DNA from: Aquibium oceanicum | GTDB taxonomy: Bacteria; Pseudomonadota; Alphaproteobacteria; Rhizobiales; Rhizobiaceae | Direction of reading: 5' to 3' | Assembly (NCBI RefSeq): GCF_001889605.1 | Contig: NZ_CP018171.1 | Coordinates: 1,572,501 to 1,636,500 of the forward strand | DNA length: 64,000 nt | Shown here: positions 1 to 64,000 of the stretch, piece by piece | Layout of the letters: each line of letters starts with the position of its first letter | Position numbering within the stretch: the first letter of the stretch is position 1 | Position numbers and translations under genes: made by a program | The notes under the pieces: generated by a model | The model's input: only the letters and a program-made list of their open reading frames with translations | Told to the model about the DNA's origin: nothing | Databases searched by the model: none

Positions 1-866
<866 letters not shown>

Positions 867-1136
867 CATTACTTGTGCCCATCGCCGAAGGCGATGGTCG
901 GTTTGTCCTCACGGATGAGCGCGGCTTCGCCGCCATCCTCCGGACGGGGCGGCGCATCGGCGCCGACGGCCAGTCGGCCTTGCGGGCTTCGCCCGGAAGG
1001 CCAGGGCTGCGCAAACCAGGCGGAAAAGACGAGGAACACGGACAAAGCGGCCGGGGCAGGGGCATTCCCTACTCCCCATTCGCTACTCCCTGCTCCCTCA
1101 CCCCAGCTTCTCGAAAACTTTAGTGTGCGCTTTGTC

Positions 1137-1254
1137 GACCTGGTGGTCATGGCGGGGCGGCTGCACCCGTTCCCATTCCGAACACGGCCGTGAAACGCCC
1201 CAGCGCTGATGGTACTTCGTCTCAAGACGCGGGAGAGTAGGTCGCTGCCAGGTC
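1137..1254 (+). rRNA. 5S ribosomal RNA
   Basis: A 118-nt 5S rRNA. The terminal helix pairs gacctggtgg at the 5' end with the ccaggtc at the 3' end. The conserved loop C sequence cccgttcccattccgaacacgg is in the first half and the gggagagtagg segment is near the 3' end. It follows the 23S in the usual bacterial rrn order. The end positions are set by the terminal helix and are good to one or two bases. Confidence 0.96.
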
Positions 1255-1310
1255 TACAAATCGCACACCAAAAGCTTCTCACTTCACGATCACGCCGCAC
1301 AAGCGGCCAA

Positions 1311-1333
1311 AAAGGCCGCCGCAAGCGGCCTTT
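1311..1333 (+). terminator. rRNA operon terminator hairpin after 5S
   Basis: A perfect 9-bp stem (1311-1319 with 1325-1333, AAAGGCCGC / GCGGCCTTT) closes a 5-nt loop and ends in a short T run. It lies 57 nt after the 5S 3' end, so it should terminate or attenuate rrn transcription upstream of the tRNA. Confidence 0.75.
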
Positions 1334-1479
1334 CGTCATTCGCAAGACAGCCGATACCCGGCGATCGCAACCACGCGAACGCCACCCGCCCCGGACGCCG
1401 CCCCTCGAAGGAACGCACCGGCGCAGGCACCAGAAAAAGTCCGGGCTGTCCCCGGCCGGCAAAACGCCGATATCCTTGA

Positions 1480-1556
<77 letters not shown>

Positions 1557-1560
1557 AATC

Positions 1561-1595
1561 AACGCCGCCAATCAAACAAGATTGGCGGCGTTTCG
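1561..1595 (+). terminator. Rho-independent terminator after tRNA-fMet
   Basis: A perfect 12-bp stem (1561-1572 with 1581-1592, AACGCCGCCAAT / ATTGGCGGCGTT), an 8-nt loop and a short T run. It starts 4 nt after the tRNA CCA and is the clear end of the rRNA operon. Confidence 0.85.
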
Positions 1596-2008
1596 ATTCA
1601 AAGGGTGGCGGGGCCGAGGCGTGGACACGGCGGGGCAACGGGCAAAGTGGCGGTTGGGGACGACGTCGCTGAGCCGCCGGGCCCAAGGGCATACACTCAG
1701 TCAGCTGTCACTTACCGAATCTTTATGGCGATCAGTCGTACCTCGTAAGCGACTTCGGACGCCGGCCGACTCTCGAATCATATTCTGATCCCTTCCCGCG
1801 CAATATGTTTTTGGTCGTACAAATGGATGGGCGAGTTTCATCTTGATGCCCGCGCAAGCGGCATGCCTGCTCCACTTTTGGCGAAACATAACCCGCGTAG
1901 CCACGAATGCAGCATCATTCACCCGGTTGACTCCGCCCCGGGCTTCGCCTTTACTTCTCTGGTCCAACAAATAGAGATTTCGGCAGGGTCCGTGGGCGTG
2001 GCGAGAGC
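1596..2008. promoter_or_regulatory. Gene-free region upstream of the GntR gene, with a FadR-type operator candidate
   Basis: No credible gene is seen in these 413 bp. At 1812-1822 the sequence TGGTCGTACAA fits the TNGTNNNACNA consensus of FadR/FCD-subfamily GntR operators exactly. The core GTCGTAC occurs a second time near 1735-1741. The gene immediately downstream encodes a FadR-type regulator, so autoregulation is a reasonable inference. No convincing -35/-10 pair was picked. Confidence 0.45.
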
Positions 2009-2722
2009 ATGAGCGGGAAGGCGGGCGAGGTCGCGGAGGGCGGATCGGCGGTGGATGCCGTGGTGCGCGAGATCCGCAGGTTCATCGCCGAGTCCGGGCT
2101 CACCGTGGGCGACAATCTTCCGACCGAGCGCGAGCTCTGTATCCGCTACAGCGCGAGCCGCAACACCGTGCGCGAGGCGATGCGTATCCTGAAGGCTTAT
2201 GGAATGGTCGACGTTCGCCCGAAGGTCGGCGCGACCATCACCGACAACCGCATGGCGCGGGCCTTCGAGCTTTTGTCCTTCAACACCATGGAAGTATCGC
2301 GCAAGACCTTCTCCGACGTGCAGGGGTTCCGCGACCTTTTGGAGGTCGGCTCGGCCGATCAGCTGCTGGAGCGCGTCGCCCACCGCGATATCGAGGAGCT
2401 CTATGCCATCAACGGTAGGCTCGCGGACATCCACGATCTGCAGCAGGCCTCCGAGGTGGACTTTTCCTTCCACGTGCGCCTGATCGCGATCCTCGACAAC
2501 GCGGCCATGCTCGACGTCTACAACGTGATGAAGCCGGTGATCATGCGCATCATGCAGAAGGGCAAGACGCGGCGCACCTTCATGACCGAGACATATTCCG
2601 AGCATCAGGGGGTGATCGATGCGCTCGCGGCGAAGGATCGTCTCTCGTTCCAGTACAGGCTGCGCAGCCACCTGATGACCGGCTTCAGGAACTTCAGCGA
2701 GGAGATGGCGGGAGCGGCCTGA
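2009..2722 (+). CDS. FadR/FCD-type GntR family transcriptional regulator
   Basis: This 237-aa DNA-binding repressor or activator has an N-terminal GntR winged helix (about residues 15-80; LPTERELCIRYSASRNTVREAMRIL is the characteristic helix-turn-helix) and a C-terminal all-helical FCD ligand-binding domain (about 95-230). FCD metal-ligand-type residues appear in the FSFHVRLI and SEHQGVIDAL segments. It stands 99 bp ahead of a sugar ABC importer on the same strand, so it probably responds to the imported sugar or a sugar acid derived from it. A matching operator half-pattern lies about 190 bp upstream. The family is clear; the ligand is not. Confidence 0.88.
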   Translation: MSGKAGEVAEGGSAVDAVVREIRRFIAESGLTVGDNLPTERELCIRYSASRNTVREAMRILKAYGMVDVRPKVGATITDNRMARAFELLSFNTMEVSRKTFSDVQGFRDLLEVGSADQLLERVAHRDIEELYAINGRLADIHDLQQASEVDFSFHVRLIAILDNAAMLDVYNVMKPVIMRIMQKGKTRRTFMTETYSEHQGVIDALAAKDRLSFQYRLRSHLMTGFRNFSEEMAGAA

Positions 2723-2821
2723 AGCCGTGGTGGAGGAAACGCGCCCGCGAGGGCGCAGGGGCAGGTGCGCCGGCCCCGCGGAAAGGTCCGCGAACGGTGC
2801 CGCCAAGGGAGGAAGTGAAAA

Positions 2822-3958
2822 ATGAAAGCATTGTTGAGTTCAGCCGCCGCGGTCGTCGTCCTGGCGCTCGGCACCCAGTTCGCGCTGGCCGGTCCGCAGA
2901 TGGTGTCCGGTCCAGGTGTCGAACCGGAATGTTTCGCGCCGTGGTCTGCCGACACCAAGTTCATGCAGTGGGAAGCAAAGCCCGGCCCGTACCGCATCGC
3001 GGTGGTCAACGGGTTCGTCGGCAACACCTGGCGAATCCAGATGATCAAGACGGCGAAGGCCTACGCCGAGGACCCGGCCGTCAAGGACAAGATCGAGGAA
3101 TTCAAGGTCGTGTCGACCGGCACCGACGCGCCGGCCCAGCTCGGCGCCATCGAGGACTTCATCAACCAAGGCTATGACGCCATCGTCACCATCGCCGTCG
3201 CACCCGACGGCTTCGACCGGGTGATCCGCCTGGCCGACAAGAACGACGTGGTCATTGTGCCGTTCGACAACGTCCTCGACACGGACAAGGTGATGCAGGT
3301 CAACGAGGACCAGCTCGAGATGGGCCGCAAATGGGGCCAGTTCGCCGTCGACGAGCTCAAGGCCAAGGGCATCACGTCGGGCAAGATCCTCGAGGTGCGC
3401 GGCCTGCCAGGCAACTCGGTCGACCGTGACCGCTCCGTCGGCATCCACGAGGTGTTCGACGCCAATGGCGGCCCCTGGGACATCGTCACGGTCGTCGGCA
3501 ACTGGGACGACGGCACCACCCAGAAGGTCGTGGCCGACGCGATCTCGGTGCATGGCGAGTTCGCGGCCGTGGTGGGGCAGGGCGGCTCCAACGGCGTCGT
3601 CCAGGCGCTCATGGACGCCAAGCATCCCTGGGTCCCGATCGCCGGCGAATCCGAGAACGGCTTCCGCAAGGCCATCGCCATGCACTCCGACGAGGGCCTG
3701 AAGGGCATCTCGATCGGCCAGTCGCCGGGTCTCGTCGCGATCGCCATGAAGGCCGCCATCTCCGCGCTCGAGGGCAATGTCATGCCGCAGCTGATCTCGG
3801 TTCCGCTGCCGGTCGCCACCTACAAGGACCTGAAAGACGGCGAGAACTTCTGGTCCGACCTTCCAGACAACTTCTTCACCGTGAATGAATTCCCGCCCTG
3901 CGGCGTGAACATCTCCGGTCCGGCCATCATGGCCAAGGACGAGAGCGACGTGAAGTAG
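2822..3958 (+). CDS. Sugar ABC transporter substrate-binding protein (CUT2, ribose-type)
   Basis: This 378-aa periplasmic binding protein has a Sec signal peptide that ends near ALA|GP at residue 23. The mature part carries the type I periplasmic-binding-protein fold, with features of the RbsB group such as DFINQGYDAIVTIAVAPDGFDRVI and a later VVGQGGSNGVVQAL segment. A strong ribosome site (gggaggaag) precedes the ATG. It delivers its ligand to the ATPase/permease genes that follow. A GC-rich hairpin sits directly after its stop, as expected where the binding protein is made in excess over the membrane parts. The substrate cannot be read from sequence; the lactonase at the operon end hints at an aldose or its lactone. 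Confidence 0.88.
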   Translation: MKALLSSAAAVVVLALGTQFALAGPQMVSGPGVEPECFAPWSADTKFMQWEAKPGPYRIAVVNGFVGNTWRIQMIKTAKAYAEDPAVKDKIEEFKVVSTGTDAPAQLGAIEDFINQGYDAIVTIAVAPDGFDRVIRLADKNDVVIVPFDNVLDTDKVMQVNEDQLEMGRKWGQFAVDELKAKGITSGKILEVRGLPGNSVDRDRSVGIHEVFDANGGPWDIVTVVGNWDDGTTQKVVADAISVHGEFAAVVGQGGSNGVVQALMDAKHPWVPIAGESENGFRKAIAMHSDEGLKGISIGQSPGLVAIAMKAAISALEGNVMPQLISVPLPVATYKDLKDGENFWSDLPDNFFTVNEFPPCGVNISGPAIMAKDESDVK

Positions 3959-3974
3959 CGTCGGTCCTTTCATC

Positions 3975-4000
3975 GGCCCCGGGGGATCGCCTCCGGGGCC
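3975..4000 (+). promoter_or_regulatory. Post-binding-protein stem-loop (attenuator or RNA-stability hairpin)
   Basis: Perfect 8-bp stem GGCCCCGG / CCGGGGCC (3975-3982 with 3993-4000) and a 10-nt loop, 16 nt after the binding-protein stop and 61 nt before the ATPase start. There is no T run, so partial termination or 3'-end protection is more likely than full termination. Confidence 0.6.
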
Positions 4001-4061
4001 AGCCTTTCGCGTCGCCATTTTCCCAGAATTCTATACCCTGTCGCCGACGGGAGGAGATCCG

Positions 4062-5573
4062 TTGACCGAACCGATCGTCGAGTATCGCGGAATCTCGAAG
4101 TATTTCGCCGGCATCCGCGCTCTCGAGAACGTCGACTTCGCGTGCCGGCCGGGCACGATCCACGCGATCCTGGGCGAGAACGGCGCGGGAAAATCGACCC
4201 TGATCAAGATCATGTCCGGCGTGCTCGCGCCCGACGCCGGCGATATGCTGCTCGAAGGCCGGCCGGTCTCCTTCACGTCCCCTGACGAGGCCACCCGTAG
4301 CGGCATCGTGTGCATGTTCCAGGAACTGTCGCTGGTGCCGGACCTGACGGTCGCCGACAACATCTGCATTTCCGATCCGCCGCGCCGCTTCGGGCTGATC
4401 GACCGTCGCGCTCAGGTGCGCCGGGCGGAAGAACTCCTGGCGCGCGTGCGCTGCGAGGACGTCGACCCCCGCGCACTCGTCCGCGAACTCTCTTTGTCGC
4501 GCCGCCAGATGGTGGAGATCGCCAAGGCGCTCGGGCGCGATCCGAAGGTGCTGATCCTCGACGAGGCGACCTCGGCGCTGACCTCGCGCGACGTCCAGAC
4601 TGTCTACGATCTTCTCGCCGACCTCAAGCAGCGCGGCGTGGCGAGCCTCTTCATCTCGCACCGCATGCACGAGGTCGAGGCGCTCTGCGACACGCTGTCG
4701 GTGTTCCGCAACGGCCAGCACATCGAGACCTTCGCCAAGGGCGCCCATTCCGACGCCGAGATCGTGCGGCTGATGATCGGCCGCGACGTCGAGGCGCAGT
4801 TTCCGCCCAAACCCGCGCCGAAGGCGGCCGACCCGATCCTGACGGTGAAGGACCTGCGCTGGGAGAACCGCCTCAACGGCGTCGAAATCTCCATCGGGCG
4901 CGGCGAGATCGTCGGGCTCGGCGGGCTGGACGGCCAGGGCCAGAAGGAACTGCTCTTGGCGCTGTTCGGGGTGTTGCGCGGCGTGTCAGGCTCAGTCGAG
5001 ATTGCGGGCAAGCGGGGCATTCCCGGTTCGCCGGACGCGGCCAGCAGCGGCGCCACGCGCATCGCGCTGGTGCCCGAGGATCGCAAGACCGAAGGGCTGA
5101 TGCTCGGCATGCCGATCGCCGACAACCTGCTCGCCGCCTCCTTCGGCCGCGTCTCGCGCGGCCCGTTCATCGATCCGTCCAGAGCAGCGACGGCGGTGCG
5201 AGACGGGTTGGCGAAGCTGCAGGTCAAGATCGGCGCGCCGACGGACGCGGTCATGACGCTGTCGGGCGGCAACCAGCAGAAGGTCGTCATCGCCAAGTGG
5301 CTGATGATCGACCCCGACATCGTGCTCCTCAACGATCCCACCCGCGGCATCGACGTCGGCACCAAGCAGGAGATCTACCGGCTGATGCGGTCGCTGGCCG
5401 ACGAGGGCAAGGCGATCCTGTTCTATTCGTCCGACTATGCCGAGCTGATCGGCTGCTCGGACCGCGTCTACGTTCTCTATGACGGCCGCGTGGTCAGCGA
5501 GCTCGAAGGCGACGCCATCACCGAGGAGGGCATCGTCGCCGCCTCCCTCAACCTCGACGTCGAGGCAGCATGA
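4062..5573 (+). CDS. Sugar ABC transporter ATP-binding protein (RbsA-like, two nucleotide-binding domains)
   Basis: 503 aa with two fused ABC domains. The N-terminal one has a good Walker A (GENGAGKST) and Walker B (ILDEATSAL), but its signature is degenerate (LSLSRRQ). The C-terminal one has a clear signature (LSGGNQQKV), but a degenerate Walker A (GLGGLDGQGQKE) and an altered Walker B, LLNDPTRG where this family usually has LLDEPTRG. One degenerate site is normal in RbsA-type proteins. The start is TTG, chosen because gggaggag lies 5-6 nt upstream and the first residues lead straight into the ABC domain. It energises the two permeases that follow and overlaps the first by 4 bp. Confidence 0.88.
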   Translation: MTEPIVEYRGISKYFAGIRALENVDFACRPGTIHAILGENGAGKSTLIKIMSGVLAPDAGDMLLEGRPVSFTSPDEATRSGIVCMFQELSLVPDLTVADNICISDPPRRFGLIDRRAQVRRAEELLARVRCEDVDPRALVRELSLSRRQMVEIAKALGRDPKVLILDEATSALTSRDVQTVYDLLADLKQRGVASLFISHRMHEVEALCDTLSVFRNGQHIETFAKGAHSDAEIVRLMIGRDVEAQFPPKPAPKAADPILTVKDLRWENRLNGVEISIGRGEIVGLGGLDGQGQKELLLALFGVLRGVSGSVEIAGKRGIPGSPDAASSGATRIALVPEDRKTEGLMLGMPIADNLLAASFGRVSRGPFIDPSRAATAVRDGLAKLQVKIGAPTDAVMTLSGGNQQKVVIAKWLMIDPDIVLLNDPTRGIDVGTKQEIYRLMRSLADEGKAILFYSSDYAELIGCSDRVYVLYDGRVVSELEGDAITEEGIVAASLNLDVEAA

Positions 5574-6610
5574 CGTCCGTCCCCGTCGTGCGCTGGCTGC
5601 GGCAGAACCGGGGTTTCGCCGGCGCGCTCTTCCTGCTCGCGGCGATCTACCTTGTCTACAACATCATGCATCCGCGCGGCTTCTCCTCCGCGGTCTTCGT
5701 GCAGAACTCGAACGAGGCGGTGGCGCTGGCCTTCGTCGCCATGGCGCAGACTGTGCCGGTGCTGCTCGGCGGCCTCGATCTCTCCGTCGGCGCGGTGATG
5801 ACGCTGACGAGTTGCATCGCGTCTGAACTGGTCAGCGGATCGCCGGGACAGATCCTGCTCGGCATGGTGCTAACGCTTCTCTCCGGCACGGCGTTCGGCC
5901 TGATGAACGGCCTGATCGTCGTCTACGGGCGCATCCAGCCGATCATCGCGACGCTCGCCACCGGCGCCATCGCCATCGGACTGGCGTTATGGGTCCGTCC
6001 CAAGCCGGGCGGCGACGTCGATGGCGATCTGAACTGGGCTCTGACCAACACGGTGTGGGACTTCGCCGACACCTACGGCTTCGACACGAATTCGCCCTGG
6101 CTCGCGCCTTTCGCCGACCTGCCGGTGCCGATCCTGATCCTGCTCGGCGTTGCGATCCTGGTCTGGGTGCCGTTTCGCCGCTCCGTCACTGGCCGCACGG
6201 TCTATGCCGTCGGGTCCGCGGAAGGGGCGGCCTACATGTCGGGCCTGCCCATCGCGCGCGCCAAGATCGCAGCCTTCACACTGGGCGGGTTCTTCGCCGC
6301 CTGCGGTGGGCTCTATCTCGCCATCCAGACCTCGTCGGGCAATGCCGACGTGCAGCAGGCCGGCGCCTATACGCTGAACTCCATCGCGGCCGTCGTGCTC
6401 GGCGGCACCTCGCTGCTCGGCGGCGCGGGCGGCGCCATCGGCAGCCTGGTCGGGGCGCTCATCCTTCGGGTCATCTCGTTCTATTTCCGCATCCTGTCTA
6501 TCGATCCGCTGCTCCAGCCGTTGATCGAGGGACTGGTCCTGCTCGTCGCCGTGTCGTTCGGGGCCATCCGCACGCTCAGGGTGCGCAACAAGCTCGATCT
6601 CTTCCGCTGA
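5570..6610 (+). CDS. Sugar ABC transporter permease (RbsC-like), first of two
   Basis: 346-aa inner-membrane permease with about eight to ten hydrophobic segments. The conserved CUT2 motifs are GGLDLSVGAVMTL near residue 65 and, in the second half, AVVLGGTSLLGGAGGAIGSLVGA. The start overlaps the ATPase stop as ATGA, indicating translational coupling. It probably pairs with the next permease as a heterodimeric channel. Confidence 0.88.
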   Translation: MTSVPVVRWLRQNRGFAGALFLLAAIYLVYNIMHPRGFSSAVFVQNSNEAVALAFVAMAQTVPVLLGGLDLSVGAVMTLTSCIASELVSGSPGQILLGMVLTLLSGTAFGLMNGLIVVYGRIQPIIATLATGAIAIGLALWVRPKPGGDVDGDLNWALTNTVWDFADTYGFDTNSPWLAPFADLPVPILILLGVAILVWVPFRRSVTGRTVYAVGSAEGAAYMSGLPIARAKIAAFTLGGFFAACGGLYLAIQTSSGNADVQQAGAYTLNSIAAVVLGGTSLLGGAGGAIGSLVGALILRVISFYFRILSIDPLLQPLIEGLVLLVAVSFGAIRTLRVRNKLDLFR

Positions 6611-6619
6611 GGTATCGCC

Positions 6620-7570
6620 ATGTTCGCCAGGCTCTCACCCGAAGACAGACCGATCGCCATCGCGGCGCTGTTTATCGTCGCGATCCTGCTCGCCGGCACG
6701 GCCTATACGGTGTCCACCAGCGGCACCGTCCCGCTGCTGTCGCCGGGCTATCTCCTGCAGCAACTGCAGACCGGCGCCTTTCTCGGCATCTGCGCGGCGG
6801 GCATGATGATGGTCATCCTGCTCGGCCACATCGACCTGTCGATCCCCTGGACGCTCGCCGCGGCCGGCATGACCGCCACCGCGATCGGCGGCGACCTCGC
6901 TTTGCCGACGGCGCTCGCGGTGGGGCTGGCGGTCGGGCTGGTCAACGGCTTCGGCGTCGCCTACCTGCGCATTCCGTCCATGATCTTCACGCTCGGCGTC
7001 GACACCGTGCTGCGCGGGCTGATGGTGGCGCAGACCGGCGGTTTCGCCCCGCAGGACCGCGCCACGCCGCTGATGCTCTTCCTGGCCAAGGACAGGATCC
7101 TCGGCATCCCGGTCGCGATCTTCGTCTGGGCGGCGGTTTCGGTGGCCATCTCGGTCATCCTCACCCGCACCGCCTTCGGACGCTCGATCTATGCGACGGG
7201 ATCGCGCGAGGCGGCGGCCTATCTCTCCGGCATCCGGACCCGGCGCGTCATCATCGGCGCCTTCGTCACGTCCAGCCTTTGCGCGGCACTCGCCGGTTTC
7301 CTGCTCACGGGCTATTCGGCCAAGGCGTATCAGGGCATGGGCAATGCCTTCCTGCTGCCGGCGATCGCGGCGGTGGTGCTCGGCGGTACGCACATCCTGG
7401 GCGGGCGCGGGCGCTATGCCGGCACGCTGGTCGGCGTCATCCTGATCGTGCTCCTGAACTCAGTGCTCTCGATCATGCAGATGCCGGAGGCCGGGCGGCA
7501 GATCATCTACGGCGCGGTAATCATCGGCATGCTGCTCGTCTACGGCCGCAACACCCGCGTCACGTCCTGA
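6620..7570 (+). CDS. Sugar ABC transporter permease (RbsC-like), second of two
   Basis: 316-aa membrane protein of the same family as its upstream neighbour. Family motifs include MMMVILLGHIDLSIPWTLAAAG near residue 75 and AVVLGGTHILGGRGRYAGTLVG near 250. It starts 9 bp after the first permease. Two different permeases in one operon suggest a heterodimer, in contrast to the single permease in the second CUT2 operon. Confidence 0.87.
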   Translation: MFARLSPEDRPIAIAALFIVAILLAGTAYTVSTSGTVPLLSPGYLLQQLQTGAFLGICAAGMMMVILLGHIDLSIPWTLAAAGMTATAIGGDLALPTALAVGLAVGLVNGFGVAYLRIPSMIFTLGVDTVLRGLMVAQTGGFAPQDRATPLMLFLAKDRILGIPVAIFVWAAVSVAISVILTRTAFGRSIYATGSREAAAYLSGIRTRRVIIGAFVTSSLCAALAGFLLTGYSAKAYQGMGNAFLLPAIAAVVLGGTHILGGRGRYAGTLVGVILIVLLNSVLSIMQMPEAGRQIIYGAVIIGMLLVYGRNTRVTS

Positions 7571-7584
7571 GGGAGCAAGCACCC

Positions 7585-8493
7585 GTGCCCGCGCATCACT
7601 ACGACATCCGCGACGAGCGTTTCGCCCGCATGATCCACGTGAACGCCGCGCCTGAGATCCTCTGGTCCGGCGGGCGGTGGACGGAGGGGCCGGTCTACTT
7701 TCCCGCCGGCCGCTACCTAATCTGGTCCGACATTCCCAACGACCGGATCATGCGCTGGGACGAGATGAACGGCGCGGTGGCTACCTTCGAGCAGCCCTGC
7801 CGCAACCAGAACGGCCACACGCTCGACCGCCAGGGCCGGCTGATCGCCTGCGAGCACCGCGGGCGCTGCGTCAGTCGCTATGAGTTCGACGGGTCCCGCA
7901 CCATGCTCGCCGAGCGCTTCGACGGCAGGCGCCTGAATTCGCCCAACGACGTGGTGGTGAAATCGGACGGCTCGATCTGGTTCACGGACCCCTCCTACGG
8001 CATCGACGGCGACTACGAGGGAGACGCCTCGGAGATGGAGCAGGACGGACGCCACGTCTACCGGATCGACTTGGACGGAAGCCTGTCGCGGGTCGTGGAG
8101 GACATGAAGCAGCCGAACGGCCTCGCCTTCTCGCCCGACGAGACCTTTCTCTACGTCGCCGACACTGGCAGGACGCATTTCCCCGACTGTTCGCCCGACA
8201 TCCGCCGCTACCTGGTCGCCGAAGACGGAAAGTCGCTCGGCGCGGGCGAACCGTTCGTCACCTGCGATGCTGGGCTTTTTGACGGCCTCCGGCTCGATAC
8301 GGCCGGGAACCTCTGGTGCTCGGCGGCGGACGGCGTGCACTGCTTCGCGTCCGACGGGACGCTGCTCGGCAAGATCCCGCTCGACGAAGTCGTGTCGAAC
8401 CTGTGCTTCGGCGGACCCAAGCGCAACCGGCTGTTCATCACCGCCACCACGTCCCTGCGCTCGATCTACGTCAACGTGCGCGGTGCCGGCTGA
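7585..8493 (+). CDS. SMP-30/gluconolactonase family lactonase
   Basis: 302-aa six-bladed beta-propeller enzyme of the SMP-30/gluconolactonase/LRE family, which hydrolyses sugar lactones to aldonic acids using one divalent metal. Visible family marks are WTEGPVYFPAGRYLIWSDIP (metal-ligand Glu in blade 1), RRLNSPNDVVVKSDGSIWFTDPSYG (the Asn/Asp region), KQPNGLAFSPDETFLYVADT, and a late FDGLRLDTAGNLWCSA. The GTG start at 7585 follows a gaggga ribosome site and sits 14 bp after the permease stop. As last gene of the importer operon it suggests the imported sugar is oxidised to a lactone, although no aldose dehydrogenase is in this operon. Confidence 0.82.
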   Translation: MPAHHYDIRDERFARMIHVNAAPEILWSGGRWTEGPVYFPAGRYLIWSDIPNDRIMRWDEMNGAVATFEQPCRNQNGHTLDRQGRLIACEHRGRCVSRYEFDGSRTMLAERFDGRRLNSPNDVVVKSDGSIWFTDPSYGIDGDYEGDASEMEQDGRHVYRIDLDGSLSRVVEDMKQPNGLAFSPDETFLYVADTGRTHFPDCSPDIRRYLVAEDGKSLGAGEPFVTCDAGLFDGLRLDTAGNLWCSAADGVHCFASDGTLLGKIPLDEVVSNLCFGGPKRNRLFITATTSLRSIYVNVRGAG

Positions 8494-8512
8494 GGGCGCA
8501 GCCCGCCGACCG

Positions 8513-8630
8513 TCGCTGCAAGAAATTTCACGGCATAGAAATTCGTGCAATCCTGTTGACAGGCACGTCCTGCGCTGGTTGTATTCCCGGCGTTGCGAGA
8601 AACATCGCAGCCTGAAAACTCTTGCAAACA
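8513..8630 (+). promoter_or_regulatory. Promoter of the second sugar operon with paired operator candidates
   Basis: A sigma-70-like promoter is seen: TTGACA at 8556-8561, 17-nt spacer, TTGTAT at 8579-8584. It is bracketed by two related sites in opposite orientation, TGCAAGAAATTTCA at 8517-8530 and TGAAAACTCTTGCA at 8613-8626 (12 of 14 positions match after reverse-complementing). A third partial copy, GAAATTCGTGCA, is at 8538-8549. A short inverted repeat TGCGA-N6-TCGCA is at 8594-8609. The SorC-family regulator encoded in the same operon is the likely ligand-responsive binder, by inference. Confidence 0.55.
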
Positions 8631-8685
8631 CCTCGCGATGCCATCAGCATCGGGCGTGAGGGCGGGAGACCAAGCGGAGGAGAGA

Positions 8686-9705
8686 ATGACGAGATTTTCA
8701 TTGGCCCGGCCCCTGGCCGCGGCAACGATCACGGCTGTCCTGGCGACTTCGGGAACAGCCTTCGCGCAGAGCAAGTTCCAGTGCGAGCCGGGCGAGACCT
8801 ACGTCATGAACGTCATGGTTTCCGCGCATCCATACTGGGTTCCCGTCTACCAGGGATTCAAGCAGGCGGCGGAAGCCATGGGCTGCGAGACCGTCTTCTC
8901 GGGCACGCCCGACTACGACATCGCCAAGCAGATCGCCTCGTTCGAGCAGGACCTGATCAAGAATCCGGCCGGCGTCCTGCTTCACCCGATGCAGTCCGAT
9001 CCCTTCATCGATCCGATCGACCGCGCGGTCGACGGCGGTGTGGCGATCGTGACCTTCGCGGCGGACTCCCCGAAGTCCAAGCGGATGGCCTACATCATCT
9101 CCGACAACGTCGCCGAGGCGAAGTTCGCGGCCGAGGAGATCGTCAAGCAGGTCGGCGACAGCGCCGAATACGCCGTGCTCGAAAACCCTGGCCAGAGCAA
9201 CCACGACCTGCGCGTGACGGCGCTGATCGCCTACATGGAAGACAACTATCCCAACATGAAGCTGGTCGGCCGCCAGGCCTCCAATCAGGATTCCAACGCG
9301 GCCTATCGCGCCACGGCGTCAATGCTGCAGGCGAATCCGAACCTGAAGGCGATGTGGATCCCCGAGGCCGGCTCGGCCGAAGGCGCGGTCGCGGCCGTGC
9401 TGGAAGCCAAGGCGGACGTGCTCATCCTGCACGCCGACGTGACACCGACGACGTTGGAGCACATCAAGGCGGGCAACATCCACATGTCGCTCAATCCGAA
9501 CCAGGGCATTCAGGGTTTCGTCGGCTTCGTGGCGACCTTCATGGCCGCGCATTCGGACATGTTCGACCCGTTCAACGACTACAAGACCTCCGGCTACAAC
9601 CCGATGCAGATCCCCTTCATCGACAACGGCTTCGCGGTCATCACCAAGGAGAACGCCGACTCCTTCGACCTGAACAAGTACATGGAAGGACGCGATCCGA
9701 GCTGA
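8686..9705 (+). CDS. Sugar ABC transporter substrate-binding protein (second CUT2 system)
   Basis: 339-aa periplasmic binding protein. Its Sec signal ends near AFA|QS at residue 27. The mature part has the two-lobed type I fold, with SAHPYWVPVYQGFKQAAEAMG at the N-terminal binding edge and SLNPNQGIQGFVGFVATFMAA late in the protein. The ATG at 8686 was chosen because ggaggagaga lies just upstream and it begins the signal peptide; longer in-frame extensions run into the promoter. It heads the polyol/ketose-type operon and is followed by a strong hairpin. Confidence 0.88.
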   Translation: MTRFSLARPLAAATITAVLATSGTAFAQSKFQCEPGETYVMNVMVSAHPYWVPVYQGFKQAAEAMGCETVFSGTPDYDIAKQIASFEQDLIKNPAGVLLHPMQSDPFIDPIDRAVDGGVAIVTFAADSPKSKRMAYIISDNVAEAKFAAEEIVKQVGDSAEYAVLENPGQSNHDLRVTALIAYMEDNYPNMKLVGRQASNQDSNAAYRATASMLQANPNLKAMWIPEAGSAEGAVAAVLEAKADVLILHADVTPTTLEHIKAGNIHMSLNPNQGIQGFVGFVATFMAAHSDMFDPFNDYKTSGYNPMQIPFIDNGFAVITKENADSFDLNKYMEGRDPS

Positions 9706-9728
9706 CCGCCCCGGATCGTGAGAAAACC

Positions 9729-9754
9729 CCCGCGCCGGCCACGGTCGGCGCGGG
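9729..9754 (+). promoter_or_regulatory. Post-binding-protein stem-loop
   Basis: Perfect 9-bp stem CCCGCGCCG / CGGCGCGGG (9729-9737 with 9746-9754) with an 8-nt loop, 23 nt after the binding-protein stop. It has no T run. It probably sets the ratio of binding protein to membrane components. Confidence 0.6.
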
Positions 9755-9789
9755 ACCCCGAAAAATCATTCATCCACTGGATTGATCGC

Positions 9790-11322
9790 ATGCCGGCAGG
9801 CGCGGACGACGACCTGATCCTTCAGATACGCGACCTGACCAAGTCGTTCGGACCGATCCGCGCCCTTCGCGGCTTGGGTTTCGAGCTGCGGCGCGGGGAG
9901 ATCCACGGGCTCGCGGGAGAAAACGGCGCGGGCAAGTCGACGCTGATGAACATCATCGACGGCATCCTTCGGCCCGACAGCGGCGAAATCCGGCTCGACG
10001 GCGTTCCCGTCGACATCACCTCTCCGGCGATGGCCCAGAAGCTCGGCATCGGACTGGTGCACCAGGAGATCGCGCTCTGTCCCGACGTCTCGGTCGCTGA
10101 GAACATCTTCATGGGCGTCACCAGCACGAGCCGCGCGATGCTGATGGACTACCGGGCGATCGAGAGGCGCGCCGGCGAGATCCTGCACCGACTGGGCGAC
10201 ATCGATCCGGCGGCCATGGTACGCACGCTCTCGATCTCCCAGCAGCAACTGGTCGAGATCGCCAAGGCGCTGACCCTCGACTGCCGCGTCCTGATCCTCG
10301 ACGAGCCGACCGCCGCGCTGACCGAGCGCGAGGCGCAGGTGCTCTTCGACATCATGCGCCGGCTCGCGTCGCAGGGCATCTCCATCATCTACATCTCGCA
10401 CCGCATGGTGGAGATCTTCGACAATTGCGATCGCGTCACCGTGCTGCGCGACGGCCAGTACATCGCCACGATGAACGTGGCCGATGTCAGCCCCCGCGAT
10501 GTCGTCAGCGCCATGGTGGGGCGCGTGATAGACGAACTCTATCCCCCGAAGCAGGCGGCCGAGGAGAAGTCGGGCGAGATCATCCTCGACGTCCGCGGCC
10601 TAAGCGAGAAGAGGCGCTTCCGTGACGTCTCGTTCCATCTGCGCAAGGGCGAGATCCTCGGCCTGGCGGGCCTAATCGGCGCCGGGCGGAGCGAAATCGT
10701 CAAGGGCATCTGCTGCCTCGAAGGCGAGGTGTCCGGCGAGGTGCGGCTGAACGGCCGGACGCTGAGGCTCGGCCACTATGCCGACAGCATCCGCGAGGGC
10801 ATGGTCTATCTGTCGGAGGACCGCAAGGGCGACGGGTTGTTCCTCGACCTGTCGATCGCCGCCAATGTCTCGGCGCTCGCCGTCGAGCAGGTCGCGACCG
10901 GCGCCGGCATTATCGACGACCGCTCGGAGACGGCGCAAGCCGAGAAACTAGGCTCGCGCCTCGGCCTCAGATGCGGCCATGTCGGCCAGCCCGTGTCGGC
11001 GCTCTCGGGCGGCAACCAGCAGAAGGTGGCGATCGCCAAGATGCTGTCGGTCGATCCCAGGGTCATCTTCCTCGACGAGCCGACACGCGGCGTCGACGTA
11101 GGCGCCAAGGCCGAGATTCACCGGATCCTGCGGGAACTGGCGCGCGGCGGCGTCGGCATCGTCATCATCTCGTCGGAACTGCCCGAACTGATCGGCGTGT
11201 GCGACCGCGTGCTGGTGGTGCGCGAAGGGCGGATCTCGGGAGAGGTGGCGGGCGATGAGATGACGGAGGATCGCATCATGTACCTCGCCTCGATCGGCGA
11301 AGACCGCAAGATGGCGTCGTGA
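9790..11322 (+). CDS. Sugar ABC transporter ATP-binding protein (two nucleotide-binding domains)
   Basis: 510-aa fused double ABC ATPase. First domain: Walker [10 protein letters not shown] and Walker [10 protein letters not shown]. Second domain: signature LSGGNQQKV and an intact Walker [13 protein letters not shown], unlike the altered one in the first sugar operon. The ATG at 9790 is preferred; an in-frame GTG at 9718 would place the whole hairpin inside the reading frame. The ribosome site is weak, which fits lower expression than the binding protein. It couples to the permease that follows, with the stop and that gene's leader overlapping. Confidence 0.87.
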
Positions 11323-11336
11323 GGGCGGAGGAGACG

Positions 11337-12338
11337 ATGGCGATCGCGGAGACGCGACGGGGGACGCAAGGGGACACGACGAGGCCGACGGGCCTGATCC
11401 GGCGCCTGTTCAGGATGCGCGAGACGGGCCTGATCCTGATCATCCTCGCCCGGTTCGTCGTGATGTCCTTCGCCTCGCCCTACTTCCTGACCTGGAACAA
11501 CATGCGCGCCATGGCGATGGCCTTCGCGGTCGAGGGCATCGTCGTGGTCGGCATGACGATCCTCCTGATCTCCGGCGGGATCGACCTGTCGGTCGGCTCG
11601 GTCACGGCGCTGGCCATGGTCATCGCCGGGCTCCTGTTCCTCGCCGGCGTCGATCCGTGGGTCGCCTCGGCCATGGCGATCGCGGCGTGCACCGCGATCG
11701 GCGCCATCATGGGCTTCTTCGTCACCCGTGTCGGCCTGCATCACTTCATCGTCTCGTTGGCGGTGATGGTGATCGCGCGGGGACTTTGCCTTCTCGGCAC
11801 CGGCGGGAGACCGCTCGGCCTCTACACCTTGCCGCCCGAGTTCAAGTTCCTCGGGCAGGGCTCGCTCGGTGTGGTGCCGGTGGTGATCGTCATCTTCGTG
11901 GTGGTGGTCGTCGCCTTCGATTTCCTGCTCCGGCGCACCACCGTGTTCCGCAAGGTGTTCTACACCGGCAGCAACGAGAAGGCGGCGGCCTACTCCGGCA
12001 TCCGCACCAAGAAGGTGATGTTCCCGACGACGACGCTGTGCTCGGCGCTTTGCGGCGTCGCGGGTGTCATCTATATGGCCCGCTTTGGTTCGGCCCAGCC
12101 GACCTTCGGCGTCGGCATGGAGCTGAACGTCATCGCCGCGGCCGTCATCGGCGGTGCGAGCCTGTCGGGCGGGTCCGGCTCCATCGCGGGCGCCATCCTG
12201 GGAACGATCCTGCTCTCGGTGGTGTCGAGCTCTCTCGCGCTTCTCGACGTCTCGGTCTACTGGCAGGACATCATCCGCGGCTCCATCCTGCTCGCCGCGG
12301 TGACCATCGACCACTACCTCAACAAGCGGCGCGGCTGA
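11337..12338 (+). CDS. Sugar ABC transporter permease (RbsC-like)
   Basis: 333-aa polytopic inner-membrane permease with the CUT2 motif ISGGIDLSVGSVTAL near residue 80 and VIGGASLSGGSGSIAGAILG near 275. The ATG at 11337 has gcggaggag 5 nt upstream; a GTG at 11319 overlapping the ATPase stop is the alternative and adds six residues. This is the only permease gene of the operon, so a homodimer is expected. Confidence 0.87.
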   Translation: MAIAETRRGTQGDTTRPTGLIRRLFRMRETGLILIILARFVVMSFASPYFLTWNNMRAMAMAFAVEGIVVVGMTILLISGGIDLSVGSVTALAMVIAGLLFLAGVDPWVASAMAIAACTAIGAIMGFFVTRVGLHHFIVSLAVMVIARGLCLLGTGGRPLGLYTLPPEFKFLGQGSLGVVPVVIVIFVVVVVAFDFLLRRTTVFRKVFYTGSNEKAAAYSGIRTKKVMFPTTTLCSALCGVAGVIYMARFGSAQPTFGVGMELNVIAAAVIGGASLSGGSGSIAGAILGTILLSVVSSSLALLDVSVYWQDIIRGSILLAAVTIDHYLNKRRG

Positions 12339-12339
12339 C

Positions 12340-13320
12340 ATGGCGGACAACAAGGACGACTTCGAGGCGATCCGGCAGATCTACACGGTGCTCATGCTGC
12401 ACTTCGTGGACGGCATGAAGCAGTCCGACATCGCGCAGGCGATGAACCTGTCGGCCTCCAAGGTCAACCGGCTGATTTCCCAGGGCCGCAAGCTCGGCAT
12501 GGTGCGGATCGCCATCGAGAGCCCGTTCCAGGGCCTGGTCGACCTGGAAAAGCAACTGACGGCCGTGGACGGCCTCTCGGGCGCCATCGTCACGCCGACG
12601 GTCTCCGGCAGTCCCGACACGACCTTGCAGCAGGTCGGCCGTGCCGCCGCCAACCAGTTGCTCGAAACCCTGCGCGACGGCGACGTGATCGCCATTACCG
12701 GCGGCAAGGCGATCAGTGCCGTGGTCCAGAACATGCAGCCCGAACGCAGCTTCGACGTCACCGTCGTGCCGCTGACCGGCGGGGTGCAGGGCAAGTTCTA
12801 CACCGACGTGAACCATCTCGCGACGCGGCTGGCCGAACGGCTGGGTGGACGTTCGATGCTCCTGCACGCGCCCCTCTTCGCCGAGAGCCGCCAGCAGCGC
12901 GACACTCTGATGGAGATGGCGTCCATCCGCGACGTGCTCGATCTCGCACGCAAGGCGGCGATCGCGCTCGTCGGCATCGGCTCCATCGCGACGCCGGGGT
13001 CGAGCTACTACGACCTCCACCCCCTGCCGAACCTCGATCGCGACGAACTGGTCAAGAGCGGCGTGCGCGGCGAGTTCCTGGCGCATCTGATCCGCGAGGA
13101 CGGCAAGGTCGCCGACCATCCCCTGAATTCGCGTCTCGTCGCGCTCGAACCGGCCGAACTCGCCCGGTGCCCCCGGACCATTGGCGTGGCGGCCGGCCCA
13201 GAGAAGGTGCTGCCCATCCGCGCCGCGCTCAACGGCCGCTTTCTCGACACGCTGATCCTCGACGAAGAGACGGCGGGCGCCGTCCTTCAGACCATGGAGC
13301 CTATGCAGAATGTCGCATGA
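12340..13320 (+). CDS. SorC-family sugar-responsive transcriptional regulator
   Basis: 326 aa. An N-terminal helix-turn-helix (about residues 10-55, DIAQAMNLSASKVNRLISQGRKLGMV) is joined to a sugar-phosphate-binding domain of the SorC/DeoR-C type (about 60-320), with the family segments DGDVIAITGGKAISAVV and VGIGSIATPGSSYYDL. SorC regulators sense phosphorylated sugars or polyols, which suits an operon with its own kinase. It starts one base after the permease stop and overlaps the aldo/keto reductase by 11 bp, so it is transcribed with its targets. Its likely sites are the paired repeats around the promoter at 8513-8630. Confidence 0.85.
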   Translation: MADNKDDFEAIRQIYTVLMLHFVDGMKQSDIAQAMNLSASKVNRLISQGRKLGMVRIAIESPFQGLVDLEKQLTAVDGLSGAIVTPTVSGSPDTTLQQVGRAAANQLLETLRDGDVIAITGGKAISAVVQNMQPERSFDVTVVPLTGGVQGKFYTDVNHLATRLAERLGGRSMLLHAPLFAESRQQRDTLMEMASIRDVLDLARKAAIALVGIGSIATPGSSYYDLHPLPNLDRDELVKSGVRGEFLAHLIREDGKVADHPLNSRLVALEPAELARCPRTIGVAAGPEKVLPIRAALNGRFLDTLILDEETAGAVLQTMEPMQNVA

Positions 13321-14305
13321 AATGCTTACCCGCGAGATCGGCGGTTCGGGGGTCGAGGCCTCCGCCGTTGGCCTGGGAACCTGGGCCATCGGCGGCTGGA
13401 TGTGGGGCGGGACCGACGAGGCGCAATCCGTCGCGGCCATCCAATCGGCGATCGGGGAAGGCATCACGCTGATCGACACGGCACCCGCCTACGGGCAGGG
13501 ACTGTCGGAAGAGATCGTCGGCAAGGCGATCAGGGGGGGCCGCGACGAGGTCGTGCTCGCCACCAAATGCGGCCTGGTTTGGCATACCACGAAGGGCAAT
13601 CACTTTTTCGACTATGACGGCCGGCCCGTGCACCGCCATCTCGGCCGCGAATCCATCTTCCACGAAGTCGAGCAGAGCCTGAAGCGGCTCGGGACCGACT
13701 ACATCGACCACTACATCACCCACTGGCAGGACCCGACGACGCCGGTCGCCGAGACGATGGAAGCGCTGAAAGACCTGAAGCGGCAAGGCAAGATCCGCTC
13801 GATCGGCGCCAGCAACCTGTCGGTGGGCGACCTCGACGCCTATGTCGCCGTGGGCGGCCTGGACGCGATCCAGGAAGAGTACAGCATGGTCAAGCGTGAC
13901 ATCGAGCGCACGCTCCTGCCGGTCTGCGCCCGCCACGGCATTTCCACGCTCTCCTACTCTTCACTGGCGCTCGGGCTACTCACCGGTCGCATCGGGCCCG
14001 AACGGGTGTTCACCGGAGACGACCAGCGCAAGGACAATCCGCGCTTCTCCATCGCCAACCGCCAGAAGGTCGCGCGCCTGATGGCCGAGATAGGGCCGCT
14101 GGCGAAGGCGCATGAGGCGACACCCGCGCAGATCGTCATCGCATGGACGATCCGTCAGCCAGGCATCACCTTCGCGCTGTGCGGCGCGCGCGATCCGGGG
14201 CAGGCGCGGGAGAATGCCCGGGCGGGTCGCATCCGGCTTTCCGACGAGGAGATCAAGACCATCAGCGAGGCAGCGACGCGACATCTGATCGAACTCGACG
14301 CCTGA
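13310..14305 (+). CDS. Aldo/keto reductase
   Basis: 331-aa (alpha/beta)8 NAD(P)H-dependent oxidoreductase. The catalytic tetrad is visible as D56 and Y61 (LIDTAPAYGQG), K86 (LATKCGL) and H138 (YITHWQDP). The cofactor-binding end has the usual AKR layout. It most resembles the IolS/YdhF-like group of open-chain sugar or polyol reductases. Within the operon it could interconvert a polyol with its aldose or ketose before phosphorylation. Substrate unassigned. Confidence 0.85.
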   Translation: MSHEMLTREIGGSGVEASAVGLGTWAIGGWMWGGTDEAQSVAAIQSAIGEGITLIDTAPAYGQGLSEEIVGKAIRGGRDEVVLATKCGLVWHTTKGNHFFDYDGRPVHRHLGRESIFHEVEQSLKRLGTDYIDHYITHWQDPTTPVAETMEALKDLKRQGKIRSIGASNLSVGDLDAYVAVGGLDAIQEEYSMVKRDIERTLLPVCARHGISTLSYSSLALGLLTGRIGPERVFTGDDQRKDNPRFSIANRQKVARLMAEIGPLAKAHEATPAQIVIAWTIRQPGITFALCGARDPGQARENARAGRIRLSDEEIKTISEAATRHLIELDA

Positions 14306-14361
14306 TCGCCGAACCCGAGAGAAGAAGGAACGACGCCGTCCCCGACGGCGAACGACGAGCC

Positions 14362-16095
14362 ATGCCCGGACAAAGAGACGACATCCTCGAACAGCTGCGC
14401 CGCGACGGCGCGTTCGACGTCGTCGTGATCGGCGGCGGCATCAACGGCATCGGGGTCTACCGCGAACTGGCCCTGCAGGGTCTGCGCGTGCTCCTCGTCG
14501 AGCGACGGGATTTCTGCTCGGGATGCAGCGCCGCGCCGTCGCGTATGATCCACGGCGGGCTGCGCTATCTCGAGAATGGCGAGTTCGACCTCGTGCGGGA
14601 GTCGCTGCGCGAGCGCGACGCGCTGCTGTCCAACGCGCCGCACATGGTTCGCCCGCTGCCCACGACGATCCCAATCGACGGCGTGTTCTCGGGCCTCCTG
14701 AACGGCGCGGCGGCGTTCCTCGGTCTGTCGGGCAAGCCGGCCAGCCGCGGCGCCTTGCCGATCAAGCTGGGGCTCCTGCTCTACGACTGGACGACCCGGC
14801 ACCGGCGCCTGATGCCGAAGCACCGCTTCCGCGGCGCGCGCGAGACGATGCGGCTCTGGCCTGCGCTGACCAGGCGGCGGCGATTTTCCGCAACCTACCA
14901 CGATGCCTGGATCAGCCATCCCGAGCGTCTGGGGGTGGAACTTCTGCTCGACACCGCGCGGCTGGCGCCGGGCTGCGTCACACTGAACCACGCCGAGCTG
15001 TCGCGTTCGGGCGATGGCGGCTTCGTGGTGACGGATGCGGTCGGGGGCGCCGTCCTGCCGGTCACCACCCGCGCCATCGTCAACGCCACAGGCGCCTGGC
15101 TCGACGAGGCGCTCGAAAAGCTATCCGAATCGGAGGCGGCGGCGCACGCCTTCATCTCCGGCACGAAGGGATCGCACCTGATCCTCGATTGCCCGCCACT
15201 GCATGAAGCGCTCGGCGGCCACATGATCTATTTCGAGAACGGCGACGGCCGCGTCTGCATCGTCTTTCCCTACCTCGGCAAGGTGCTCGCCGGTTCGACC
15301 GACATCCGCGTCGACAAGGCCGCGCGCGTGCGCTGCGAGCCGGAGGAACGCGACTACATTCTCGGCGCGGTTCGCGAGGTCTTTCCCGGCATCGAGGTGA
15401 CGCCGGCCGACATCGTGTTCAGCTACAGCGGCATCCGGCCCCTTCCGAAGAGCGACCACGCCTTCACCGGACGGATCTCGCGCGGCCATTTCGTCCATCG
15501 GCTCGCCGGCCCCGTACCGCAGTTCTGCATGGTCGGCGGCAAGTGGACGACCTTCCGTGCCTTTGCCGAGCAGACGGCCGACATCGTGCTGGAGGAACTG
15601 CGACATCGGCGAGCGCGCGATACAATCGATCTTGCGATCGGCGGCGGCGCGGACTTCCCGAAGGACGTCGCCGACCTCGAGGCGGAACTCGCGGCGCGCC
15701 ACGGCATAGGCGCCGCCCGCGCGGCGCATCTGGCCGATGTATACGGCACGAAGGCCCGCGACGTGCTTGCCTTCTGCCTCGGCCGCCACGACGACACCAC
15801 GCTCGTTCCCGGTTGCCCGATTACCGCCGCCGAGATCGTCTTCCTCACACGCAGCGAATACGTCGTGCGGCTCGAGGACATGCTGTTGCGGCGCACGCCG
15901 CTGGCGATCCGCGGCGAGGTGTCGGCGGCAATCATCGAGGAGGTCGCCTCGATCATGGCGGCCGAGCTCGGCTGGAGCGAGGAGCGGCGGAGATCGGAAA
16001 TCGCTACGTTCGTCCGCGACCTCGCCGATTATCACGGCGTCTCGCGCGAGATGCTCGAACGAAGAACCAGCGACAGGAGTGACGTATGCGATTGA
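14362..16095 (+). CDS. FAD-dependent glycerol-3-phosphate dehydrogenase-like (GlpD-type) polyol-phosphate dehydrogenase
   Basis: 577 aa. The FAD Rossmann motif GGGINGIG is at residues 24-31, and the GlpD signature region SRMIHGGLRYLENGEFDLVRES follows. Later GlpD features include KGSHLIL, the IRPLP segment and a C-terminal helical cap (about 420-560). GlpD proteins pass electrons to the quinone pool at the membrane. Relatives such as EryB of the Brucella erythritol locus act on other polyol phosphates, and the kinase and aldolase next door make that more likely here than glycerol metabolism. The ATG at 14362 was chosen by alignment of the FAD motif; upstream sequence lacks family features. 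Confidence 0.82.
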   Translation: MPGQRDDILEQLRRDGAFDVVVIGGGINGIGVYRELALQGLRVLLVERRDFCSGCSAAPSRMIHGGLRYLENGEFDLVRESLRERDALLSNAPHMVRPLPTTIPIDGVFSGLLNGAAAFLGLSGKPASRGALPIKLGLLLYDWTTRHRRLMPKHRFRGARETMRLWPALTRRRRFSATYHDAWISHPERLGVELLLDTARLAPGCVTLNHAELSRSGDGGFVVTDAVGGAVLPVTTRAIVNATGAWLDEALEKLSESEAAAHAFISGTKGSHLILDCPPLHEALGGHMIYFENGDGRVCIVFPYLGKVLAGSTDIRVDKAARVRCEPEERDYILGAVREVFPGIEVTPADIVFSYSGIRPLPKSDHAFTGRISRGHFVHRLAGPVPQFCMVGGKWTTFRAFAEQTADIVLEELRHRRARDTIDLAIGGGADFPKDVADLEAELAARHGIGAARAAHLADVYGTKARDVLAFCLGRHDDTTLVPGCPITAAEIVFLTRSEYVVRLEDMLLRRTPLAIRGEVSAAIIEEVASIMAAELGWSEERRRSEIATFVRDLADYHGVSREMLERRTSDRSDVCD

Positions 16096-16928
16096 GCACC
16101 AAGGCCCGCATGAACCGGATGTTCACCAACGGCCGATGCCTCGATGTGGCGGTCGATCACGGTGTCTGCAACGAACCGGGCTTCCTGGTCGGGCTGGAGG
16201 ACATGCCAGGCGTGGTCGACACGCTGATCCGGGCGAAACCCGACGCCATCCAGATGACCTACGGACAGGCGGACCTCCTGCAGAACCGGCCCGAGAAGGA
16301 CAAGCCGTCGCTGGTCATGCGCATCGACATGGGCAATCCCTACAATGCCCAGCGCCACCGCTCCATGTGGTCGATGCTGCAGAATCACGAAGAGCCGATA
16401 GTCGGCGCGCTGGAGATGGATGCGGCCTGCGTGGTCGTGAACCTTTTCATGCTGCCCGACGAGCCGGAACTCTTCCGGCAGTGCGTGGAAAACATCAGCC
16501 GGGTGCGGGCGGACTGCCATCGCTACGGCATGCCGCTGATGATCGAGCCGCTGGTGATGCTGCCCAACGAGGTGCGCGGCGGCTATCAGGTCGACGGCGA
16601 CGCCGACAAGATCGTCACGCTGGTGCGCCTCGCCTCCGAGATGGGGGCCGACATCATCAAGGCCGATCCGACCGACGATCCGCAGGACTTCCACCGCGTC
16701 GTCGAGGCTGCGCGCGTGCCCGTGCTGGTGCGCGGCGGCGGCAAGGAGGACCTGAAGGCGGTGCTAGGCAAGTCCGCCGAACTGATGCACCAGGGGGCAC
16801 ACGGCATGGTCTACGGCCGCAACATCTATCAGCATGCCAACCCGAAGGCGGTGGTCGACGCGCTGATGGCGATCATCCATCGCGGGGCCGACGGCGCCGA
16901 GGCCTGGGACGTCTACGGCCGTGGCTGA
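16086..16928 (+). CDS. DhnA/LsrF-type class I aldolase
   Basis: 280-aa TIM-barrel aldolase of the DhnA class I fructose-bisphosphate aldolase/LsrF group. The expected Schiff-base lysine is K192 in the strand GADIIKADP, and the N-terminal motif DVAVDHGV carries D24 and H25. Family members cleave phosphorylated ketoses or act as thiolases on AI-2 derivatives. Here it would split a ketose phosphate made by the kinase and the GlpD-like enzyme. The start overlaps the previous gene by 10 bp and the stop overlaps the kinase start by 8 bp. Confidence 0.82.
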   Translation: MRLSTKARMNRMFTNGRCLDVAVDHGVCNEPGFLVGLEDMPGVVDTLIRAKPDAIQMTYGQADLLQNRPEKDKPSLVMRIDMGNPYNAQRHRSMWSMLQNHEEPIVGALEMDAACVVVNLFMLPDEPELFRQCVENISRVRADCHRYGMPLMIEPLVMLPNEVRGGYQVDGDADKIVTLVRLASEMGADIIKADPTDDPQDFHRVVEAARVPVLVRGGGKEDLKAVLGKSAELMHQGAHGMVYGRNIYQHANPKAVVDALMAIIHRGADGAEAWDVYGRG

Positions 16929-18426
16929 AGGCGGTCCCTATCTGCTCGGGCTCGACGCGGGCAACACCGTCATCAAGGCGGTGCTGTTCGACGCGACGGG
17001 CCAGCAGATCGCCGCCCACGGCATCGACGGGGCCACGCACAAGCCCGCTGCCGGCATGGTCGAGCGTTCCGTCCCGGAGCTCTGGGAGAATGCACGCACG
17101 GCGATCGCCGGCTGCCTCGCCACCGCCGCCATCGATCCCGGCGCGATCGCAGCGATCGGCACTGCCGGCCACGGCAATGGGCTCTATCTCCTGGACCGCG
17201 ACCGCGAGCCACTGATCGGCATCCAGTCGCTGGACATGCGCGCGGCAGCACTCGCGGCCGAACTCGATGCGGCGGTGGGAAAGGAGCTTCACGCGATCTG
17301 CCTCCAGCGGCCGTGGCCGTCGCAGACGCCGGTGCTGCTCGCCTGGCTGAAGCGTCACCGCCCCGAGATTTATCACCGGGCCGGGACATTGCTCTTCGCC
17401 AAGGACGTGCTCACCACGAGCCTGACGGAGGCCCCCGCCAGCGACATCTCCGACATGTCCGGCGCAGGGCTGCTGCGCCTGCCCGAGGCCGAATACGACA
17501 CGGACCTGCTCGCACTCTACGGACTGGAGGACGCGCGCGACCTCCTGCCGCCGCTCCATGCGCCCGTGGATGTCGTCGGCGCGGTGACGCGGAAAGCCGC
17601 GGAGGCGACGGGGCTCGCCGAGGGAACACCCGTCGTCGCCGGCTACTTCGACGTCATCGCCTCGGCTCTCGGCGCGGGCGCGGGAAGCCCGGGAACGGTC
17701 TCGATCGTCGCCGGAAGCTGGTCCATCAACCAGGTCTTCTCGACCCGGCCGGTCCGCGACGACCGCGTCTTCATGGTTTCGGCGGTCGGAGAAAAGCTCT
17801 TCGCAAACATGGAAAACAGCGCGACGTCCGCCGCCAATCTCGAATGGTACGTGCGCACGCTGGTCGAGCGCGGCGGCCATCACGACGATCCGTTCGGCGT
17901 CGTCAATGCCGCGGTCGCGACCGTGAGCCCCGCTCCCGACGATCCGCTGTTCCACCCATTCCTCTATGGCGGCCGCCTCGGCGCCCACCAGCGCGGCGGC
18001 TTTTTCGGGCTCGCCGGCTGGCATGGGGAAGGCCACATGCTGCGCGCGGTGATGGAAGGCGTGACGTTCGAGCATCGGCGCCATGTCGAGGTGCTCGCCC
18101 AGGCAGGCGTGACCTCTTCGCAGGCGACGCTGTCGGGCGGCGGCGCCCGCTCGCCGCATTGGCCGCAGATCTTCGCCGACGTGCTCGGGATCCCGGTCTC
18201 GGTGGCGCAGGCCGAGGAAACCGGGGCGCTGGGCGCGGCGATCGGCGCGGCCGTGGGAGCGGGTATCCATTCCGACGTCGATGCCGCTGTGAAAGCCATG
18301 ACCCATGCGGCGCGGAACTACGATCCCGATCCGACAATGCGCGCCTACCACGATCGCCGATACGCGATCTGGACGCGGCTCACCCGCGCCGTCGATCCGC
18401 TGTGGCACGAACTCGCGGGCCAGTGA
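16921..18426 (+). CDS. FGGY-family carbohydrate kinase
   Basis: 501 aa. It has the N-terminal phosphate-1 motif GLDAGNTVIKAVLFD of the ASKHA fold and the C-terminal adenosine-site glycine run LSGGGARSPHWPQIFADVLGIPV. The middle segment VAGSWSINQVF...NSATSAANLEWYVRTL resembles L-xylulose kinase-like members. It would phosphorylate the imported polyol or ketose at the cost of ATP. The start is GTG, overlapping the aldolase stop. It is the last gene of the operon; a weak GC hairpin (18430-18446, 6-bp stem, no T run) follows. Confidence 0.84.
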   Translation: MAEGGPYLLGLDAGNTVIKAVLFDATGQQIAAHGIDGATHKPAAGMVERSVPELWENARTAIAGCLATAAIDPGAIAAIGTAGHGNGLYLLDRDREPLIGIQSLDMRAAALAAELDAAVGKELHAICLQRPWPSQTPVLLAWLKRHRPEIYHRAGTLLFAKDVLTTSLTEAPASDISDMSGAGLLRLPEAEYDTDLLALYGLEDARDLLPPLHAPVDVVGAVTRKAAEATGLAEGTPVVAGYFDVIASALGAGAGSPGTVSIVAGSWSINQVFSTRPVRDDRVFMVSAVGEKLFANMENSATSAANLEWYVRTLVERGGHHDDPFGVVNAAVATVSPAPDDPLFHPFLYGGRLGAHQRGGFFGLAGWHGEGHMLRAVMEGVTFEHRRHVEVLAQAGVTSSQATLSGGGARSPHWPQIFADVLGIPVSVAQAEETGALGAAIGAAVGAGIHSDVDAAVKAMTHAARNYDPDPTMRAYHDRRYAIWTRLTRAVDPLWHELAGQ

Positions 18427-18617
18427 CCAGCCGGGTGACGCCCGGCAGACTATTGTCGCGCCAATTCTGCCGTCTGCGACGAGGCGGACGGTGGCCGTGA
18501 ACTCGTGGCACGCCGGCCGGGAGAGAGTGGCCGACGGCATTGGAATGTTCTTTACTGGCCTTCGCTGCAAGCGCCCGGCAAATCTGCGCCGGCGAGGGGA
18601 AGAACGGGGAAGGCTCG

Positions 18618-19049
18618 ATGCAAGTTAGCTCCAGCATGCCGGGGCATCTGATCCGCCGGCTGCATCAGCTCTCGACGCAGGTCTTTCTCCAGAGAGTGCG
18701 CGAGGCGGGATACGATCTGACCCCGGTGCAGTTCGCCGCGCTCGACGCTCTTCGGCACAGTCCGGGCATCGACCAAGCCGGCCTTGCGCAGGCGATCGGC
18801 AAGGATCGCGCGACCGTCGGCGCGGTGGCCGACCGGCTGGTCCAGAAGGAGTTGGTGACGCGCATCGTCAGCGACCGGGATAAGCGCTCGCGCGAATTGG
18901 CCCTGACGGGGGAAGGTGAAGCGACCCTCGCTGCGCTCGAGCCGGTGGTGGAACGGCTGCAGAAGGAGATTCTTCCCGGCCTCGACGATGCCGAATACGA
19001 AGCGTTCATCGCGCTTGCCCGAAAGGCGGTGGTGGCGGGGCGGGGTTGA
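18618..19049 (+). CDS. MarR-family transcriptional regulator
   Basis: 143-aa winged-helix dimer. The segment ALRHSPGIDQAGLAQAIGKDRATVGAVADRLVQKELVTRIVSDRDKRSRELALTGEGE is the classic MarR DNA-binding domain with its beta wing (DKRSR). The ATG at 18618 is preferred because conserved helix 1 begins soon after and ggggaaggctc is just upstream. It faces the region C catabolic genes convergently, so its target is not clear from position. MarR proteins usually sense aromatic or lipophilic compounds. Confidence 0.85.
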   Translation: MQVSSSMPGHLIRRLHQLSTQVFLQRVREAGYDLTPVQFAALDALRHSPGIDQAGLAQAIGKDRATVGAVADRLVQKELVTRIVSDRDKRSRELALTGEGEATLAALEPVVERLQKEILPGLDDAEYEAFIALARKAVVAGRG

Positions 19050-19113
19050 ACCGACGCCGGAACACCGCGCCGGGGATCGCCGGCGAACCGTACCGTCCCG
19101 GGCATCGGCCAGT

Positions 19114-19134
19114 CTCCGCCCCGGATTGGCGGAG
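19114..19134. terminator. Hairpin between convergent genes
   Basis: Perfect 7-bp stem CTCCGCC / GGCGGAG (19114-19120 with 19128-19134), 7-nt loop, in the 111-bp gap between the MarR gene and the convergent double SDR. It lacks a T tract on either side, so it is a possible weak bidirectional terminator. Confidence 0.4.
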
Positions 19135-19160
19135 GCGTCCCGGTTGCCGTGCGCTGTTTG

Positions 19161-20762
19161 CTACTCCGCCGCCTCGGTCGCCATATTGTCTTCGTGCACG
19201 CTCGCATTGCCTGCATTGCCGAACGAGGTCCATCCGCCATCGACGTAGAGGATCGAGCCGTTCACGTAGGATGCCTCCGGCGAGACGAGGAACAGGGCTG
19301 CATCGGCGATGTCTTCGGGCAGGCCAAGGTCTCCCATCGGGATGCGGCGCCGGATCGCGGGCGTGTCGATCCGGCCTGCGCGTTCGAGTTCCGCCACCCC
19401 CGGCGTCCGGATGTAGCCCGGGGCGATGGTTGCGGTCCGGATTCCGGACGGGGCAAGTTCGGCCGCCATGCAGCGGGTGAGGATGTCAATCCCCGCTTTC
19501 GACGCACCATAGGCGTGCCGCGGCGCGAAGGGCAGGAAGGTGTTGATCGAACCGACGTTCAGGATCATCGCGCCCGGACGCATCGCCTTCAGCGCCTCGC
19601 GGCTGCAAAGGAAGCTTCCCGCCAGGTTCACGTCCAGCACTGCCTCCAGGTCGCGCGGCGACTGGTCGAGCCCCGGCTTGAATTGATCGGCGATCGCCGC
19701 ATTGTTGACCATTATGTCGATGCGACCGAAGTGCGAACGGATCGTCGCGAATGCCTCGACGACGCGCTCCTCCGAGGTCACGTCGAGGGCCAGCGCGAGA
19801 TGCGGCGAACCGAGCGAATTCGCGACCGCCAGCGCGCCCGCACTATCCTGATCGAGCGCCACCACCGTATCGCCGTTTGCGGCGAAGGCGTGCACCATCG
19901 CCTCGCCGATGCCGCGGGCGGCGCCCGTCACCACCACGATGCGCCCGTCATGCGGGAGGTCGGGTCGCTCGAGTTCCTCCGCCGGAGTTCCGTCAACCGG
20001 CGGATGCGCATCGCCCGGCTGGTTGAAGGAGGCCCAGCCGCCGTCGACGGCGAGCACAGACCCGGTGGCGTAGCGGGCCCGGTCCGACGCCAGAAACCGC
20101 AGTGCCTGGGCGATCTCGTCGGGGCGGCCCATGCGGCCCATCGGGACGCGCCTGCGAACCGCCGCGAGATCGGCCTTCCCGAGCCGCTCGAGCTCCGCGA
20201 CCATCGGCGTGCGGACATAGCCGGGCGCCACCGCGTTGACCCGGAGGCCGCGGGCCGCCCATTCGCAGGCGAGCGATTTGGTGAGCGAGATCAACCCGGC
20301 CTTTGAGGCGGCGTAGGCGTTGCGGCGCGGATTGCCGAGGACGCCAGCCAGCGAGGCGGTGTTGACGATCGCGCCGCCCGGTTTCATCCGCCTCGCGGCT
20401 TCGCGGGCCATCATGAAAGGTCCGACCATATTGACGCCGATCGCCTTGCGGAAGGCATCGAGCCCCGTCTCGATCGTGGGCGCCATCGTCGGCCCCATGG
20501 CGGCGTTGTTGACGAGCACGTCGATCCGGCCGAACCGCTCATCAATCTGCGCGAAGAGCGCGAGTATGTCGGCTTCGCTCGAGACGTCGCAAGCCAGTCC
20601 GACGTGTTGCGGCCCGAGCGAGGCCGCGACCTCTGCCACGTCCGTGCCGGCCAGATCGACCGCCACCACGCGGTCTCCGTCGGCGGCGAAAAGCTCGACC
20701 AGCGCCCGGCCGATCCCGCCGGCCGCACCCGTGACGACGACCACCCTTCCGGTATCTTCCAT
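19161..20762 (-). CDS. Tandem double-domain short-chain dehydrogenase/reductase
   Basis: 533 aa made of two complete SDR domains in one frame. Domain 1 (about 1-250) has the nucleotide motif TGAAGGIG at 11-18 and catalytic S137, Y150, K154 (NAYAASK). Domain 2 (about 272-515) has TGAARGIG at 279-286 and S405, Y418, K422 (HAYGASK). Both keep NNAA motifs and a full catalytic triad, so both look able to work. A linker of about 20 residues joins them. Double SDRs of this length are a known minor class. The protein is the last gene of the leftward operon from the iclR region and probably oxidises alcohol intermediates with NAD(P). Confidence 0.85.
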   Translation of the reverse strand: MEDTGRVVVVTGAAGGIGRALVELFAADGDRVVAVDLAGTDVAEVAASLGPQHVGLACDVSSEADILALFAQIDERFGRIDVLVNNAAMGPTMAPTIETGLDAFRKAIGVNMVGPFMMAREAARRMKPGGAIVNTASLAGVLGNPRRNAYAASKAGLISLTKSLACEWAARGLRVNAVAPGYVRTPMVAELERLGKADLAAVRRRVPMGRMGRPDEIAQALRFLASDRARYATGSVLAVDGGWASFNQPGDAHPPVDGTPAEELERPDLPHDGRIVVVTGAARGIGEAMVHAFAANGDTVVALDQDSAGALAVANSLGSPHLALALDVTSEERVVEAFATIRSHFGRIDIMVNNAAIADQFKPGLDQSPRDLEAVLDVNLAGSFLCSREALKAMRPGAMILNVGSINTFLPFAPRHAYGASKAGIDILTRCMAAELAPSGIRTATIAPGYIRTPGVAELERAGRIDTPAIRRRIPMGDLGLPEDIADAALFLVSPEASYVNGSILYVDGGWTSFGNAGNASVHEDNMATEAAE

Positions 20763-20792
20763 GGCGTTCTCCCTTGCGGACTGCTTGCCGCT

Positions 20793-21380
20793 TCAGACGA
20801 CGGGCGCGAGGCGGCGGAAAGATCCGTCGCGCCAGATCAGGCCTTCCTCGTCGAGCGACAAGGCTGCGACGACCCTGCCGAAGACGATCGTATGGGTGCC
20901 GTGCGAAATCTGCTTCTCGACCTGGCAATCGAACGTGGCCAGAGCGCCGTCGAGCACCGGCGCTCCGGTGACGAGCCGGTCCCAGCCGCCTTCGGCGAAG
21001 CGTTCCTCGGGCGTGGCTTCCGTTCCCGTGAAGAGGCGCGCGATCCGGTGCTGTTCCTCGGTCAGGAAGTTGATCGCGAATGCGCCGCTTTCCGCGATCA
21101 GGCGTTCGGCCGCCGAGTCCCGGTTGAGGCTGACCAGCACGAGCGGCGGCTCGGTGGAAACCGGGCAGAGCGACGCCGCCGTCAACCCGTTCGCCTCCTC
21201 GCCGGATCGCGCGGTAAGCACGAATACTGCGCTCGCCACCTGCCGCATGGCGGACTTGAATTCGCGTTCGCCCACGGCCGGCAGATGCCCGTCGCCGCCA
21301 TGCCGTGCAGTCCCGCCATCCGGCCGCTTCGGTGCGCGGCGGCCCTTTGCGTCCGGTCGCCCTGGCCGGGGGGAAGACAT
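20793..21380 (-). CDS. Flavin reductase-like FMN-binding protein (HpaC/NTAB-type)
   Basis: Up to 195 aa. The FMN-binding split-barrel domain begins at about residue 36 with EFKSAMRQVASAVFVLTARSGEEANGLTAASLCPVSTEPPLVLVSLN, the hallmark of the small component of two-component flavin monooxygenases. It supplies reduced FMN or FAD from NAD(P)H. The ATG at 21380 leaves a 35-residue, arginine/proline-rich leader that is not typical; an in-frame GTG at 21275 (VGEREFK) may be the true start. No obvious reduced-flavin-dependent large subunit lies beside it, so its partner is open. Confidence 0.8.
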   Translation of the reverse strand: MSSPRPGRPDAKGRRAPKRPDGGTARHGGDGHLPAVGEREFKSAMRQVASAVFVLTARSGEEANGLTAASLCPVSTEPPLVLVSLNRDSAAERLIAESGAFAINFLTEEQHRIARLFTGTEATPEERFAEGGWDRLVTGAPVLDGALATFDCQVEKQISHGTHTIVFGRVVAALSLDEEGLIWRDGSFRRLAPVV

Positions 21381-21479
21381 TGCACCGCCTCTCCGTCGCT
21401 CGCATTGTGATCGGATGCCGGTCCGGGGACCGCTTTGATGAGTTGGGAGCGGCGGGCGCTCCCATAGTCGATGTGACGC

Positions 21480-22013
21480 TCAGCCCGGCGAGATTTCGGC
21501 GAGTAGCGCATAGACGGGATCGTCCGGCGATGGCGCGCCGATCGGTTGGCGCGGACCGAAGCGTGTCGCTTCGTCTGCCACCGGGGGCGACTGCTCCTCA
21601 ACCCAGTCGTAGACGACCGTGCGCCGGGCAACCCGCCATTCGCCGGCGCGCTTCTCGAAGCGGTCGCAGTAGCGTCCCGCGAGCAGGAATTGCCGCACCA
21701 CGCCTGTGGCGTCGGGCCCGCGCTGGAGTGCGGTGAAATAGCTTTCCACGGCCGCTAAGTCGGATCTCGCGAATTCGATCAGGATGTTGGCCACCTGGTG
21801 CACATTGCGTGGCCCGCTCTTGAAGACTTCGAGCGCATGGCGGATGAACCCTTCTGCGGGACCGTCATAGGCCCCGTGGCAATCATGCGCGTCCTCCCAG
21901 TACGAGCCGCGCAACGCAGCCTCGTCGGCCCGGTCGATGCCGCGGCAATAGCGGTAGATGCAGTCGCGGATCGCCTCGCGGTCGAGAAGTTCGATGAGTT
22001 TAGCCTCGTCCAA
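21480..22013 (-). CDS. SnoaL-like / NTF2-fold protein
   Basis: 177 aa with the cone-shaped NTF2-like fold of the SnoaL_4 group. The start [34 protein letters not shown] and the later [29 protein letters not shown] are characteristic. Such proteins act as small isomerases, dehydratases or hydroxylase beta-like subunits in aromatic and steroid catabolism. A catalytic role in the region C pathway is likely but the reaction cannot be named. Confidence 0.72.
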
Positions 22014-22031
22014 AGCCTGGTCCTCCGTCGT

Positions 22032-24146
22032 TCACGGGGTGGAACTGCGCGTCACGATCAGGGCGTCGAGCGCCACGACGCCCTTGCCGGCCTCGAACAC
22101 GCGCACGGGATTGAGATCGACGCTGTCGAGGCACCGTTCGTTGGCGGCGGCAAAACGCGACAGTGCCGACAGCATGTCGGCCAGCGCATCGATGTCGGCA
22201 GGCGGTGCTCCGCGAGCGCCTTCCAGCACGGGATATCCTCGAATCTCCCGGATCATCCGGTGCGCTTCGGAGACATCGAAGGGCGCGGCCCGGAAGGTCA
22301 CGTCCTTCAGGACCTCGACGAATATGCCGCCTAGCCCGAACATGACCACGGGACCGAACGAGGGGTCGATCGACACGCCCGCGATCACCTCGACACCGCC
22401 CGATATCATCGGCGAGACGAGGAGGCCGTCGATCTGGGCGTCCGGCCGGTGCTCGGCCGCGCGTGCGAGGATCGCCGCTCCCTTCGCGCGCGCCTCGGCT
22501 TCGTCCGCGACGCCGATGGCGACGCCGCCGATCTCGGTCTTGTGAGCGATGTCGGGCGAGGCGATCTTGATCACGCAGGGAAAGCCGATGGATACCGCCA
22601 CCGCGCCGACGTCGTCTCCGGGACCCGCGAGCGCCTCGGCGGGAAAGCGGATGCCCGCTGCGGAGAGGATTGTCTTGGCCTGGTGTTCGCCGAGCGGGCC
22701 CGCGCCGAGCGTCGCGGGCGCGGGGAGCGGGGCGTCGCTTTCCTTCTGCCTGGCGCGGTCGAAGCTCTCGCGGAAATGAACCAGCGCGCCAAGGGCGGTC
22801 ATGAGCGCGGTGCCGTCCTCGTTCACAATGAAGCCATGTGCTTCGTAGGACCGAACGATTTCAGGCGGCGCCGACATGGTGAGCGACATGATCGTGGATG
22901 CCGACGAGCGGGAAGCCGTCTCCAGCATTTCGCGCAACCGATGAGCGAAGGTGGGGCTCGCCGGGCCGCTTCCGAAGATGCCGGTGAAGAAGTCGTAGCC
23001 GCCCTTTTCGAGCATCGCCGCCACGTAGCTCGTCATCAACGGCAGGTCGGTGAGAGCCTGCGCGGTGGCATCAACCGGATTGCGCGGAGAGGCGTAGGGC
23101 AGCATGGCCTTGAGTTTCCGCTGCGCGTCCTCCGGCATCGGCGCGACGTCGAGGCCCGCCGCTTCCGCGTCGTCTGCCATCTGGATGCCGAAGCCGCCCG
23201 ACAGCGTGAAGATGCCGATCCTGTTGCTCTTGGGATAGACACCGCGGGCGCATGCCTGGGCAACGTCCAGCTGTTCGGCCGTGGTGCGGGCGCGCCAGAC
23301 ACCGTACTGCCGGAAGACGGCGTCGAAGACGGCGTCTGAACCGGCAAGCGCGGCGGTATGGGAACTGACCGCGTGAGCACCGACTTCGGAGCGGCCGACC
23401 TTCATGAAGACGATCGCCTTTTCCCGCTTCTGCGCAACATGGAGCGCATCGAGAAAGACATCGCGGTTCCGGATGCCTTCGGCATAGGCCATCACGACGT
23501 TGATGTCGGGCTGCTCCACCGTCCAGCGCAGCGCCTCGGCCACGTCGATGTCGCATTCATTGCCGGTGGTGATGAACTTGCCGATGCCCATGCCCCGCTG
23601 CCGCGCCAGGTGCGCGATGTGCGAGCCGTAGGCGCCGCTCTGCGAGACGATACCGACCGGGCCGGGCTGCATGAGCGTCCCGTCGAGCATGGCCGAAAAG
23701 GTGCCGTACCAGCCGGTCGCGGGACTGAAGACGCCGAGGCAATTCGGACCGAGAAGCCGCATGCCGCTTTCGCGGGCGATGCCGGTCATCTCCTCCTGCA
23801 GGGCACGGCCCGCGTCGTCGGCCTCCGCGAACCCGGCCGAAAAGACGATCGCAGCCTTGACCTTGCGCGCCGCGCAGGCGCGCACGGCGTCCAGCGTTCC
23901 GGCGGCGGGGACCGCGAGGATCGCGACGTCAGGCGTCTCGGGCAGGTCAGCCACCGAGGCATAGCTGCGCAATCCCTGCACCGTGTCGCGCCGGGGATTC
24001 ACCGGAAAGACGGTGCCGGCGAACCCGGCTTCGCGAAGATAGCGCAGCGGACGGCCGCCGATGCGCTGGGGATCGTCGGAGGCGCCGATCAGCGCGACCG
24101 AATTCGGTGCCAGGAGCGGGGCGAGGGAGTTCATTCGCTCGAGCAT
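22032..24146 (-). CDS. Acyl-CoA synthetase, NDP-forming type (CoA-binding plus ATP-grasp)
   Basis: 704 aa. The N-terminal CoA-binding Rossmann domain begins NSVALIGASDDPQRIGGRPLRYL. A succinyl-CoA ligase-like flavodoxin domain follows, with GPNCLGVFSP and IVSQSGAYGSHIA. The expected phosphorylated histidine lies in AVSSHTAALAGSDAVFDAVF. The C-terminal part (about 480-700) is the ATP-grasp domain (IKIASPDIAHKTEIGGVAIGV). It makes acyl-CoA from a carboxylic acid with ATP, giving ADP and phosphate. The ATG at 24146 has gggag upstream; ATG 24134 overlaps the previous stop and is the alternative. It gives the operon a second CoA-activating step besides the AMP-forming ligase at 35-36.7 kb. Confidence 0.84.
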   Translation of the reverse strand: MLERMNSLAPLLAPNSVALIGASDDPQRIGGRPLRYLREAGFAGTVFPVNPRRDTVQGLRSYASVADLPETPDVAILAVPAAGTLDAVRACAARKVKAAIVFSAGFAEADDAGRALQEEMTGIARESGMRLLGPNCLGVFSPATGWYGTFSAMLDGTLMQPGPVGIVSQSGAYGSHIAHLARQRGMGIGKFITTGNECDIDVAEALRWTVEQPDINVVMAYAEGIRNRDVFLDALHVAQKREKAIVFMKVGRSEVGAHAVSSHTAALAGSDAVFDAVFRQYGVWRARTTAEQLDVAQACARGVYPKSNRIGIFTLSGGFGIQMADDAEAAGLDVAPMPEDAQRKLKAMLPYASPRNPVDATAQALTDLPLMTSYVAAMLEKGGYDFFTGIFGSGPASPTFAHRLREMLETASRSSASTIMSLTMSAPPEIVRSYEAHGFIVNEDGTALMTALGALVHFRESFDRARQKESDAPLPAPATLGAGPLGEHQAKTILSAAGIRFPAEALAGPGDDVGAVAVSIGFPCVIKIASPDIAHKTEIGGVAIGVADEAEARAKGAAILARAAEHRPDAQIDGLLVSPMISGGVEVIAGVSIDPSFGPVVMFGLGGIFVEVLKDVTFRAAPFDVSEAHRMIREIRGYPVLEGARGAPPADIDALADMLSALSRFAAANERCLDSVDLNPVRVFEAGKGVVALDALIVTRSSTP

Positions 24147-25048
24147 CGGTCGCTCCCGTCCTCCTCGAGAAGGGGGATTCCGAAACGTGCTTCCGGGAGG
24201 CCGCGGACGCCCAGCCCCCCGATGGCGTAGAGGCATCCGCCCTGCGGGTGGCGCGAAATGGCGCGGCCCGATCCTGAATCCTTGATCGAGGTGACATAAA
24301 GCGTCGAGAGGTCGTCGCCGCCGAAGGCCACGCAGGAAGGCATGTCCGTCGGCGCGTCGATCAGGCGGTCGAGTTTCCCGCGCGGCGTGAAGCGGGCGAT
24401 CTTCCCGACCTGGACGAGGCAGACCCAGAGGCAGCCCTCCGCGTCCACTGTCGCGCCGTCGGGACCCGAATCGAACACGTCGGTGTCGACGAGAATTCGC
24501 GGATCGCCGATCTCTGTATCGCCCGGACCATAGGAAAAAGCCCGGATCGTGCGATCGAGGCTGTCGGAGAAATACATCGTCCGTCCATCGGGGCTGAAAC
24601 ACAGCGAATTGAAAATGCGGATTCCGGTGGCGAAAATGCTGGAGCGGCCGTCGCGGTCGACCCGCCACAGCTTGCCGAGCGGATCGGCGTTGATGCCCAT
24701 CGTGCCGCACAGGAACCGACCGTAGCGGTCGTTCTTGCCGTCGTTGAAGCGGACCTTCCGGTCGACAGGTTCCGGTATCATCAGCGGCTCGAAACCACCG
24801 GTGGCAAGGTCGAGCAGATAGATTCCGTCGACCAGCCCCACGACAAGCGTTCCGCCTTTGCCGAGCGCGATCGAACCGACCATCGAGGGCGTGGTCCAGG
24901 CCTCGAACGCGCCGGAACCCGGAACATGGCAACGGATGACGCGCGACACGCCGTCGACCCAGTAGAGCCGCTTGTTGTCATGATCCCAGACGGGGCTTTC
25001 GCCGAGGAGGTCCGGCGTCTCGGAGACGAGGGAGCAGTTGATCGTCAT
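24131..25048 (-). CDS. SMP-30/gluconolactonase family lactonase
   Basis: 305-aa six-bladed propeller hydrolase. Family marks: LLGESPVWDHDNKRLYWVD (metal-ligand Glu), KVRFNDGKNDRYGRFLCGTM (Asn/Asp metal site), IFNSLCFSPDGRTMYFSDS and SGPDGATVDAEGCLWVC. In a cluster holding a Baeyer-Villiger-type monooxygenase this enzyme is a good candidate for opening the lactone product; that role is inferred from context. It follows the binding-protein gene after a hairpin and overlaps the acyl-CoA synthetase. Confidence 0.82.
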   Translation of the reverse strand: MTINCSLVSETPDLLGESPVWDHDNKRLYWVDGVSRVIRCHVPGSGAFEAWTTPSMVGSIALGKGGTLVVGLVDGIYLLDLATGGFEPLMIPEPVDRKVRFNDGKNDRYGRFLCGTMGINADPLGKLWRVDRDGRSSIFATGIRIFNSLCFSPDGRTMYFSDSLDRTIRAFSYGPGDTEIGDPRILVDTDVFDSGPDGATVDAEGCLWVCLVQVGKIARFTPRGKLDRLIDAPTDMPSCVAFGGDDLSTLYVTSIKDSGSGRAISRHPQGGCLYAIGGLGVRGLPEARFGIPLLEEDGSDRCSSE

Positions 25049-25070
25049 GTGCGGGCCGGCCGGTGAAAAG

Positions 25071-25096
25071 GGAGGGGCGGAGGGGATTGCCCCTCC
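25071..25096 (-). promoter_or_regulatory. Post-binding-protein stem-loop
   Basis: Perfect 8-bp stem GGAGGGGC / GCCCCTCC (25071-25078 with 25089-25096), 10-nt loop, 21 nt beyond the binding-protein stop on the - strand. It is placed like the hairpins after the three other ABC binding-protein genes of the window. Confidence 0.6.
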
Positions 25097-25117
25097 ACCC
25101 CGCGAGCCTTGGGAGGC

Positions 25118-26341
25118 TTACTTGAGCAACGCGCAGTTGCTCTCGGATACCGGGCGCCAGGCATCTGCGGCCGGGACGACGCCGGTGATGGTGTAGTAGT
25201 CGTAGTCGCTCTTGGACTCGTCCGGGCTCTTGATGGTGGCGGCGTACATGGGCCGCATCACCTGGCCGTCGGCGCGGATGGTCACATCCTTCATCTCGAA
25301 GTCGTTGACCGGCGTTTCGTGCATGGCCTTGACGACCGCCTCGCCGTCGTCCGTGCCGGTGGACTTGACGGCCTTGAGGTAGTGGTTGACCGCGCTGTAT
25401 GTGCCGGCCATCGTCTCGTTCGGCGTGCGGCCCCGGAAGCGCTCGCGGAAGCGCTCACCGAACTCGCGCGTCTCGTCATTGTAGTCCCAGTAGAAGGGCG
25501 TGACGATCTGCAGGCCCTGCGCCACCTGCAGCCCGATGCCGTGGACCTGATTGATCTGAACGCCGAGCGGGGCGAGTTTCTGGCCGGCGGCCGTGATGCC
25601 GAACTCCTGCGCCTGCTTGATCACGTTGGCGAAGTCGGAGCCGGAGTTGGCCAGCGCGATCACCTTCGCGCCGCTGGCCTGCGCCTGCAGCAGGTAGGAC
25701 GAGAAGTCGTTCGAATTCAGCGGATGCAGGACCGAACCCACGACCTTGCCGCCGGCATCCTCGATGAACTTCGTCGTATCGGCCTGCCACTGCTTGCCGA
25801 AGGTGTAGTCGACGGTGATGAAGAACCAGGTGTCCTCGCCTGCTTCCACCAGCGATTTCGCCGTCGCCTTGGGCAGCGAATAGGTGTCGAGCACCCACTG
25901 CATGCTGTACGGCGTGCAGGCATCGTTGGTGAGCGAGGACGAGGCCGTTCCCGCCAGCATGTAGGGCTTCTTCTTCTCGGCCATCATCGTCTGCACGGCG
26001 AGCGCGATGGAGGAGGCGGAACCGCCGACGATGGCGTCCACGCCTTCCTCGTCGACCCACTTCTGCGCGATGGCCGCGCCGATGTCGGGCTTGTTCTGGT
26101 CGTCGGCAATGACGAGCTCGATCTTCTTTCCGTCGATCTCACCGCCGAAATCCTCGATCGCCATGCGGGCGGCCTCGACGGAGCCCGGGCCGCCGTTGTC
26201 GGCGTAGGGGCCGGACTGGTCGGCCATGATGCCGATCTTGATCACGTCGCCCGAGATGCCCTGCGCCAGCGCTGCCGATGCCAGCGCCGTTGTGCCTGCG
26301 AGCACTGCGGCGAAGGCCGCGAAACCCCTGATCTTCTTCAT
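25118..26341 (-). CDS. Branched-chain amino acid-type (Liv/HAAT) ABC substrate-binding protein
   Basis: 407-aa periplasmic binding protein. Signal peptide ends at ALA|QG near residue 26. The mature start DVIKIGIMADQSGPYADNGGPGSVEAARMAIEDFGG is typical of the Peripla_BP_6 (LivK-like) family. These proteins often carry aromatic or organic acids rather than amino acids in soil alphaproteobacteria. It is the only binding protein near the LivGFHM genes on the other side of iclR and so probably serves them. The ATG at 26341 follows an aaaatgac/ggaggaaaa ribosome region. Confidence 0.87.
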   Translation of the reverse strand: MKKIRGFAAFAAVLAGTTALASAALAQGISGDVIKIGIMADQSGPYADNGGPGSVEAARMAIEDFGGEIDGKKIELVIADDQNKPDIGAAIAQKWVDEEGVDAIVGGSASSIALAVQTMMAEKKKPYMLAGTASSSLTNDACTPYSMQWVLDTYSLPKATAKSLVEAGEDTWFFITVDYTFGKQWQADTTKFIEDAGGKVVGSVLHPLNSNDFSSYLLQAQASGAKVIALANSGSDFANVIKQAQEFGITAAGQKLAPLGVQINQVHGIGLQVAQGLQIVTPFYWDYNDETREFGERFRERFRGRTPNETMAGTYSAVNHYLKAVKSTGTDDGEAVVKAMHETPVNDFEMKDVTIRADGQVMRPMYAATIKSPDESKSDYDYYTITGVVPAADAWRPVSESNCALLK

Positions 26342-26425
26342 GTCATTTTCCTCCACTTTGATCTCCGGACTATCTCCACCGCGCCGGAAGCGGGTTGCAC
26401 ATCCGGCGCATCGCGCCGGCAGATC

Positions 26426-27184
26426 TCACGAAAACGCGAATGTCATGGCGCCGTCGACCAGCATCATGTCGCCGCTCACCCACGCCGACTCCGCGCTGGC
26501 GAGGAAGAGCGCCGCGTTGGCCACGTCCTGCGGTTCGCCGAGCCGTCCGAGCGGCACCTTCTGCCTGCGCCGCTCCCAGCCGTCCTCGTCCACGACGCGG
26601 TTGGCGCCATCGGTGCGCGTCGATCCCGGCGCGATGGCGTTGACGCGGATGTTCATGGGGCCGAACTCCGCCGCGGCCGATCGTGTCGAGGCTTGAACGG
26701 CGGCCTTGACGGCGCTGTACATGATGCCGTGACGCAGCGCGATGAGTGCGGCCGGGGATGCGATGTTGATGATCGATCCGCCTCCGGCATCCCGCATCTG
26801 CGGAACCACGGCCTGATATCCCCACACGACGCCCTTGAACCCGACGTCGATCATGCGGCCGACCGTGGTCTCGTCCTGCTCGAGCAGGGAGCCGTAGCGG
26901 TTCCACATGGCGTTGTTGACGAGCACCGTGACGGGACCAAAGGCATCGGACAGCGCCGCGGCTGCGGCGAAGACATCGGTGCGGTTGGCGACGTTCCCGA
27001 CCAGCGGGATCGCGTTTCCGCCGGCGTTCTTGATGGCGTCGGCCGCTTCACTCGAGATTTCGGGCTTGAGGTCGAGGACGCCCACCGCGGCGCCTTCGCG
27101 AGCAAAGGTTTCGGAGATGGCGCGACCGATCCCCCGTCCTCCTCCCGTGACCAGCGCCACTAGACCTTCAAGCCGCCCCGACAT
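26426..27184 (-). CDS. Short-chain dehydrogenase/reductase (SDR)
   Basis: 252-aa NAD(P)-dependent oxidoreductase. Nucleotide motif TGGGRGIG, NNAM at the end of strand 4, catalytic Ser in INIASPAAL and YSAVK for Tyr/Lys. It is the first gene leftward from the divergent iclR promoter. ATG 27184 is chosen for its nearby aaagga site; an ATG at 27202 adds six residues. It likely oxidises a hydroxyl group of the pathway substrate to a ketone ahead of the Baeyer-Villiger-type enzyme (inference). Confidence 0.84.
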   Translation of the reverse strand: MSGRLEGLVALVTGGGRGIGRAISETFAREGAAVGVLDLKPEISSEAADAIKNAGGNAIPLVGNVANRTDVFAAAAALSDAFGPVTVLVNNAMWNRYGSLLEQDETTVGRMIDVGFKGVVWGYQAVVPQMRDAGGGSIINIASPAALIALRHGIMYSAVKAAVQASTRSAAAEFGPMNIRVNAIAPGSTRTDGANRVVDEDGWERRRQKVPLGRLGEPQDVANAALFLASAESAWVSGDMMLVDGAMTFAFS

Positions 27185-27567
27185 GCGCGTCCTTTCAAGC
27201 ATTCCTGTTCCACCCGGACGGTTTCCAAAACGCTGCCAAAGCTGCTTTGGCCTGGCTCGAAACCGTCAGCCCGACGGCGCGATCAAACGCTTCCCCTTTC
27301 GCGATGCGCGCGAAAGATCCGACATGCGTTTTTTCCGCCGTCCAACATCTATCGAAGGTTCCAGGCAACCCGGGCGGTACGGCCCGGTTTCCTCCCGAAG
27401 CGGGCTCGCCCTGGGGCGCCCGTCTTTTCCTTCCTCCCAGGACCGGATGGTGTCCGGTCTTGACGAGAGGCAACTTGTCATGCGCAGTGCGGTGAGGCCA
27501 GAAGCAATTCCTACGTAGCGAGCAGTTTCACATTCTTGAAAATGACGATCGCTGGGAGGAGCGTTCG
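27185..27567. promoter_or_regulatory. Divergent promoter region of the SDR operon and iclR, with operator candidate
   Basis: A 383-bp gap between divergent genes with no credible coding sequence. At 27527-27540 lies TTCACATTCTTGAA, extendable to the 16-bp palindrome TTTCAC-ATTC-TTGAAA. The same 14-bp element, differing at one or two central positions, occurs on the - strand at 34992-35005 and 38578-38591. It sits 27 bp before the iclR ATG, fitting autoregulation. Confidence 0.6.
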
Positions 27568-28347
27568 ATGCAGAATTCCCAGGTGAAGTCCGCGACGCGG
27601 GCCATCGAGATACTCGAGTACTTCAAGCTGTTCAGGCAGCCGCGCGCGATGTCGGAGATTGCGCTCGCTCTCGGATATCCGCAGTCGAGCACCACCGTGC
27701 TCCTCAAGACGCTCGTCACGCTGGGCTATCTCAACTTCGATCGCAAGGAGAGGCTTTATTTCCCGACCCCCAAGGTGACCGCGCTGGGAGACTGGGTGCC
27801 GCGTGCGCTGTTCGGAACGGGGAGGGTGCTGGAAGCCTTGCGGGACGTGCACGCCGCGACGGGCGAAACCGCCTCGATCAACACGCGCAACGATGTCTAT
27901 CTGCAGTACGTCAAGATCATCCAGTCGGTGCACGCGCTTCGCTTCCACGTGGACGAAGGCACGCTGCGTCCGCTCACGCAGTCGGCCGTCGGCTGGCTCC
28001 TGCTATCCACCATGTCCGACGACAAGATCGACAACACGGTGCGCCGCGCCAACATCGCGACGCCCAGGGCAGCCGATCGCGTCAAGGTTTCCGACATGAT
28101 GGAGCGGGTGCGCGAGATCCGGCAGCAGGGCTACGCCTGGACGGAGAATGTCCCGTTCCTCGGCGGCGGCACGGTCTGCGTGCTTCTGCCGATCACGATC
28201 CAGAACCAGCCAGCCACGATCGGCGTGGGTGGCGCTGCCGAGCGTGTCCGGCAGAACCGCGAGCGCTACCTCGCCATCCTCCAGCGCGCGGCCCGGTCGG
28301 TCGCGCCGACCGACCCGTTCGACCAGCCGATCGACATCGAGTTCTGA
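27568..28347 (+). CDS. IclR-family transcriptional regulator
   Basis: 259 aa. An N-terminal winged helix (about 5-65, RAIEILEYFKLFRQPRAMSEIALALGYPQSSTTVLLKTLVTLGYL) is followed by the IclR effector domain (about 80-250), with AATGETASINTRNDVYLQYVKIIQS and a late glycine-rich GGGTVCVLLP. IclR proteins commonly control aromatic and alicyclic catabolism as tetramers and often act as activators from sites upstream of -35. It diverges from the SDR/binding-protein operon and lies between that and the LivMHFG operon, so it is the natural regulator of region C. Start ATG follows ctgggaggagc. Confidence 0.87.
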   Translation: MQNSQVKSATRAIEILEYFKLFRQPRAMSEIALALGYPQSSTTVLLKTLVTLGYLNFDRKERLYFPTPKVTALGDWVPRALFGTGRVLEALRDVHAATGETASINTRNDVYLQYVKIIQSVHALRFHVDEGTLRPLTQSAVGWLLLSTMSDDKIDNTVRRANIATPRAADRVKVSDMMERVREIRQQGYAWTENVPFLGGGTVCVLLPITIQNQPATIGVGGAAERVRQNRERYLAILQRAARSVAPTDPFDQPIDIEF

Positions 28348-28385
28348 ACGGGCCGTTCCGCCCGAAGACCGCGGCGTCCGGAGGG

Positions 28386-29360
28386 TCAGACCGTCTGGAC
28401 GGGCTTGTTGGCGTCGATGGTGGCCGTTGCGGCCCTGCGGCCGCGCAAATAGCGCGCAAGCGCGTCGAGCTCGCCGACGAAACCGCGGCGGAAGAAGACG
28501 ATCACCACCAGCAGGATCACGCCCTGGCTGATCAATGCCCATTCGCCGAAGCCGGCGAGATAGTCGTTCAGCATGATGATGATGCCCGCCCCGAAGATCG
28601 GGCCCGTCAACGTGCCGAGGCCGCCAAGCAGCGTCATCAGGATCACCTCGGCCGAGATCGGCCAGGATGCGTCCGTAAGCGTGGCGAACTGATAGACGGT
28701 CGCCTTCATGCCGCCGGCGATGCCGGCCATCGTGGCCGACAGCACGAAGGCGAGAAGCTTGACGCGCTCGGGATCGAAGCCGAGCGACTCCACACGCGGC
28801 TGGTTGTCCCGGACGGCCTTCAGCACCTCGCCATAGGGCGAATGGACGATGCGGTAGTAGACGAAGACGCAGACCAGCGTCACCGCGAGCACCACATAGT
28901 AGAAAACCGAATTGTCCGACACGTCGAACAAGCCGAAAAGGGCGTTCCGCGGGATGGCCTGCATTCCGTCCTCGCCGCCCGTGAAGGACGACTGCAGGAA
29001 GATGAAGTAGACGAACTGCGAGAAGGCGAGCGTGATCATCGCGAACTGAATACCCTGCCGGCGGATCGCCAGCATGCCGATGACCAGGCCCAGCAGGCCG
29101 CTGAAGATGCCGCCGCACAGGATTGCCAGTTCGAGCGAGAGCGGCGTCGTCTTGAGCAGGTGGCCGGTGATGTAGGCGGCGCCGCCGAAAAACATCGCAT
29201 GCCCGAAGCACAGCAGGCCCGAATAGCCGAGCAGCAGGTTGAACGAGCAGGCGAAGACGACGAAGCACAGGATCGTCATGAGCGTGACGGAGTAGAAGTA
29301 GAAGGGCGCGACGAGGAGTAGCGGGACCGCGATCAGGGCGGCGAAGAGCGAAAGTCTCAT
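28386..29360 (-). CDS. Branched-chain amino acid-type ABC permease (LivM-like)
   Basis: 324-aa inner-membrane protein with about nine hydrophobic segments. LivM features are FNLLLGYSGLLCFGHAMFFGGAAYITGHLL, TGGEDGMQAIPR and VILMTLLGGLGTLTGPIFGAG. Its ATG shares one base with the LivH stop (TGATG), showing translational coupling. It is the last gene of the leftward BVMO/acyl-CoA/Liv operon. Confidence 0.87.
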   Translation of the reverse strand: MRLSLFAALIAVPLLLVAPFYFYSVTLMTILCFVVFACSFNLLLGYSGLLCFGHAMFFGGAAYITGHLLKTTPLSLELAILCGGIFSGLLGLVIGMLAIRRQGIQFAMITLAFSQFVYFIFLQSSFTGGEDGMQAIPRNALFGLFDVSDNSVFYYVVLAVTLVCVFVYYRIVHSPYGEVLKAVRDNQPRVESLGFDPERVKLLAFVLSATMAGIAGGMKATVYQFATLTDASWPISAEVILMTLLGGLGTLTGPIFGAGIIIMLNDYLAGFGEWALISQGVILLVVIVFFRRGFVGELDALARYLRGRRAATATIDANKPVQTV

Positions 29361-30241
29361 CAGTTGGCCTCCCGTCCGCTGAAGATGCCTTGCGGGCGCA
29401 GATAGAGCGCCACCGTCATGAACAGGAAGATCACAACGCTCGCGGCTTCTGGATAAAAGACCTTCGTCAGGCCTTCCACGATGCCGAGCATGTAGCCCGT
29501 CGCGACGGCCCCGATGATCGAGCCCATGCCGCCGATGACGACGACCGCGAAGACGACGATCATCAGGCTCGAACCCATCGAGGGCGAGACCTGGTAGATC
29601 GGTGCCGCCAGCACGCCGCAGAGACCGGCGAGCCCCACGCCGAACCCGTATGTCAGCGTCATCAGCTTGGGCACGTTGATGCCGAAGGTCTGCACGATCT
29701 GCGGGTTCTCGTTGGCCGCGCGCAGGTAGGCGCCGAGCTTGGTGTGGTCGATCAAGAGCCACGTGCCCACGCAGGTGACGACCGAAAACGCCACCACCCA
29801 GAGGCGGTAGTAGGGCATGAACATGAAGCCCAGATTGACGCCGCCTGGTATCGGGTTGTCGTAGGGCAACCCCGTCGAACCGTACTGGATCCGAACCAGC
29901 CCCTCCACGATCAGGGCGACGGCGTAGGTGGCGAGCAGGCTGTAGAGGTGATCGAGACCAGCCAGCGGTCGCAACAGCACGCGTTCGAGAAAGATGCCGA
30001 AGAGCGCGACGGCGAAGGGCGCAAGGACCAGCGAAGGCCAGTAGCCGATACCGAGATAGTTCAGGAGGAGCCAGGCGCAGAAGGCTCCGAGCATGTACTG
30101 CGCGCCGTGGGTGAAGTTGATGACGTGCATCATGCCGAAGATGATGACGAGACCCATGGACAGCATGGCGTAGAAGGAGCCGTTGATCAGGCCGATCAGG
30201 ACCTGTCCGAGCAGGAGTTGCGTGCTGATGCCATCGAACAT
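29360..30241 (-). CDS. Branched-chain amino acid-type ABC permease (LivH-like)
   Basis: 293-aa inner-membrane permease. It starts FDGISTQLLLGQVLIGLINGSFYAMLSMGLVIIFGMMHVINFTHGAQYMLGAF, the standard LivH opening. It also has the VIGGMGSIIGAVATGYMLG motif near the end. It forms the channel with LivM. It begins 3 bp after the LivF-like gene. Confidence 0.88.
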   Translation of the reverse strand: MFDGISTQLLLGQVLIGLINGSFYAMLSMGLVIIFGMMHVINFTHGAQYMLGAFCAWLLLNYLGIGYWPSLVLAPFAVALFGIFLERVLLRPLAGLDHLYSLLATYAVALIVEGLVRIQYGSTGLPYDNPIPGGVNLGFMFMPYYRLWVVAFSVVTCVGTWLLIDHTKLGAYLRAANENPQIVQTFGINVPKLMTLTYGFGVGLAGLCGVLAAPIYQVSPSMGSSLMIVVFAVVVIGGMGSIIGAVATGYMLGIVEGLTKVFYPEAASVVIFLFMTVALYLRPQGIFSGREAN

Positions 30242-30244
30242 TGC

Positions 30245-30983
<739 letters not shown>

Positions 30984-30991
<8 letters not shown>

Positions 30992-31787
30992 CGATGCCTC
31001 CCATGTAGGCTTCGACGACGCGCGGATCGTTGGAGACGTCCTTATAGGAGCCCTCCGCTAGCACTTCTCCGTGCTGCAGCACGGTGATCCGGTCGCACAG
31101 CGTCGAGACGACCGAAAGATTGTGTTCCACGAGCAGCACGGTGCGGCCGACGGCCACCCGCTTGATGAGGTCGGTGATAGGCTCGATGTCTTCGTGTCCC
31201 ATCCCCGCCGTCGGCTCGTCGAGAAGCATGACGCGCGGCTCGAGCGCGAGTGTCGTCGCGATCTCCAGCGCCCGCTTCTTGCCGTAGGACAAGGCTGCGG
31301 CCGGGCTGTCGCGGTTGTCCTGGATGCCGACCTGCTCGAGCAGCTCCTCGGCGCGCCGGTTGAGCGGCGCGACCGCCCGAAGCGAGCGCCAGAAGTGGTA
31401 GCCCGTCCCGAAGGAGGACTGCAGCGCGACGCGTACGTTCTCGAGCACCGTCAGATGCGGGAAGATCGCCGAGATCTGGAAGGAACGGACCAGCCCGCGC
31501 CGCGCGACCTCGGAGGTGCGCATGCGCGAGATGTCCTCTCCGTCGAGCAGGATGCGTCCCCGGGTAGGCGTCAGCGTCTTGGTCAGAAGGTTGAAGCAGG
31601 TCGTCTTGCCGGCACCGTTCGGTCCGATCAGCGCATGGATGGATCCCCGCCTAACCGACAGGTTCACGTCCTTCACCGCCGCGAAGCCGCCGAAGACCTT
31701 CGTCAGGCCTTCGCCGACCAGCGCCTTGTCCGCGATTTCAGCGGCGGACCTCGCGCCGGGTGGCGCGACTGCTGCATTCGTCGCCAT
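30984..31787 (-). CDS. Branched-chain amino acid-type ABC ATPase (LivG-like)
   Basis: 267-aa ATPase. Walker A GPNGAGKTT, the LivG-type signature LSYGKKRALEI, Walker B MLLDEPTAGM and VLLVEHNLSVV. The RRGLVRSFQISAIFPHLTVLENVRVAL stretch is typical of LivG. It follows the acyl-CoA dehydrogenase by 36 bp in the same operon, tying uptake to acyl-CoA catabolism. Confidence 0.88.
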
Positions 31788-31823
31788 CGTCTCCTCCCTC
31801 GCGCACGCCCGCGGCGGCGCTTG

Positions 31824-32987
31824 TCAACTCGGCAGTTTCAGCACGGCCTTCGCAAGAATGTTCTTCTGGATTTCGTTCGATCCGCCGAAGATCGCCGGCG
31901 CGCGGGAATCCAGAAATAGGTTCATCGCGTCGACCTTGCCGTTGCCGGCGTCTATGTCGTCGAAGTAGCGGGCGTCATCGTCCGCGAGCGTCAGCGTTTC
32001 CTCGGTGATGCGCTGATAGAGTTCGGTCGTGAAGATCTTCAGCATGGAGACGTCGGCACCGAGTTCGCCGCCCTCGCGCAGCACCTTCGCAAAGCGGTCG
32101 AAAGCCGAGCCGAGATCGTAGATGTCGAGCCTGTGCCGGGCATAGCGCGAACGGAAGGCGGGATCCGAGAACGCTCCCTTGGCTTGGGCGAGTTTTTCCA
32201 GGCGTTCCATGGCGATCTCGGGACGGGTGGTCGCGCCGAGAAAGATCCGCTCGTGTCCGAGAACGGATTTCGCGACGTTCCAGCCCTGATCGATCTCGCC
32301 CACGACGTTGCCGACCGGCACGCGTACGTCGTCGAAGAACACTTCGCAGAAATCCGTCTCGCCGCGCAGGTTGGCGATCGGGCGGACCGTCACGCCGGGC
32401 GTCGTCATGTCGATGAGAAGGACGGTGATCCCCTTCTGCCGGACTTTCTCGTCGCGGCTCGTGCGCACGAGCGCGAAGATCCAGTTGGCGCAGTGGGCGA
32501 GCGTGGTCCAGATCTTCTGGCCGTTGACGATGAACTCGTCGCCGTCGCGCACCGCGGACGTCCGAAGGCTCGCCAGATCCGAACCCGAACCGGGTTCCGA
32601 ATAGCCCTGGCACCACACGTGCTCCCCCGAAAGGATGCGCGGCATGTAGTATGCCTTCTGTTCCTCGGTGCCGTGTTCCAACAGAAGCGGCCCGACCAGA
32701 CCGATGCCATGGTCGGGGATGCGCGGACAGCCGAGCCGGCCCCATTCCTCGACATAGATCATGTGCTTGGCCGGGGAGAGGCCCATGCCGCCATGTTCCA
32801 CCGGCCAGACCGGTGCCAGCCAGCCTTCCTCGGCCAGCGCGTGATACCACACCGCCACTTCGTCGAAGAGCGGCCGCTGCTTGCGCATGAAGCGCAGTTC
32901 GGCAGGGAGCCGCCGCTCGACCAGATCGCGAAAGGCGTCGCGGAAGGCTTCGTCCGACAGCGCGTTCCAGTCCTTTGGCGCAGCCAT
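31824..32987 (-). CDS. Acyl-CoA dehydrogenase family protein
   Basis: 387-aa FAD enzyme. The middle domain shows WCQGYSEPGSGSDLASLRTSAVRDGDEFIVNGQKIWTTLA, the standard flavin-contact signature, and the C-terminal helical domain ends in APAIFGGSNEIQKNILAKAVL. The position usually holding the catalytic Glu was not fixed by eye. It oxidises an acyl-CoA to the 2,3-enoyl-CoA, probably together with the second ACAD-family gene two genes upstream, as paired unequal ACADs do in steroid catabolism. ATG overlaps the hydratase stop by one base. Confidence 0.86.
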   Translation of the reverse strand: MAAPKDWNALSDEAFRDAFRDLVERRLPAELRFMRKQRPLFDEVAVWYHALAEEGWLAPVWPVEHGGMGLSPAKHMIYVEEWGRLGCPRIPDHGIGLVGPLLLEHGTEEQKAYYMPRILSGEHVWCQGYSEPGSGSDLASLRTSAVRDGDEFIVNGQKIWTTLAHCANWIFALVRTSRDEKVRQKGITVLLIDMTTPGVTVRPIANLRGETDFCEVFFDDVRVPVGNVVGEIDQGWNVAKSVLGHERIFLGATTRPEIAMERLEKLAQAKGAFSDPAFRSRYARHRLDIYDLGSAFDRFAKVLREGGELGADVSMLKIFTTELYQRITEETLTLADDDARYFDDIDAGNGKVDAMNLFLDSRAPAIFGGSNEIQKNILAKAVLKLPS

Positions 32988-33763
32988 CACAGCGTATCCT
33001 TGAAGACCGCCGGACGCTTCTCGACGAAGGCGCGCATGGCTTCCTTGGAATCCTCGTGGCGCGTCATCTCGACCGTCAGGTTCTGCTCGAAGCGGTAGCC
33101 GTCGCGCAACGGCATGTGTTCCACCGTGTTGATGGCGCGCTTGGCGAGGCTGAGCGCCTTCGGGCTCTTCGCGGCGATGATGCGGGCCATCGCCATGGCT
33201 TCGTCCATGAGCTTTTCGAGCGGCACGCAGGCCTCGATTATGCCGCGCCGGTAGAGTTCCTCGGCGGGCGCGCGGTAGCCGGTCAGAATCATGCGCCGGG
33301 CGAGAGACTTCGGAAACATCGTCATGGTGTGGCGCGCGCCCCCCATCAGGCCGATGTCGATCTCGGGCAGCCCGAACACCGCGTTGTCGGAAGCCAGGAC
33401 GATATCGGCCGCATAGACGGGACCCAGGCCGGCGCCGAGCGCAGGGCCGTTGACGGCGGCGATGACGGGCTTGCCGCACTCCATGATGCAGTTCGACACC
33501 TCGCGCGTGCGGCGCAGATGGCGATACGTCTCGCCCTTGATGTCACCCACCGCCTGCCGGTTCTTGATGTCGGCGCCAGCCGAGAAGATCTTTCCGCGGC
33601 CGGTGATGACGATGCAGCGCACCTCCGGCGTATCGTTGAGTTCGTCGAACACCTCGATCAATTCGTCGGAGAAGTCGCGCGAGTAGGCGTTGACCGGCGG
33701 ATTGTCGAGCTGGACGACCGCGATGCGCTCCTCGATCGTCACCTTGATGAGCTTGTTCTGCAC
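32987..33763 (-). CDS. Enoyl-CoA hydratase/isomerase (crotonase) family protein
   Basis: 258-aa crotonase-fold protein. The oxyanion-hole segment is FSAGADI (61-66) and AAVNGPALGAGLGPVYAADIVLA. The position of the first catalytic Glu of true hydratases (GGGCE) is G114 here, while the second, in GLPEIDIG, is kept as E134. Loss of the first Glu is frequent in crotonase relatives with other reactions (isomerisation, retro-Claisen, dehalogenation), so plain hydration is not certain. It lies between two acyl-CoA dehydrogenases. Confidence 0.8.
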   Translation of the reverse strand: MQNKLIKVTIEERIAVVQLDNPPVNAYSRDFSDELIEVFDELNDTPEVRCIVITGRGKIFSAGADIKNRQAVGDIKGETYRHLRRTREVSNCIMECGKPVIAAVNGPALGAGLGPVYAADIVLASDNAVFGLPEIDIGLMGGARHTMTMFPKSLARRMILTGYRAPAEELYRRGIIEACVPLEKLMDEAMAMARIIAAKSPKALSLAKRAINTVEHMPLRDGYRFEQNLTVEMTRHEDSKEAMRAFVEKRPAVFKDTL

Positions 33764-33778
33764 GATTTCCTCCCCGCC

Positions 33779-34900
33779 TCAGGCGGCGCGTTCCAGATTG
33801 ACGAATTGGAGCCGAAGGTCCTCCGGCTGGCCGAGCGTGGCGTTGAGACCGGTGGCACGCTTCAGGTAGAGCCCGATGTCGCTTTCGTCGGTAAATCCCA
33901 TGGCGCCGTGGAGATGCACGGCGCGGCGACAGACCGAGACGGCGGCGTCGCCGGCGCGTGCCTTGGCCGCGAGAACGGCCATCCGCCCCGCGCGATCATC
34001 GCCGAGCGCGAGCGTCTCGACCGCATTGACCACGGCCGCGCAGGCGAATTCGGCGTCGGTCCACATGTCGACGAGGCGATGCTGAATGACCTGGAAGCTC
34101 GCGATCGGCTTCCCGAACTGCACGCGCCCCTTGGTGTAGTCGATGGTGATCTCCACGGCGCGCGAGGCGATACCGGCGAGTTCCGCGGCCAGCCCGACCC
34201 GCGCGGCGGCGATCGGCTCATCCATCAGATCGTCGAGCGACGGCGCCGAGGCGATCAGAGCCTCTGCCGGAACCGCACACCGTTCGAGGCGCAACGTGCC
34301 TATGACGGCCCCGTCGACCCCGGCGGCCGTTTCCACCGACATGCCTGGGCCGCCGGCGCGCACCGCGAACAGTCCCACGCCATCCGGCATGTCTGCGGTC
34401 ACCAGGAAGTCCGTGGCGGAAAGTGCCAGATCGACGTGGCGCTTGGTGCCGGAGAGCGAGAATCCACCGTCCCGCACCGTTTGCGCAGTCATGGCGCGGT
34501 CCGGCGCATCGATCCAGGCGGGCGCAAGAGCGAGACTGCCGTCAACCAGACCCGCTGCGAGACGGTCCCGTTCCCCGGACGGTGCGGCCGCGGCAAGGAG
34601 GCGCGAAGACAGAACGGCCGAAATCGCCACAGGCTCGCTGATCAGCGCGCGTCCGAGCGCCTCGCTGACGACCACCTGCTCGGCGAGCGTGAGACCCGCG
34701 CCGCCCAGTTCCTCCGGCAGGAGGATCGCGGTCCAGCCGGCTTCGGCCATGGCCTGCCAGAGCACCGCGTCGCGGTCTCCTCCAGCGGCCCGCTTGGCAC
34801 GCACGGATGCTGGTCCGGGATATCGCGAGGCCAGCGTCGCGACGCTGTCGCGCAGCATGGCGAGCGTTCCCTCGGGATCGTCGAGTTGAGCCTGGGGCAT
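33779..34900 (-). CDS. Acyl-CoA dehydrogenase family protein (second)
   Basis: 373 aa with acyl-CoA dehydrogenase N-terminal helices (WTAILLPEELGGAGLTLAEQVVVSEALG) and a C-terminal FAD-binding bundle (YTKGRVQFGKPIASFQVIQHRLVDMW; AVHLHGAMGFTDESDIGLYLKRA). The middle beta domain is short and lacks the usual flavin-contact signature seen in the partner at 31824, as in the non-catalytic-looking member of heteromeric ACAD pairs. The gene begins downstream of an IclR-operator candidate at 34992-35005. Confidence 0.82.
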   Translation of the reverse strand: MPQAQLDDPEGTLAMLRDSVATLASRYPGPASVRAKRAAGGDRDAVLWQAMAEAGWTAILLPEELGGAGLTLAEQVVVSEALGRALISEPVAISAVLSSRLLAAAAPSGERDRLAAGLVDGSLALAPAWIDAPDRAMTAQTVRDGGFSLSGTKRHVDLALSATDFLVTADMPDGVGLFAVRAGGPGMSVETAAGVDGAVIGTLRLERCAVPAEALIASAPSLDDLMDEPIAAARVGLAAELAGIASRAVEITIDYTKGRVQFGKPIASFQVIQHRLVDMWTDAEFACAAVVNAVETLALGDDRAGRMAVLAAKARAGDAAVSVCRRAVHLHGAMGFTDESDIGLYLKRATGLNATLGQPEDLRLQFVNLERAA

Positions 34901-34989
34901 TCTTCCTCCCTTGCGCGGCTATCGCCGTCTTGAAGAAACGGTAGGCGATGGGGCCGCCTCGTACAACGCAAACACCGCGCTGCGGATCG

Positions 34990-35005
34990 GTTTCATGGAT
35001 GTGAA
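34990..35005 (-). promoter_or_regulatory. IclR-operator candidate upstream of the acyl-CoA dehydrogenase operon
   Basis: On the - strand 35005 down to 34992 reads TTCACATCCATGAA followed by AC. It matches the site before iclR at 12 of 14 positions and the site at 38578-38591 at 12 of 14. It lies in the 108-bp gap between the acyl-CoA ligase stop and the start of the second acyl-CoA dehydrogenase. A TTGCGT that could be a -35 box starts about 20 nt downstream. Confidence 0.55.
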
Positions 35006-35008
35006 GAC

Positions 35009-36675
<1,667 letters not shown>

Positions 36676-36679
<4 letters not shown>

Positions 36680-38325
36680 GCCGCGGCACTCTCGCGGGTC
36701 TTCTCGAACGACATCCCCTCATAGCCGTCGGCCGCGGCGACGCAGAGATCCCGGTACTTGTTGAAGCCGCCGACGAACATGGTCAGGCCCTGCGGCTTGC
36801 CCTTGACGTTCGAGCCGACCCACCAGGTCTTGGCCTTGCGGATCAGCGAGCGCTCGGCGAGCCGGGCTACCAGTTCCATCCAGGCGGCCTCGGCCTTTTC
36901 GGTGGCTTCCGCGGTCTCGATGCCGTTCTGCTCCATGTATGTGATCGTCTGGGCTATCCAGTCCACGTCGTGTTCGGCGATGGTGATCAGGTTGGCGAGA
37001 GCGGCGGGACCGTTCGGGCCGCTCGGGGCGAAGAGGTTCGGGAATCCCGCCACCAGGAACCCGAGATAGGAAACCGGTCCGTTCTTCCATTTCTCCTTCA
37101 GGGAAAGACCGTTGCGGCCGACCACGTCGAAGGCGAGCAGCGCGCCCGTCAGCGCGTCGTAGCCCGTCGCGAAGATGAGGATGTCCAGCTCGGTCTCGCC
37201 GGCTTCGGTGCGGACGCCTTTCTCGGTGATCTCCACGATCGGCGCCTTCAGGCAGTCGACCAGATGGACGTTGGGCCGGTTGTAGGTCTCGTAATACTCG
37301 GTATCGAGGCAGGCACGACGCGCGAAGATGGGATATCCCCTCGGCTTCAGTGCCTCGGCGGTCTCCGGGTCCTTCACGATCTTTCCGATCTTGTCGCGCA
37401 CGAAATCCGCGACCTGGTCGTTGGCCTCCTGGTTGGTCATCAAGTCGGCGAAGGAGCCGAGGAAGGTGTGGCCGCCGTTCTCCCAGGCCTGCTCCATCGC
37501 CTGCAGGCGCTGCGAGGGGGGAAGGCTGAAGAACGGCCGCGTCGAGACGGGGCGGGTGCCTCCCGTGGGATTGTTGCGCATCGCCTCGCGCATGGCGGGA
37601 TAATGCCGCTTCATCTCGGCGATGTATTCTGGATCAAGATCATGGTTGCGCATGGGCAGCGTGTAGCTCGGCGTGCGCTGGAAGACGAAGAGTTCGCCTG
37701 CTTCCTTCCCGAGCGTCTGGACTATCTGGATGCCGGTCGAGCCCGTACCGATCACACCGACGCGCTTGCCGCTCAAATCCACCGGCTCGTGCGGCCATCT
37801 CTGGGCGCGCAGGAGTTGCCCTTTGAAGCGTTCGATGCCCGGAATGTCGGGATCCTTGGGAACGGAGAGCGGCCCCGTGGCCATGATGCAGTAGGGCGCT
37901 TCCAGGATCTCGCCGCCATCCGTGGTGGCACGCCAAACGCGGCCGGCGTCGTCCCAGACCGCGCTGACGACACGCGTGTCGAACGCGAAATGCTTGCGCA
38001 GGTCGAGCCTGTCGGCGACGAAATTGGCGTAGGCCAGAATTTCGGGCTGGGCGGCGAACTGTTCGGACCAGGTCCACTCCTGCTGGACCTCTTCGGAAAA
38101 GCCATAGCTGTAGTCGACGCTCATCAGGTCGCAGCGCGCGCCGGGATAGCGGTTCCAGTACCAGACGCCGCCGACGTCGCTGCCTGCCTCGATCCCGGCG
38201 ACCTGCTTTCCCATCTCGCGGAACCGGTACACGGCATACATGCCCGCGAAGCCGGCCCCGACCACGATCACGTCGATCCTGCGGATACCCGTCCCTTTGC
38301 TGGGTGATTGGTCTGCTCGCGCCAT
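36676..38325 (-). CDS. Baeyer-Villiger-type flavin monooxygenase (cyclohexanone monooxygenase-like)
   Basis: 549 aa with two Rossmann motifs, GAGFAG at 23-28 for FAD and GTGSTG at 193-198 for NADPH. GGVWYWNRYPGARCD (52-66) is the second BVMO fingerprint. The first fingerprint, normally FxGxxxHxxxWP, is at 167-178 as FKGQLLRAQRWP: everything is present except the central His, which is Arg (R173). The enzyme class inserts an oxygen next to a ketone to give an ester or lactone. ATG 38325 is preceded by ggaggatgccgaa. It heads the long leftward operon that ends with LivM. Confidence 0.82.
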
Positions 38326-39028
38326 TTCGGCATCCTCCGTCCGGTGTCCGAGCGGGCCAAATCGTGCCGGCTCGGGTAAGTGCGTGCTTCGAAGCAGGTC
38401 ATCATGCCGGGCCGCTGCAGGGCGCAAAAACCCTCCAACCGCCCCACAGGCAGCCTCGATCGGCAACAACAGATGTTTCGTGTGTCCTCCAAGGCTGCCG
38501 ATCTCGTCGACGCCTTGCTACGGAGGATCATTTCCTGGAGGCGACAAGTCAACGACTGCGAGAGCCGGTAGGAAAGTTTCACGAATGTGAATTCCCTTCG
38601 GCGCGATTTGGCGACGCGCGGGGTGGATGGCGGCGCAGATCGCCATGCCCGGGATCGCAAAGATTGGAGGCAGCGCCAGCCCTGCGCAGATGTAGCTTCG
38701 GATCCTGGAAGACGACGCCGATGCGTGGATCGCTTCCCGGCAATGGGAAGGATCTGGGCAGGCTCCAACTTCCTAAAGATGGGCAGGCACCTCGTCTCGC
38801 TGCGGCAGGGGAGTCCCGACTACAGATTCAGAGGTCTGCTTCTGCGACCTTCATTTGAACTGTGGTGGGCGCAGGCCGCAATCGCCCATATCTCCCCTCT
38901 CGGCGCGCAGCGTGGCGGCGCGCCGATGACGGAAGACCCGATTGTTCCGCGACAGAAGTCTTCGTCGGCGCCGGATCAGCGCGTGAGCTTCTCAAGGAGA
39001 AGAACCCGGACGCCGGGATCGGGGCGCG
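38326..39028. promoter_or_regulatory. 703-bp gene-poor region with BVMO promoter and IclR-operator candidate
   Basis: No convincing gene. On the - strand 38591-38578 reads TTCACATTCGTGAA followed by AC, a perfect 5-bp inverted repeat and 13 of 14 identical to the site before iclR. About 25 nt downstream is TTGACT (38552-38547), a fair -35 box, so the element is placed where an IclR-type activator would bind. The rest (38600-39028) shows open frames with no family resemblance and may be decayed sequence. Confidence 0.5.
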
Positions 39029-39910
39029 TCAGCCTTGCGCGAGGTCGAAACCGAATTCGACTTCCCAGGCGCTGAACTGCGGATCCCAGCGCTTGGGTTT
39101 CATCGGGAAATGTTCGTGCCAGGGACGGGGCTGGCACATGCCGAGTTCCGGCACGAAGACGTCCATGTCGGTGTACAGCTCGATCAGGTTTTTGTCGGGA
39201 TCGTAGTGGTAGGACGCCACGTTGTGGCCGGCGGTGTGGCGCGAGGGGCCCCATTTCGTCGGAACGCCATCGGCTATCAGCCTGTCAGCGGCACGGAACT
39301 GATGGCTGTTGTCCTGCAGCTGGAATGCGATGTGGTGAACCTTCGACAGCGGCGCGTTGACGATGTTGACGACGTGGTGCTCGTAGCTGCAGGTCAGGAA
39401 GTTGGCCAGATCGCCGATCCAGTCGGTCTCCCAGAAGCCCAGAAAGTCGCGATAGAAGGCGATCAGCTTTTCCGCCTCGTGCGAGATGACGGCCACGTGG
39501 CCGAGGCTCAGGGGCGATACGGCCCCACTCTTGAAGCCCGGCGCCGGTGCGTCGATCGTTTCGTAGAACTGGAAGATGTTGCCTCGCGGACCTTCCACCT
39601 CGACGAGTTCGGCGATGCCGGGCTGGGAATCGGACTTCTTCTGCGCCTTGAGCCCGAACGCGCCCACTTCCTTGGCGAAGGCGTCGAGTTCGGTTCCCGC
39701 GTTCAGCTGATAGCCGAGATGCAGCAGCGACTTGTCGTCCGCAGGGCGCAGCACGATGTCGTGGTGGTGGTAGCCGACGCTGAGATAGACGGTCCCGTCC
39801 TTCTCGCGGTCCACTTCGGTGGTGCCGAATGTGTCGACATAGTAGTCCCGCGTCCGTTCGAAGTCGGCGACTCCGAGGGCGACGAAACCCAGCTGGAATA
39901 CCTTGGGCAT
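39029..39910 (-). CDS. Extradiol ring-cleavage dioxygenase, type I (VOC superfamily, two domains)
   Basis: 293 aa with two vicinal-oxygen-chelate domains. The C-terminal domain keeps the metal triad: H138 in SLGHVAV, H192 or H193 in KVHHIAF, E244 in NLIELYTD. It also keeps the active-site pattern SRHTAGHNVASYHYDPDKNLIELY seen in BphC-type 2,3-dihydroxybiphenyl/catechol dioxygenases. It cleaves a catechol-like ring next to the hydroxyls with O2 and Fe(II). ATG 39910 has GGAG 6 nt upstream; ATG 39922 is the alternative. It follows the TRAP genes in the operon whose first genes are the FAH-family enzyme and the aromatic hydroxylase. Confidence 0.83.
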   Translation of the reverse strand: MPKVFQLGFVALGVADFERTRDYYVDTFGTTEVDREKDGTVYLSVGYHHHDIVLRPADDKSLLHLGYQLNAGTELDAFAKEVGAFGLKAQKKSDSQPGIAELVEVEGPRGNIFQFYETIDAPAPGFKSGAVSPLSLGHVAVISHEAEKLIAFYRDFLGFWETDWIGDLANFLTCSYEHHVVNIVNAPLSKVHHIAFQLQDNSHQFRAADRLIADGVPTKWGPSRHTAGHNVASYHYDPDKNLIELYTDMDVFVPELGMCQPRPWHEHFPMKPKRWDPQFSAWEVEFGFDLAQG

Positions 39911-39923
39911 GCTGGTCTCCATT

Positions 39924-41234
39924 TCAGTGAAGTTGCGAGGGCAGCCAGAGCGCCAGCTCCGGCCACAGGATGAGCAGGGCGATCAGCACGAGCGGCGCGG
40001 CAAGGAAGGGGAAGGCGCCGCGGTACATCTGCGCGATCGTGATGCCCGGGCTGACGGCCCGGATGACGAAGAGGTTCATCCCCATGGGAGGCGTGATGAG
40101 GCCGATCTCGATGAGGATGACCAGCATGACGCCGAACCAGACGGGATCGAAGCCGAATGACAGGATCAGCGGCAGCGTGATGGGCACGGTGATCAGGATC
40201 ATCGCGACACCCTCGAGGAAGCAGCCCATGAGGATGTATACGGCGCAAAGGAGGATGATCACGCCCGTCGCGCCGATCCCGGCCGACTGCATGGCGGACG
40301 AGATCGCTTCGGCGACGCCGGTCTGGACGATGAAGTAGGAAAAGAGCGTCGAAGCCATGACGATGAAGATGATGCTGGACACCAGCCGCACGGTCTCGCC
40401 GAAGGATTGCACGAGATCGCGCAGGCCCATCCGGCCAAGCATGAGGCCGAGCAGGATCGCGCCGAGCGCGCCGACGGCCGCAGCTTCCGTGGGCGTGAAC
40501 CAGCCGGTGTAGATTCCGCCGAGTGTCACCACGAACAGGAGCACCACGTGCCAGATACGCGCCAGGGCCGGCAGCACTGGCTCGCGCGGGGCGGCGGCGG
40601 CTTGGGTCTCGATGGACGGGTCGCCGGCGGTCCGCCGGACCAGCAACAGGGTCACCGCGCAGTAGAGCGCCGTCAGCACCAGGCCGGGCACCAGTGCCGC
40701 CATGAAGAGTTCGGCCACCGACTGCTGGGCGATGATGGCGTAGATCATCAGGATGAGCGACGGCGGGATGAGGATGCCGAGCGTCCCGCCGGCCGCCACC
40801 GAGCCGGCAGCGAGGCTCGGCCGGTACCCTGCCGCGAGCATCTGCGGGATCGACACCTTGCTCATGGTCAGCGCCGTCGCGACCGAGGAACCGCAGACCG
40901 CTCCGAAGAGGGCGGATGCGAAGATCGATGCAATGGAGAGCGAGCCGCGCATTCCGCGCAGCACCGCGTTGCTTGCGCGGAAGAGATCGGTCGACAGGCC
41001 GGCGCTGGCCGCCACGGCGCCCATCAGCGTGAACAGCGGGACGACCGAGAACGTATAGGCCTGCGCAAGCTCGATGGGGGCTGCGGCGGCGGTCAGGCTG
41101 GCGCGGCGGAATCCCTCGATCAAGCCGTAGCCGACAAAGCCGACGAGGCCCAGCGCCACGGCCACGGGCATGCGCAGCATGATCAGGGCCACGAGGACGA
41201 CGATGCCGATCCAGCTCAGCGTGATGGGCTCCAT
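39924..41234 (-). CDS. TRAP transporter large permease (DctM-like)
   Basis: 436-aa integral membrane protein with about twelve hydrophobic segments. DctM features include FTLMGAVAASAGLSTDLFRASNAVLRGMRGSLSIASIFASALFGAVCGSSVATALTMSKVSIPQM, GTLGILIPPSLILMIYAII and the C-terminal GLITPPMGMNLFVIRAVSP. It is the ion-coupled transport subunit and works with the DctQ and DctP genes beside it. Confidence 0.9.
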   Translation of the reverse strand: MEPITLSWIGIVVLVALIMLRMPVAVALGLVGFVGYGLIEGFRRASLTAAAAPIELAQAYTFSVVPLFTLMGAVAASAGLSTDLFRASNAVLRGMRGSLSIASIFASALFGAVCGSSVATALTMSKVSIPQMLAAGYRPSLAAGSVAAGGTLGILIPPSLILMIYAIIAQQSVAELFMAALVPGLVLTALYCAVTLLLVRRTAGDPSIETQAAAAPREPVLPALARIWHVVLLFVVTLGGIYTGWFTPTEAAAVGALGAILLGLMLGRMGLRDLVQSFGETVRLVSSIIFIVMASTLFSYFIVQTGVAEAISSAMQSAGIGATGVIILLCAVYILMGCFLEGVAMILITVPITLPLILSFGFDPVWFGVMLVILIEIGLITPPMGMNLFVIRAVSPGITIAQMYRGAFPFLAAPLVLIALLILWPELALWLPSQLH

Positions 41235-41238
41235 CGCT

Positions 41239-41718
41239 CTATCGCCCCCCGGCGGCGATTTCGCGCAGCATCGCCGCCAAACAGCTGAGGATCGATGCGG
41301 CGAAGGCGAAGATGATCAGCGCGTAGAGCGGCCAAACCGGTACGCCGAGATCATATTTGACGTCGCCGAACTGGCGGGCATCCAGCATCGGCTGGTAAAC
41401 GTTCACGGCTATGATGCCGAGCAGGACCACGGAGAGCGCCAGTCCGGTGATCTTCAGGAAAGCCACGGCACGTGTCGGCAGGAACCCGTCCACGAGATCG
41501 ACCCTGATCTGCTCGTCGCGCAGGAACGCTTCCGGAAGACCGAGCATGGCGCTGGCGAGCACCATCACCTCGACCAGTTCCACGACCCCGTGCAGGGGTC
41601 TGTTCGCCGCCCACCGGGCGACGATGTCCCAGCAGGTGGCAAGCATCATCACGGCGATGGCGAGCGCGCCGACAAACGTGCAGACACGGGCCAGCAGTTC
41701 GAGGGCGCGCCCCGCCAT
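41239..41718 (-). CDS. TRAP transporter small permease (DctQ-like)
   Basis: 159 aa with four hydrophobic segments and the DctQ pattern ATCWDIVARWAANRPLHGVVELVEVMVLASAMLGLPEAFLRDEQIRVDLV. It lies 4 bp from the DctM gene and 2 bp from DctP. It is required for assembly of the DctM transport unit. Confidence 0.88.
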   Translation of the reverse strand: MAGRALELLARVCTFVGALAIAVMMLATCWDIVARWAANRPLHGVVELVEVMVLASAMLGLPEAFLRDEQIRVDLVDGFLPTRAVAFLKITGLALSVVLLGIIAVNVYQPMLDARQFGDVKYDLGVPVWPLYALIIFAFAASILSCLAAMLREIAAGGR

Positions 41719-41720
41719 GA

Positions 41721-42746
41721 TCAGAGCTCGGCCATCTTCGCCTTGATCTCGGCGATCAGTCCGTCGATGTCGTGACCTGCCGCCTTCAGATCGGCGATCT
41801 GCTTGTCCGCGACAGGCTGAAGCGCGGCCCGGAACGCGTTGGCGGCATCGCCCCTGAGGTCGATCACCTCCACGTCGGCTTCTTCCATGAAGGTGCGCCC
41901 CGCGCCCTCGGCGGCGTCGTAGAGCCCGCCCACTCGCGCGGCGGCGTCGGGTCCGGTGGTCTCGGCGATCGCGCGCCGTCCTTCCTCGGGCAGGCCTGCG
42001 AGGCTGTCGCTGTTCATGACGAGGGCGAAGTAGCCGACCGAGTTCGCCAGCGTGCTGACCTTCGTCACCGACTGCTGGAGCTGGAAAGCCTTGCCGCCTT
42101 CGAAGTTGAAGATGGCGCCGTCGACGACCCCCTTGGCGATCGCGTCGGCCAGCTCGGTCGGGGGAATGGTGGCCGGCGAGGCGCCCAGCGCCACGATCTG
42201 GGCAGCAGCGGCCGCGCTCGTCGGTCTTACCCTCAGGCCCTTCATGTCGTCCGGCGTTTGGATCAGCTTGTCGCGCATGAACCAGCCACCCGATGTCGTC
42301 ACCACGGCGTAGAGCAGTTCGGTCCCCTGGAACTCGGCTGCGGTCCGATCCTTGAGCGACGTGGCGATCCGCGAAGCCTGGGCAGTCGTGACGGGGTTGC
42401 CGTCCTCGTCTGCGAAGAGGAACGGGATCGACAGGGCATCGACCAGCGGAAACCGTCCCGGCGTCAGCGCGGTGAAGATGAAGGACAGGTCCGAAACGCC
42501 GGTGCGGGCGAGATCGTACTGGCGCGGGGGCGGTCCCATCTGACCGGCAGGGAAGACCTCGATGTCGGCCGCACCGCCCGATTTCTCGCGAACCTCGTCA
42601 GCCCAGCGCATCAGTTCGGCATTGATCTGGTGCTGCGGCGGCAGATAGTGCGACAGTTTGAGCTTGCCTGCCTGTGCGCGACCGATCGCCGGCATGGCCA
42701 GCGTCGCGGCGGTCGCCGCCACGAATCCTCGTCTCGTAAGCCTCAT
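41721..42746 (-). CDS. TRAP transporter substrate-binding protein (DctP-like)
   Basis: 341 aa. The leader MRLTRRGFVAATAATLAMPAIGRAQA carries a twin-arginine motif, so Tat export is likely. The mature part has LKLSHYLPPQHQINAELMRWADEVREKSGGAADIEVFPAGQMG and later MKGLRVRPTSAAAAAQIVALGASPATIPPTELADAIAKGVVDGAIFN, where the conserved Arg of DctP proteins that binds the ligand carboxylate is R in LRVRPT. A carboxylated aromatic is the likely cargo. ATG 42746 follows gggagagga. Confidence 0.88.
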   Translation of the reverse strand: MRLTRRGFVAATAATLAMPAIGRAQAGKLKLSHYLPPQHQINAELMRWADEVREKSGGAADIEVFPAGQMGPPPRQYDLARTGVSDLSFIFTALTPGRFPLVDALSIPFLFADEDGNPVTTAQASRIATSLKDRTAAEFQGTELLYAVVTTSGGWFMRDKLIQTPDDMKGLRVRPTSAAAAAQIVALGASPATIPPTELADAIAKGVVDGAIFNFEGGKAFQLQQSVTKVSTLANSVGYFALVMNSDSLAGLPEEGRRAIAETTGPDAAARVGGLYDAAEGAGRTFMEEADVEVIDLRGDAANAFRAALQPVADKQIADLKAAGHDIDGLIAEIKAKMAEL

Positions 42747-42757
42747 TGTCCTCTCCC

Positions 42758-44404
42758 TTATGTTGTAGCTGCCGCCCGTTGCGTTTCCACCGCCACCGGC
42801 TTGCCGCGGATGCGGTCGAGCAAGGCAGCCGGTGCAGTGAGCCGGTCGCCGCGCCAGGCGACGTGCTGATCCGGGCGGACGAGCGCGTAGTCGGCGCCAT
42901 AGAGTTCGCGCACGGCTTCGTCGCGCAACGCGAACAGTTTCAGGGGCAGCTTCAGGGCCGCTGCGGCCTTCGTCAGCTCGCTCTCTGCCGCCTCTTCCGC
43001 CTGACCGAGCCGCAACAGCGTAAAGCCCGTTCCGAAATGGTCGTAGAGCGACGATCCATCGTCGGGCCACGCATGCGGGGCAAGCGAGCCGGGGAAGGCC
43101 GTCGGGGTATAGCGTGTCACCGAAAACTCCGGCGGAGCACCCTCATCGTCGGTCACGATCTGCGGCGAGGCGTAGCGGTAGCCCAGCACGACGCCGAGCG
43201 AGCGAAACTCGGGCGCCTTGGCTTCCTCCACGGCCTTCGCGGCGACTGCGCGGGCGTCCGCGCCTTCCGCCGTGTCGTCGTCGAGGCCGGGTGCGAGGAA
43301 CTTGTCGCTCAGCGCCGCGACGTTCTCTGTCGAGGTTTCGATGACCAGGCGGTGCGCCGGCTTGCGCTCCGTCTCGTAGCTGTCGAGCAGATCGGCGCCT
43401 GCCCATCCTTCGAGTGCCGCCGACAGTTTCCAGCCCAGGTCGACCGCGTCGGCGATGCCGAGGTTCATGCCGTGCCCGCCGAAGGGGGAATGCAGATGGC
43501 ACGCGTCGCCGGCGAGGAACACGTCGCCGTCGCGGTAACGGTCGGCCAGGAGCTTGTGCACGGTCCACGGGTCGCGCGCCAGGATCTCCATCTCGCAGTC
43601 CTTGCGCATTGCCTTGCGGACGAAGCCGAGCAACTCCTCGTCCGTCATCTCACGTCCCGGCCGCTGCGGCATGCCCCAGAACCAGACGTCCTGCTTGTCC
43701 ATCGGTCCCATGACGCAAGGCGCCTCAGGGCTGACCAGCCAGTGGAACAGCGCGGGCTCCAGCTCCGGATCGGCGTTGAGACCCGGAACACGCAGGATCA
43801 GCGTCACGAAGGACATCAGCGAATGCAGGCCCTGCATCTGGATGCCAAGCAGCTTGCGCACGCTCGAGCGGGCGCCGTCAGCGCCCACCAGGAAGCGCGC
43901 CGTCACGCGCTCCACCTTCCTAGTCTTGAGATCCCGCACCGTTGCCGCCACCCCGCCGCCGGACATCTGCTCCAGCTCTTCGAGCCGCGTGTTGAAGCGG
44001 ACGGTCGCACGAGGATGCGCCTTCACATGGTCGAGCAGGATACCTTCGACGACATATTGCGGAATGAACTCGGCATGCTCGGGAAAACGCTCGTCGCGCA
44101 CCGGCGCGGCACAGAACGCATTTTCGAAGGAGAAGATGTCATGGCCGAAGAGCCCCGTCGCGAACCTGACCCGGCGCGGGAATTCGGGCGCCAGCGGCGA
44201 GCGGCGGCGCATTTCCGGCGCCAGTCCCCATCGCCGCATATGGGTCATCGTGCGCACGTTCGTGGTCTTCGCGCGAGGCTGCACGCCGACGCGGTCGTTC
44301 TGCTCGATCACGCAGACGGTATGGCCGCGCGCGGTCAGCTCGGTGGCGAGCGCCAGCCCGACCGGTCCTCCGCCAATCACGGAAACGTCGAAATCCCAGT
44401 TCAC
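42758..44404 (-). CDS. FAD-dependent aromatic hydroxylase (class A flavin monooxygenase)
   Basis: 548 aa of the PheA/TfdB/MhpA type. It has the FAD Rossmann motif VIGGGPVGLALATELTARGHTVCVIE, a DG motif region (FLVGADGARSSVRKLLGI) and the GD motif VFLAGDACHLHSPFGGHGMNLGIADAVDLGWKL. A C-terminal thioredoxin-like domain follows (about 400-548). It hydroxylates a phenolic ring with NAD(P)H and O2. The GTG at 44404 is chosen because gggaggag is at 44418-44411; an ATG at 44422 would use codons overlapping that ribosome site. It supplies the catechol for the extradiol dioxygenase of the same operon. Confidence 0.84.
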   Translation of the reverse strand: MNWDFDVSVIGGGPVGLALATELTARGHTVCVIEQNDRVGVQPRAKTTNVRTMTHMRRWGLAPEMRRRSPLAPEFPRRVRFATGLFGHDIFSFENAFCAAPVRDERFPEHAEFIPQYVVEGILLDHVKAHPRATVRFNTRLEELEQMSGGGVAATVRDLKTRKVERVTARFLVGADGARSSVRKLLGIQMQGLHSLMSFVTLILRVPGLNADPELEPALFHWLVSPEAPCVMGPMDKQDVWFWGMPQRPGREMTDEELLGFVRKAMRKDCEMEILARDPWTVHKLLADRYRDGDVFLAGDACHLHSPFGGHGMNLGIADAVDLGWKLSAALEGWAGADLLDSYETERKPAHRLVIETSTENVAALSDKFLAPGLDDDTAEGADARAVAAKAVEEAKAPEFRSLGVVLGYRYASPQIVTDDEGAPPEFSVTRYTPTAFPGSLAPHAWPDDGSSLYDHFGTGFTLLRLGQAEEAAESELTKAAAALKLPLKLFALRDEAVRELYGADYALVRPDQHVAWRGDRLTAPAALLDRIRGKPVAVETQRAAATT

Positions 44405-44457
44405 CACATGCTCCTCCCGCATGAAGTTCGGGTCTTTGCGCCCGCTGTCGGGTCTTC

Positions 44458-45315
44458 TCACCGGCCTTGCGAAACGACCGTATTCCTCAGCGTCCCGATC
44501 CGTTCGACCTCGACCTCGCACACGTCGCCGGGCTTCATGAACACCGGCGGCTTGCGCGCCGCGCCCACGCCCGATGGCGTTCCGGTCACGATGATGTCGC
44601 CGGCCTCCAGCGTCATCGCGATGCTGAGAAGCGAGACGAGCTTGCGCACGTCGAAGATCAGGTCGCTCGTGCTGGCGCTCTGCATGACCTCGCCATTCAG
44701 CCTGGTCTCGATGCGCAGGCCCGAGCCACCCTCGGGCAGTTCGTCGGCAGTGACGAAGACCGGCCCGAAGCCGCCGGTTCCGTCGAAGTTCTTCCCCACG
44801 GTCCATTGCGGGGTCCGCAGCTGGTAGTCGCGGATCGAACCGTCGTTGAAGATCGAATATCCGGCGATGTGGTCGAGCGCGTCGGCCTCGGCGATCTCGC
44901 GGCCGGGCTTACCGATCACCGCTACCATCTCGCCCTCGTAGTCGAACTTGTCGGAAACGTTCGGCTTCACCAGCGACGCGCCATGCGCCACCAGACCGGA
45001 GCTGAAGCGGGCAAAGACGGTCGGGAAGTCGGGAGCCTGCATGCTGCTCTCGGCAGCGTGGTCGCTGTAATTCAGGCCCACGCACAGGATCTTGGAGGCG
45101 CGTACGAACGGCGGCCGATACTTTGCGGTTGCAGGATCGACCGGGGAGCCTCCCTGCAGCCGCTTCGCCGCGCCCGCGAAGTCGCCGCTGCGAACGATAT
45201 CGTCGAGGGTTCCCGGAAATCCGTCGGACGATGCCAGCAGGCCGCGGAACTCACCGGTTCCCGTATCGACGGCCAGTCCGCCGGTGCCATCGATCTCGTA
45301 ACTGAGGAAGCGCAC
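44458..45315 (-). CDS. Fumarylacetoacetate hydrolase (FAH) family protein
   Basis: 285 aa with the C-terminal FAH catalytic domain (about 72-280). The metal site is visible as E127 and E129 in DYEGEMVAVIGK and D158 in FNDGSIRDY. GTPSGVGAARKPPVFMKPGDVCEVEVERIGTLRNTV is the standard closing segment. In meta-cleavage routes FAH-family enzymes hydrolyse, decarboxylate or hydrate the ring-fission product. It is the first gene of the leftward TRAP/aromatic operon. Confidence 0.85.
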   Translation of the reverse strand: MRFLSYEIDGTGGLAVDTGTGEFRGLLASSDGFPGTLDDIVRSGDFAGAAKRLQGGSPVDPATAKYRPPFVRASKILCVGLNYSDHAAESSMQAPDFPTVFARFSSGLVAHGASLVKPNVSDKFDYEGEMVAVIGKPGREIAEADALDHIAGYSIFNDGSIRDYQLRTPQWTVGKNFDGTGGFGPVFVTADELPEGGSGLRIETRLNGEVMQSASTSDLIFDVRKLVSLLSIAMTLEAGDIIVTGTPSGVGAARKPPVFMKPGDVCEVEVERIGTLRNTVVSQGR

Positions 45316-45422
45316 GACACCATCCCGTTCAGATTGCGATGGGGATGCACTTACTCAAATAAAAAAGATCAGTCAATAAAAAATACATTTTATTGGGTCG
45401 CCGATTCGGATATCGTGGATCC
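45316..45422. promoter_or_regulatory. Divergent promoter between the FAH operon and the GntR gene, with AT-rich palindrome
   Basis: At 45375-45394 a perfect inverted repeat AATAAAA-N6-TTTTATT stands in a 45-bp AT-rich island (about 45354-45398) that contrasts strongly with the GC-rich surroundings. It is centred about 38 bp before the GntR ATG and 70 bp before the FAH ATG. It is the most likely operator for the divergent GntR regulator and covers or adjoins both promoters. Confidence 0.6.
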
Positions 45423-46157
45423 ATGAAATCCTCCGATGAGATGGACGGCGTCGGCGTCCACAAGAGCATGACGTCGCGGACCTATGACCGGCTCCGCTAC
45501 GCGATCATCACCGCGCGATACCGGCCCGGCGAGAAGCTCCGCATCGATGCCCTCAAGCAGGAATTCGATGCGAGCCTCGGCGCAGTGCGCGAGGCGCTGG
45601 CGCGGCTGACATCCGAGGGACTGGTGACGGCAGAGCCGCAGCGCGGGTTTTCCGTGTCGCTGATCTCACGCCAGGACCTGACGGATCTGACCGAGGCGCG
45701 CATCGTCATCGAGACCACGTGCGTGGGATCCTCCATCGCCAATGGCGACCTCGCCTGGGAGGGGAGGGTGCTCTCGGTGTCGCACCAGCTCTCGCGGCTC
45801 AGCCTTTCGGTCGGCAAGGTGGGCGCCGATACCGAAACCTGGCACCGCTATCACGAGCGCTACCACGACGAGATCACCGCGGCTTGCAGCAATAGCTGGT
45901 GGCTGCGGCTGCGCAAGCAGCTCTTCGTCCAGTCCGAGCGCTACCGCCGGCTGTCCGGCCCGTTCGCCGAATACGATCGCGACATCGATGCCGAGCATCG
46001 CGCCATCACCGAAGCCGTGCTGGCCCGCGACGCCACGCGCGCGGCCGCGCTTCTGACCGACCATCTGCGCGCAACGACCGATATCCTGCTGGCCTCGAAG
46101 ATGCCGTTCTCGTCAGATCCCTCCGTCGCTCAGCCTGCAAGGATCGCCGGTGGATGA
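45423..46157 (+). CDS. GntR-family (FCD) transcriptional regulator
   Basis: 244 aa. GntR winged helix at about 15-80 (TYDRLRYAIITARYRPGEKLRIDALKQEFDASLGAVREALARLTSEGLVTAEPQRGFSVSLIS), then an FCD domain (about 90-225) with metal-ligand-type histidines in HRYHERYHDEI, EHRAITEAV and LLTDHLRAT. It diverges from the FAH/aromatic/TRAP operon and overlaps the MFS gene by 8 bp. It probably represses both until an aromatic acid or its cleavage product binds. Confidence 0.86.
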   Translation: MKSSDEMDGVGVHKSMTSRTYDRLRYAIITARYRPGEKLRIDALKQEFDASLGAVREALARLTSEGLVTAEPQRGFSVSLISRQDLTDLTEARIVIETTCVGSSIANGDLAWEGRVLSVSHQLSRLSLSVGKVGADTETWHRYHERYHDEITAACSNSWWLRLRKQLFVQSERYRRLSGPFAEYDRDIDAEHRAITEAVLARDATRAAALLTDHLRATTDILLASKMPFSSDPSVAQPARIAGG

Positions 46158-47397
46158 GGTGTCCCGGCCGAAGCCGGCCGATCTCGGTGCCTATCGCTGG
46201 TTCCTGCTGTTCGGCATCTGGCTCGTCTACTTCTGCTTCGGGCTGGTCGCAGCGTCGATGGCGCCCCTCATTCCCGTCATCCGAGCCGAACTCGGGATCT
46301 CCAACGCCGGAATGGGCGCGATCCTCGGCGCCTGGCCTCTCGTCTACATCGCCGCCGCCATTCCCTGCGGCGTGCTTCTCGACCGGCTTCCGGCGCGCTG
46401 GTCGCTGCTCGTCGGCAGCGCGGTGGTCGGGCTGTCGGCACTCCTGCGCGGGCTTTCCTGGGACGAGCTTTCGCTCTTCGCGGCCGTGGGGCTGTTCGGG
46501 GTCGGCGGGCCGCTGATCTCCGTCGGCGCACCGAAGCTGACCGCGAAATGGTTCGATGGGCGCGACCGGGGCGTCGCAATCGGCATCTACACGACCGGGC
46601 CGGCACTCGGCAGTGCCGCCTCCCTCGCGCTCATGACCAGCGTCCTCATGCCTCTTTTCGACCAGGACTGGCGCATGGTCATGTTCGCCAATGCCGGCAT
46701 CGCCGTCGCCGCAGGCGTGGCGTGGTTCCTGCTCGCAAGCCACCCGCTGGCCGATCCCGGCTCCGCGACCGAGGCCTCCCGGCCTGCTGCCTTCGACCCC
46801 CGCACCGTGTTGGCCCTCCTGGCGAGGCCCCCGGTGCAGGTGCTGTTGCTCATGGGCGTCGGCATCTTCCTGGTCAATCATGGGATCAACAACTGGCTAC
46901 CCGAGATACTGCGCGCCAAGGGGCTTCCGGCGGCGGAGGCCGGGAGATGGGCGTCGCTCACACAGATCGTCGGCATCGTCGGATCGTTGGTGGTGCCGCG
47001 CTATGCCGTCGCCGGCCGCCGTCTCGTGCTGATCTCGCTCATCTTCGCCGGCATGGCGGTCGCCGGCCTGCTGCTGCTCCTGCCGGCCGGGCAGGCCCTG
47101 GTCGCCTCGCTCGTCCTGCTCGGGATCGCGCGCACCTCGGCCACGGCCATCGTGATGCTTCTCCTGCTCGACCTGCCCGGAATAGACAGGCAGCGGCACG
47201 GCCTGCTCGGCGGCATGTTCTTCGTCGCGGCCGAGATCGGCGGCGTCCTCGGCCCGACGACGATCGGGCTTCTGTCCGACCGGAGCGGCGGCTTTTCGAG
47301 TTCATTATGGGCGCTTTCGGCGATCGGCGTCGTGCTGCTCGTGCTAGCCGGTCTGCTCGCGCGAATCGGCCACCGCGAACGCCCGCTCCCTCGTTGA
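46150..47397 (+). CDS. Major facilitator superfamily transporter
   Basis: 415 aa with about twelve hydrophobic segments in two halves. The loop 2-3 signature appears as GVLLDRLPARW after helix 2. The start is GTG, overlapping the GntR stop. The sequence WLVYFCFGLVAASMAPLIPVIRAELGISNAGMGAILGAWPLVYIAAAIPCG resembles CynX/NimT-like and organic-anion carriers. It is a second, independent uptake or efflux route for the GntR-controlled pathway; direction unknown. Confidence 0.84.
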   Translation: MDEVSRPKPADLGAYRWFLLFGIWLVYFCFGLVAASMAPLIPVIRAELGISNAGMGAILGAWPLVYIAAAIPCGVLLDRLPARWSLLVGSAVVGLSALLRGLSWDELSLFAAVGLFGVGGPLISVGAPKLTAKWFDGRDRGVAIGIYTTGPALGSAASLALMTSVLMPLFDQDWRMVMFANAGIAVAAGVAWFLLASHPLADPGSATEASRPAAFDPRTVLALLARPPVQVLLLMGVGIFLVNHGINNWLPEILRAKGLPAAEAGRWASLTQIVGIVGSLVVPRYAVAGRRLVLISLIFAGMAVAGLLLLLPAGQALVASLVLLGIARTSATAIVMLLLLDLPGIDRQRHGLLGGMFFVAAEIGGVLGPTTIGLLSDRSGGFSSSLWALSAIGVVLLVLAGLLARIGHRERPLPR

Positions 47398-47524
47398 TCA
47401 GCGCCGAGAAGTCGGAATCGCCCGAGATCGGCAGCTTCGGGACCTTCATCCCGCAGACGCGCCGCGCCGTCCGGCATACATGCCGAACCCGACGAAGGCG
47501 ACCACAGCGTCTCGCGCATTTGGT

Positions 47525-48427
47525 TCAGGACGGGGCTTTTCGAACCTCCGCGCGGCCGAGGCCGGAGACCATAGCCTGCACCAGCGCTATGGCGCCTGAA
47601 ATCGGGCGGAACTGCCCGGTCGAGGCATTGTCGACGAAGAAGGCAAGTTTCGCATGCTTCGCAAGCGGGCTTTGAGGGGAGTCCGTGAATGCGAGCACCG
47701 GCTTGCCGCTGAGATGACAATCCACGACCACATCCACCACCGGTTCGGAATAGGGCGGGAAGGCGATCGCGACCAGCAGATCGGTCGACTTCATGTTGGC
47801 CACCTGCTGCGAAGCCATGCCGCCACCGAAGTCGAGCAGGCTGCACGGGCGTTCCGAACGAGCGAGCCCGTAGGCGAGATAGGTGGCAATCGCGCGCGAG
47901 CGGCGTAGCCCGGCGATGTAGAGGTGGTCGGCCGCTTCCAGCATCGAGACTGCGCTGGAAAGTTCGGAAACAGAGACCGTGCGGCGGAGTTCTTCCAGGG
48001 AGGCAGCCAGGGCGTCGATGGATCCGTTCAGCAATATGCTGAGGTCGGCGGGTGGACGCGCCGCCTGCGTCGCGTAGACCTGTTCGCGCATGTCCGCCGC
48101 GCCCTCGATGAGCCTGTGGCGGAAGATGCGCTGCATCTCCAAAAAGCCACTGTAGTCGAACTCCTTTGCAAAGCGGATGAGTGTCGACGGCTGGACCCCG
48201 AGCTCGGCGGCGATCGAGACGGTCGTGCGCAGCGCGAACTCGTTCGGCTGTTCGAGCGCGGAGCGGGCGATGCGCTGCAGGTGGGGGGAAAGCGTCTCGA
48301 AACGGGCGCGGATGCGCGACCTCAGCGCCTCGAAGGTCTCCGGGCCACCACGGTACGCATGATCCAGCGACGGTAGCGGGGTGATATCGGACAAGGCGAA
48401 CTCCTCATTCGAGGGACTGAATGTCAT
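47525..48427 (-). CDS. RpiR/MurR-family transcriptional regulator with SIS domain
   Basis: 300 aa. N-terminal HTH_6 domain (about 30-110, LSPHLQRIARSALEQPNEFALRTTVSIAAELGVQPSTLIRFAKEFDYSGFLEMQRIFR) and C-terminal SIS phosphosugar-binding domain (about 150-285, ADHLYIAGLRRSRAIATYLAYGLARSERP and LLVAIAFPPYSEPVVDVVVDC). SIS domains bind phosphorylated sugars, fitting a sugar-acid operon. ATG 48427 is preferred over a TTG at 48433. It diverges from the binding-protein gene at 48542. Confidence 0.87.
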   Translation of the reverse strand: MTFSPSNEEFALSDITPLPSLDHAYRGGPETFEALRSRIRARFETLSPHLQRIARSALEQPNEFALRTTVSIAAELGVQPSTLIRFAKEFDYSGFLEMQRIFRHRLIEGAADMREQVYATQAARPPADLSILLNGSIDALAASLEELRRTVSVSELSSAVSMLEAADHLYIAGLRRSRAIATYLAYGLARSERPCSLLDFGGGMASQQVANMKSTDLLVAIAFPPYSEPVVDVVVDCHLSGKPVLAFTDSPQSPLAKHAKLAFFVDNASTGQFRPISGAIALVQAMVSGLGRAEVRKAPS

Positions 48428-48541
48428 TGTCAACGCCGCTTGACAAGAATGAAAAGAAAATTCATTCTCTGTGAAAATTCATTCAAACCGGGTGAATTTG
48501 CACGGCGGCGGGGGAGCGCCGCCCTTCCAAGGGAGGATGAC
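48406..48541. promoter_or_regulatory. Divergent rpiR/Liv-type operon promoter with repeated GAATGAA/TTCATTC boxes
   Basis: A perfect inverted repeat GAATGAA-N7-TTCATTC occupies 48447-48467. The 11-mer AAAATTCATTC at 48457-48467 is repeated at 48474-48484, 17 bp further on. CATTC-N8-GAATG at 48406-48423 lies across the 5' end of rpiR. TTGACA (48440-48445) overlaps the first box as a -35 for the + strand, so a bound regulator would block RNA polymerase. RpiR is the natural candidate to bind. Confidence 0.58.
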
Positions 48542-49831
48542 ATGTCGGACAGCAGAATTACACGTCGCCGCTTGTTGACCACGGCCGCGGCCGGTGGCGC
48601 CGTTTCGGTCTTCGCCGGGCCGTGGAAGCACAATCGGGTCTGGGCGCAGGCGACCGACAAGCCCATCCGCATCGGCATCACCTCGGACGCCAGCGGCCAG
48701 TACGCCAATTCCGGCGCAAGCGACCGCCGCGGCATGATGATGGCCATCGACGAGGCGAACGAACGCGGCGGTGTGCTCGGACGCCAGATCGAGTACATTC
48801 ACATCGACACGGAGACGACGCCGGCAACCGGCAGCCGCGTGGCCGAGCGCATGATCACGCGCGAGGAATGCGGCTTCCTGGTCGGGGCGGTTCATTCCGG
48901 TGTCGCAAACGCCATCAGCCAGGTCGCGCAGAAGTACGGTGTTGTCTACCTCAACACCAACTCCTCCTCGCCGACCGAGAGCGGCCAGAACTGCCACCGC
49001 GTCAAATTCGTCTGGGACGGCAACGGCACCAATTTCGCCAAGGCGGCAGTCAAGAACGCCATCGATACGTTCGGCCCGAAGTGGATGCTGCTCACCAATG
49101 ACTACGTCTGGGGGCACGATACGGCCAAGGCCACGAAGGCACTTCTCGCGGAATACGGCGGAGAGGTCTCCGAGGAGATCCTGATCCCGCAGGGCACGCG
49201 CGATTTCTCCTCCGCTCTCCTGCGCGTGCAGCAGCAGAAGCCCGGCGTCGTGTCGGCAGCCATCGGCGGCGACGACCAGAAGGCGTTCCGCCAGCAGGTC
49301 GCACAGCTCGGCATGGGCAACAGCCCGGCCTGGATCAACAGCCAGCAGGACTGGCCGGACGTCTACGGTCTGCCGCTCGAAAACCTCTTCGGCGTGTTCG
49401 GCACCACCTGGTACTACAAGCTCGACCTGCCAGGCGTCGCCGAGTTCGTGAAGAAGTACCAGGAGCGCTACCCCGATACGCAGATGCGGGTCCCCGGCAA
49501 CGTCTTCTACAATGGCTACATGGCGACCCGCGAACTCCTTGCGGCCGTCGAACGGGCCGGGTCGGCCAACAACATCGCCGTGATCAAGGCTTTGGAGGAT
49601 CACAAGATGCCGGCTGCCGAGCGCATGCAGCACCACGACGCCTGGATCGATGCGAACACCCACCAGGTGCAGCAGACGATCTATCTGGCGAGCGCCAACG
49701 GCAAGCCGTCCGAGGACGACGACATGTTCGAGATCGTGGCCAACGCCGCGCCGGACGTGGTGATGGACAAGGGTGCGGCGGCGGCCTGCGCGCTCGAGAG
49801 CTACGAGGACACGCCGAGCTTCGACGCCTGA
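48542..49831 (+). CDS. Liv/urea-type ABC substrate-binding protein with Tat signal
   Basis: 429 aa. The leader SDSRITRRRLLTTAAAGGAVSVFAGP has a twin-arginine motif. The mature start KPIRIGITSDASGQYANSGASDRRGMMMAIDEANERGGVLGRQIEYIHIDTETTPATG is Peripla_BP_6/Peripla_BP_5 type. Tat export suggests folding, perhaps with a bound cofactor or metal, before translocation. It supplies the LivHMGF-like genes downstream and is followed by the strongest of the window's post-binding-protein hairpins. Confidence 0.86.
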   Translation: MSDSRITRRRLLTTAAAGGAVSVFAGPWKHNRVWAQATDKPIRIGITSDASGQYANSGASDRRGMMMAIDEANERGGVLGRQIEYIHIDTETTPATGSRVAERMITREECGFLVGAVHSGVANAISQVAQKYGVVYLNTNSSSPTESGQNCHRVKFVWDGNGTNFAKAAVKNAIDTFGPKWMLLTNDYVWGHDTAKATKALLAEYGGEVSEEILIPQGTRDFSSALLRVQQQKPGVVSAAIGGDDQKAFRQQVAQLGMGNSPAWINSQQDWPDVYGLPLENLFGVFGTTWYYKLDLPGVAEFVKKYQERYPDTQMRVPGNVFYNGYMATRELLAAVERAGSANNIAVIKALEDHKMPAAERMQHHDAWIDANTHQVQQTIYLASANGKPSEDDDMFEIVANAAPDVVMDKGAAAACALESYEDTPSFDA

Positions 49832-49855
49832 CAGCGGGCGATCCGTTCTTCCGAT

Positions 49856-49883
49856 GCCATGGCCGGCGCGACCCGGCCATGGC
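49856..49883 (+). promoter_or_regulatory. Post-binding-protein stem-loop
   Basis: Perfect 11-bp stem GCCATGGCCGG / CCGGCCATGGC (49856-49866 with 49873-49883) with a 6-nt loop, 24 nt after the binding-protein stop and 12 nt before the permease start. It is likely to reduce expression of the membrane components relative to the binding protein. Confidence 0.62.
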
Positions 49884-49895
49884 CAATCTTGAGGC

Positions 49896-50837
49896 ATGCC
49901 TCCTCGTGACCCCGCGATGACCTATCTCCTGCCGCATATCCTCAACGGCCTGACGCTCGGTCTGCTCTTCGCGCTGATCGCGCTGGGCTTCACGCTCATC
50001 GTCGGCGTCATGGAGGTGATCAACCTCGCGCACGGATCGCTCTTCGCGCTCGGGGCCTATTTCGCGCTGACCGTCATCGGCGGCGGATGGTTCTCCGGCA
50101 CCGAATTCGGAGTCTGGTGGCACGGCCTGCCGATCGAACATCGCTACGTGCTGGCGCTGATCCTCGGGCCTGTCCTCGCCGCGGGCGCCGGGATGCTGCT
50201 CGAGCTGTGTCTGCGCCCCACGCACGGCAAGGCGCCGCTCTACGGCCTGCTCCTGACCTTCGGCGCCGCGCTGGTGATCGAGGAGATCATCCGGCTCGGC
50301 TGGGGAACCGGCGAGCAGAACCTCGAAGTGCCGGAGGTTATCAACGGCCCGGTGCTGATCGGCGGCTTCATCTATTCGAAGTACAAGTTCTTCGCAGCCG
50401 GCTTCAGCGCCGCGTCGATCCTCTGCGTCTGGCTGTTCCTGGAACGCACGCCCTATGGCGCGATCATCAAGGCCGGAGCGCACGACAGCGAGATGGTGCG
50501 TGCGCTCGGCTACGATCTCTCCCGCCTGCGGCTTCTCGTCTTCGGCTTCGGCGCATCGCTGTCCGGTCTGGCCGGCATCGTCATGGTACCGATCTGGGGG
50601 CTGCGGCCGCATGTCGGCATCGACGTCGTCATCCCCGCCTTCCTGATCATCGTCATCGGCGGCATCGGCAGTTTCTGGGGGGCGGTGGTCGCCGCCCTCA
50701 TGGTCGGGCTGGCCGTCGGCATCACCGGCGCCTATGCCGGCGCCTGGGCGACGATGTCGATGTACATCCTGCTGATCCTTGTGATCGGCCTGCGCAGCCG
50801 CGGCCTGTTCGGCCGCAAGAGCGCGCTGGAGAACTGA
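49896..50837 (+). CDS. Branched-chain amino acid-type ABC permease (LivH-like)
   Basis: 313 aa. LivH opening YLLPHILNGLTLGLLFALIALGFTLIVGVMEVINLAHGSLFALGAYFA and the closing IIVIGGIGSFWGAVVAALMVGLAVG. An insertion of about 25 residues after the first helices (GGGWFSGTEFGVWWHGLPIEHRYV) makes it a little longer than typical. ATG 49896 follows ttgagg; ATG 49917 is a possible shorter start. Confidence 0.87.
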   Translation: MPPRDPAMTYLLPHILNGLTLGLLFALIALGFTLIVGVMEVINLAHGSLFALGAYFALTVIGGGWFSGTEFGVWWHGLPIEHRYVLALILGPVLAAGAGMLLELCLRPTHGKAPLYGLLLTFGAALVIEEIIRLGWGTGEQNLEVPEVINGPVLIGGFIYSKYKFFAAGFSAASILCVWLFLERTPYGAIIKAGAHDSEMVRALGYDLSRLRLLVFGFGASLSGLAGIVMVPIWGLRPHVGIDVVIPAFLIIVIGGIGSFWGAVVAALMVGLAVGITGAYAGAWATMSMYILLILVIGLRSRGLFGRKSALEN

Positions 50838-50839
50838 CG

Positions 50840-51865
50840 GTGATCTCGCTCTCCGACGTCCCCTCCCGCTCGGCCTTCGCAAGCGTCGGCCCTATGGCGT
50901 TGGCCGGGCTTCTGCTGCTGACCGCGCCCTGGTGGCTGCCGGCGATCGGGCTCTACCAGTATCTCGGGACCGAGATCGCGATCTGGCTCATCTTCGCCCT
51001 CGGCTTCAATCTGCTGTTCGGCTACGCGGGACTGCACTCCTTCGGCCATGGCGCCTATCTCGGCATCGGCGCCTACGCCTTCGGCCTGTGGCAGCAGAAC
51101 GTGGCGGTCGGCCTGTGGAGCGGGCTTGCGGCCGCGGTCCTCGCAGCCGGCATCGCCGGCGCGATCGTCGGAGCCCTGATCTCGCATCGCCGCGGCATCT
51201 ACTACGCACTCATGACCATCGCCTTCGGGCAGGTGTTCTGGTTCAGCGCCATGAAGCTGCATTCCATCACCGGTGGCGAGGATGGTCTTCTCGGCATCCC
51301 GCGGCCACCGCTGGAGCTCGGCTTCGCCGCCATCGACATGCGCAGCAACGTCGCACTGTTCTATCTCGCGGTGGGGCTCCTGGTGGTCGCGCTGGTCGTG
51401 CTGCGACGGCTTGCGAATTCGCCGTTTGGAAGGGTGCTCCAGGCGATCCGGCAGAACGAGACGCGCGCCCGCTTCGCCGGATACGAGGTCTGGCGCTTCA
51501 AATGGGCCGTCTTCGTCATCTCGGCCATGTTCGCCGGTCTCGCCGGAGGCCTCTTCTCCATGGCGCAACAAAGCGCCTATCCCGACGTGATGAGCCTGCA
51601 CCAGTCCGGCCTCATCGTCATGATGGTGCTCGTCGGCGGGGGACTGGTCAGTTTCTGGGGGCCGGTCTTCGGCGTCATTTTCTACTTCGTCGCCCGCGAC
51701 GTGCTCGGCGGGCTGACCGAGACCTGGCTGCTCTGGTACGGCCTGATGTTCATGGCGATGGTCATGCTGCGTCCGGAGGGCGTGGCGGGCATGCTGCATC
51801 TTGCGACGCACCGCCTGGCGAGCCTGCGCGGCGGCACTCACCTGGCGGCGGAGAAGGCGTCATGA
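50840..51865 (+). CDS. Branched-chain amino acid-type ABC permease (LivM-like)
   Basis: 341 aa with about ten hydrophobic segments. LivM marks are FNLLFGYAGLHSFGHGAYLGIGAYAFG, ITGGEDGLLGIPRPPLELG and VMMVLVGGGLVSFWGPVFGVIFYF. The GTG start at 50840 follows the LivH stop by 2 bp; the family N-terminus requires this frame and position. It overlaps the LivG-like ATPase start as ATGA. Confidence 0.87.
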   Translation: MISLSDVPSRSAFASVGPMALAGLLLLTAPWWLPAIGLYQYLGTEIAIWLIFALGFNLLFGYAGLHSFGHGAYLGIGAYAFGLWQQNVAVGLWSGLAAAVLAAGIAGAIVGALISHRRGIYYALMTIAFGQVFWFSAMKLHSITGGEDGLLGIPRPPLELGFAAIDMRSNVALFYLAVGLLVVALVVLRRLANSPFGRVLQAIRQNETRARFAGYEVWRFKWAVFVISAMFAGLAGGLFSMAQQSAYPDVMSLHQSGLIVMMVLVGGGLVSFWGPVFGVIFYFVARDVLGGLTETWLLWYGLMFMAMVMLRPEGVAGMLHLATHRLASLRGGTHLAAEKAS

Positions 51866-52611
51866 GCCTGTTCGAGGCCCGCAATATCCACAAACGCTTT
51901 GGCGCGCGTGTCGTGCTGGAAAACATCTCGCTTTCCTTCGAAGAGGGACAGGTCAGCGGCATCATGGGGCCGAACGGGGCCGGCAAGACGACCTGCTTCC
52001 ATGTGCTGACCGGCCAGCACAGGCCCGACCGCGGCGAGATCGTGTTTGACGGGCGCCAAATCACCGGGCTCGCCCCGCAGCGCATCGCCACCATGGGCAT
52101 CGCACGATCCTTCCAGATCATGAACCTCTTCGACGACAGTGTCGTCATAGAGAACGTCATGCTGGCATTGCCCGAATTCCGCGCTCGCCGCCGCAGCATC
52201 CTGGCGCCGGTGTTCGACGATGCGGCCCTGGTGGAAGCGGCGATAGAGGTGCTGGAGCAGGTCGGTCTCGCCGCCAAGGCCTGGGAGAAGGCGACGTCGC
52301 TCAGCTATGGCGAGCGGCGCGCGCTGGAAATCGGCGTCGCGCTTGCGGCACGCCCGCGCATCCTGTTCCTCGACGAACCCACCTCCGGGCTCGGCACGGA
52401 GGGAATCCGCAACCTCGCCAAGCTCGTGAAGCGGCTGCGCGAGACGGTGACCATCGTCATGATCGAGCACGACATGCGCTTCCTGTTCGAACTCGCCGAC
52501 CGCATCTCCGTCGTTCACTGGGGGCAGGTGATCGCCGAAGGCACACCGTCCGAACTCCAGTCGAATGCCTGGATCCGGCGCTCCGCGCTGGGAGAACTCG
52601 CCGATGCTTGA
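51862..52611 (+). CDS. Branched-chain amino acid-type ABC ATPase (LivG-like)
   Basis: 249 aa: Walker A GPNGAGKTT, LivG-type signature LSYGERRALEIGVAL, Walker B ILFLDEPTSGL and VIMIEHDMRFLFELADRISVVHWG for the switch region. ATG overlaps the LivM stop. It overlaps the next ATPase by 8 bp, showing tight coupling. Confidence 0.88.
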   Translation: MSLFEARNIHKRFGARVVLENISLSFEEGQVSGIMGPNGAGKTTCFHVLTGQHRPDRGEIVFDGRQITGLAPQRIATMGIARSFQIMNLFDDSVVIENVMLALPEFRARRRSILAPVFDDAALVEAAIEVLEQVGLAAKAWEKATSLSYGERRALEIGVALAARPRILFLDEPTSGLGTEGIRNLAKLVKRLRETVTIVMIEHDMRFLFELADRISVVHWGQVIAEGTPSELQSNAWIRRSALGELADA

Positions 52612-53299
52612 AGTCGCCGGCATCGACGCCTTCCACGGAGAGACGCAGGCGCTGTTCGGCGCCTCGATCAGCGTCGGCGCCTCGGAGGTGGTGGCGCTGC
52701 TCGGGCCGAACGGTGCCGGCAAGACGACGACGCTGCGCTCCATCCTCGGCCTGACGCGCGCCCGCGCCGGCCGCATCCGCTTCGCTGGAGAGGACATCAC
52801 CGCGCTGCCGACGCATCGCATCTCGAAGAAGGGTATCAGCTGGGTGCCTGACGACCGCCGCGTCTTTCCGACGCTAACGGTGGCGCGCAACCTCCAGATC
52901 GCCCGCCGGCGCACCGCGTTTCGCCAATGGAGCGTTGGCGAGATGTTCGGCATCTTCTCCGCGCTCGAACATCTGATGCCGCGCGAATGCGAAAACCTGT
53001 CGGGCGGGGAGATGCAGATGGTGGCGATATCGCGCGCGCTGCTCGCCTCGCCGGGCCTCGTGCTGTTCGATGAGCCGAGCCAGGGCCTCGCGCCCAAGAT
53101 CGTCCAGGATGTCCTGAAGACGATCCGCATGCTCAAGGCCGAAGGCATCGCCTCGCTGGTCGTCGAGCAGAACGCCCTCGCGGCCCTCGAAGCGTCGGAC
53201 CGCGTCTACGTCATGAAACAGGGGCGCATCGTCCACCACGGCCCGGCGCAGGACCTGCTTCGCGACGTCGTGCTGCGCCGCCGCCTGATCGGAATCTGA
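52604..53299 (+). CDS. Branched-chain amino acid-type ABC ATPase (LivF-like)
   Basis: 231 aa: Walker A GPNGAGKTTTLRSI, the LivF feature GISWVPDDRRVFPTLTVARNL, signature LSGGEMQMVAI and Walker B LVLFDEPSQGL. It completes a full LivHMGF set for the binding protein at 48542. Confidence 0.88.
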   Translation: MLEVAGIDAFHGETQALFGASISVGASEVVALLGPNGAGKTTTLRSILGLTRARAGRIRFAGEDITALPTHRISKKGISWVPDDRRVFPTLTVARNLQIARRRTAFRQWSVGEMFGIFSALEHLMPRECENLSGGEMQMVAISRALLASPGLVLFDEPSQGLAPKIVQDVLKTIRMLKAEGIASLVVEQNALAALEASDRVYVMKQGRIVHHGPAQDLLRDVVLRRRLIGI

Positions 53300-53301
53300 C
53301 C

Positions 53302-53925
53302 ATGCCGCCGATGCTTCAAGTCAGCAATCTCTCGAAGGTCTACCATCGTGGCCGCTTCGACCGCACGGAGACGTTCCGTCTGTCGGCGGACTTCACCATC
53401 GACGAGCCCGGTATCGTCGGCATGATGGGACCCAACGGGTCCGGCAAGACGACGCTGTTCGAACTGATCACCGGCTCCAATGCGCCGAGTGACGGCTGCG
53501 TTCTCGTCCAGGGGCGCGACATCCATCGCGTGCGCACTGACGAGCGCGACCGTCTCGCCATCCACTATCACCAGTCCTACCAGGTCCGGCACTTCCGCTC
53601 TCTCTACCCCAACGCGCTCATGGAACGGGCGGGTTCCGACTATCCGGTCGTGCATCTCTTCGACGAGCCGCAGTTCAACACGCAGGACGGCTACATCGGC
53701 TTCATGCTCGACTTCTTCCGCCGGCTGCGCGGCGAAGGCAGGCTCGTCTTCTTATGTGTCCATCCGAACGAACGCTTCCACCTCGAGATCTTGCAGGAGA
53801 TCTGCGAACGCTTCATCTTCGTCCAGAAGGGCACGGTCATGCCGATCCCCGACTATGACAGTCTCGTGTCCCACGACGCCTGCCGCGCCTATCTCGGCGA
53901 TCTTCTGTCGGAGCGCACGGCATGA
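53302..53925 (+). CDS. Atypical ABC ATPase-like protein lacking the signature motif
   Basis: 207 aa. Walker A GPNGSGKTT at 43-51, a Q-loop-like Q91 (HYHQSYQ), Walker B VVHLFDEP at 116-122 and a switch-type H154 (LCVHPNE) are all present. Only about 25 residues separate the Q-loop and Walker B, where normal ABC domains have about 70 holding the helical subdomain and LSGGQ signature. That block is absent, and the flanks read smoothly, so this looks like an evolved form and not a frameshift. It sits 2 bp after LivF and overlaps the oxidoreductase by 4 bp. A regulatory or accessory nucleotide-binding role is possible; function unknown. Confidence 0.72.
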   Translation: MPPMLQVSNLSKVYHRGRFDRTETFRLSADFTIDEPGIVGMMGPNGSGKTTLFELITGSNAPSDGCVLVQGRDIHRVRTDERDRLAIHYHQSYQVRHFRSLYPNALMERAGSDYPVVHLFDEPQFNTQDGYIGFMLDFFRRLRGEGRLVFLCVHPNERFHLEILQEICERFIFVQKGTVMPIPDYDSLVSHDACRAYLGDLLSERTA

Positions 53926-54923
53926 TGGGGAGACCGCGCGTGGCGCTTTTCGGCGCGGGCCTGATCAGCCTCTATCACCTGCGCGCCTGGGCCAGCGCGG
54001 GGGCGGAGGTCGTGGCGGTCTGTGACGTCGACCTCGAAAAGGCGCGGGCGCGAGCGCAGGAGTTCGGCGTTGCCCGCGTCCACGACGATCCCGCCGCACT
54101 CTTCGCGGAAGGCGGCTTCGAGATCGCCGACATTGCCGCCTCGCTCGGCGCGCACGTTCCGTTGACGCGAATGGCTGCCGACCACGGCGTCCAGGTGATG
54201 CTGCAGAAGCCGATGGCGGCCACCGTGAGCGAGGCAGAGGCGCTGGTCGCCTATGTGGGCGAGCGCGTGCGCTTCATGGTGCACGAGAACTATCGCTTCC
54301 GACCGCACTACATGACCGTGCGGCGATGGATCGCCGAGGGGCGGATCGGCCCGGTTCGCCACGCGTCCATCTCTTGCCGGGGTTCCGGCCTCTGCCCGCG
54401 CGACGGCGACGTGCCCTTCCTGATCGAGCGCCAGCCCTACTTGAAGAGCTACGAACGCAATCTTGTATTCGAGACCATGATCCATCATCTCGACGTGCTG
54501 CGCTGCTTGTGCGGTCCGCTGAAGGTGGTCGCCGCCCGTCTCACCCGGCTTGCAGACGGGCTGCCGGGCGAGGACACTGCCGCGATCCTGCTCGAAGCCG
54601 AAAACGGCTTCATCGCCACCGCCGACGGATCGATCTGCGCGCCGGGTTATCCGCCCTTGCATGGCGACCGGCTGGAGGTGATCGGCACGAGCGGCACCGT
54701 GGTCATGGACTACAACCGCGTCCAACTCGTCGGCTCTGAACAGGACGCAGTCGAGATCGACCTCCTTGGCCGCTATCAGGAGTGCTTCGACACCGCGATG
54801 GCCGCCTTCCTGACGGGCTTGCGCGACGGCACGGCCTTCGAGACCGACCGCCTCGACAACCTCGAAACCGTGCGGCTGATGGAATCCGTCTATCGCGCCG
54901 CCGGCGTGGAGATCCCGCAATGA
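53922..54923 (+). CDS. Gfo/Idh/MocA-family oxidoreductase
   Basis: 333 aa. N-terminal Rossmann fold (VALFGAGLISLYHLRAWASAGAEVVAVCDVD) and C-terminal alpha/beta domain. The usual EKP motif appears as QKP (VMLQKPMA), retaining the lysine. HENYRFRPHYMTVRRWI and MIHHLDVLRCL supply further family residues, with the catalytic-type His in MIHHLD. It probably oxidises a sugar or cyclitol with NAD(P) at the start of the sugar-acid route. Confidence 0.84.
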   Translation: MMGRPRVALFGAGLISLYHLRAWASAGAEVVAVCDVDLEKARARAQEFGVARVHDDPAALFAEGGFEIADIAASLGAHVPLTRMAADHGVQVMLQKPMAATVSEAEALVAYVGERVRFMVHENYRFRPHYMTVRRWIAEGRIGPVRHASISCRGSGLCPRDGDVPFLIERQPYLKSYERNLVFETMIHHLDVLRCLCGPLKVVAARLTRLADGLPGEDTAAILLEAENGFIATADGSICAPGYPPLHGDRLEVIGTSGTVVMDYNRVQLVGSEQDAVEIDLLGRYQECFDTAMAAFLTGLRDGTAFETDRLDNLETVRLMESVYRAAGVEIPQ

Positions 54924-55741
54924 ACCGCCCCGAACCCAACCTTACCCCTGCGGCCGATCCCGCCGCCATGGACCGGCTGTTCGACATCGCGGGCCTGCGC
55001 GTCTTCGTCCCCGGCGGATATGGCGCGATCGGCGAAGCGACGGTACTAGCCATGGCACGTCGCGGTGCCGTCGTGGCGGTGGCAGGGCGCAGCCAGGCCA
55101 AGGCCGGGGCACTGGTCGAGCGGGTGGCGAGCGGCGGTGGCCGGGCTCACGCCTTTCGCCTCGATGCCGGTGAACCATCCCAGATACGCGAGGTCACGGC
55201 CAAGGTTGCCGAGGCGATGGGTGGTATCGACGTGCTGGTCAACTGCGTCGGCATGCAGCGCGAGCAGGCGCTGCTCGAGGTCACCGAAGAAACCTTCGAC
55301 GAGATCTACCGCATCAATCTCAAATCCGCGATGTTCCTCGCCCAGGCGGTCGCCCGCCAGCAGATCGCGCAGGGCGGCGGGGGACGGCAGATCCACCTCC
55401 TCTCGGTGCGCTCGCAACTGGCGCTGCGCGGCCGCGGCTATTCCGCCTACTGCGCCACGAAGGGCGGCCTCGCCATGCTCGTCAAGCAGCATGCGATGGA
55501 ACTTGCGCCGCACGGCATCACCGTCAACGGCGTCGCCCCCACCTTCATTCGGTCCGAGCGCATCCGCCACCATCTCGAGCGCGAGGGTTTTCGCGACTTC
55601 ATCCTGGAGCGCAATCCGCTCGGCCGCATCGGCGATCCGCTTGAGGTCGTCGGCCAGATCATCGCCTTCGCCGCGCCCGCCGGAAGCTACATGACGGGGC
55701 AGATCGTCTATGTCGACGGCGGCGTGACGGCCAGCCAATGA
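54920..55741 (+). CDS. Short-chain dehydrogenase/reductase (SDR)
   Basis: 273 aa. Nucleotide motif PGGYGAIG (normally TGxxxGIG, first Thr replaced by Pro). Catalytic Ser in LLSVRSQLAL and Tyr/Lys in YCATK. It ends MTGQIVYVDGGVTASQ, the normal SDR tail. ATG overlaps the previous stop and the dehydratase overlaps its stop by 4 bp. It likely acts on the sugar or the 2-keto-3-deoxy acid. Confidence 0.82.
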   Translation: MNRPEPNLTPAADPAAMDRLFDIAGLRVFVPGGYGAIGEATVLAMARRGAVVAVAGRSQAKAGALVERVASGGGRAHAFRLDAGEPSQIREVTAKVAEAMGGIDVLVNCVGMQREQALLEVTEETFDEIYRINLKSAMFLAQAVARQQIAQGGGGRQIHLLSVRSQLALRGRGYSAYCATKGGLAMLVKQHAMELAPHGITVNGVAPTFIRSERIRHHLEREGFRDFILERNPLGRIGDPLEVVGQIIAFAAPAGSYMTGQIVYVDGGVTASQ

Positions 55742-57477
55742 CGAACGGTTCGCCCACGAAGAAGCCGCTGCGCAGCGCGCGCTGGTTCGATGCCGACGAC
55801 CTGCGCGGCTTCGGCCACCGCTCCCGCCTGATGCAGATGGGTTATGGCCTCGACGATTGGGACGGCCGCCCGGTTATCGCCATCATCAACACCTGGTCCG
55901 ACATCAACCCGTGCCACGTGCATTTCAGGCATCGGGTGGAGGACGTGAAGCGCGGCATCCTCCAGTCCGGCGGCTTTCCGCTCGAACTGCCGGCGATTTC
56001 GCTGTCGGAGAACTTCGTCAAGCCGACCACGATGCTCTACCGCAACCTGCTCGCGATGGAGACCGAAGAGCTGCTGCGCTCGCATCCCGTCGACGGAGCC
56101 GTGCTGATGGGCGGTTGCGACAAGACCACGCCGGGCCTGCTGCTCGGCGCGATCAGCTTGGACCTGCCGGCGATCTTCATGCCGGCCGGACCGATGCTGC
56201 GCGGAAACCTGCGCGGGGAGGTGCTGGGCTCCGGTTCGGACGCCTGGAAATACTGGGACGAGCGGCGGGCGGGCAAGATCGATGCCGCCGAATGGCAGGC
56301 GGTGGAGGCCGGGATCGCGCGGTCCTACGGCCATTGCATGACCATGGGCACCGCAAGCACCATGACGGCGATCGCCGAGGCGATGGGCATGTCGCTTCCC
56401 GGTGCGTCCTCGATCCCGGCCGCAGATGCCGGCCACATCCGGATGGCGAGCGCCACGGGACGCCGGATCGTGGCGATGGTGGACGAGGACCTGCGTCCCT
56501 CGGCGATCCTGTCGCGATCCGCGTTCGACAACGCCATCGTCGTGGCCATGGCCATGGGCTGCTCAACCAACGCCGTCATCCACCTCGTTGCGATGGCACG
56601 ACGCGCCGACCATGCCGTGGGTCTCGACGATTTCGAGCAGGCGAGCCGCCGCGTTCCGGTGCTGGCCAATGTCAGGCCATCCGGGGAGCGCTACCTGATG
56701 GAGGACTTCTTCTACGCCGGCGGCCTGACGGGATTGCTGAACCGGCTGTCCGATCTGCTCGACAAGGACGCCATGACCGTGACGGGCGAGCGGTTCGGCG
56801 CCGGCTTCGCCGACGCACCGGTCTGGAACGACGACGTCATCCGGCCCCTCGACCGTCCCGTCTCCACCGAGCCGGCTATGGCCGTGCTCACCGGCAATCT
56901 CGCGCCGCGGGGCTGCGTGATGAAACCCTCCGCCGCCGACCCGCGGCTGTTGAAGCATTCAGGTCCGGCGCTCGTCTTCGACAGCTACGAGGAGATGAAG
57001 CGCCGGATCGACGATCCGGACCTCGACGTCACGCCAGACACGGTGCTGGTGATGCGCGGTGCCGGTCCGCAGGGCGGGCCCGGCATGCCGGAGTGGGGCA
57101 TGCTGCCGATCCCGCAAAAGCTGCTCAGGCAGGGCGTGCGCGACATGCTGCGCATCTCCGACGCGCGCATGAGCGGCACCAGCTACGGCGCCTGCGTGCT
57201 CCACGTCTCGCCCGAATCCCATGTCGGCGGTCCGCTGGCGCTGGTCCGCAGCGGCGACACGATCGCCGTCGACGTCGCCGCGCGCACCATCGACATGGTC
57301 GTCGAGCCCGCCGAGCTGGAAGCGCGCCGTGCGGCCTGGCGCGCGCCCGAGCCCCGCTTCGGCCGCGGCTACGGCTGGATGTTCTCCCGCCACATCGGCC
57401 AGGCGCACGAGGGCTGCGACTTCGACTTTCTCGAAACCGGTTTCGGCCCCGCGACGGGCGAACCCGCGATCCTGTAG
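55738..57477 (+). CDS. IlvD/Edd-family sugar-acid dehydratase (L-arabinonate dehydratase-like)
   Basis: 579 aa. The three cysteines that ligate the iron-sulfur cluster are C59 (INPCHVHF), C127 (GGCDKTTPG) and C200 (YGHCMTMGTASTM), at the same positions known for the [2Fe-2S] L-arabinonate dehydratase of Rhizobium leguminosarum. The catalytic-type Ser is S479 in ARMSGTSYG. It dehydrates an aldonic acid to a 2-keto-3-deoxy acid. The pentonate or hexonate used cannot be read from the sequence. Confidence 0.87.
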   Translation: MTNGSPTKKPLRSARWFDADDLRGFGHRSRLMQMGYGLDDWDGRPVIAIINTWSDINPCHVHFRHRVEDVKRGILQSGGFPLELPAISLSENFVKPTTMLYRNLLAMETEELLRSHPVDGAVLMGGCDKTTPGLLLGAISLDLPAIFMPAGPMLRGNLRGEVLGSGSDAWKYWDERRAGKIDAAEWQAVEAGIARSYGHCMTMGTASTMTAIAEAMGMSLPGASSIPAADAGHIRMASATGRRIVAMVDEDLRPSAILSRSAFDNAIVVAMAMGCSTNAVIHLVAMARRADHAVGLDDFEQASRRVPVLANVRPSGERYLMEDFFYAGGLTGLLNRLSDLLDKDAMTVTGERFGAGFADAPVWNDDVIRPLDRPVSTEPAMAVLTGNLAPRGCVMKPSAADPRLLKHSGPALVFDSYEEMKRRIDDPDLDVTPDTVLVMRGAGPQGGPGMPEWGMLPIPQKLLRQGVRDMLRISDARMSGTSYGACVLHVSPESHVGGPLALVRSGDTIAVDVAARTIDMVVEPAELEARRAAWRAPEPRFGRGYGWMFSRHIGQAHEGCDFDFLETGFGPATGEPAIL

Positions 57478-57493
57478 CACCGGAGGCAAGCGC

Positions 57494-58933
57494 ATGTCCG
57501 AAACCGTTCCCGCCCTGCTGATCGGCGGCGAGTTCCGCCGCGAGACGTCGCAACCTCGCGCGGAAATCGTTAACCCATGCACCGAGGACGTCTTGTGGAC
57601 CGCGCCGGCGGCCGGCGCCGCCGAAGTGGCGGAAGCGCTAGCCCATGCACGTGCGGCCTTCCCGAGATGGGCGGCGGTACATGGCTGGGAACGCGCCAAG
57701 GTCCTGCGCGCCATTGCCCGCGCCATGGAGCGCCGCAAGCCGGAGATCGCGCGCGCCCTGTCGCTGGAGATCGGCCGCCCGATCGCCCAGTCCGAAGGCG
57801 AGGTGGTGATCGCCATCGAACAGTTCGACTGGTTCGCCGGCGAAGCGGAGCGCCTGTTCGGCGAAACGATCCCGTCGCGCCAGGGCGGTCGCCTGCAGGC
57901 CGTGCCGGAGCCCGTCGGCATCGTCGCCGCCTTCACCGCCTGGAATTTTCCCGTCAATCTTCTGGCCCGCAAGATCGCGCCGGCACTGGCCGCCGGCTGT
58001 CCCGTCATCTGCCGTCCGTCGGAACAGACCCCGCTCACGTCGACCCTCATCGCGCTCGCATGCGTCGAGGGCGGAGTGCCGTCCGGCGTCGTGCAGATGC
58101 TGCACGGGCCCGCTGACATCGTGACCTCTTTGCTGATGCAGGCCGAAGAGGTGCGAAAGATCTCGCTCACCGGCTCGACGCGCGTCGGCAAGCTGTTGCT
58201 CGCGCAGGCCGCGCAGACCGTCAAGCGCGCCTCGATGGAGCTCGGCGGACACACGCCGGTCGTCATCTGCGAGGATGCCGACGTGGATGCCGCCGCCGCG
58301 CAGTGTGCCGCCTTCAAGTTCCGCAATGCCGGGCAGGTCTGCATCGCGCCGAATCGCTTCTACGTGCACGAGGACCTTGCATCACGCTTCACCGACGGCA
58401 TGGTCGCGGCGGCTCGGGCGCTGGTACTCGGCGACAGCCAGGACCCGGCGACCACGATGGGACCGTTGACGCTCGCGTCGCAGCGCGACCGCGTCGAGGC
58501 TCTCTGTGTCGAGACGATCGCCGACGGCGCGCGCTGCCTGACCGGCGGCCGCCGCCCGGCAAGCCGCAACACGGGCTTCTTCTTCGAGCCGACCGTGCTG
58601 GCCGACGTGCCCGACACCGCGCGCATCATGCGTGAGGAGCCCTTCGGACCGCTGGCGCCCATCGCTACCTTCCGCGACCTCGACGATGCCATCGGACGCG
58701 CCAATTCGACGCCCTACGCGCTTGCAGCCTACGGCTTCACGTCGAGCCAGACGAAGGCGGATGCGCTGAGCCGCGGCCTTCATGCCGGCATGGTCGGCGT
58801 CAACACCTTCATGATCGCCCATGCCGAGGCTCCCTTCGGCGGCGTCGACCATTCCGGCATGGGGCGCGAAGGCGGCCGGCAGGCCATCAACGACTACCTG
58901 AACGTCAAGATGACCCACTTCATGGCAGCTTGA
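57494..58933 (+). CDS. Aldehyde dehydrogenase family protein
   Basis: 479 aa. Catalytic residues N151 (TAWNFPVN), E249 (MELGGHTP) and C283 (NAGQVCIAPNR). The cofactor-contacting Lys of the usual KPSEQTP is R174 here (CRPSEQTP). It ends with EAPFGGVDHSGMGREGGRQAINDYLNVK, typical of succinate-semialdehyde/glycolaldehyde-type members. Beside a dehydratase and aldolase it could oxidise the aldehyde released by cleavage, or the semialdehyde of a non-cleaving branch. ATG follows ggaggc. Confidence 0.85.
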   Translation: MSETVPALLIGGEFRRETSQPRAEIVNPCTEDVLWTAPAAGAAEVAEALAHARAAFPRWAAVHGWERAKVLRAIARAMERRKPEIARALSLEIGRPIAQSEGEVVIAIEQFDWFAGEAERLFGETIPSRQGGRLQAVPEPVGIVAAFTAWNFPVNLLARKIAPALAAGCPVICRPSEQTPLTSTLIALACVEGGVPSGVVQMLHGPADIVTSLLMQAEEVRKISLTGSTRVGKLLLAQAAQTVKRASMELGGHTPVVICEDADVDAAAAQCAAFKFRNAGQVCIAPNRFYVHEDLASRFTDGMVAAARALVLGDSQDPATTMGPLTLASQRDRVEALCVETIADGARCLTGGRRPASRNTGFFFEPTVLADVPDTARIMREEPFGPLAPIATFRDLDDAIGRANSTPYALAAYGFTSSQTKADALSRGLHAGMVGVNTFMIAHAEAPFGGVDHSGMGREGGRQAINDYLNVKMTHFMAA

Positions 58934-58941
58934 GGATGGAG

Positions 58942-59721
58942 ATGACCGGGTTTTCCAACCCGCTGCGCAGGCTCTGGGCCGAGGGTCGCTGTGCTGCCAA
59001 TGCATGGCTCGCCTGTCCGTCCATCCTGTCGGCGGAGGCGCTGGTATCCGCGGGCTGGGATTCCGTCACGGTCGACCTGCAGCACGGTACCGCCGACTAT
59101 GCCGCGCTCCTTACGCTGCTTCCGGTGATCGAGCGCAGCGGCAGCGCGGCCCTGGTCCGCGTTCCATGGCTCGACGAAGCATCCATCATGCGCGCGCTCG
59201 ACACCGGTGCGCTCGGGATCATCGCGCCGATGATAGAGACGCCTGCCGACGCGCAGCGCCTGGTCGCAGCCTGCCTCTATGCACCGGCAGGTGCACGCAG
59301 CTTCGGTCCGGTTCGGGCGCGCTTTGCGTGGGGCGACGGCTACGCAGCGTCAGCCAACCGCGAAATCCTCCCGATCGCGATGATCGAAACACGGGCGGCG
59401 ATGGAAAACTTGGACGACATCGCTGCGACACCCGGGCTCGCCGGCCTCTATGTCGGCCCCGCGGACCTTTCGCTCGCACAAGGTTTCTCGCCCGGTTTCG
59501 ATCGCCAGGAACCGGAAATGCTGGCCATGATCGAACGGGTCCGACATGCCTGCAAGGCCAACCGTATCGCCGCATGCATCCATTGCGGCGACCCCGCCTA
59601 TGCAGTGCACATGGCTGCCGCGGGCTTCAACCTGACCACCATCGGTTCCGACGCGCGCTTCGTCGAAGCAGGCGCAAAGGCCGCCGTTGGGCGTTTTCGC
59701 AGTGAGGCACGATCGCGCTGA
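58942..59721 (+). CDS. HpcH/HpaI-type class II aldolase
   Basis: 259-aa TIM-barrel aldolase that cleaves or forms 2-keto-3-deoxy acids using pyruvate and a divalent metal. Conserved active-site residues are H48 (VDLQHGTADY), R73 (VRVPW), metal ligand E149 (AMIETRAAM) and D175 (VGPADLSLA). ATG 58942 is preferred because GAGG lies 6 nt upstream; ATG 58936 is two codons earlier. With the dehydratase and aldehyde dehydrogenase it completes a Dahms-like pathway. Confidence 0.85.
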   Translation: MTGFSNPLRRLWAEGRCAANAWLACPSILSAEALVSAGWDSVTVDLQHGTADYAALLTLLPVIERSGSAALVRVPWLDEASIMRALDTGALGIIAPMIETPADAQRLVAACLYAPAGARSFGPVRARFAWGDGYAASANREILPIAMIETRAAMENLDDIAATPGLAGLYVGPADLSLAQGFSPGFDRQEPEMLAMIERVRHACKANRIAACIHCGDPAYAVHMAAAGFNLTTIGSDARFVEAGAKAAVGRFRSEARSR

Positions 59722-60453
59722 TTAGTCCGCGTTGAACGCCATCGATGGCATCTCCCGCGGCGGCGACAATCTTTCGCGCGCACAAGGACGTGACATAGCC
59801 CATGCCGCTTGAGTAGCCGCCGATGCGCCCGGCACAACACGGCTTGCAACGAGGTTCTAGAGATCTCGGGCCCGGCGATCTTCGCTACGTGCCGGGCCAG
59901 TCGCGCCTGCTCGCAGCAGCGACCTTCGCGCCGCATCAGTCAGGAAGTCCGGCGTCGGCTTAGAACGCTTTGTCATCCTAGTATGGAAAACGGTCCCGCT
60001 GCGTACCTTGCGATGGTTCGCAGTGCCTGAGGCTCTTCAGCCTTTCCCTTCGACAATCGACGGAGTTTCCGAGCGCAAGCCGTTGAAACAGTGCATCGCA
60101 GGTGGCGATCCACCCTGAGAGTTCCCCGACACGACACAAAGATGGCGGTCACGCGAGGCAATATATAACGTTTGTTACATTGTTTGCCAAAATGAATAAT
60201 CTGTGTATGTTGATGTCGCAACAGGTTTCGCCTGTGGTCGCTCCAGCAAGGGACTGCCGCTCGGCAAGATCGGTTTCGGGGGGATCCGTTTATTCGACTG
60301 CCAATCACGGCTCATCTTGACCGTCGACGACTCGATCTTGGCGCTTTTCGACGGTTGCCGATCCGAACTTATTCTTCGGCTTGGTCGATTTACTGACTGT
60401 AATTGGAATAGATTTTTGGGCGTATCCAGTATTCGCCCTAGGGAGGACATTTG
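59722..60453. other. 732-bp gap with a possible decayed flavoprotein end and an AT-rich promoter
   Basis: No intact gene. On the - strand near 59850-59730 one frame reads CAGRIGGYSSGMGYVTSLCARKIVAA, resembling the C-terminal FAD-contact segment of fumarate reductase/3-ketosteroid dehydrogenase-like flavoproteins; upstream of it the frame is broken. Farther on, 60160-60220 is AT-rich. A promoter candidate TTGCCA (60184-60189), 16-nt spacer, TATGTT (60206-60211) points to the thiamine-diphosphate enzyme fragment. Confidence 0.35.
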
Positions 60454-60812
60454 ATGCGGAACATTTCCGGCAACCGCTATCTGGCGGAGGCGCTGAGGTC
60501 GTACGGAGTCGACTACTTTTTCCATATGCCGGCGCTGTTGATGCCTGCCTTCGCGGAAATGCGAGGCATGGGCATAACGTTGCTTTCCGCTCACATTGAA
60601 AAGGCTGCCGCATACATGGCTGACGGTTACTCGCGCGTCAGCAACAAGGTGAGCGTCGTCGGCGCGCAATATGTTGGCGCCGCCAATCTGGCCGCCGGAT
60701 TGCCGGACCCCTGGCTTGGCCGGTCGCCGGTTTTGGCAATCACCGGTGGGCCCGCGCGGGGCCTGCAGAACAAGCACGTCTATCAGGAGATAGATGCGCT
60801 CGAGATGTACGA
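60454..60812 (+). pseudogene. Thiamine-diphosphate enzyme (acetolactate synthase-like), N-terminal fragment
   Basis: About 119 residues match the ThDP-binding pyrimidine domain of the IlvB/benzoylformate-decarboxylase superfamily: RYLAEALRSYGVDYFFHMPALLMPAFAEM, the catalytic-type Glu in LSAHIEKAAAYMADGYSRVS, GAANLAAGLPDPWLGRSPVLAITGG and QNKHVYQEIDALEMYD. The intact family is about 550 residues, so some 430 are missing. Homology stops at about 60812, where PaaI-type sequence begins in another frame. The frame runs on to a stop at 60840. A good ribosome site (gggagga) precedes the ATG. Confidence 0.75.
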
Positions 60813-61166
60813 TGGGTCAGGCAGACGGGCGAAGACGTGAGCGTCGGAATGATCTGCCAGGGACGCCACGACAACGGAAACGGCGCGATGCATGGCGGGA
60901 TGATCTGCACTCTGGCCGACATAGGATTGGGGAAAGCGGTCCGCCTGCTACGCAACCGCGATCGGCCGCCGGACGCCGCGGTGACCATCAGCGCCACGAT
61001 ACAACTTGACGTAAGCTTTTGCGGGCGGATCGGCGTCGGCGATTTTGTCTGCACGCAGGCCATCATCAAATCGATGAGCCGCTCGTTGACCTTCGCTCAA
61101 GGCGAACTGCGCGTCGGCGACCGGACTGTCGCCACCATGCAGGGTGTTTTCAAGGTTATTCGTTGA
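60813..61166 (+). pseudogene. PaaI-type hotdog thioesterase, 5'-truncated
   Basis: Frame from 60813 reads WVRQTGEDVSVGMICQGRHDNGNGAMHGGMICTLADIGLG, the PaaI/4HBT hotdog motif with the catalytic-type region HxNxxGxxHGG. It continues to a natural end at 61166. The normal N-terminal 20-30 residues are missing because the sequence joins the ThDP fragment directly. Translation from the GTG at 60837 could still give a short product of 109 aa, so residual activity cannot be excluded. Confidence 0.72.
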
Positions 61167-61277
61167 CCCCACCCTTTGCTTCTGCGTCATGCCGGTCATG
61201 CTGCGCGCCACCTTCGGCGAACGCGGTGAAACCGGCGATTGTGTTGATGAGATCGGTCTGGCTGATTTTGGTAACTC

Positions 61278-62111
61278 TCAGAAAGTCGGAGGCGTATTGA
61301 CCCACAGCAGGATGGTCGTCGTCTGGCCAGGGTTCAGCCAGGCGTGTCTCAACGTGCTCGGGAAGTAGATGCTTTCACCCTGGCCGAGGTTGTGCTGCTT
61401 GTCGCCCTGGATGGTGATTTGGAACTGCCCGAACAGCACATAGATGAACTCCTCGCCGTCGTGGTCGTAGGCGCCATGGCTGCCGATACCCGGCTCGATG
61501 TACCAGCGCTGGCAGTCCATCATGGTCTTGCCGGAGGCCATCTGTTCGATCCGCAGACCCGAACCGAGCGTCGGCTGCAGAAGCCCCCCCGACTTCGGCG
61601 TTATAACCGTCTGCTGGCCCGCCGTGGAATCCTCGGCCATCAGCTCGGTCAGGGTCAGGCCGTAGTAGGATGCCAACGCCTTCGTCTCGGGAATACCGCC
61701 CAGCGACGTGCGCTCGATCGATGCAAGCACCTTCTGGTCGATACCGGTTCGGCCGGATAGCTCGCGCAGGGTCAGTTTAGCCGCTTGGCGCAGACGGCGC
61801 AGCCGATCTCCCACCGTGCTGGACGTCTCGTTCGGATCGGGAGCCGGCCCCGCGGGCACGATCGCCGATCTCAGCGCTGTGATGCTCAGGCCCTGGATCT
61901 TGCGCAGGCGCTGGATGTTCTGCGCCTCTGCTACATGCCGCTGTTCGAACTGACGGTGACCCGTCGTGGTGACATGCGGCGTGAGGAGGTTCTGGTCGCA
62001 CCAGTAGCGTAGCGTGCTGACCGGAATTCCCGTCAGACGGCTCAGGTCCGATATCCTCAGGACGGCTTTGGCACCGGTGCCGCTGCCGGATTCTTCAACA
62101 TCGTTGCTCAT
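61278..62111 (-). CDS. MerR-HTH / Cro-C1-HTH / cupin three-domain regulator
   Basis: 277 aa in three recognisable parts. Residues 18-85 form a MerR-type winged helix (RISDLSRLTGIPVSTLRYWCDQNLLTPHVTTTGHRQFEQRHVAEAQNIQRLRKIQGLSI). Residues 100-160 form an XRE helix-turn-helix (RLRRLRQAAKLTLRELSGRTGIDQKVLASIERTSLGGIPETKALASYYG). Residues about 200-272 form a cupin (IEPGIGSHGAYDHDGEEFIYVLFGQFQITIQGD...GESIYFPSTLRHAW). XRE-cupin regulators are common; a MerR domain in front is not. It diverges from the hydantoinase-family gene and probably controls it. Confidence 0.82.
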   Translation of the reverse strand: MSNDVEESGSGTGAKAVLRISDLSRLTGIPVSTLRYWCDQNLLTPHVTTTGHRQFEQRHVAEAQNIQRLRKIQGLSITALRSAIVPAGPAPDPNETSSTVGDRLRRLRQAAKLTLRELSGRTGIDQKVLASIERTSLGGIPETKALASYYGLTLTELMAEDSTAGQQTVITPKSGGLLQPTLGSGLRIEQMASGKTMMDCQRWYIEPGIGSHGAYDHDGEEFIYVLFGQFQITIQGDKQHNLGQGESIYFPSTLRHAWLNPGQTTTILLWVNTPPTF

Positions 62112-62280
62112 TTTTTGCCCTGCTTGGCGAAGATTCTATCTGCCACAGCCACTAAGCGATGTCAGTTCAGAAAGAATCAACAAATTAACTTGACATATTT
62201 TCTGAGCCGTTCACTTTTGGTCGTCAGGCGCAGGGGAACTCAGCGCACGTGATACGCTAAAAGTAGGAAGGACTGCTCGG
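62112..62280. promoter_or_regulatory. Divergent promoter region between the MerR-XRE-cupin regulator and the hydantoinase gene
   Basis: An AT-richer 169-bp gap. TTGACA at 62190-62195 is a good -35 box toward the hydantoinase gene, though no clean -10 at 17 nt was found. TCAGAAA near 62167-62173 and TTTTCTGA near 62199-62206 form an inverted pair about 25 bp apart flanking that -35. A ribosome site (aggaagga) precedes the ATG at 62281. Confidence 0.42.
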
Positions 62281-64000
62281 ATGTGGCGAGTTGGGATTGA
62301 CGTTGGGGGAACTTTCACCGACCTCTTCGCTTGGAACGAACAGGATAACAACTACAAGACAGCTAAAGTTTTGACCACGAAGGACGACCGCTCGCGTGGC
62401 GTTCTGCAGTCGATCGAAGCGGCTGGAATCGGCTTCGGCGACATCTCGCTTCTGATGCACGGCACGACGACGGCGACGAACGCCCTGATCGAACGGGACT
62501 TCCCGGACGCCGCCTTCATCACCACCGAAGGCTTTCGCGACACGATCGAAATCGGACGCCAGCACCGCAAGGCGCTCTACGATCCCTATCAGACCAAGCC
62601 GAAGCCGCTGATCCGCCGTCGCCACCGCTTCGCGCTGGACGAGCGCATGGCCGTGGACGGCAAGGTTCGCCGCCCGCTCGACGTCGAGGCTGCCAACAAG
62701 ATCGCCGCCACCATCGCCGAGCGCGGGATAAAGGCGGTCGGGATCGGCTTCATCAACGCCTATGTGAACTCAGAGCACGAACAGCAGATGCGCGACATCC
62801 TGCTCGAGCATGTGCCGGACGCTCATGTCGTCATCTCGGCGGAGACGCGGCCGATCTTTCGCGAGCATCCGCGCTTCGTGACCACCGCGATCCGCGCCTG
62901 CCTGATGCCGGTAATGACCATCTATTTCGACCGGCTGAGCACCTCGCTCTCGGAAAAGGGTTTCACCGGCACATTGTTGATCCTGAAGAGCAATGGCGGC
63001 GTCATGGGCGCCGAGAACGCCAAGGACCGCCCCGAGGAACTGATCGAGTCCGGGCCGGCGGGCGGCGTCGCCTACGCGTCCTACCTGGCGCGCACCACGG
63101 GCTTCGGGAACATCATCCACACCGATGTCGGCGGCACCAGCTTCGACGCGTCGATCGTCGAGAATGGCGGCGGTCTCATCACCCGCAACTACGAACTCGA
63201 GTGGGAGGTGCCGGTCAGCGTGCCGATGCTCGATATTCACTCGGTGGGCGCGGGCGGCGGATCGATCGGGTGGGTCGACGACGGCGGTTCGCTGCGCGTC
63301 GGGCCGCGAAGCGCCGGTTCCGAACCGGGGCCCGCCTGCTACGGACGCGGCGGCCTCGAACCGACCATCACCGATGCAAACCTAGTGCTGGGCCGCCTCG
63401 ATCCCACTCTCTCGAACAAGTTCTCGCTGGACGTCGAGGCTGCCGAGGCTGCGATCGACAAACTGGCCGAAAAGATCGGGCTGACGCGGCTGCAGGCCGC
63501 GGAGGGCATGATCAAGATCTCGTGCGAGACCATGGCCCAGGCGGTGAAGGGCGTGGTCGTGGAACGTGCCCGCGATCCTCGCGACTTCGTGCTGGCCAGC
63601 TTCGGCGGCGCAGGCCCCATGCATGCGTGTTTCGTCGCCCAGGCGATGAACATTCCAAAGGTGATCATTCCCGGACAGGCGGGTGTGGCTTCGGCCTTCG
63701 GCGCCACCGCCATGAACGTGCGGCACGACGTGGAAGCATTCCATTACGCAGATCTGGGCACGGTCAGCGTCGATGCCCTCAACGAAATCTACGAACAGCT
63801 CGAAGTGGAGGCCCGCGAGCGGTTGGCACGCGACTCCGTGCCCGCAGACAAGATCGAGATCGGTCGAACCGCGCAGATGCGATACGTGGGCCAGACCTAC
63901 GAGGTGGATGTCTCGATCCGCTCGGGGAAGATCGGGCAGGACCATCTGTCCGAGATCGCCGAGGCATTTCATGCCGCGCACCGCCAGGAGTATGGCGTCA
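62281..64000 (+). CDS. Hydantoinase/oxoprolinase (HyuA) family protein, 3' end outside the window
   Basis: 573 codons are visible with no stop. It starts MWRVGIDVGGTFTDLFAWNE, the ASKHA phosphate-binding motif of the HyuA family. MHGTTTATNALIERDFPDAAFITTEGFRDTIEIGRQHR, the ESGPAGGVAYASYLA and HTDVGGTSFDASIVENGG segments, and SVGAGGGSIGWVDDGGSLRVGPRSAGSEPGPACYGRGG are all diagnostic. Members include N-methylhydantoinase subunit A, 5-oxoprolinase and acetone/acetophenone carboxylase subunits, all ATP-dependent; the usual length is about 680-720 aa. A HyuB gene would be expected just past the window. Confidence 0.88.
   Translation, partial: MWRVGIDVGGTFTDLFAWNEQDNNYKTAKVLTTKDDRSRGVLQSIEAAGIGFGDISLLMHGTTTATNALIERDFPDAAFITTEGFRDTIEIGRQHRKALYDPYQTKPKPLIRRRHRFALDERMAVDGKVRRPLDVEAANKIAATIAERGIKAVGIGFINAYVNSEHEQQMRDILLEHVPDAHVVISAETRPIFREHPRFVTTAIRACLMPVMTIYFDRLSTSLSEKGFTGTLLILKSNGGVMGAENAKDRPEELIESGPAGGVAYASYLARTTGFGNIIHTDVGGTSFDASIVENGGGLITRNYELEWEVPVSVPMLDIHSVGAGGGSIGWVDDGGSLRVGPRSAGSEPGPACYGRGGLEPTITDANLVLGRLDPTLSNKFSLDVEAAEAAIDKLAEKIGLTRLQAAEGMIKISCETMAQAVKGVVVERARDPRDFVLASFGGAGPMHACFVAQAMNIPKVIIPGQAGVASAFGATAMNVRHDVEAFHYADLGTVSVDALNEIYEQLEVEARERLARDSVPADKIEIGRTAQMRYVGQTYEVDVSIRSGKIGQDHLSEIAEAFHAAHRQEYGV

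Follow-up and report, generated by a model that had tools for sequence, protein, structure and literature searches.

The window, the 64-kb stretch of DNA analysed here, carries a gene for a regulator in which a MerR-type winged helix-turn-helix (HTH), a Cro/C1 (XRE)-type HTH and a cupin follow one another in a single chain. This architecture is conserved and is no chance fusion, because matches to the protein occur in 55 of 298 Rhizobiaceae genomes and, over at least 80% of its length, in 120 plasmid records. Such three-domain proteins apparently form a family that joins two known kinds of regulator, and that is common in Rhizobiaceae and uncharacterised. To judge from sequence comparison, GABA catabolism (gabT/gabD) is very probably the target of its main branch, which would act through an A-tract-centred dyad of 17 bp. 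For the window's own protein, we consider it reasonably probable that it acts locally and as a dimer on the divergent hyuAB-liv operon in response to a metabolite, probably as a repressor, with the GABA systems as the main branch of the same family.

Domain organization of the regulator

The open reading frame starts with ATG and encodes 277 amino acids, with the coordinates given in the preliminary description. Features of the gene are as follows.

61278..62111, minus strand: three-domain regulator gene (277-aa ORF with Pfam domains)
61869..62057, minus strand: MerR-type winged HTH, residues 19-81 (Pfam MerR_1, 62.6 bits, 3.8e-17)
61635..61814, minus strand: Cro/C1 (XRE)-type HTH, residues about 100-159 (HTH_31 32.2 bits, HTH_19 31.5, HTH_3 23.9)
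61299..61505, minus strand: Cupin_2 sensor barrel, residues 203-271 (56.3 bits, 2.6e-15)

All three domains exceed Pfam cut-offs, in the order that the preliminary description had proposed from the letters. Its assignment of the N-terminal part to MerR also holds, since MerR is the best-scoring family there and nothing else in Pfam scores better; the Pfam model MerR matches the same segment with 39.5 bits. In the Cro/C1 region, HTH_31, HTH_19, HTH_25, HTH_3 and HTH_26 all match, the best at 1.4e-7. Among NCBIfam models, none of the whole MerR-Cro/C1-cupin architecture was found above cut-off; the best match is PuuR (NF007408), with 43.5 bits over residues 97-277 and a curated cut-off of 211. 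A sequence search of the PDB gave matches to single domains only: the N-terminus matched CueR, the XRE part a regulator and the cupin TM1112.

The same order of domains is kept in full-length relatives with 96, 66 and 57% identity (L041, L042 and L043, respectively), and in dozens of Rhizobiaceae relatives at about 33-42% identity. The MerR domain is present in every full-length relative examined. Across 47 sequences, invariant residues are found in all three domains: G28, T33, L34, R35, W37, G51 and R53 in MerR, R105, R108, E133 and R134 in Cro/C1, and H217, E221 and H256 in the cupin. Mean pairwise identity is 0.65 in MerR, 0.57 in XRE and 0.66 in the cupin, and 0.22 in the linker 82-99. Because of the invariant residues and the high pairwise identity in both, neither HTH of the family looks like a relic.

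The AlphaFold2 model, run on a five-sequence alignment, is weak (pLDDT 59) and confident at the level of domains only. It comprises a winged HTH, an XRE domain of five helices and a beta barrel; its Foldseek matches are HppE (top) and the HTH_3 regulator 1y9q. Residues 72-97 fall below a pLDDT of 50; the linker is variable and contains proline, and the helix that follows belongs to the XRE domain. The linker stands where classical MerR proteins have their coiled-coil helix, and since that helix is absent, dimerisation presumably comes from another part, most simply from the cupin.

It could be argued that the MerR domain is a relic and that the protein is functionally no more than an XRE-cupin repressor, as the C-terminal 180 residues resemble XRE-cupin proteins, both in the PuuR match and in the Foldseek matches, HppE and 1y9q being XRE and cupin proteins of 174-195 residues. 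We hold this improbable. The recognition-helix and wing residues of the MerR domain stay invariant in the 47 sequences, which come from four gene contexts, and the domain's identity equals that of the cupin, which is unexpected for a relic. The family offers a clean case for asking why two unrelated DNA-binding domains share one protein.

Distribution of the family

Relatives were sought in genomes at E<=1e-25. The 55 matching Rhizobiaceae genomes represent 22 of 109 genera. Beyond this family the regulator is rare, with matches in 2 of 385 genomes sampled across the class and in 8 of 398 across the phylum, and all matching genomes belong to the window's own class. Altogether, 122 plasmid records match, mostly Sinorhizobium megaplasmids, Shinella and Agrobacterium. 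Where an annotation is given for plasmid relatives, it is mostly “MerR family transcriptional regulator”, a label that hides two of the three domains.

The nearest relatives by identity come from a contig binned as Erythrobacteraceae (96%), a Novosphingobium MAG (64-66%) and Bradyrhizobium (57%). The regulator was not found in other sampled genomes of the window's genus, and lateral transfer is therefore likely.

Two records deserve a separate remark. A plasmid labelled as belonging to the betaproteobacterium Roseateles (L078, NZ_CP084753.1) is flagged UNVERIFIED_ORG and coincides with a Rhizobiaceae genome at the same coordinates, so that the organism name is probably wrong. In a Rhodobacteraceae MAG, a cupin-only ORF (L044:7932-8267), 68% identical over residues 190-277, lies beside a HyuB fragment; neither HTH was found in this ORF.

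The preliminary description knew of no described example of such a protein. This agrees with our survey to the extent that none was found among PDB sequences, NCBIfam models above their cut-offs or the open-licence full-text literature, which omits most subscription journals. In the portions covered of the literature on siderochelin, Streptomyces orphans, polyamine metabolism, Brucella GABA, XRE motifs and jumbo phages, no such protein appears. As a one-off, in turn, the protein cannot be regarded, given its frequency in Rhizobiaceae.

Gene contexts

In the majority of relatives, the regulator gene is divergent from gabT, usually with gabD next to it. In Shinella, the neighbours score above the curated cut-offs of the 4-aminobutyrate transaminase and succinate-semialdehyde dehydrogenase models. 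Clades of the protein tree correspond to other contexts: hyu (support 100/100), dmg or ETF (99/97) and racemase-fusion (100/100). Four relatives (L077, L080, L081 and L097) lie within an ETF/FAD-oxidoreductase (sarcosine-oxidase-like) operon. The hyu clade unites the proteins from the window, L041 and L042; here the regulator gene is divergent from hyuA, which is the candidate target in the window.

62281..64000, plus strand, continuing to a would-be 64308: hyuA (Hydantoinase_A), candidate target, divergent from the regulator (gene context)

Beyond the window, hyuA is followed by hyuB, a Liv-type (branched-chain-type) ABC transporter and an MFS transporter. The best NCBIfam models of HyuA and HyuB are caprolactamase CapA and CapB, with 484.9 and 304.3 bits, both below the cut-off of 1000.

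The racemase-fusion clade has chains of about 630 aa in which MerR, Cro/C1 and cupin are followed by a C-terminal proline-racemase domain (L137:4936-6831, L139:5950-7857, L142:4939-6834 and L143:5980-7869), and the same loci carry a separate, free racemase. Free racemases contain the cysteine of DRSPCGTG; in the fused ones the sequence is DRSPGV, without the second catalytic Cys. Because this residue is absent from the fused domain and the free copies keep it, the fused domain is probably a sensor and not a racemase. Across the family, substrates appear to be amino-acid-like, i.e. GABA, possibly N-methylglycines, proline-like and lactam-derived compounds, and this suggests an amino-acid-like class of ligand.

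Near the 3' end of the window's regulator gene, a short ORF that covers only an N-terminal part of a thiamine-diphosphate enzyme (TPP_enzyme_N; 60451-60840, plus strand) is followed by a small 4HBT thioesterase-like ORF (60837-61166, plus strand). The pair looks like a truncated or decayed gene.

A 17-bp dyad associated with the regulator

The motif was derived from 41 non-redundant gab intergenic regions. A blind count of gapped pairs detected CAGA-AAAA-type pairs in 32 of them, compared with at most 8 of 41 in shuffles. The refined motif is the 17-bp dyad TTGCA-GAAAAAA-TGCAA; counting variants such as CTACA-GAAAAAA-TGTAG, 38 of the 41 regions contain it. In the gab clade, a conserved TTGCAA box stands just upstream of it. 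Nine loci carry a pair of dyads spaced by 32 or 33 bp, or roughly three turns of the helix.

Presence of the motif follows that of the regulator. Of the 55 genomes with the regulator, 44 contain the exact dyad, against 5 of the 243 that lack the regulator (Fisher p=1.9e-36), a value that overstates the association, since the 298 genomes include related ones and are not independent. Dyad copies in genomes without the regulator have no gabT or gabD within a few kb around them and were thus taken as chance occurrences. Most sites (51 of 62) are less than 700 bp from the regulator gene. In G630 (L146:5221-5272), the tandem dyads at gabTD share a replicon with the regulator gene but are separated from it by 177 kb, and the site outlives gene linkage. 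In G642, a second dyad (L101:11105, minus strand) precedes an ORF for an ABC substrate-binding protein, a candidate further member of the regulon with a role in uptake.

The motif also reaches beyond gab loci. In the four dmg relatives named above, TCTACAGAAAATATGC or a close variant is situated upstream of the FAD-oxidoreductase gene, and near-perfect dyads are kept at two relatives in another family (L144 and L145). Co-occurrence in genomes, non-gab targets and the dyads in another family tie the motif to the regulator, as its candidate binding site. The dyad could instead serve a different regulator and be present at gabT by coincidence, as proximity is no proof of binding and gab loci have shared ancestry. 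We judge this very improbable, because the motif tracks the three-domain regulator across the 298 genomes and is found again at the dmg clade's target, which is not a gab gene, as well as in the two relatives from another family.

If the dyad is the binding site of the regulator, the predicted binding sequence for the S. meliloti or Shinella homologue is TTGCAGAAAAAATGCAA. For Sinorhizobium, Shinella and Agrobacterium, which meet GABA as a plant-associated nutrient, the family would provide a candidate regulator of its breakdown together with a candidate operator.

The intergenic region of the window

The regulator and hyuA are separated by 169 bp (62112-62280), a segment that the preliminary description had suggested for footprinting and that is very likely the operator region. 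The candidate elements are listed below.

62194..62204, minus strand: CAGAAAATATG, candidate operator core (same 11-mer in L077, L080, L097 and L125)
62187..62197, plus strand: AACTTGACATA, block identical in the window, L041 and L042 (alignment of the three hyu loci)
62165..62181, plus strand: GTTCAGAAAGAATCAAC, a further candidate A-tract dyad, oppositely oriented (sequence reading; CAGAAA hexamer at 62168; weak)

The 11-mer CAGAAAATATG is present as a single copy in the 64-kb window and was reached in 0 of 1000 shuffles, with the core chosen after the fact. The arms of the window dyad diverge from the gab consensus (PWM score -0.3). The gab PWM revealed no strong full-length site in the window, so the operator rests on the core 11-mer only. 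The 96% identical protein of L041 is accompanied by the A-tract only and not by the exact 11-mer. Because of this and of the differing arms, we assign CAGAAAATATG as the window's operator core provisionally, with moderate confidence.

The conserved block AACTTGACATA includes TTGACA at 62190-62195, a possible -35 of hyuA. The region of the two elements is likely, with moderate confidence, an overlap of operator and promoter; the conserved block may also simply be a -35 element. A sigma-70 promoter scan of the window intergenic found no promoter-like pair, and a repeat search disclosed weak inverted pairs only. A looser second-site pattern is absent from the 5.3-Mb genome carrying the window, but as it was too strictly written, this absence is uninformative.

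Proposed mode of action

The steps of binding, dimerisation, ligand response and repression that we infer are these. The regulator, as the hyu-linked branch of the three-domain family, would dimerise mainly via its cupin, and the dimer would bind the divergent promoter region 62112-62280. In this way it would control its own gene and the hyuAB-liv operon, predicted to encode an ATP-dependent hydrolase of the lactam, hydantoin or oxoproline type together with a Liv-type uptake system. Occupation of the cupin by a small amino-acid-like molecule would alter DNA binding; this ligand would most likely be a substrate or product of the pathway. The regulator is a possible sensor of lactams or omega-amino acids. 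As is known for XRE-cupin proteins, it would repress by default, until a pathway metabolite relieves the repression. Repression is favoured because the XRE-cupin factors of P. aeruginosa are all inhibitors that bind beside their own gene (PMC7901475).

The sign of regulation could be the opposite of the one proposed, and this is the chief alternative to our reading. MerR-type factors are usually activators, and the MerR domain might bind the dyad within an over-long promoter spacer and untwist the DNA upon ligand binding by the cupin, with XRE only adding affinity. The MerR domain is indeed the better conserved of the two HTHs, and the TTGCAA box upstream of the gab-clade dyad could serve as a -35. 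Nevertheless, we find this rather unlikely: no clear -10 could be placed at a spacing of 19-20 bp, the classical coiled-coil helix is missing from the poorly modelled and variable linker, and the window intergenic lacks a promoter-like pair.

Beyond local repression of hyuAB-liv, we tentatively propose a broader scheme for the family. In it, MerR and Cro/C1 of a cupin-held dimer might jointly read a composite operator, made up of the TTGCAA box and the A-tract dyad, often with two dyads three helical turns apart. Such proteins might control the catabolism of omega-amino acids, lactams and imino acids, and one branch might use a proline racemase of impaired catalysis as an additional sensor. 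The preliminary description had suggested that the two HTHs could read two half-sites or twist the DNA. This may be so; the observations that bear on it are the 17-bp dyad, single or often paired, the TTGCAA box beside the targets of the family and the strong conservation of both HTHs.

Comparison with known systems

Classical MerR proteins (CueR, ZntR and SoxR) share with the regulator an N-terminal MerR winged HTH, and CueR is its best sequence match in the PDB. In those proteins the HTH is followed by a long antiparallel coiled-coil helix for dimerisation, which the regulator lacks; its effector domain is a cupin, and a second HTH stands in between. Classical members activate by untwisting DNA at an operator located in a promoter spacer of 19-20 bp; in the regulator's family, the gab clade has the TTGCAA box followed by the dyad. 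HppE (hydroxypropylphosphonate epoxidase) combines an XRE-like HTH with a cupin, as does the regulator, but it is an enzyme and has no MerR domain. The pattern of H217-x3-E221 and H256 in the regulator resembles the HppE metal triad.

The XRE-cupin factors PuuR, ErfA, PsdR and PauR have, like the regulator, a Cro/C1 HTH followed by Cupin_2. They act on metabolic targets beside their own gene through palindromic operators, and those of P. aeruginosa are dimers on palindromes where motifs have been determined (PMC7901475); for the regulator, repression of neighbouring metabolic genes is predicted from adjacency and motif. These factors are two-domain proteins of about 180-200 aa, whereas the regulator has a second DNA-binding domain, the additional N-terminal MerR winged HTH, and a family dyad of 17 bp centred on an A-tract. 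From PuuR itself it is set apart by its score, which is far below the cut-off.

TnrA/GlnR and BldC-type proteins resemble the regulator in that their MerR-like winged HTH lacks the classical coiled coil (PMC5859096). They differ from it in having neither a cupin nor a second HTH. BldC binds direct repeats, unlike the dyad of the regulator family. Like the dyad of the family, the TnrA box is 17 bp long, and its two halves flank an A/T-rich centre.
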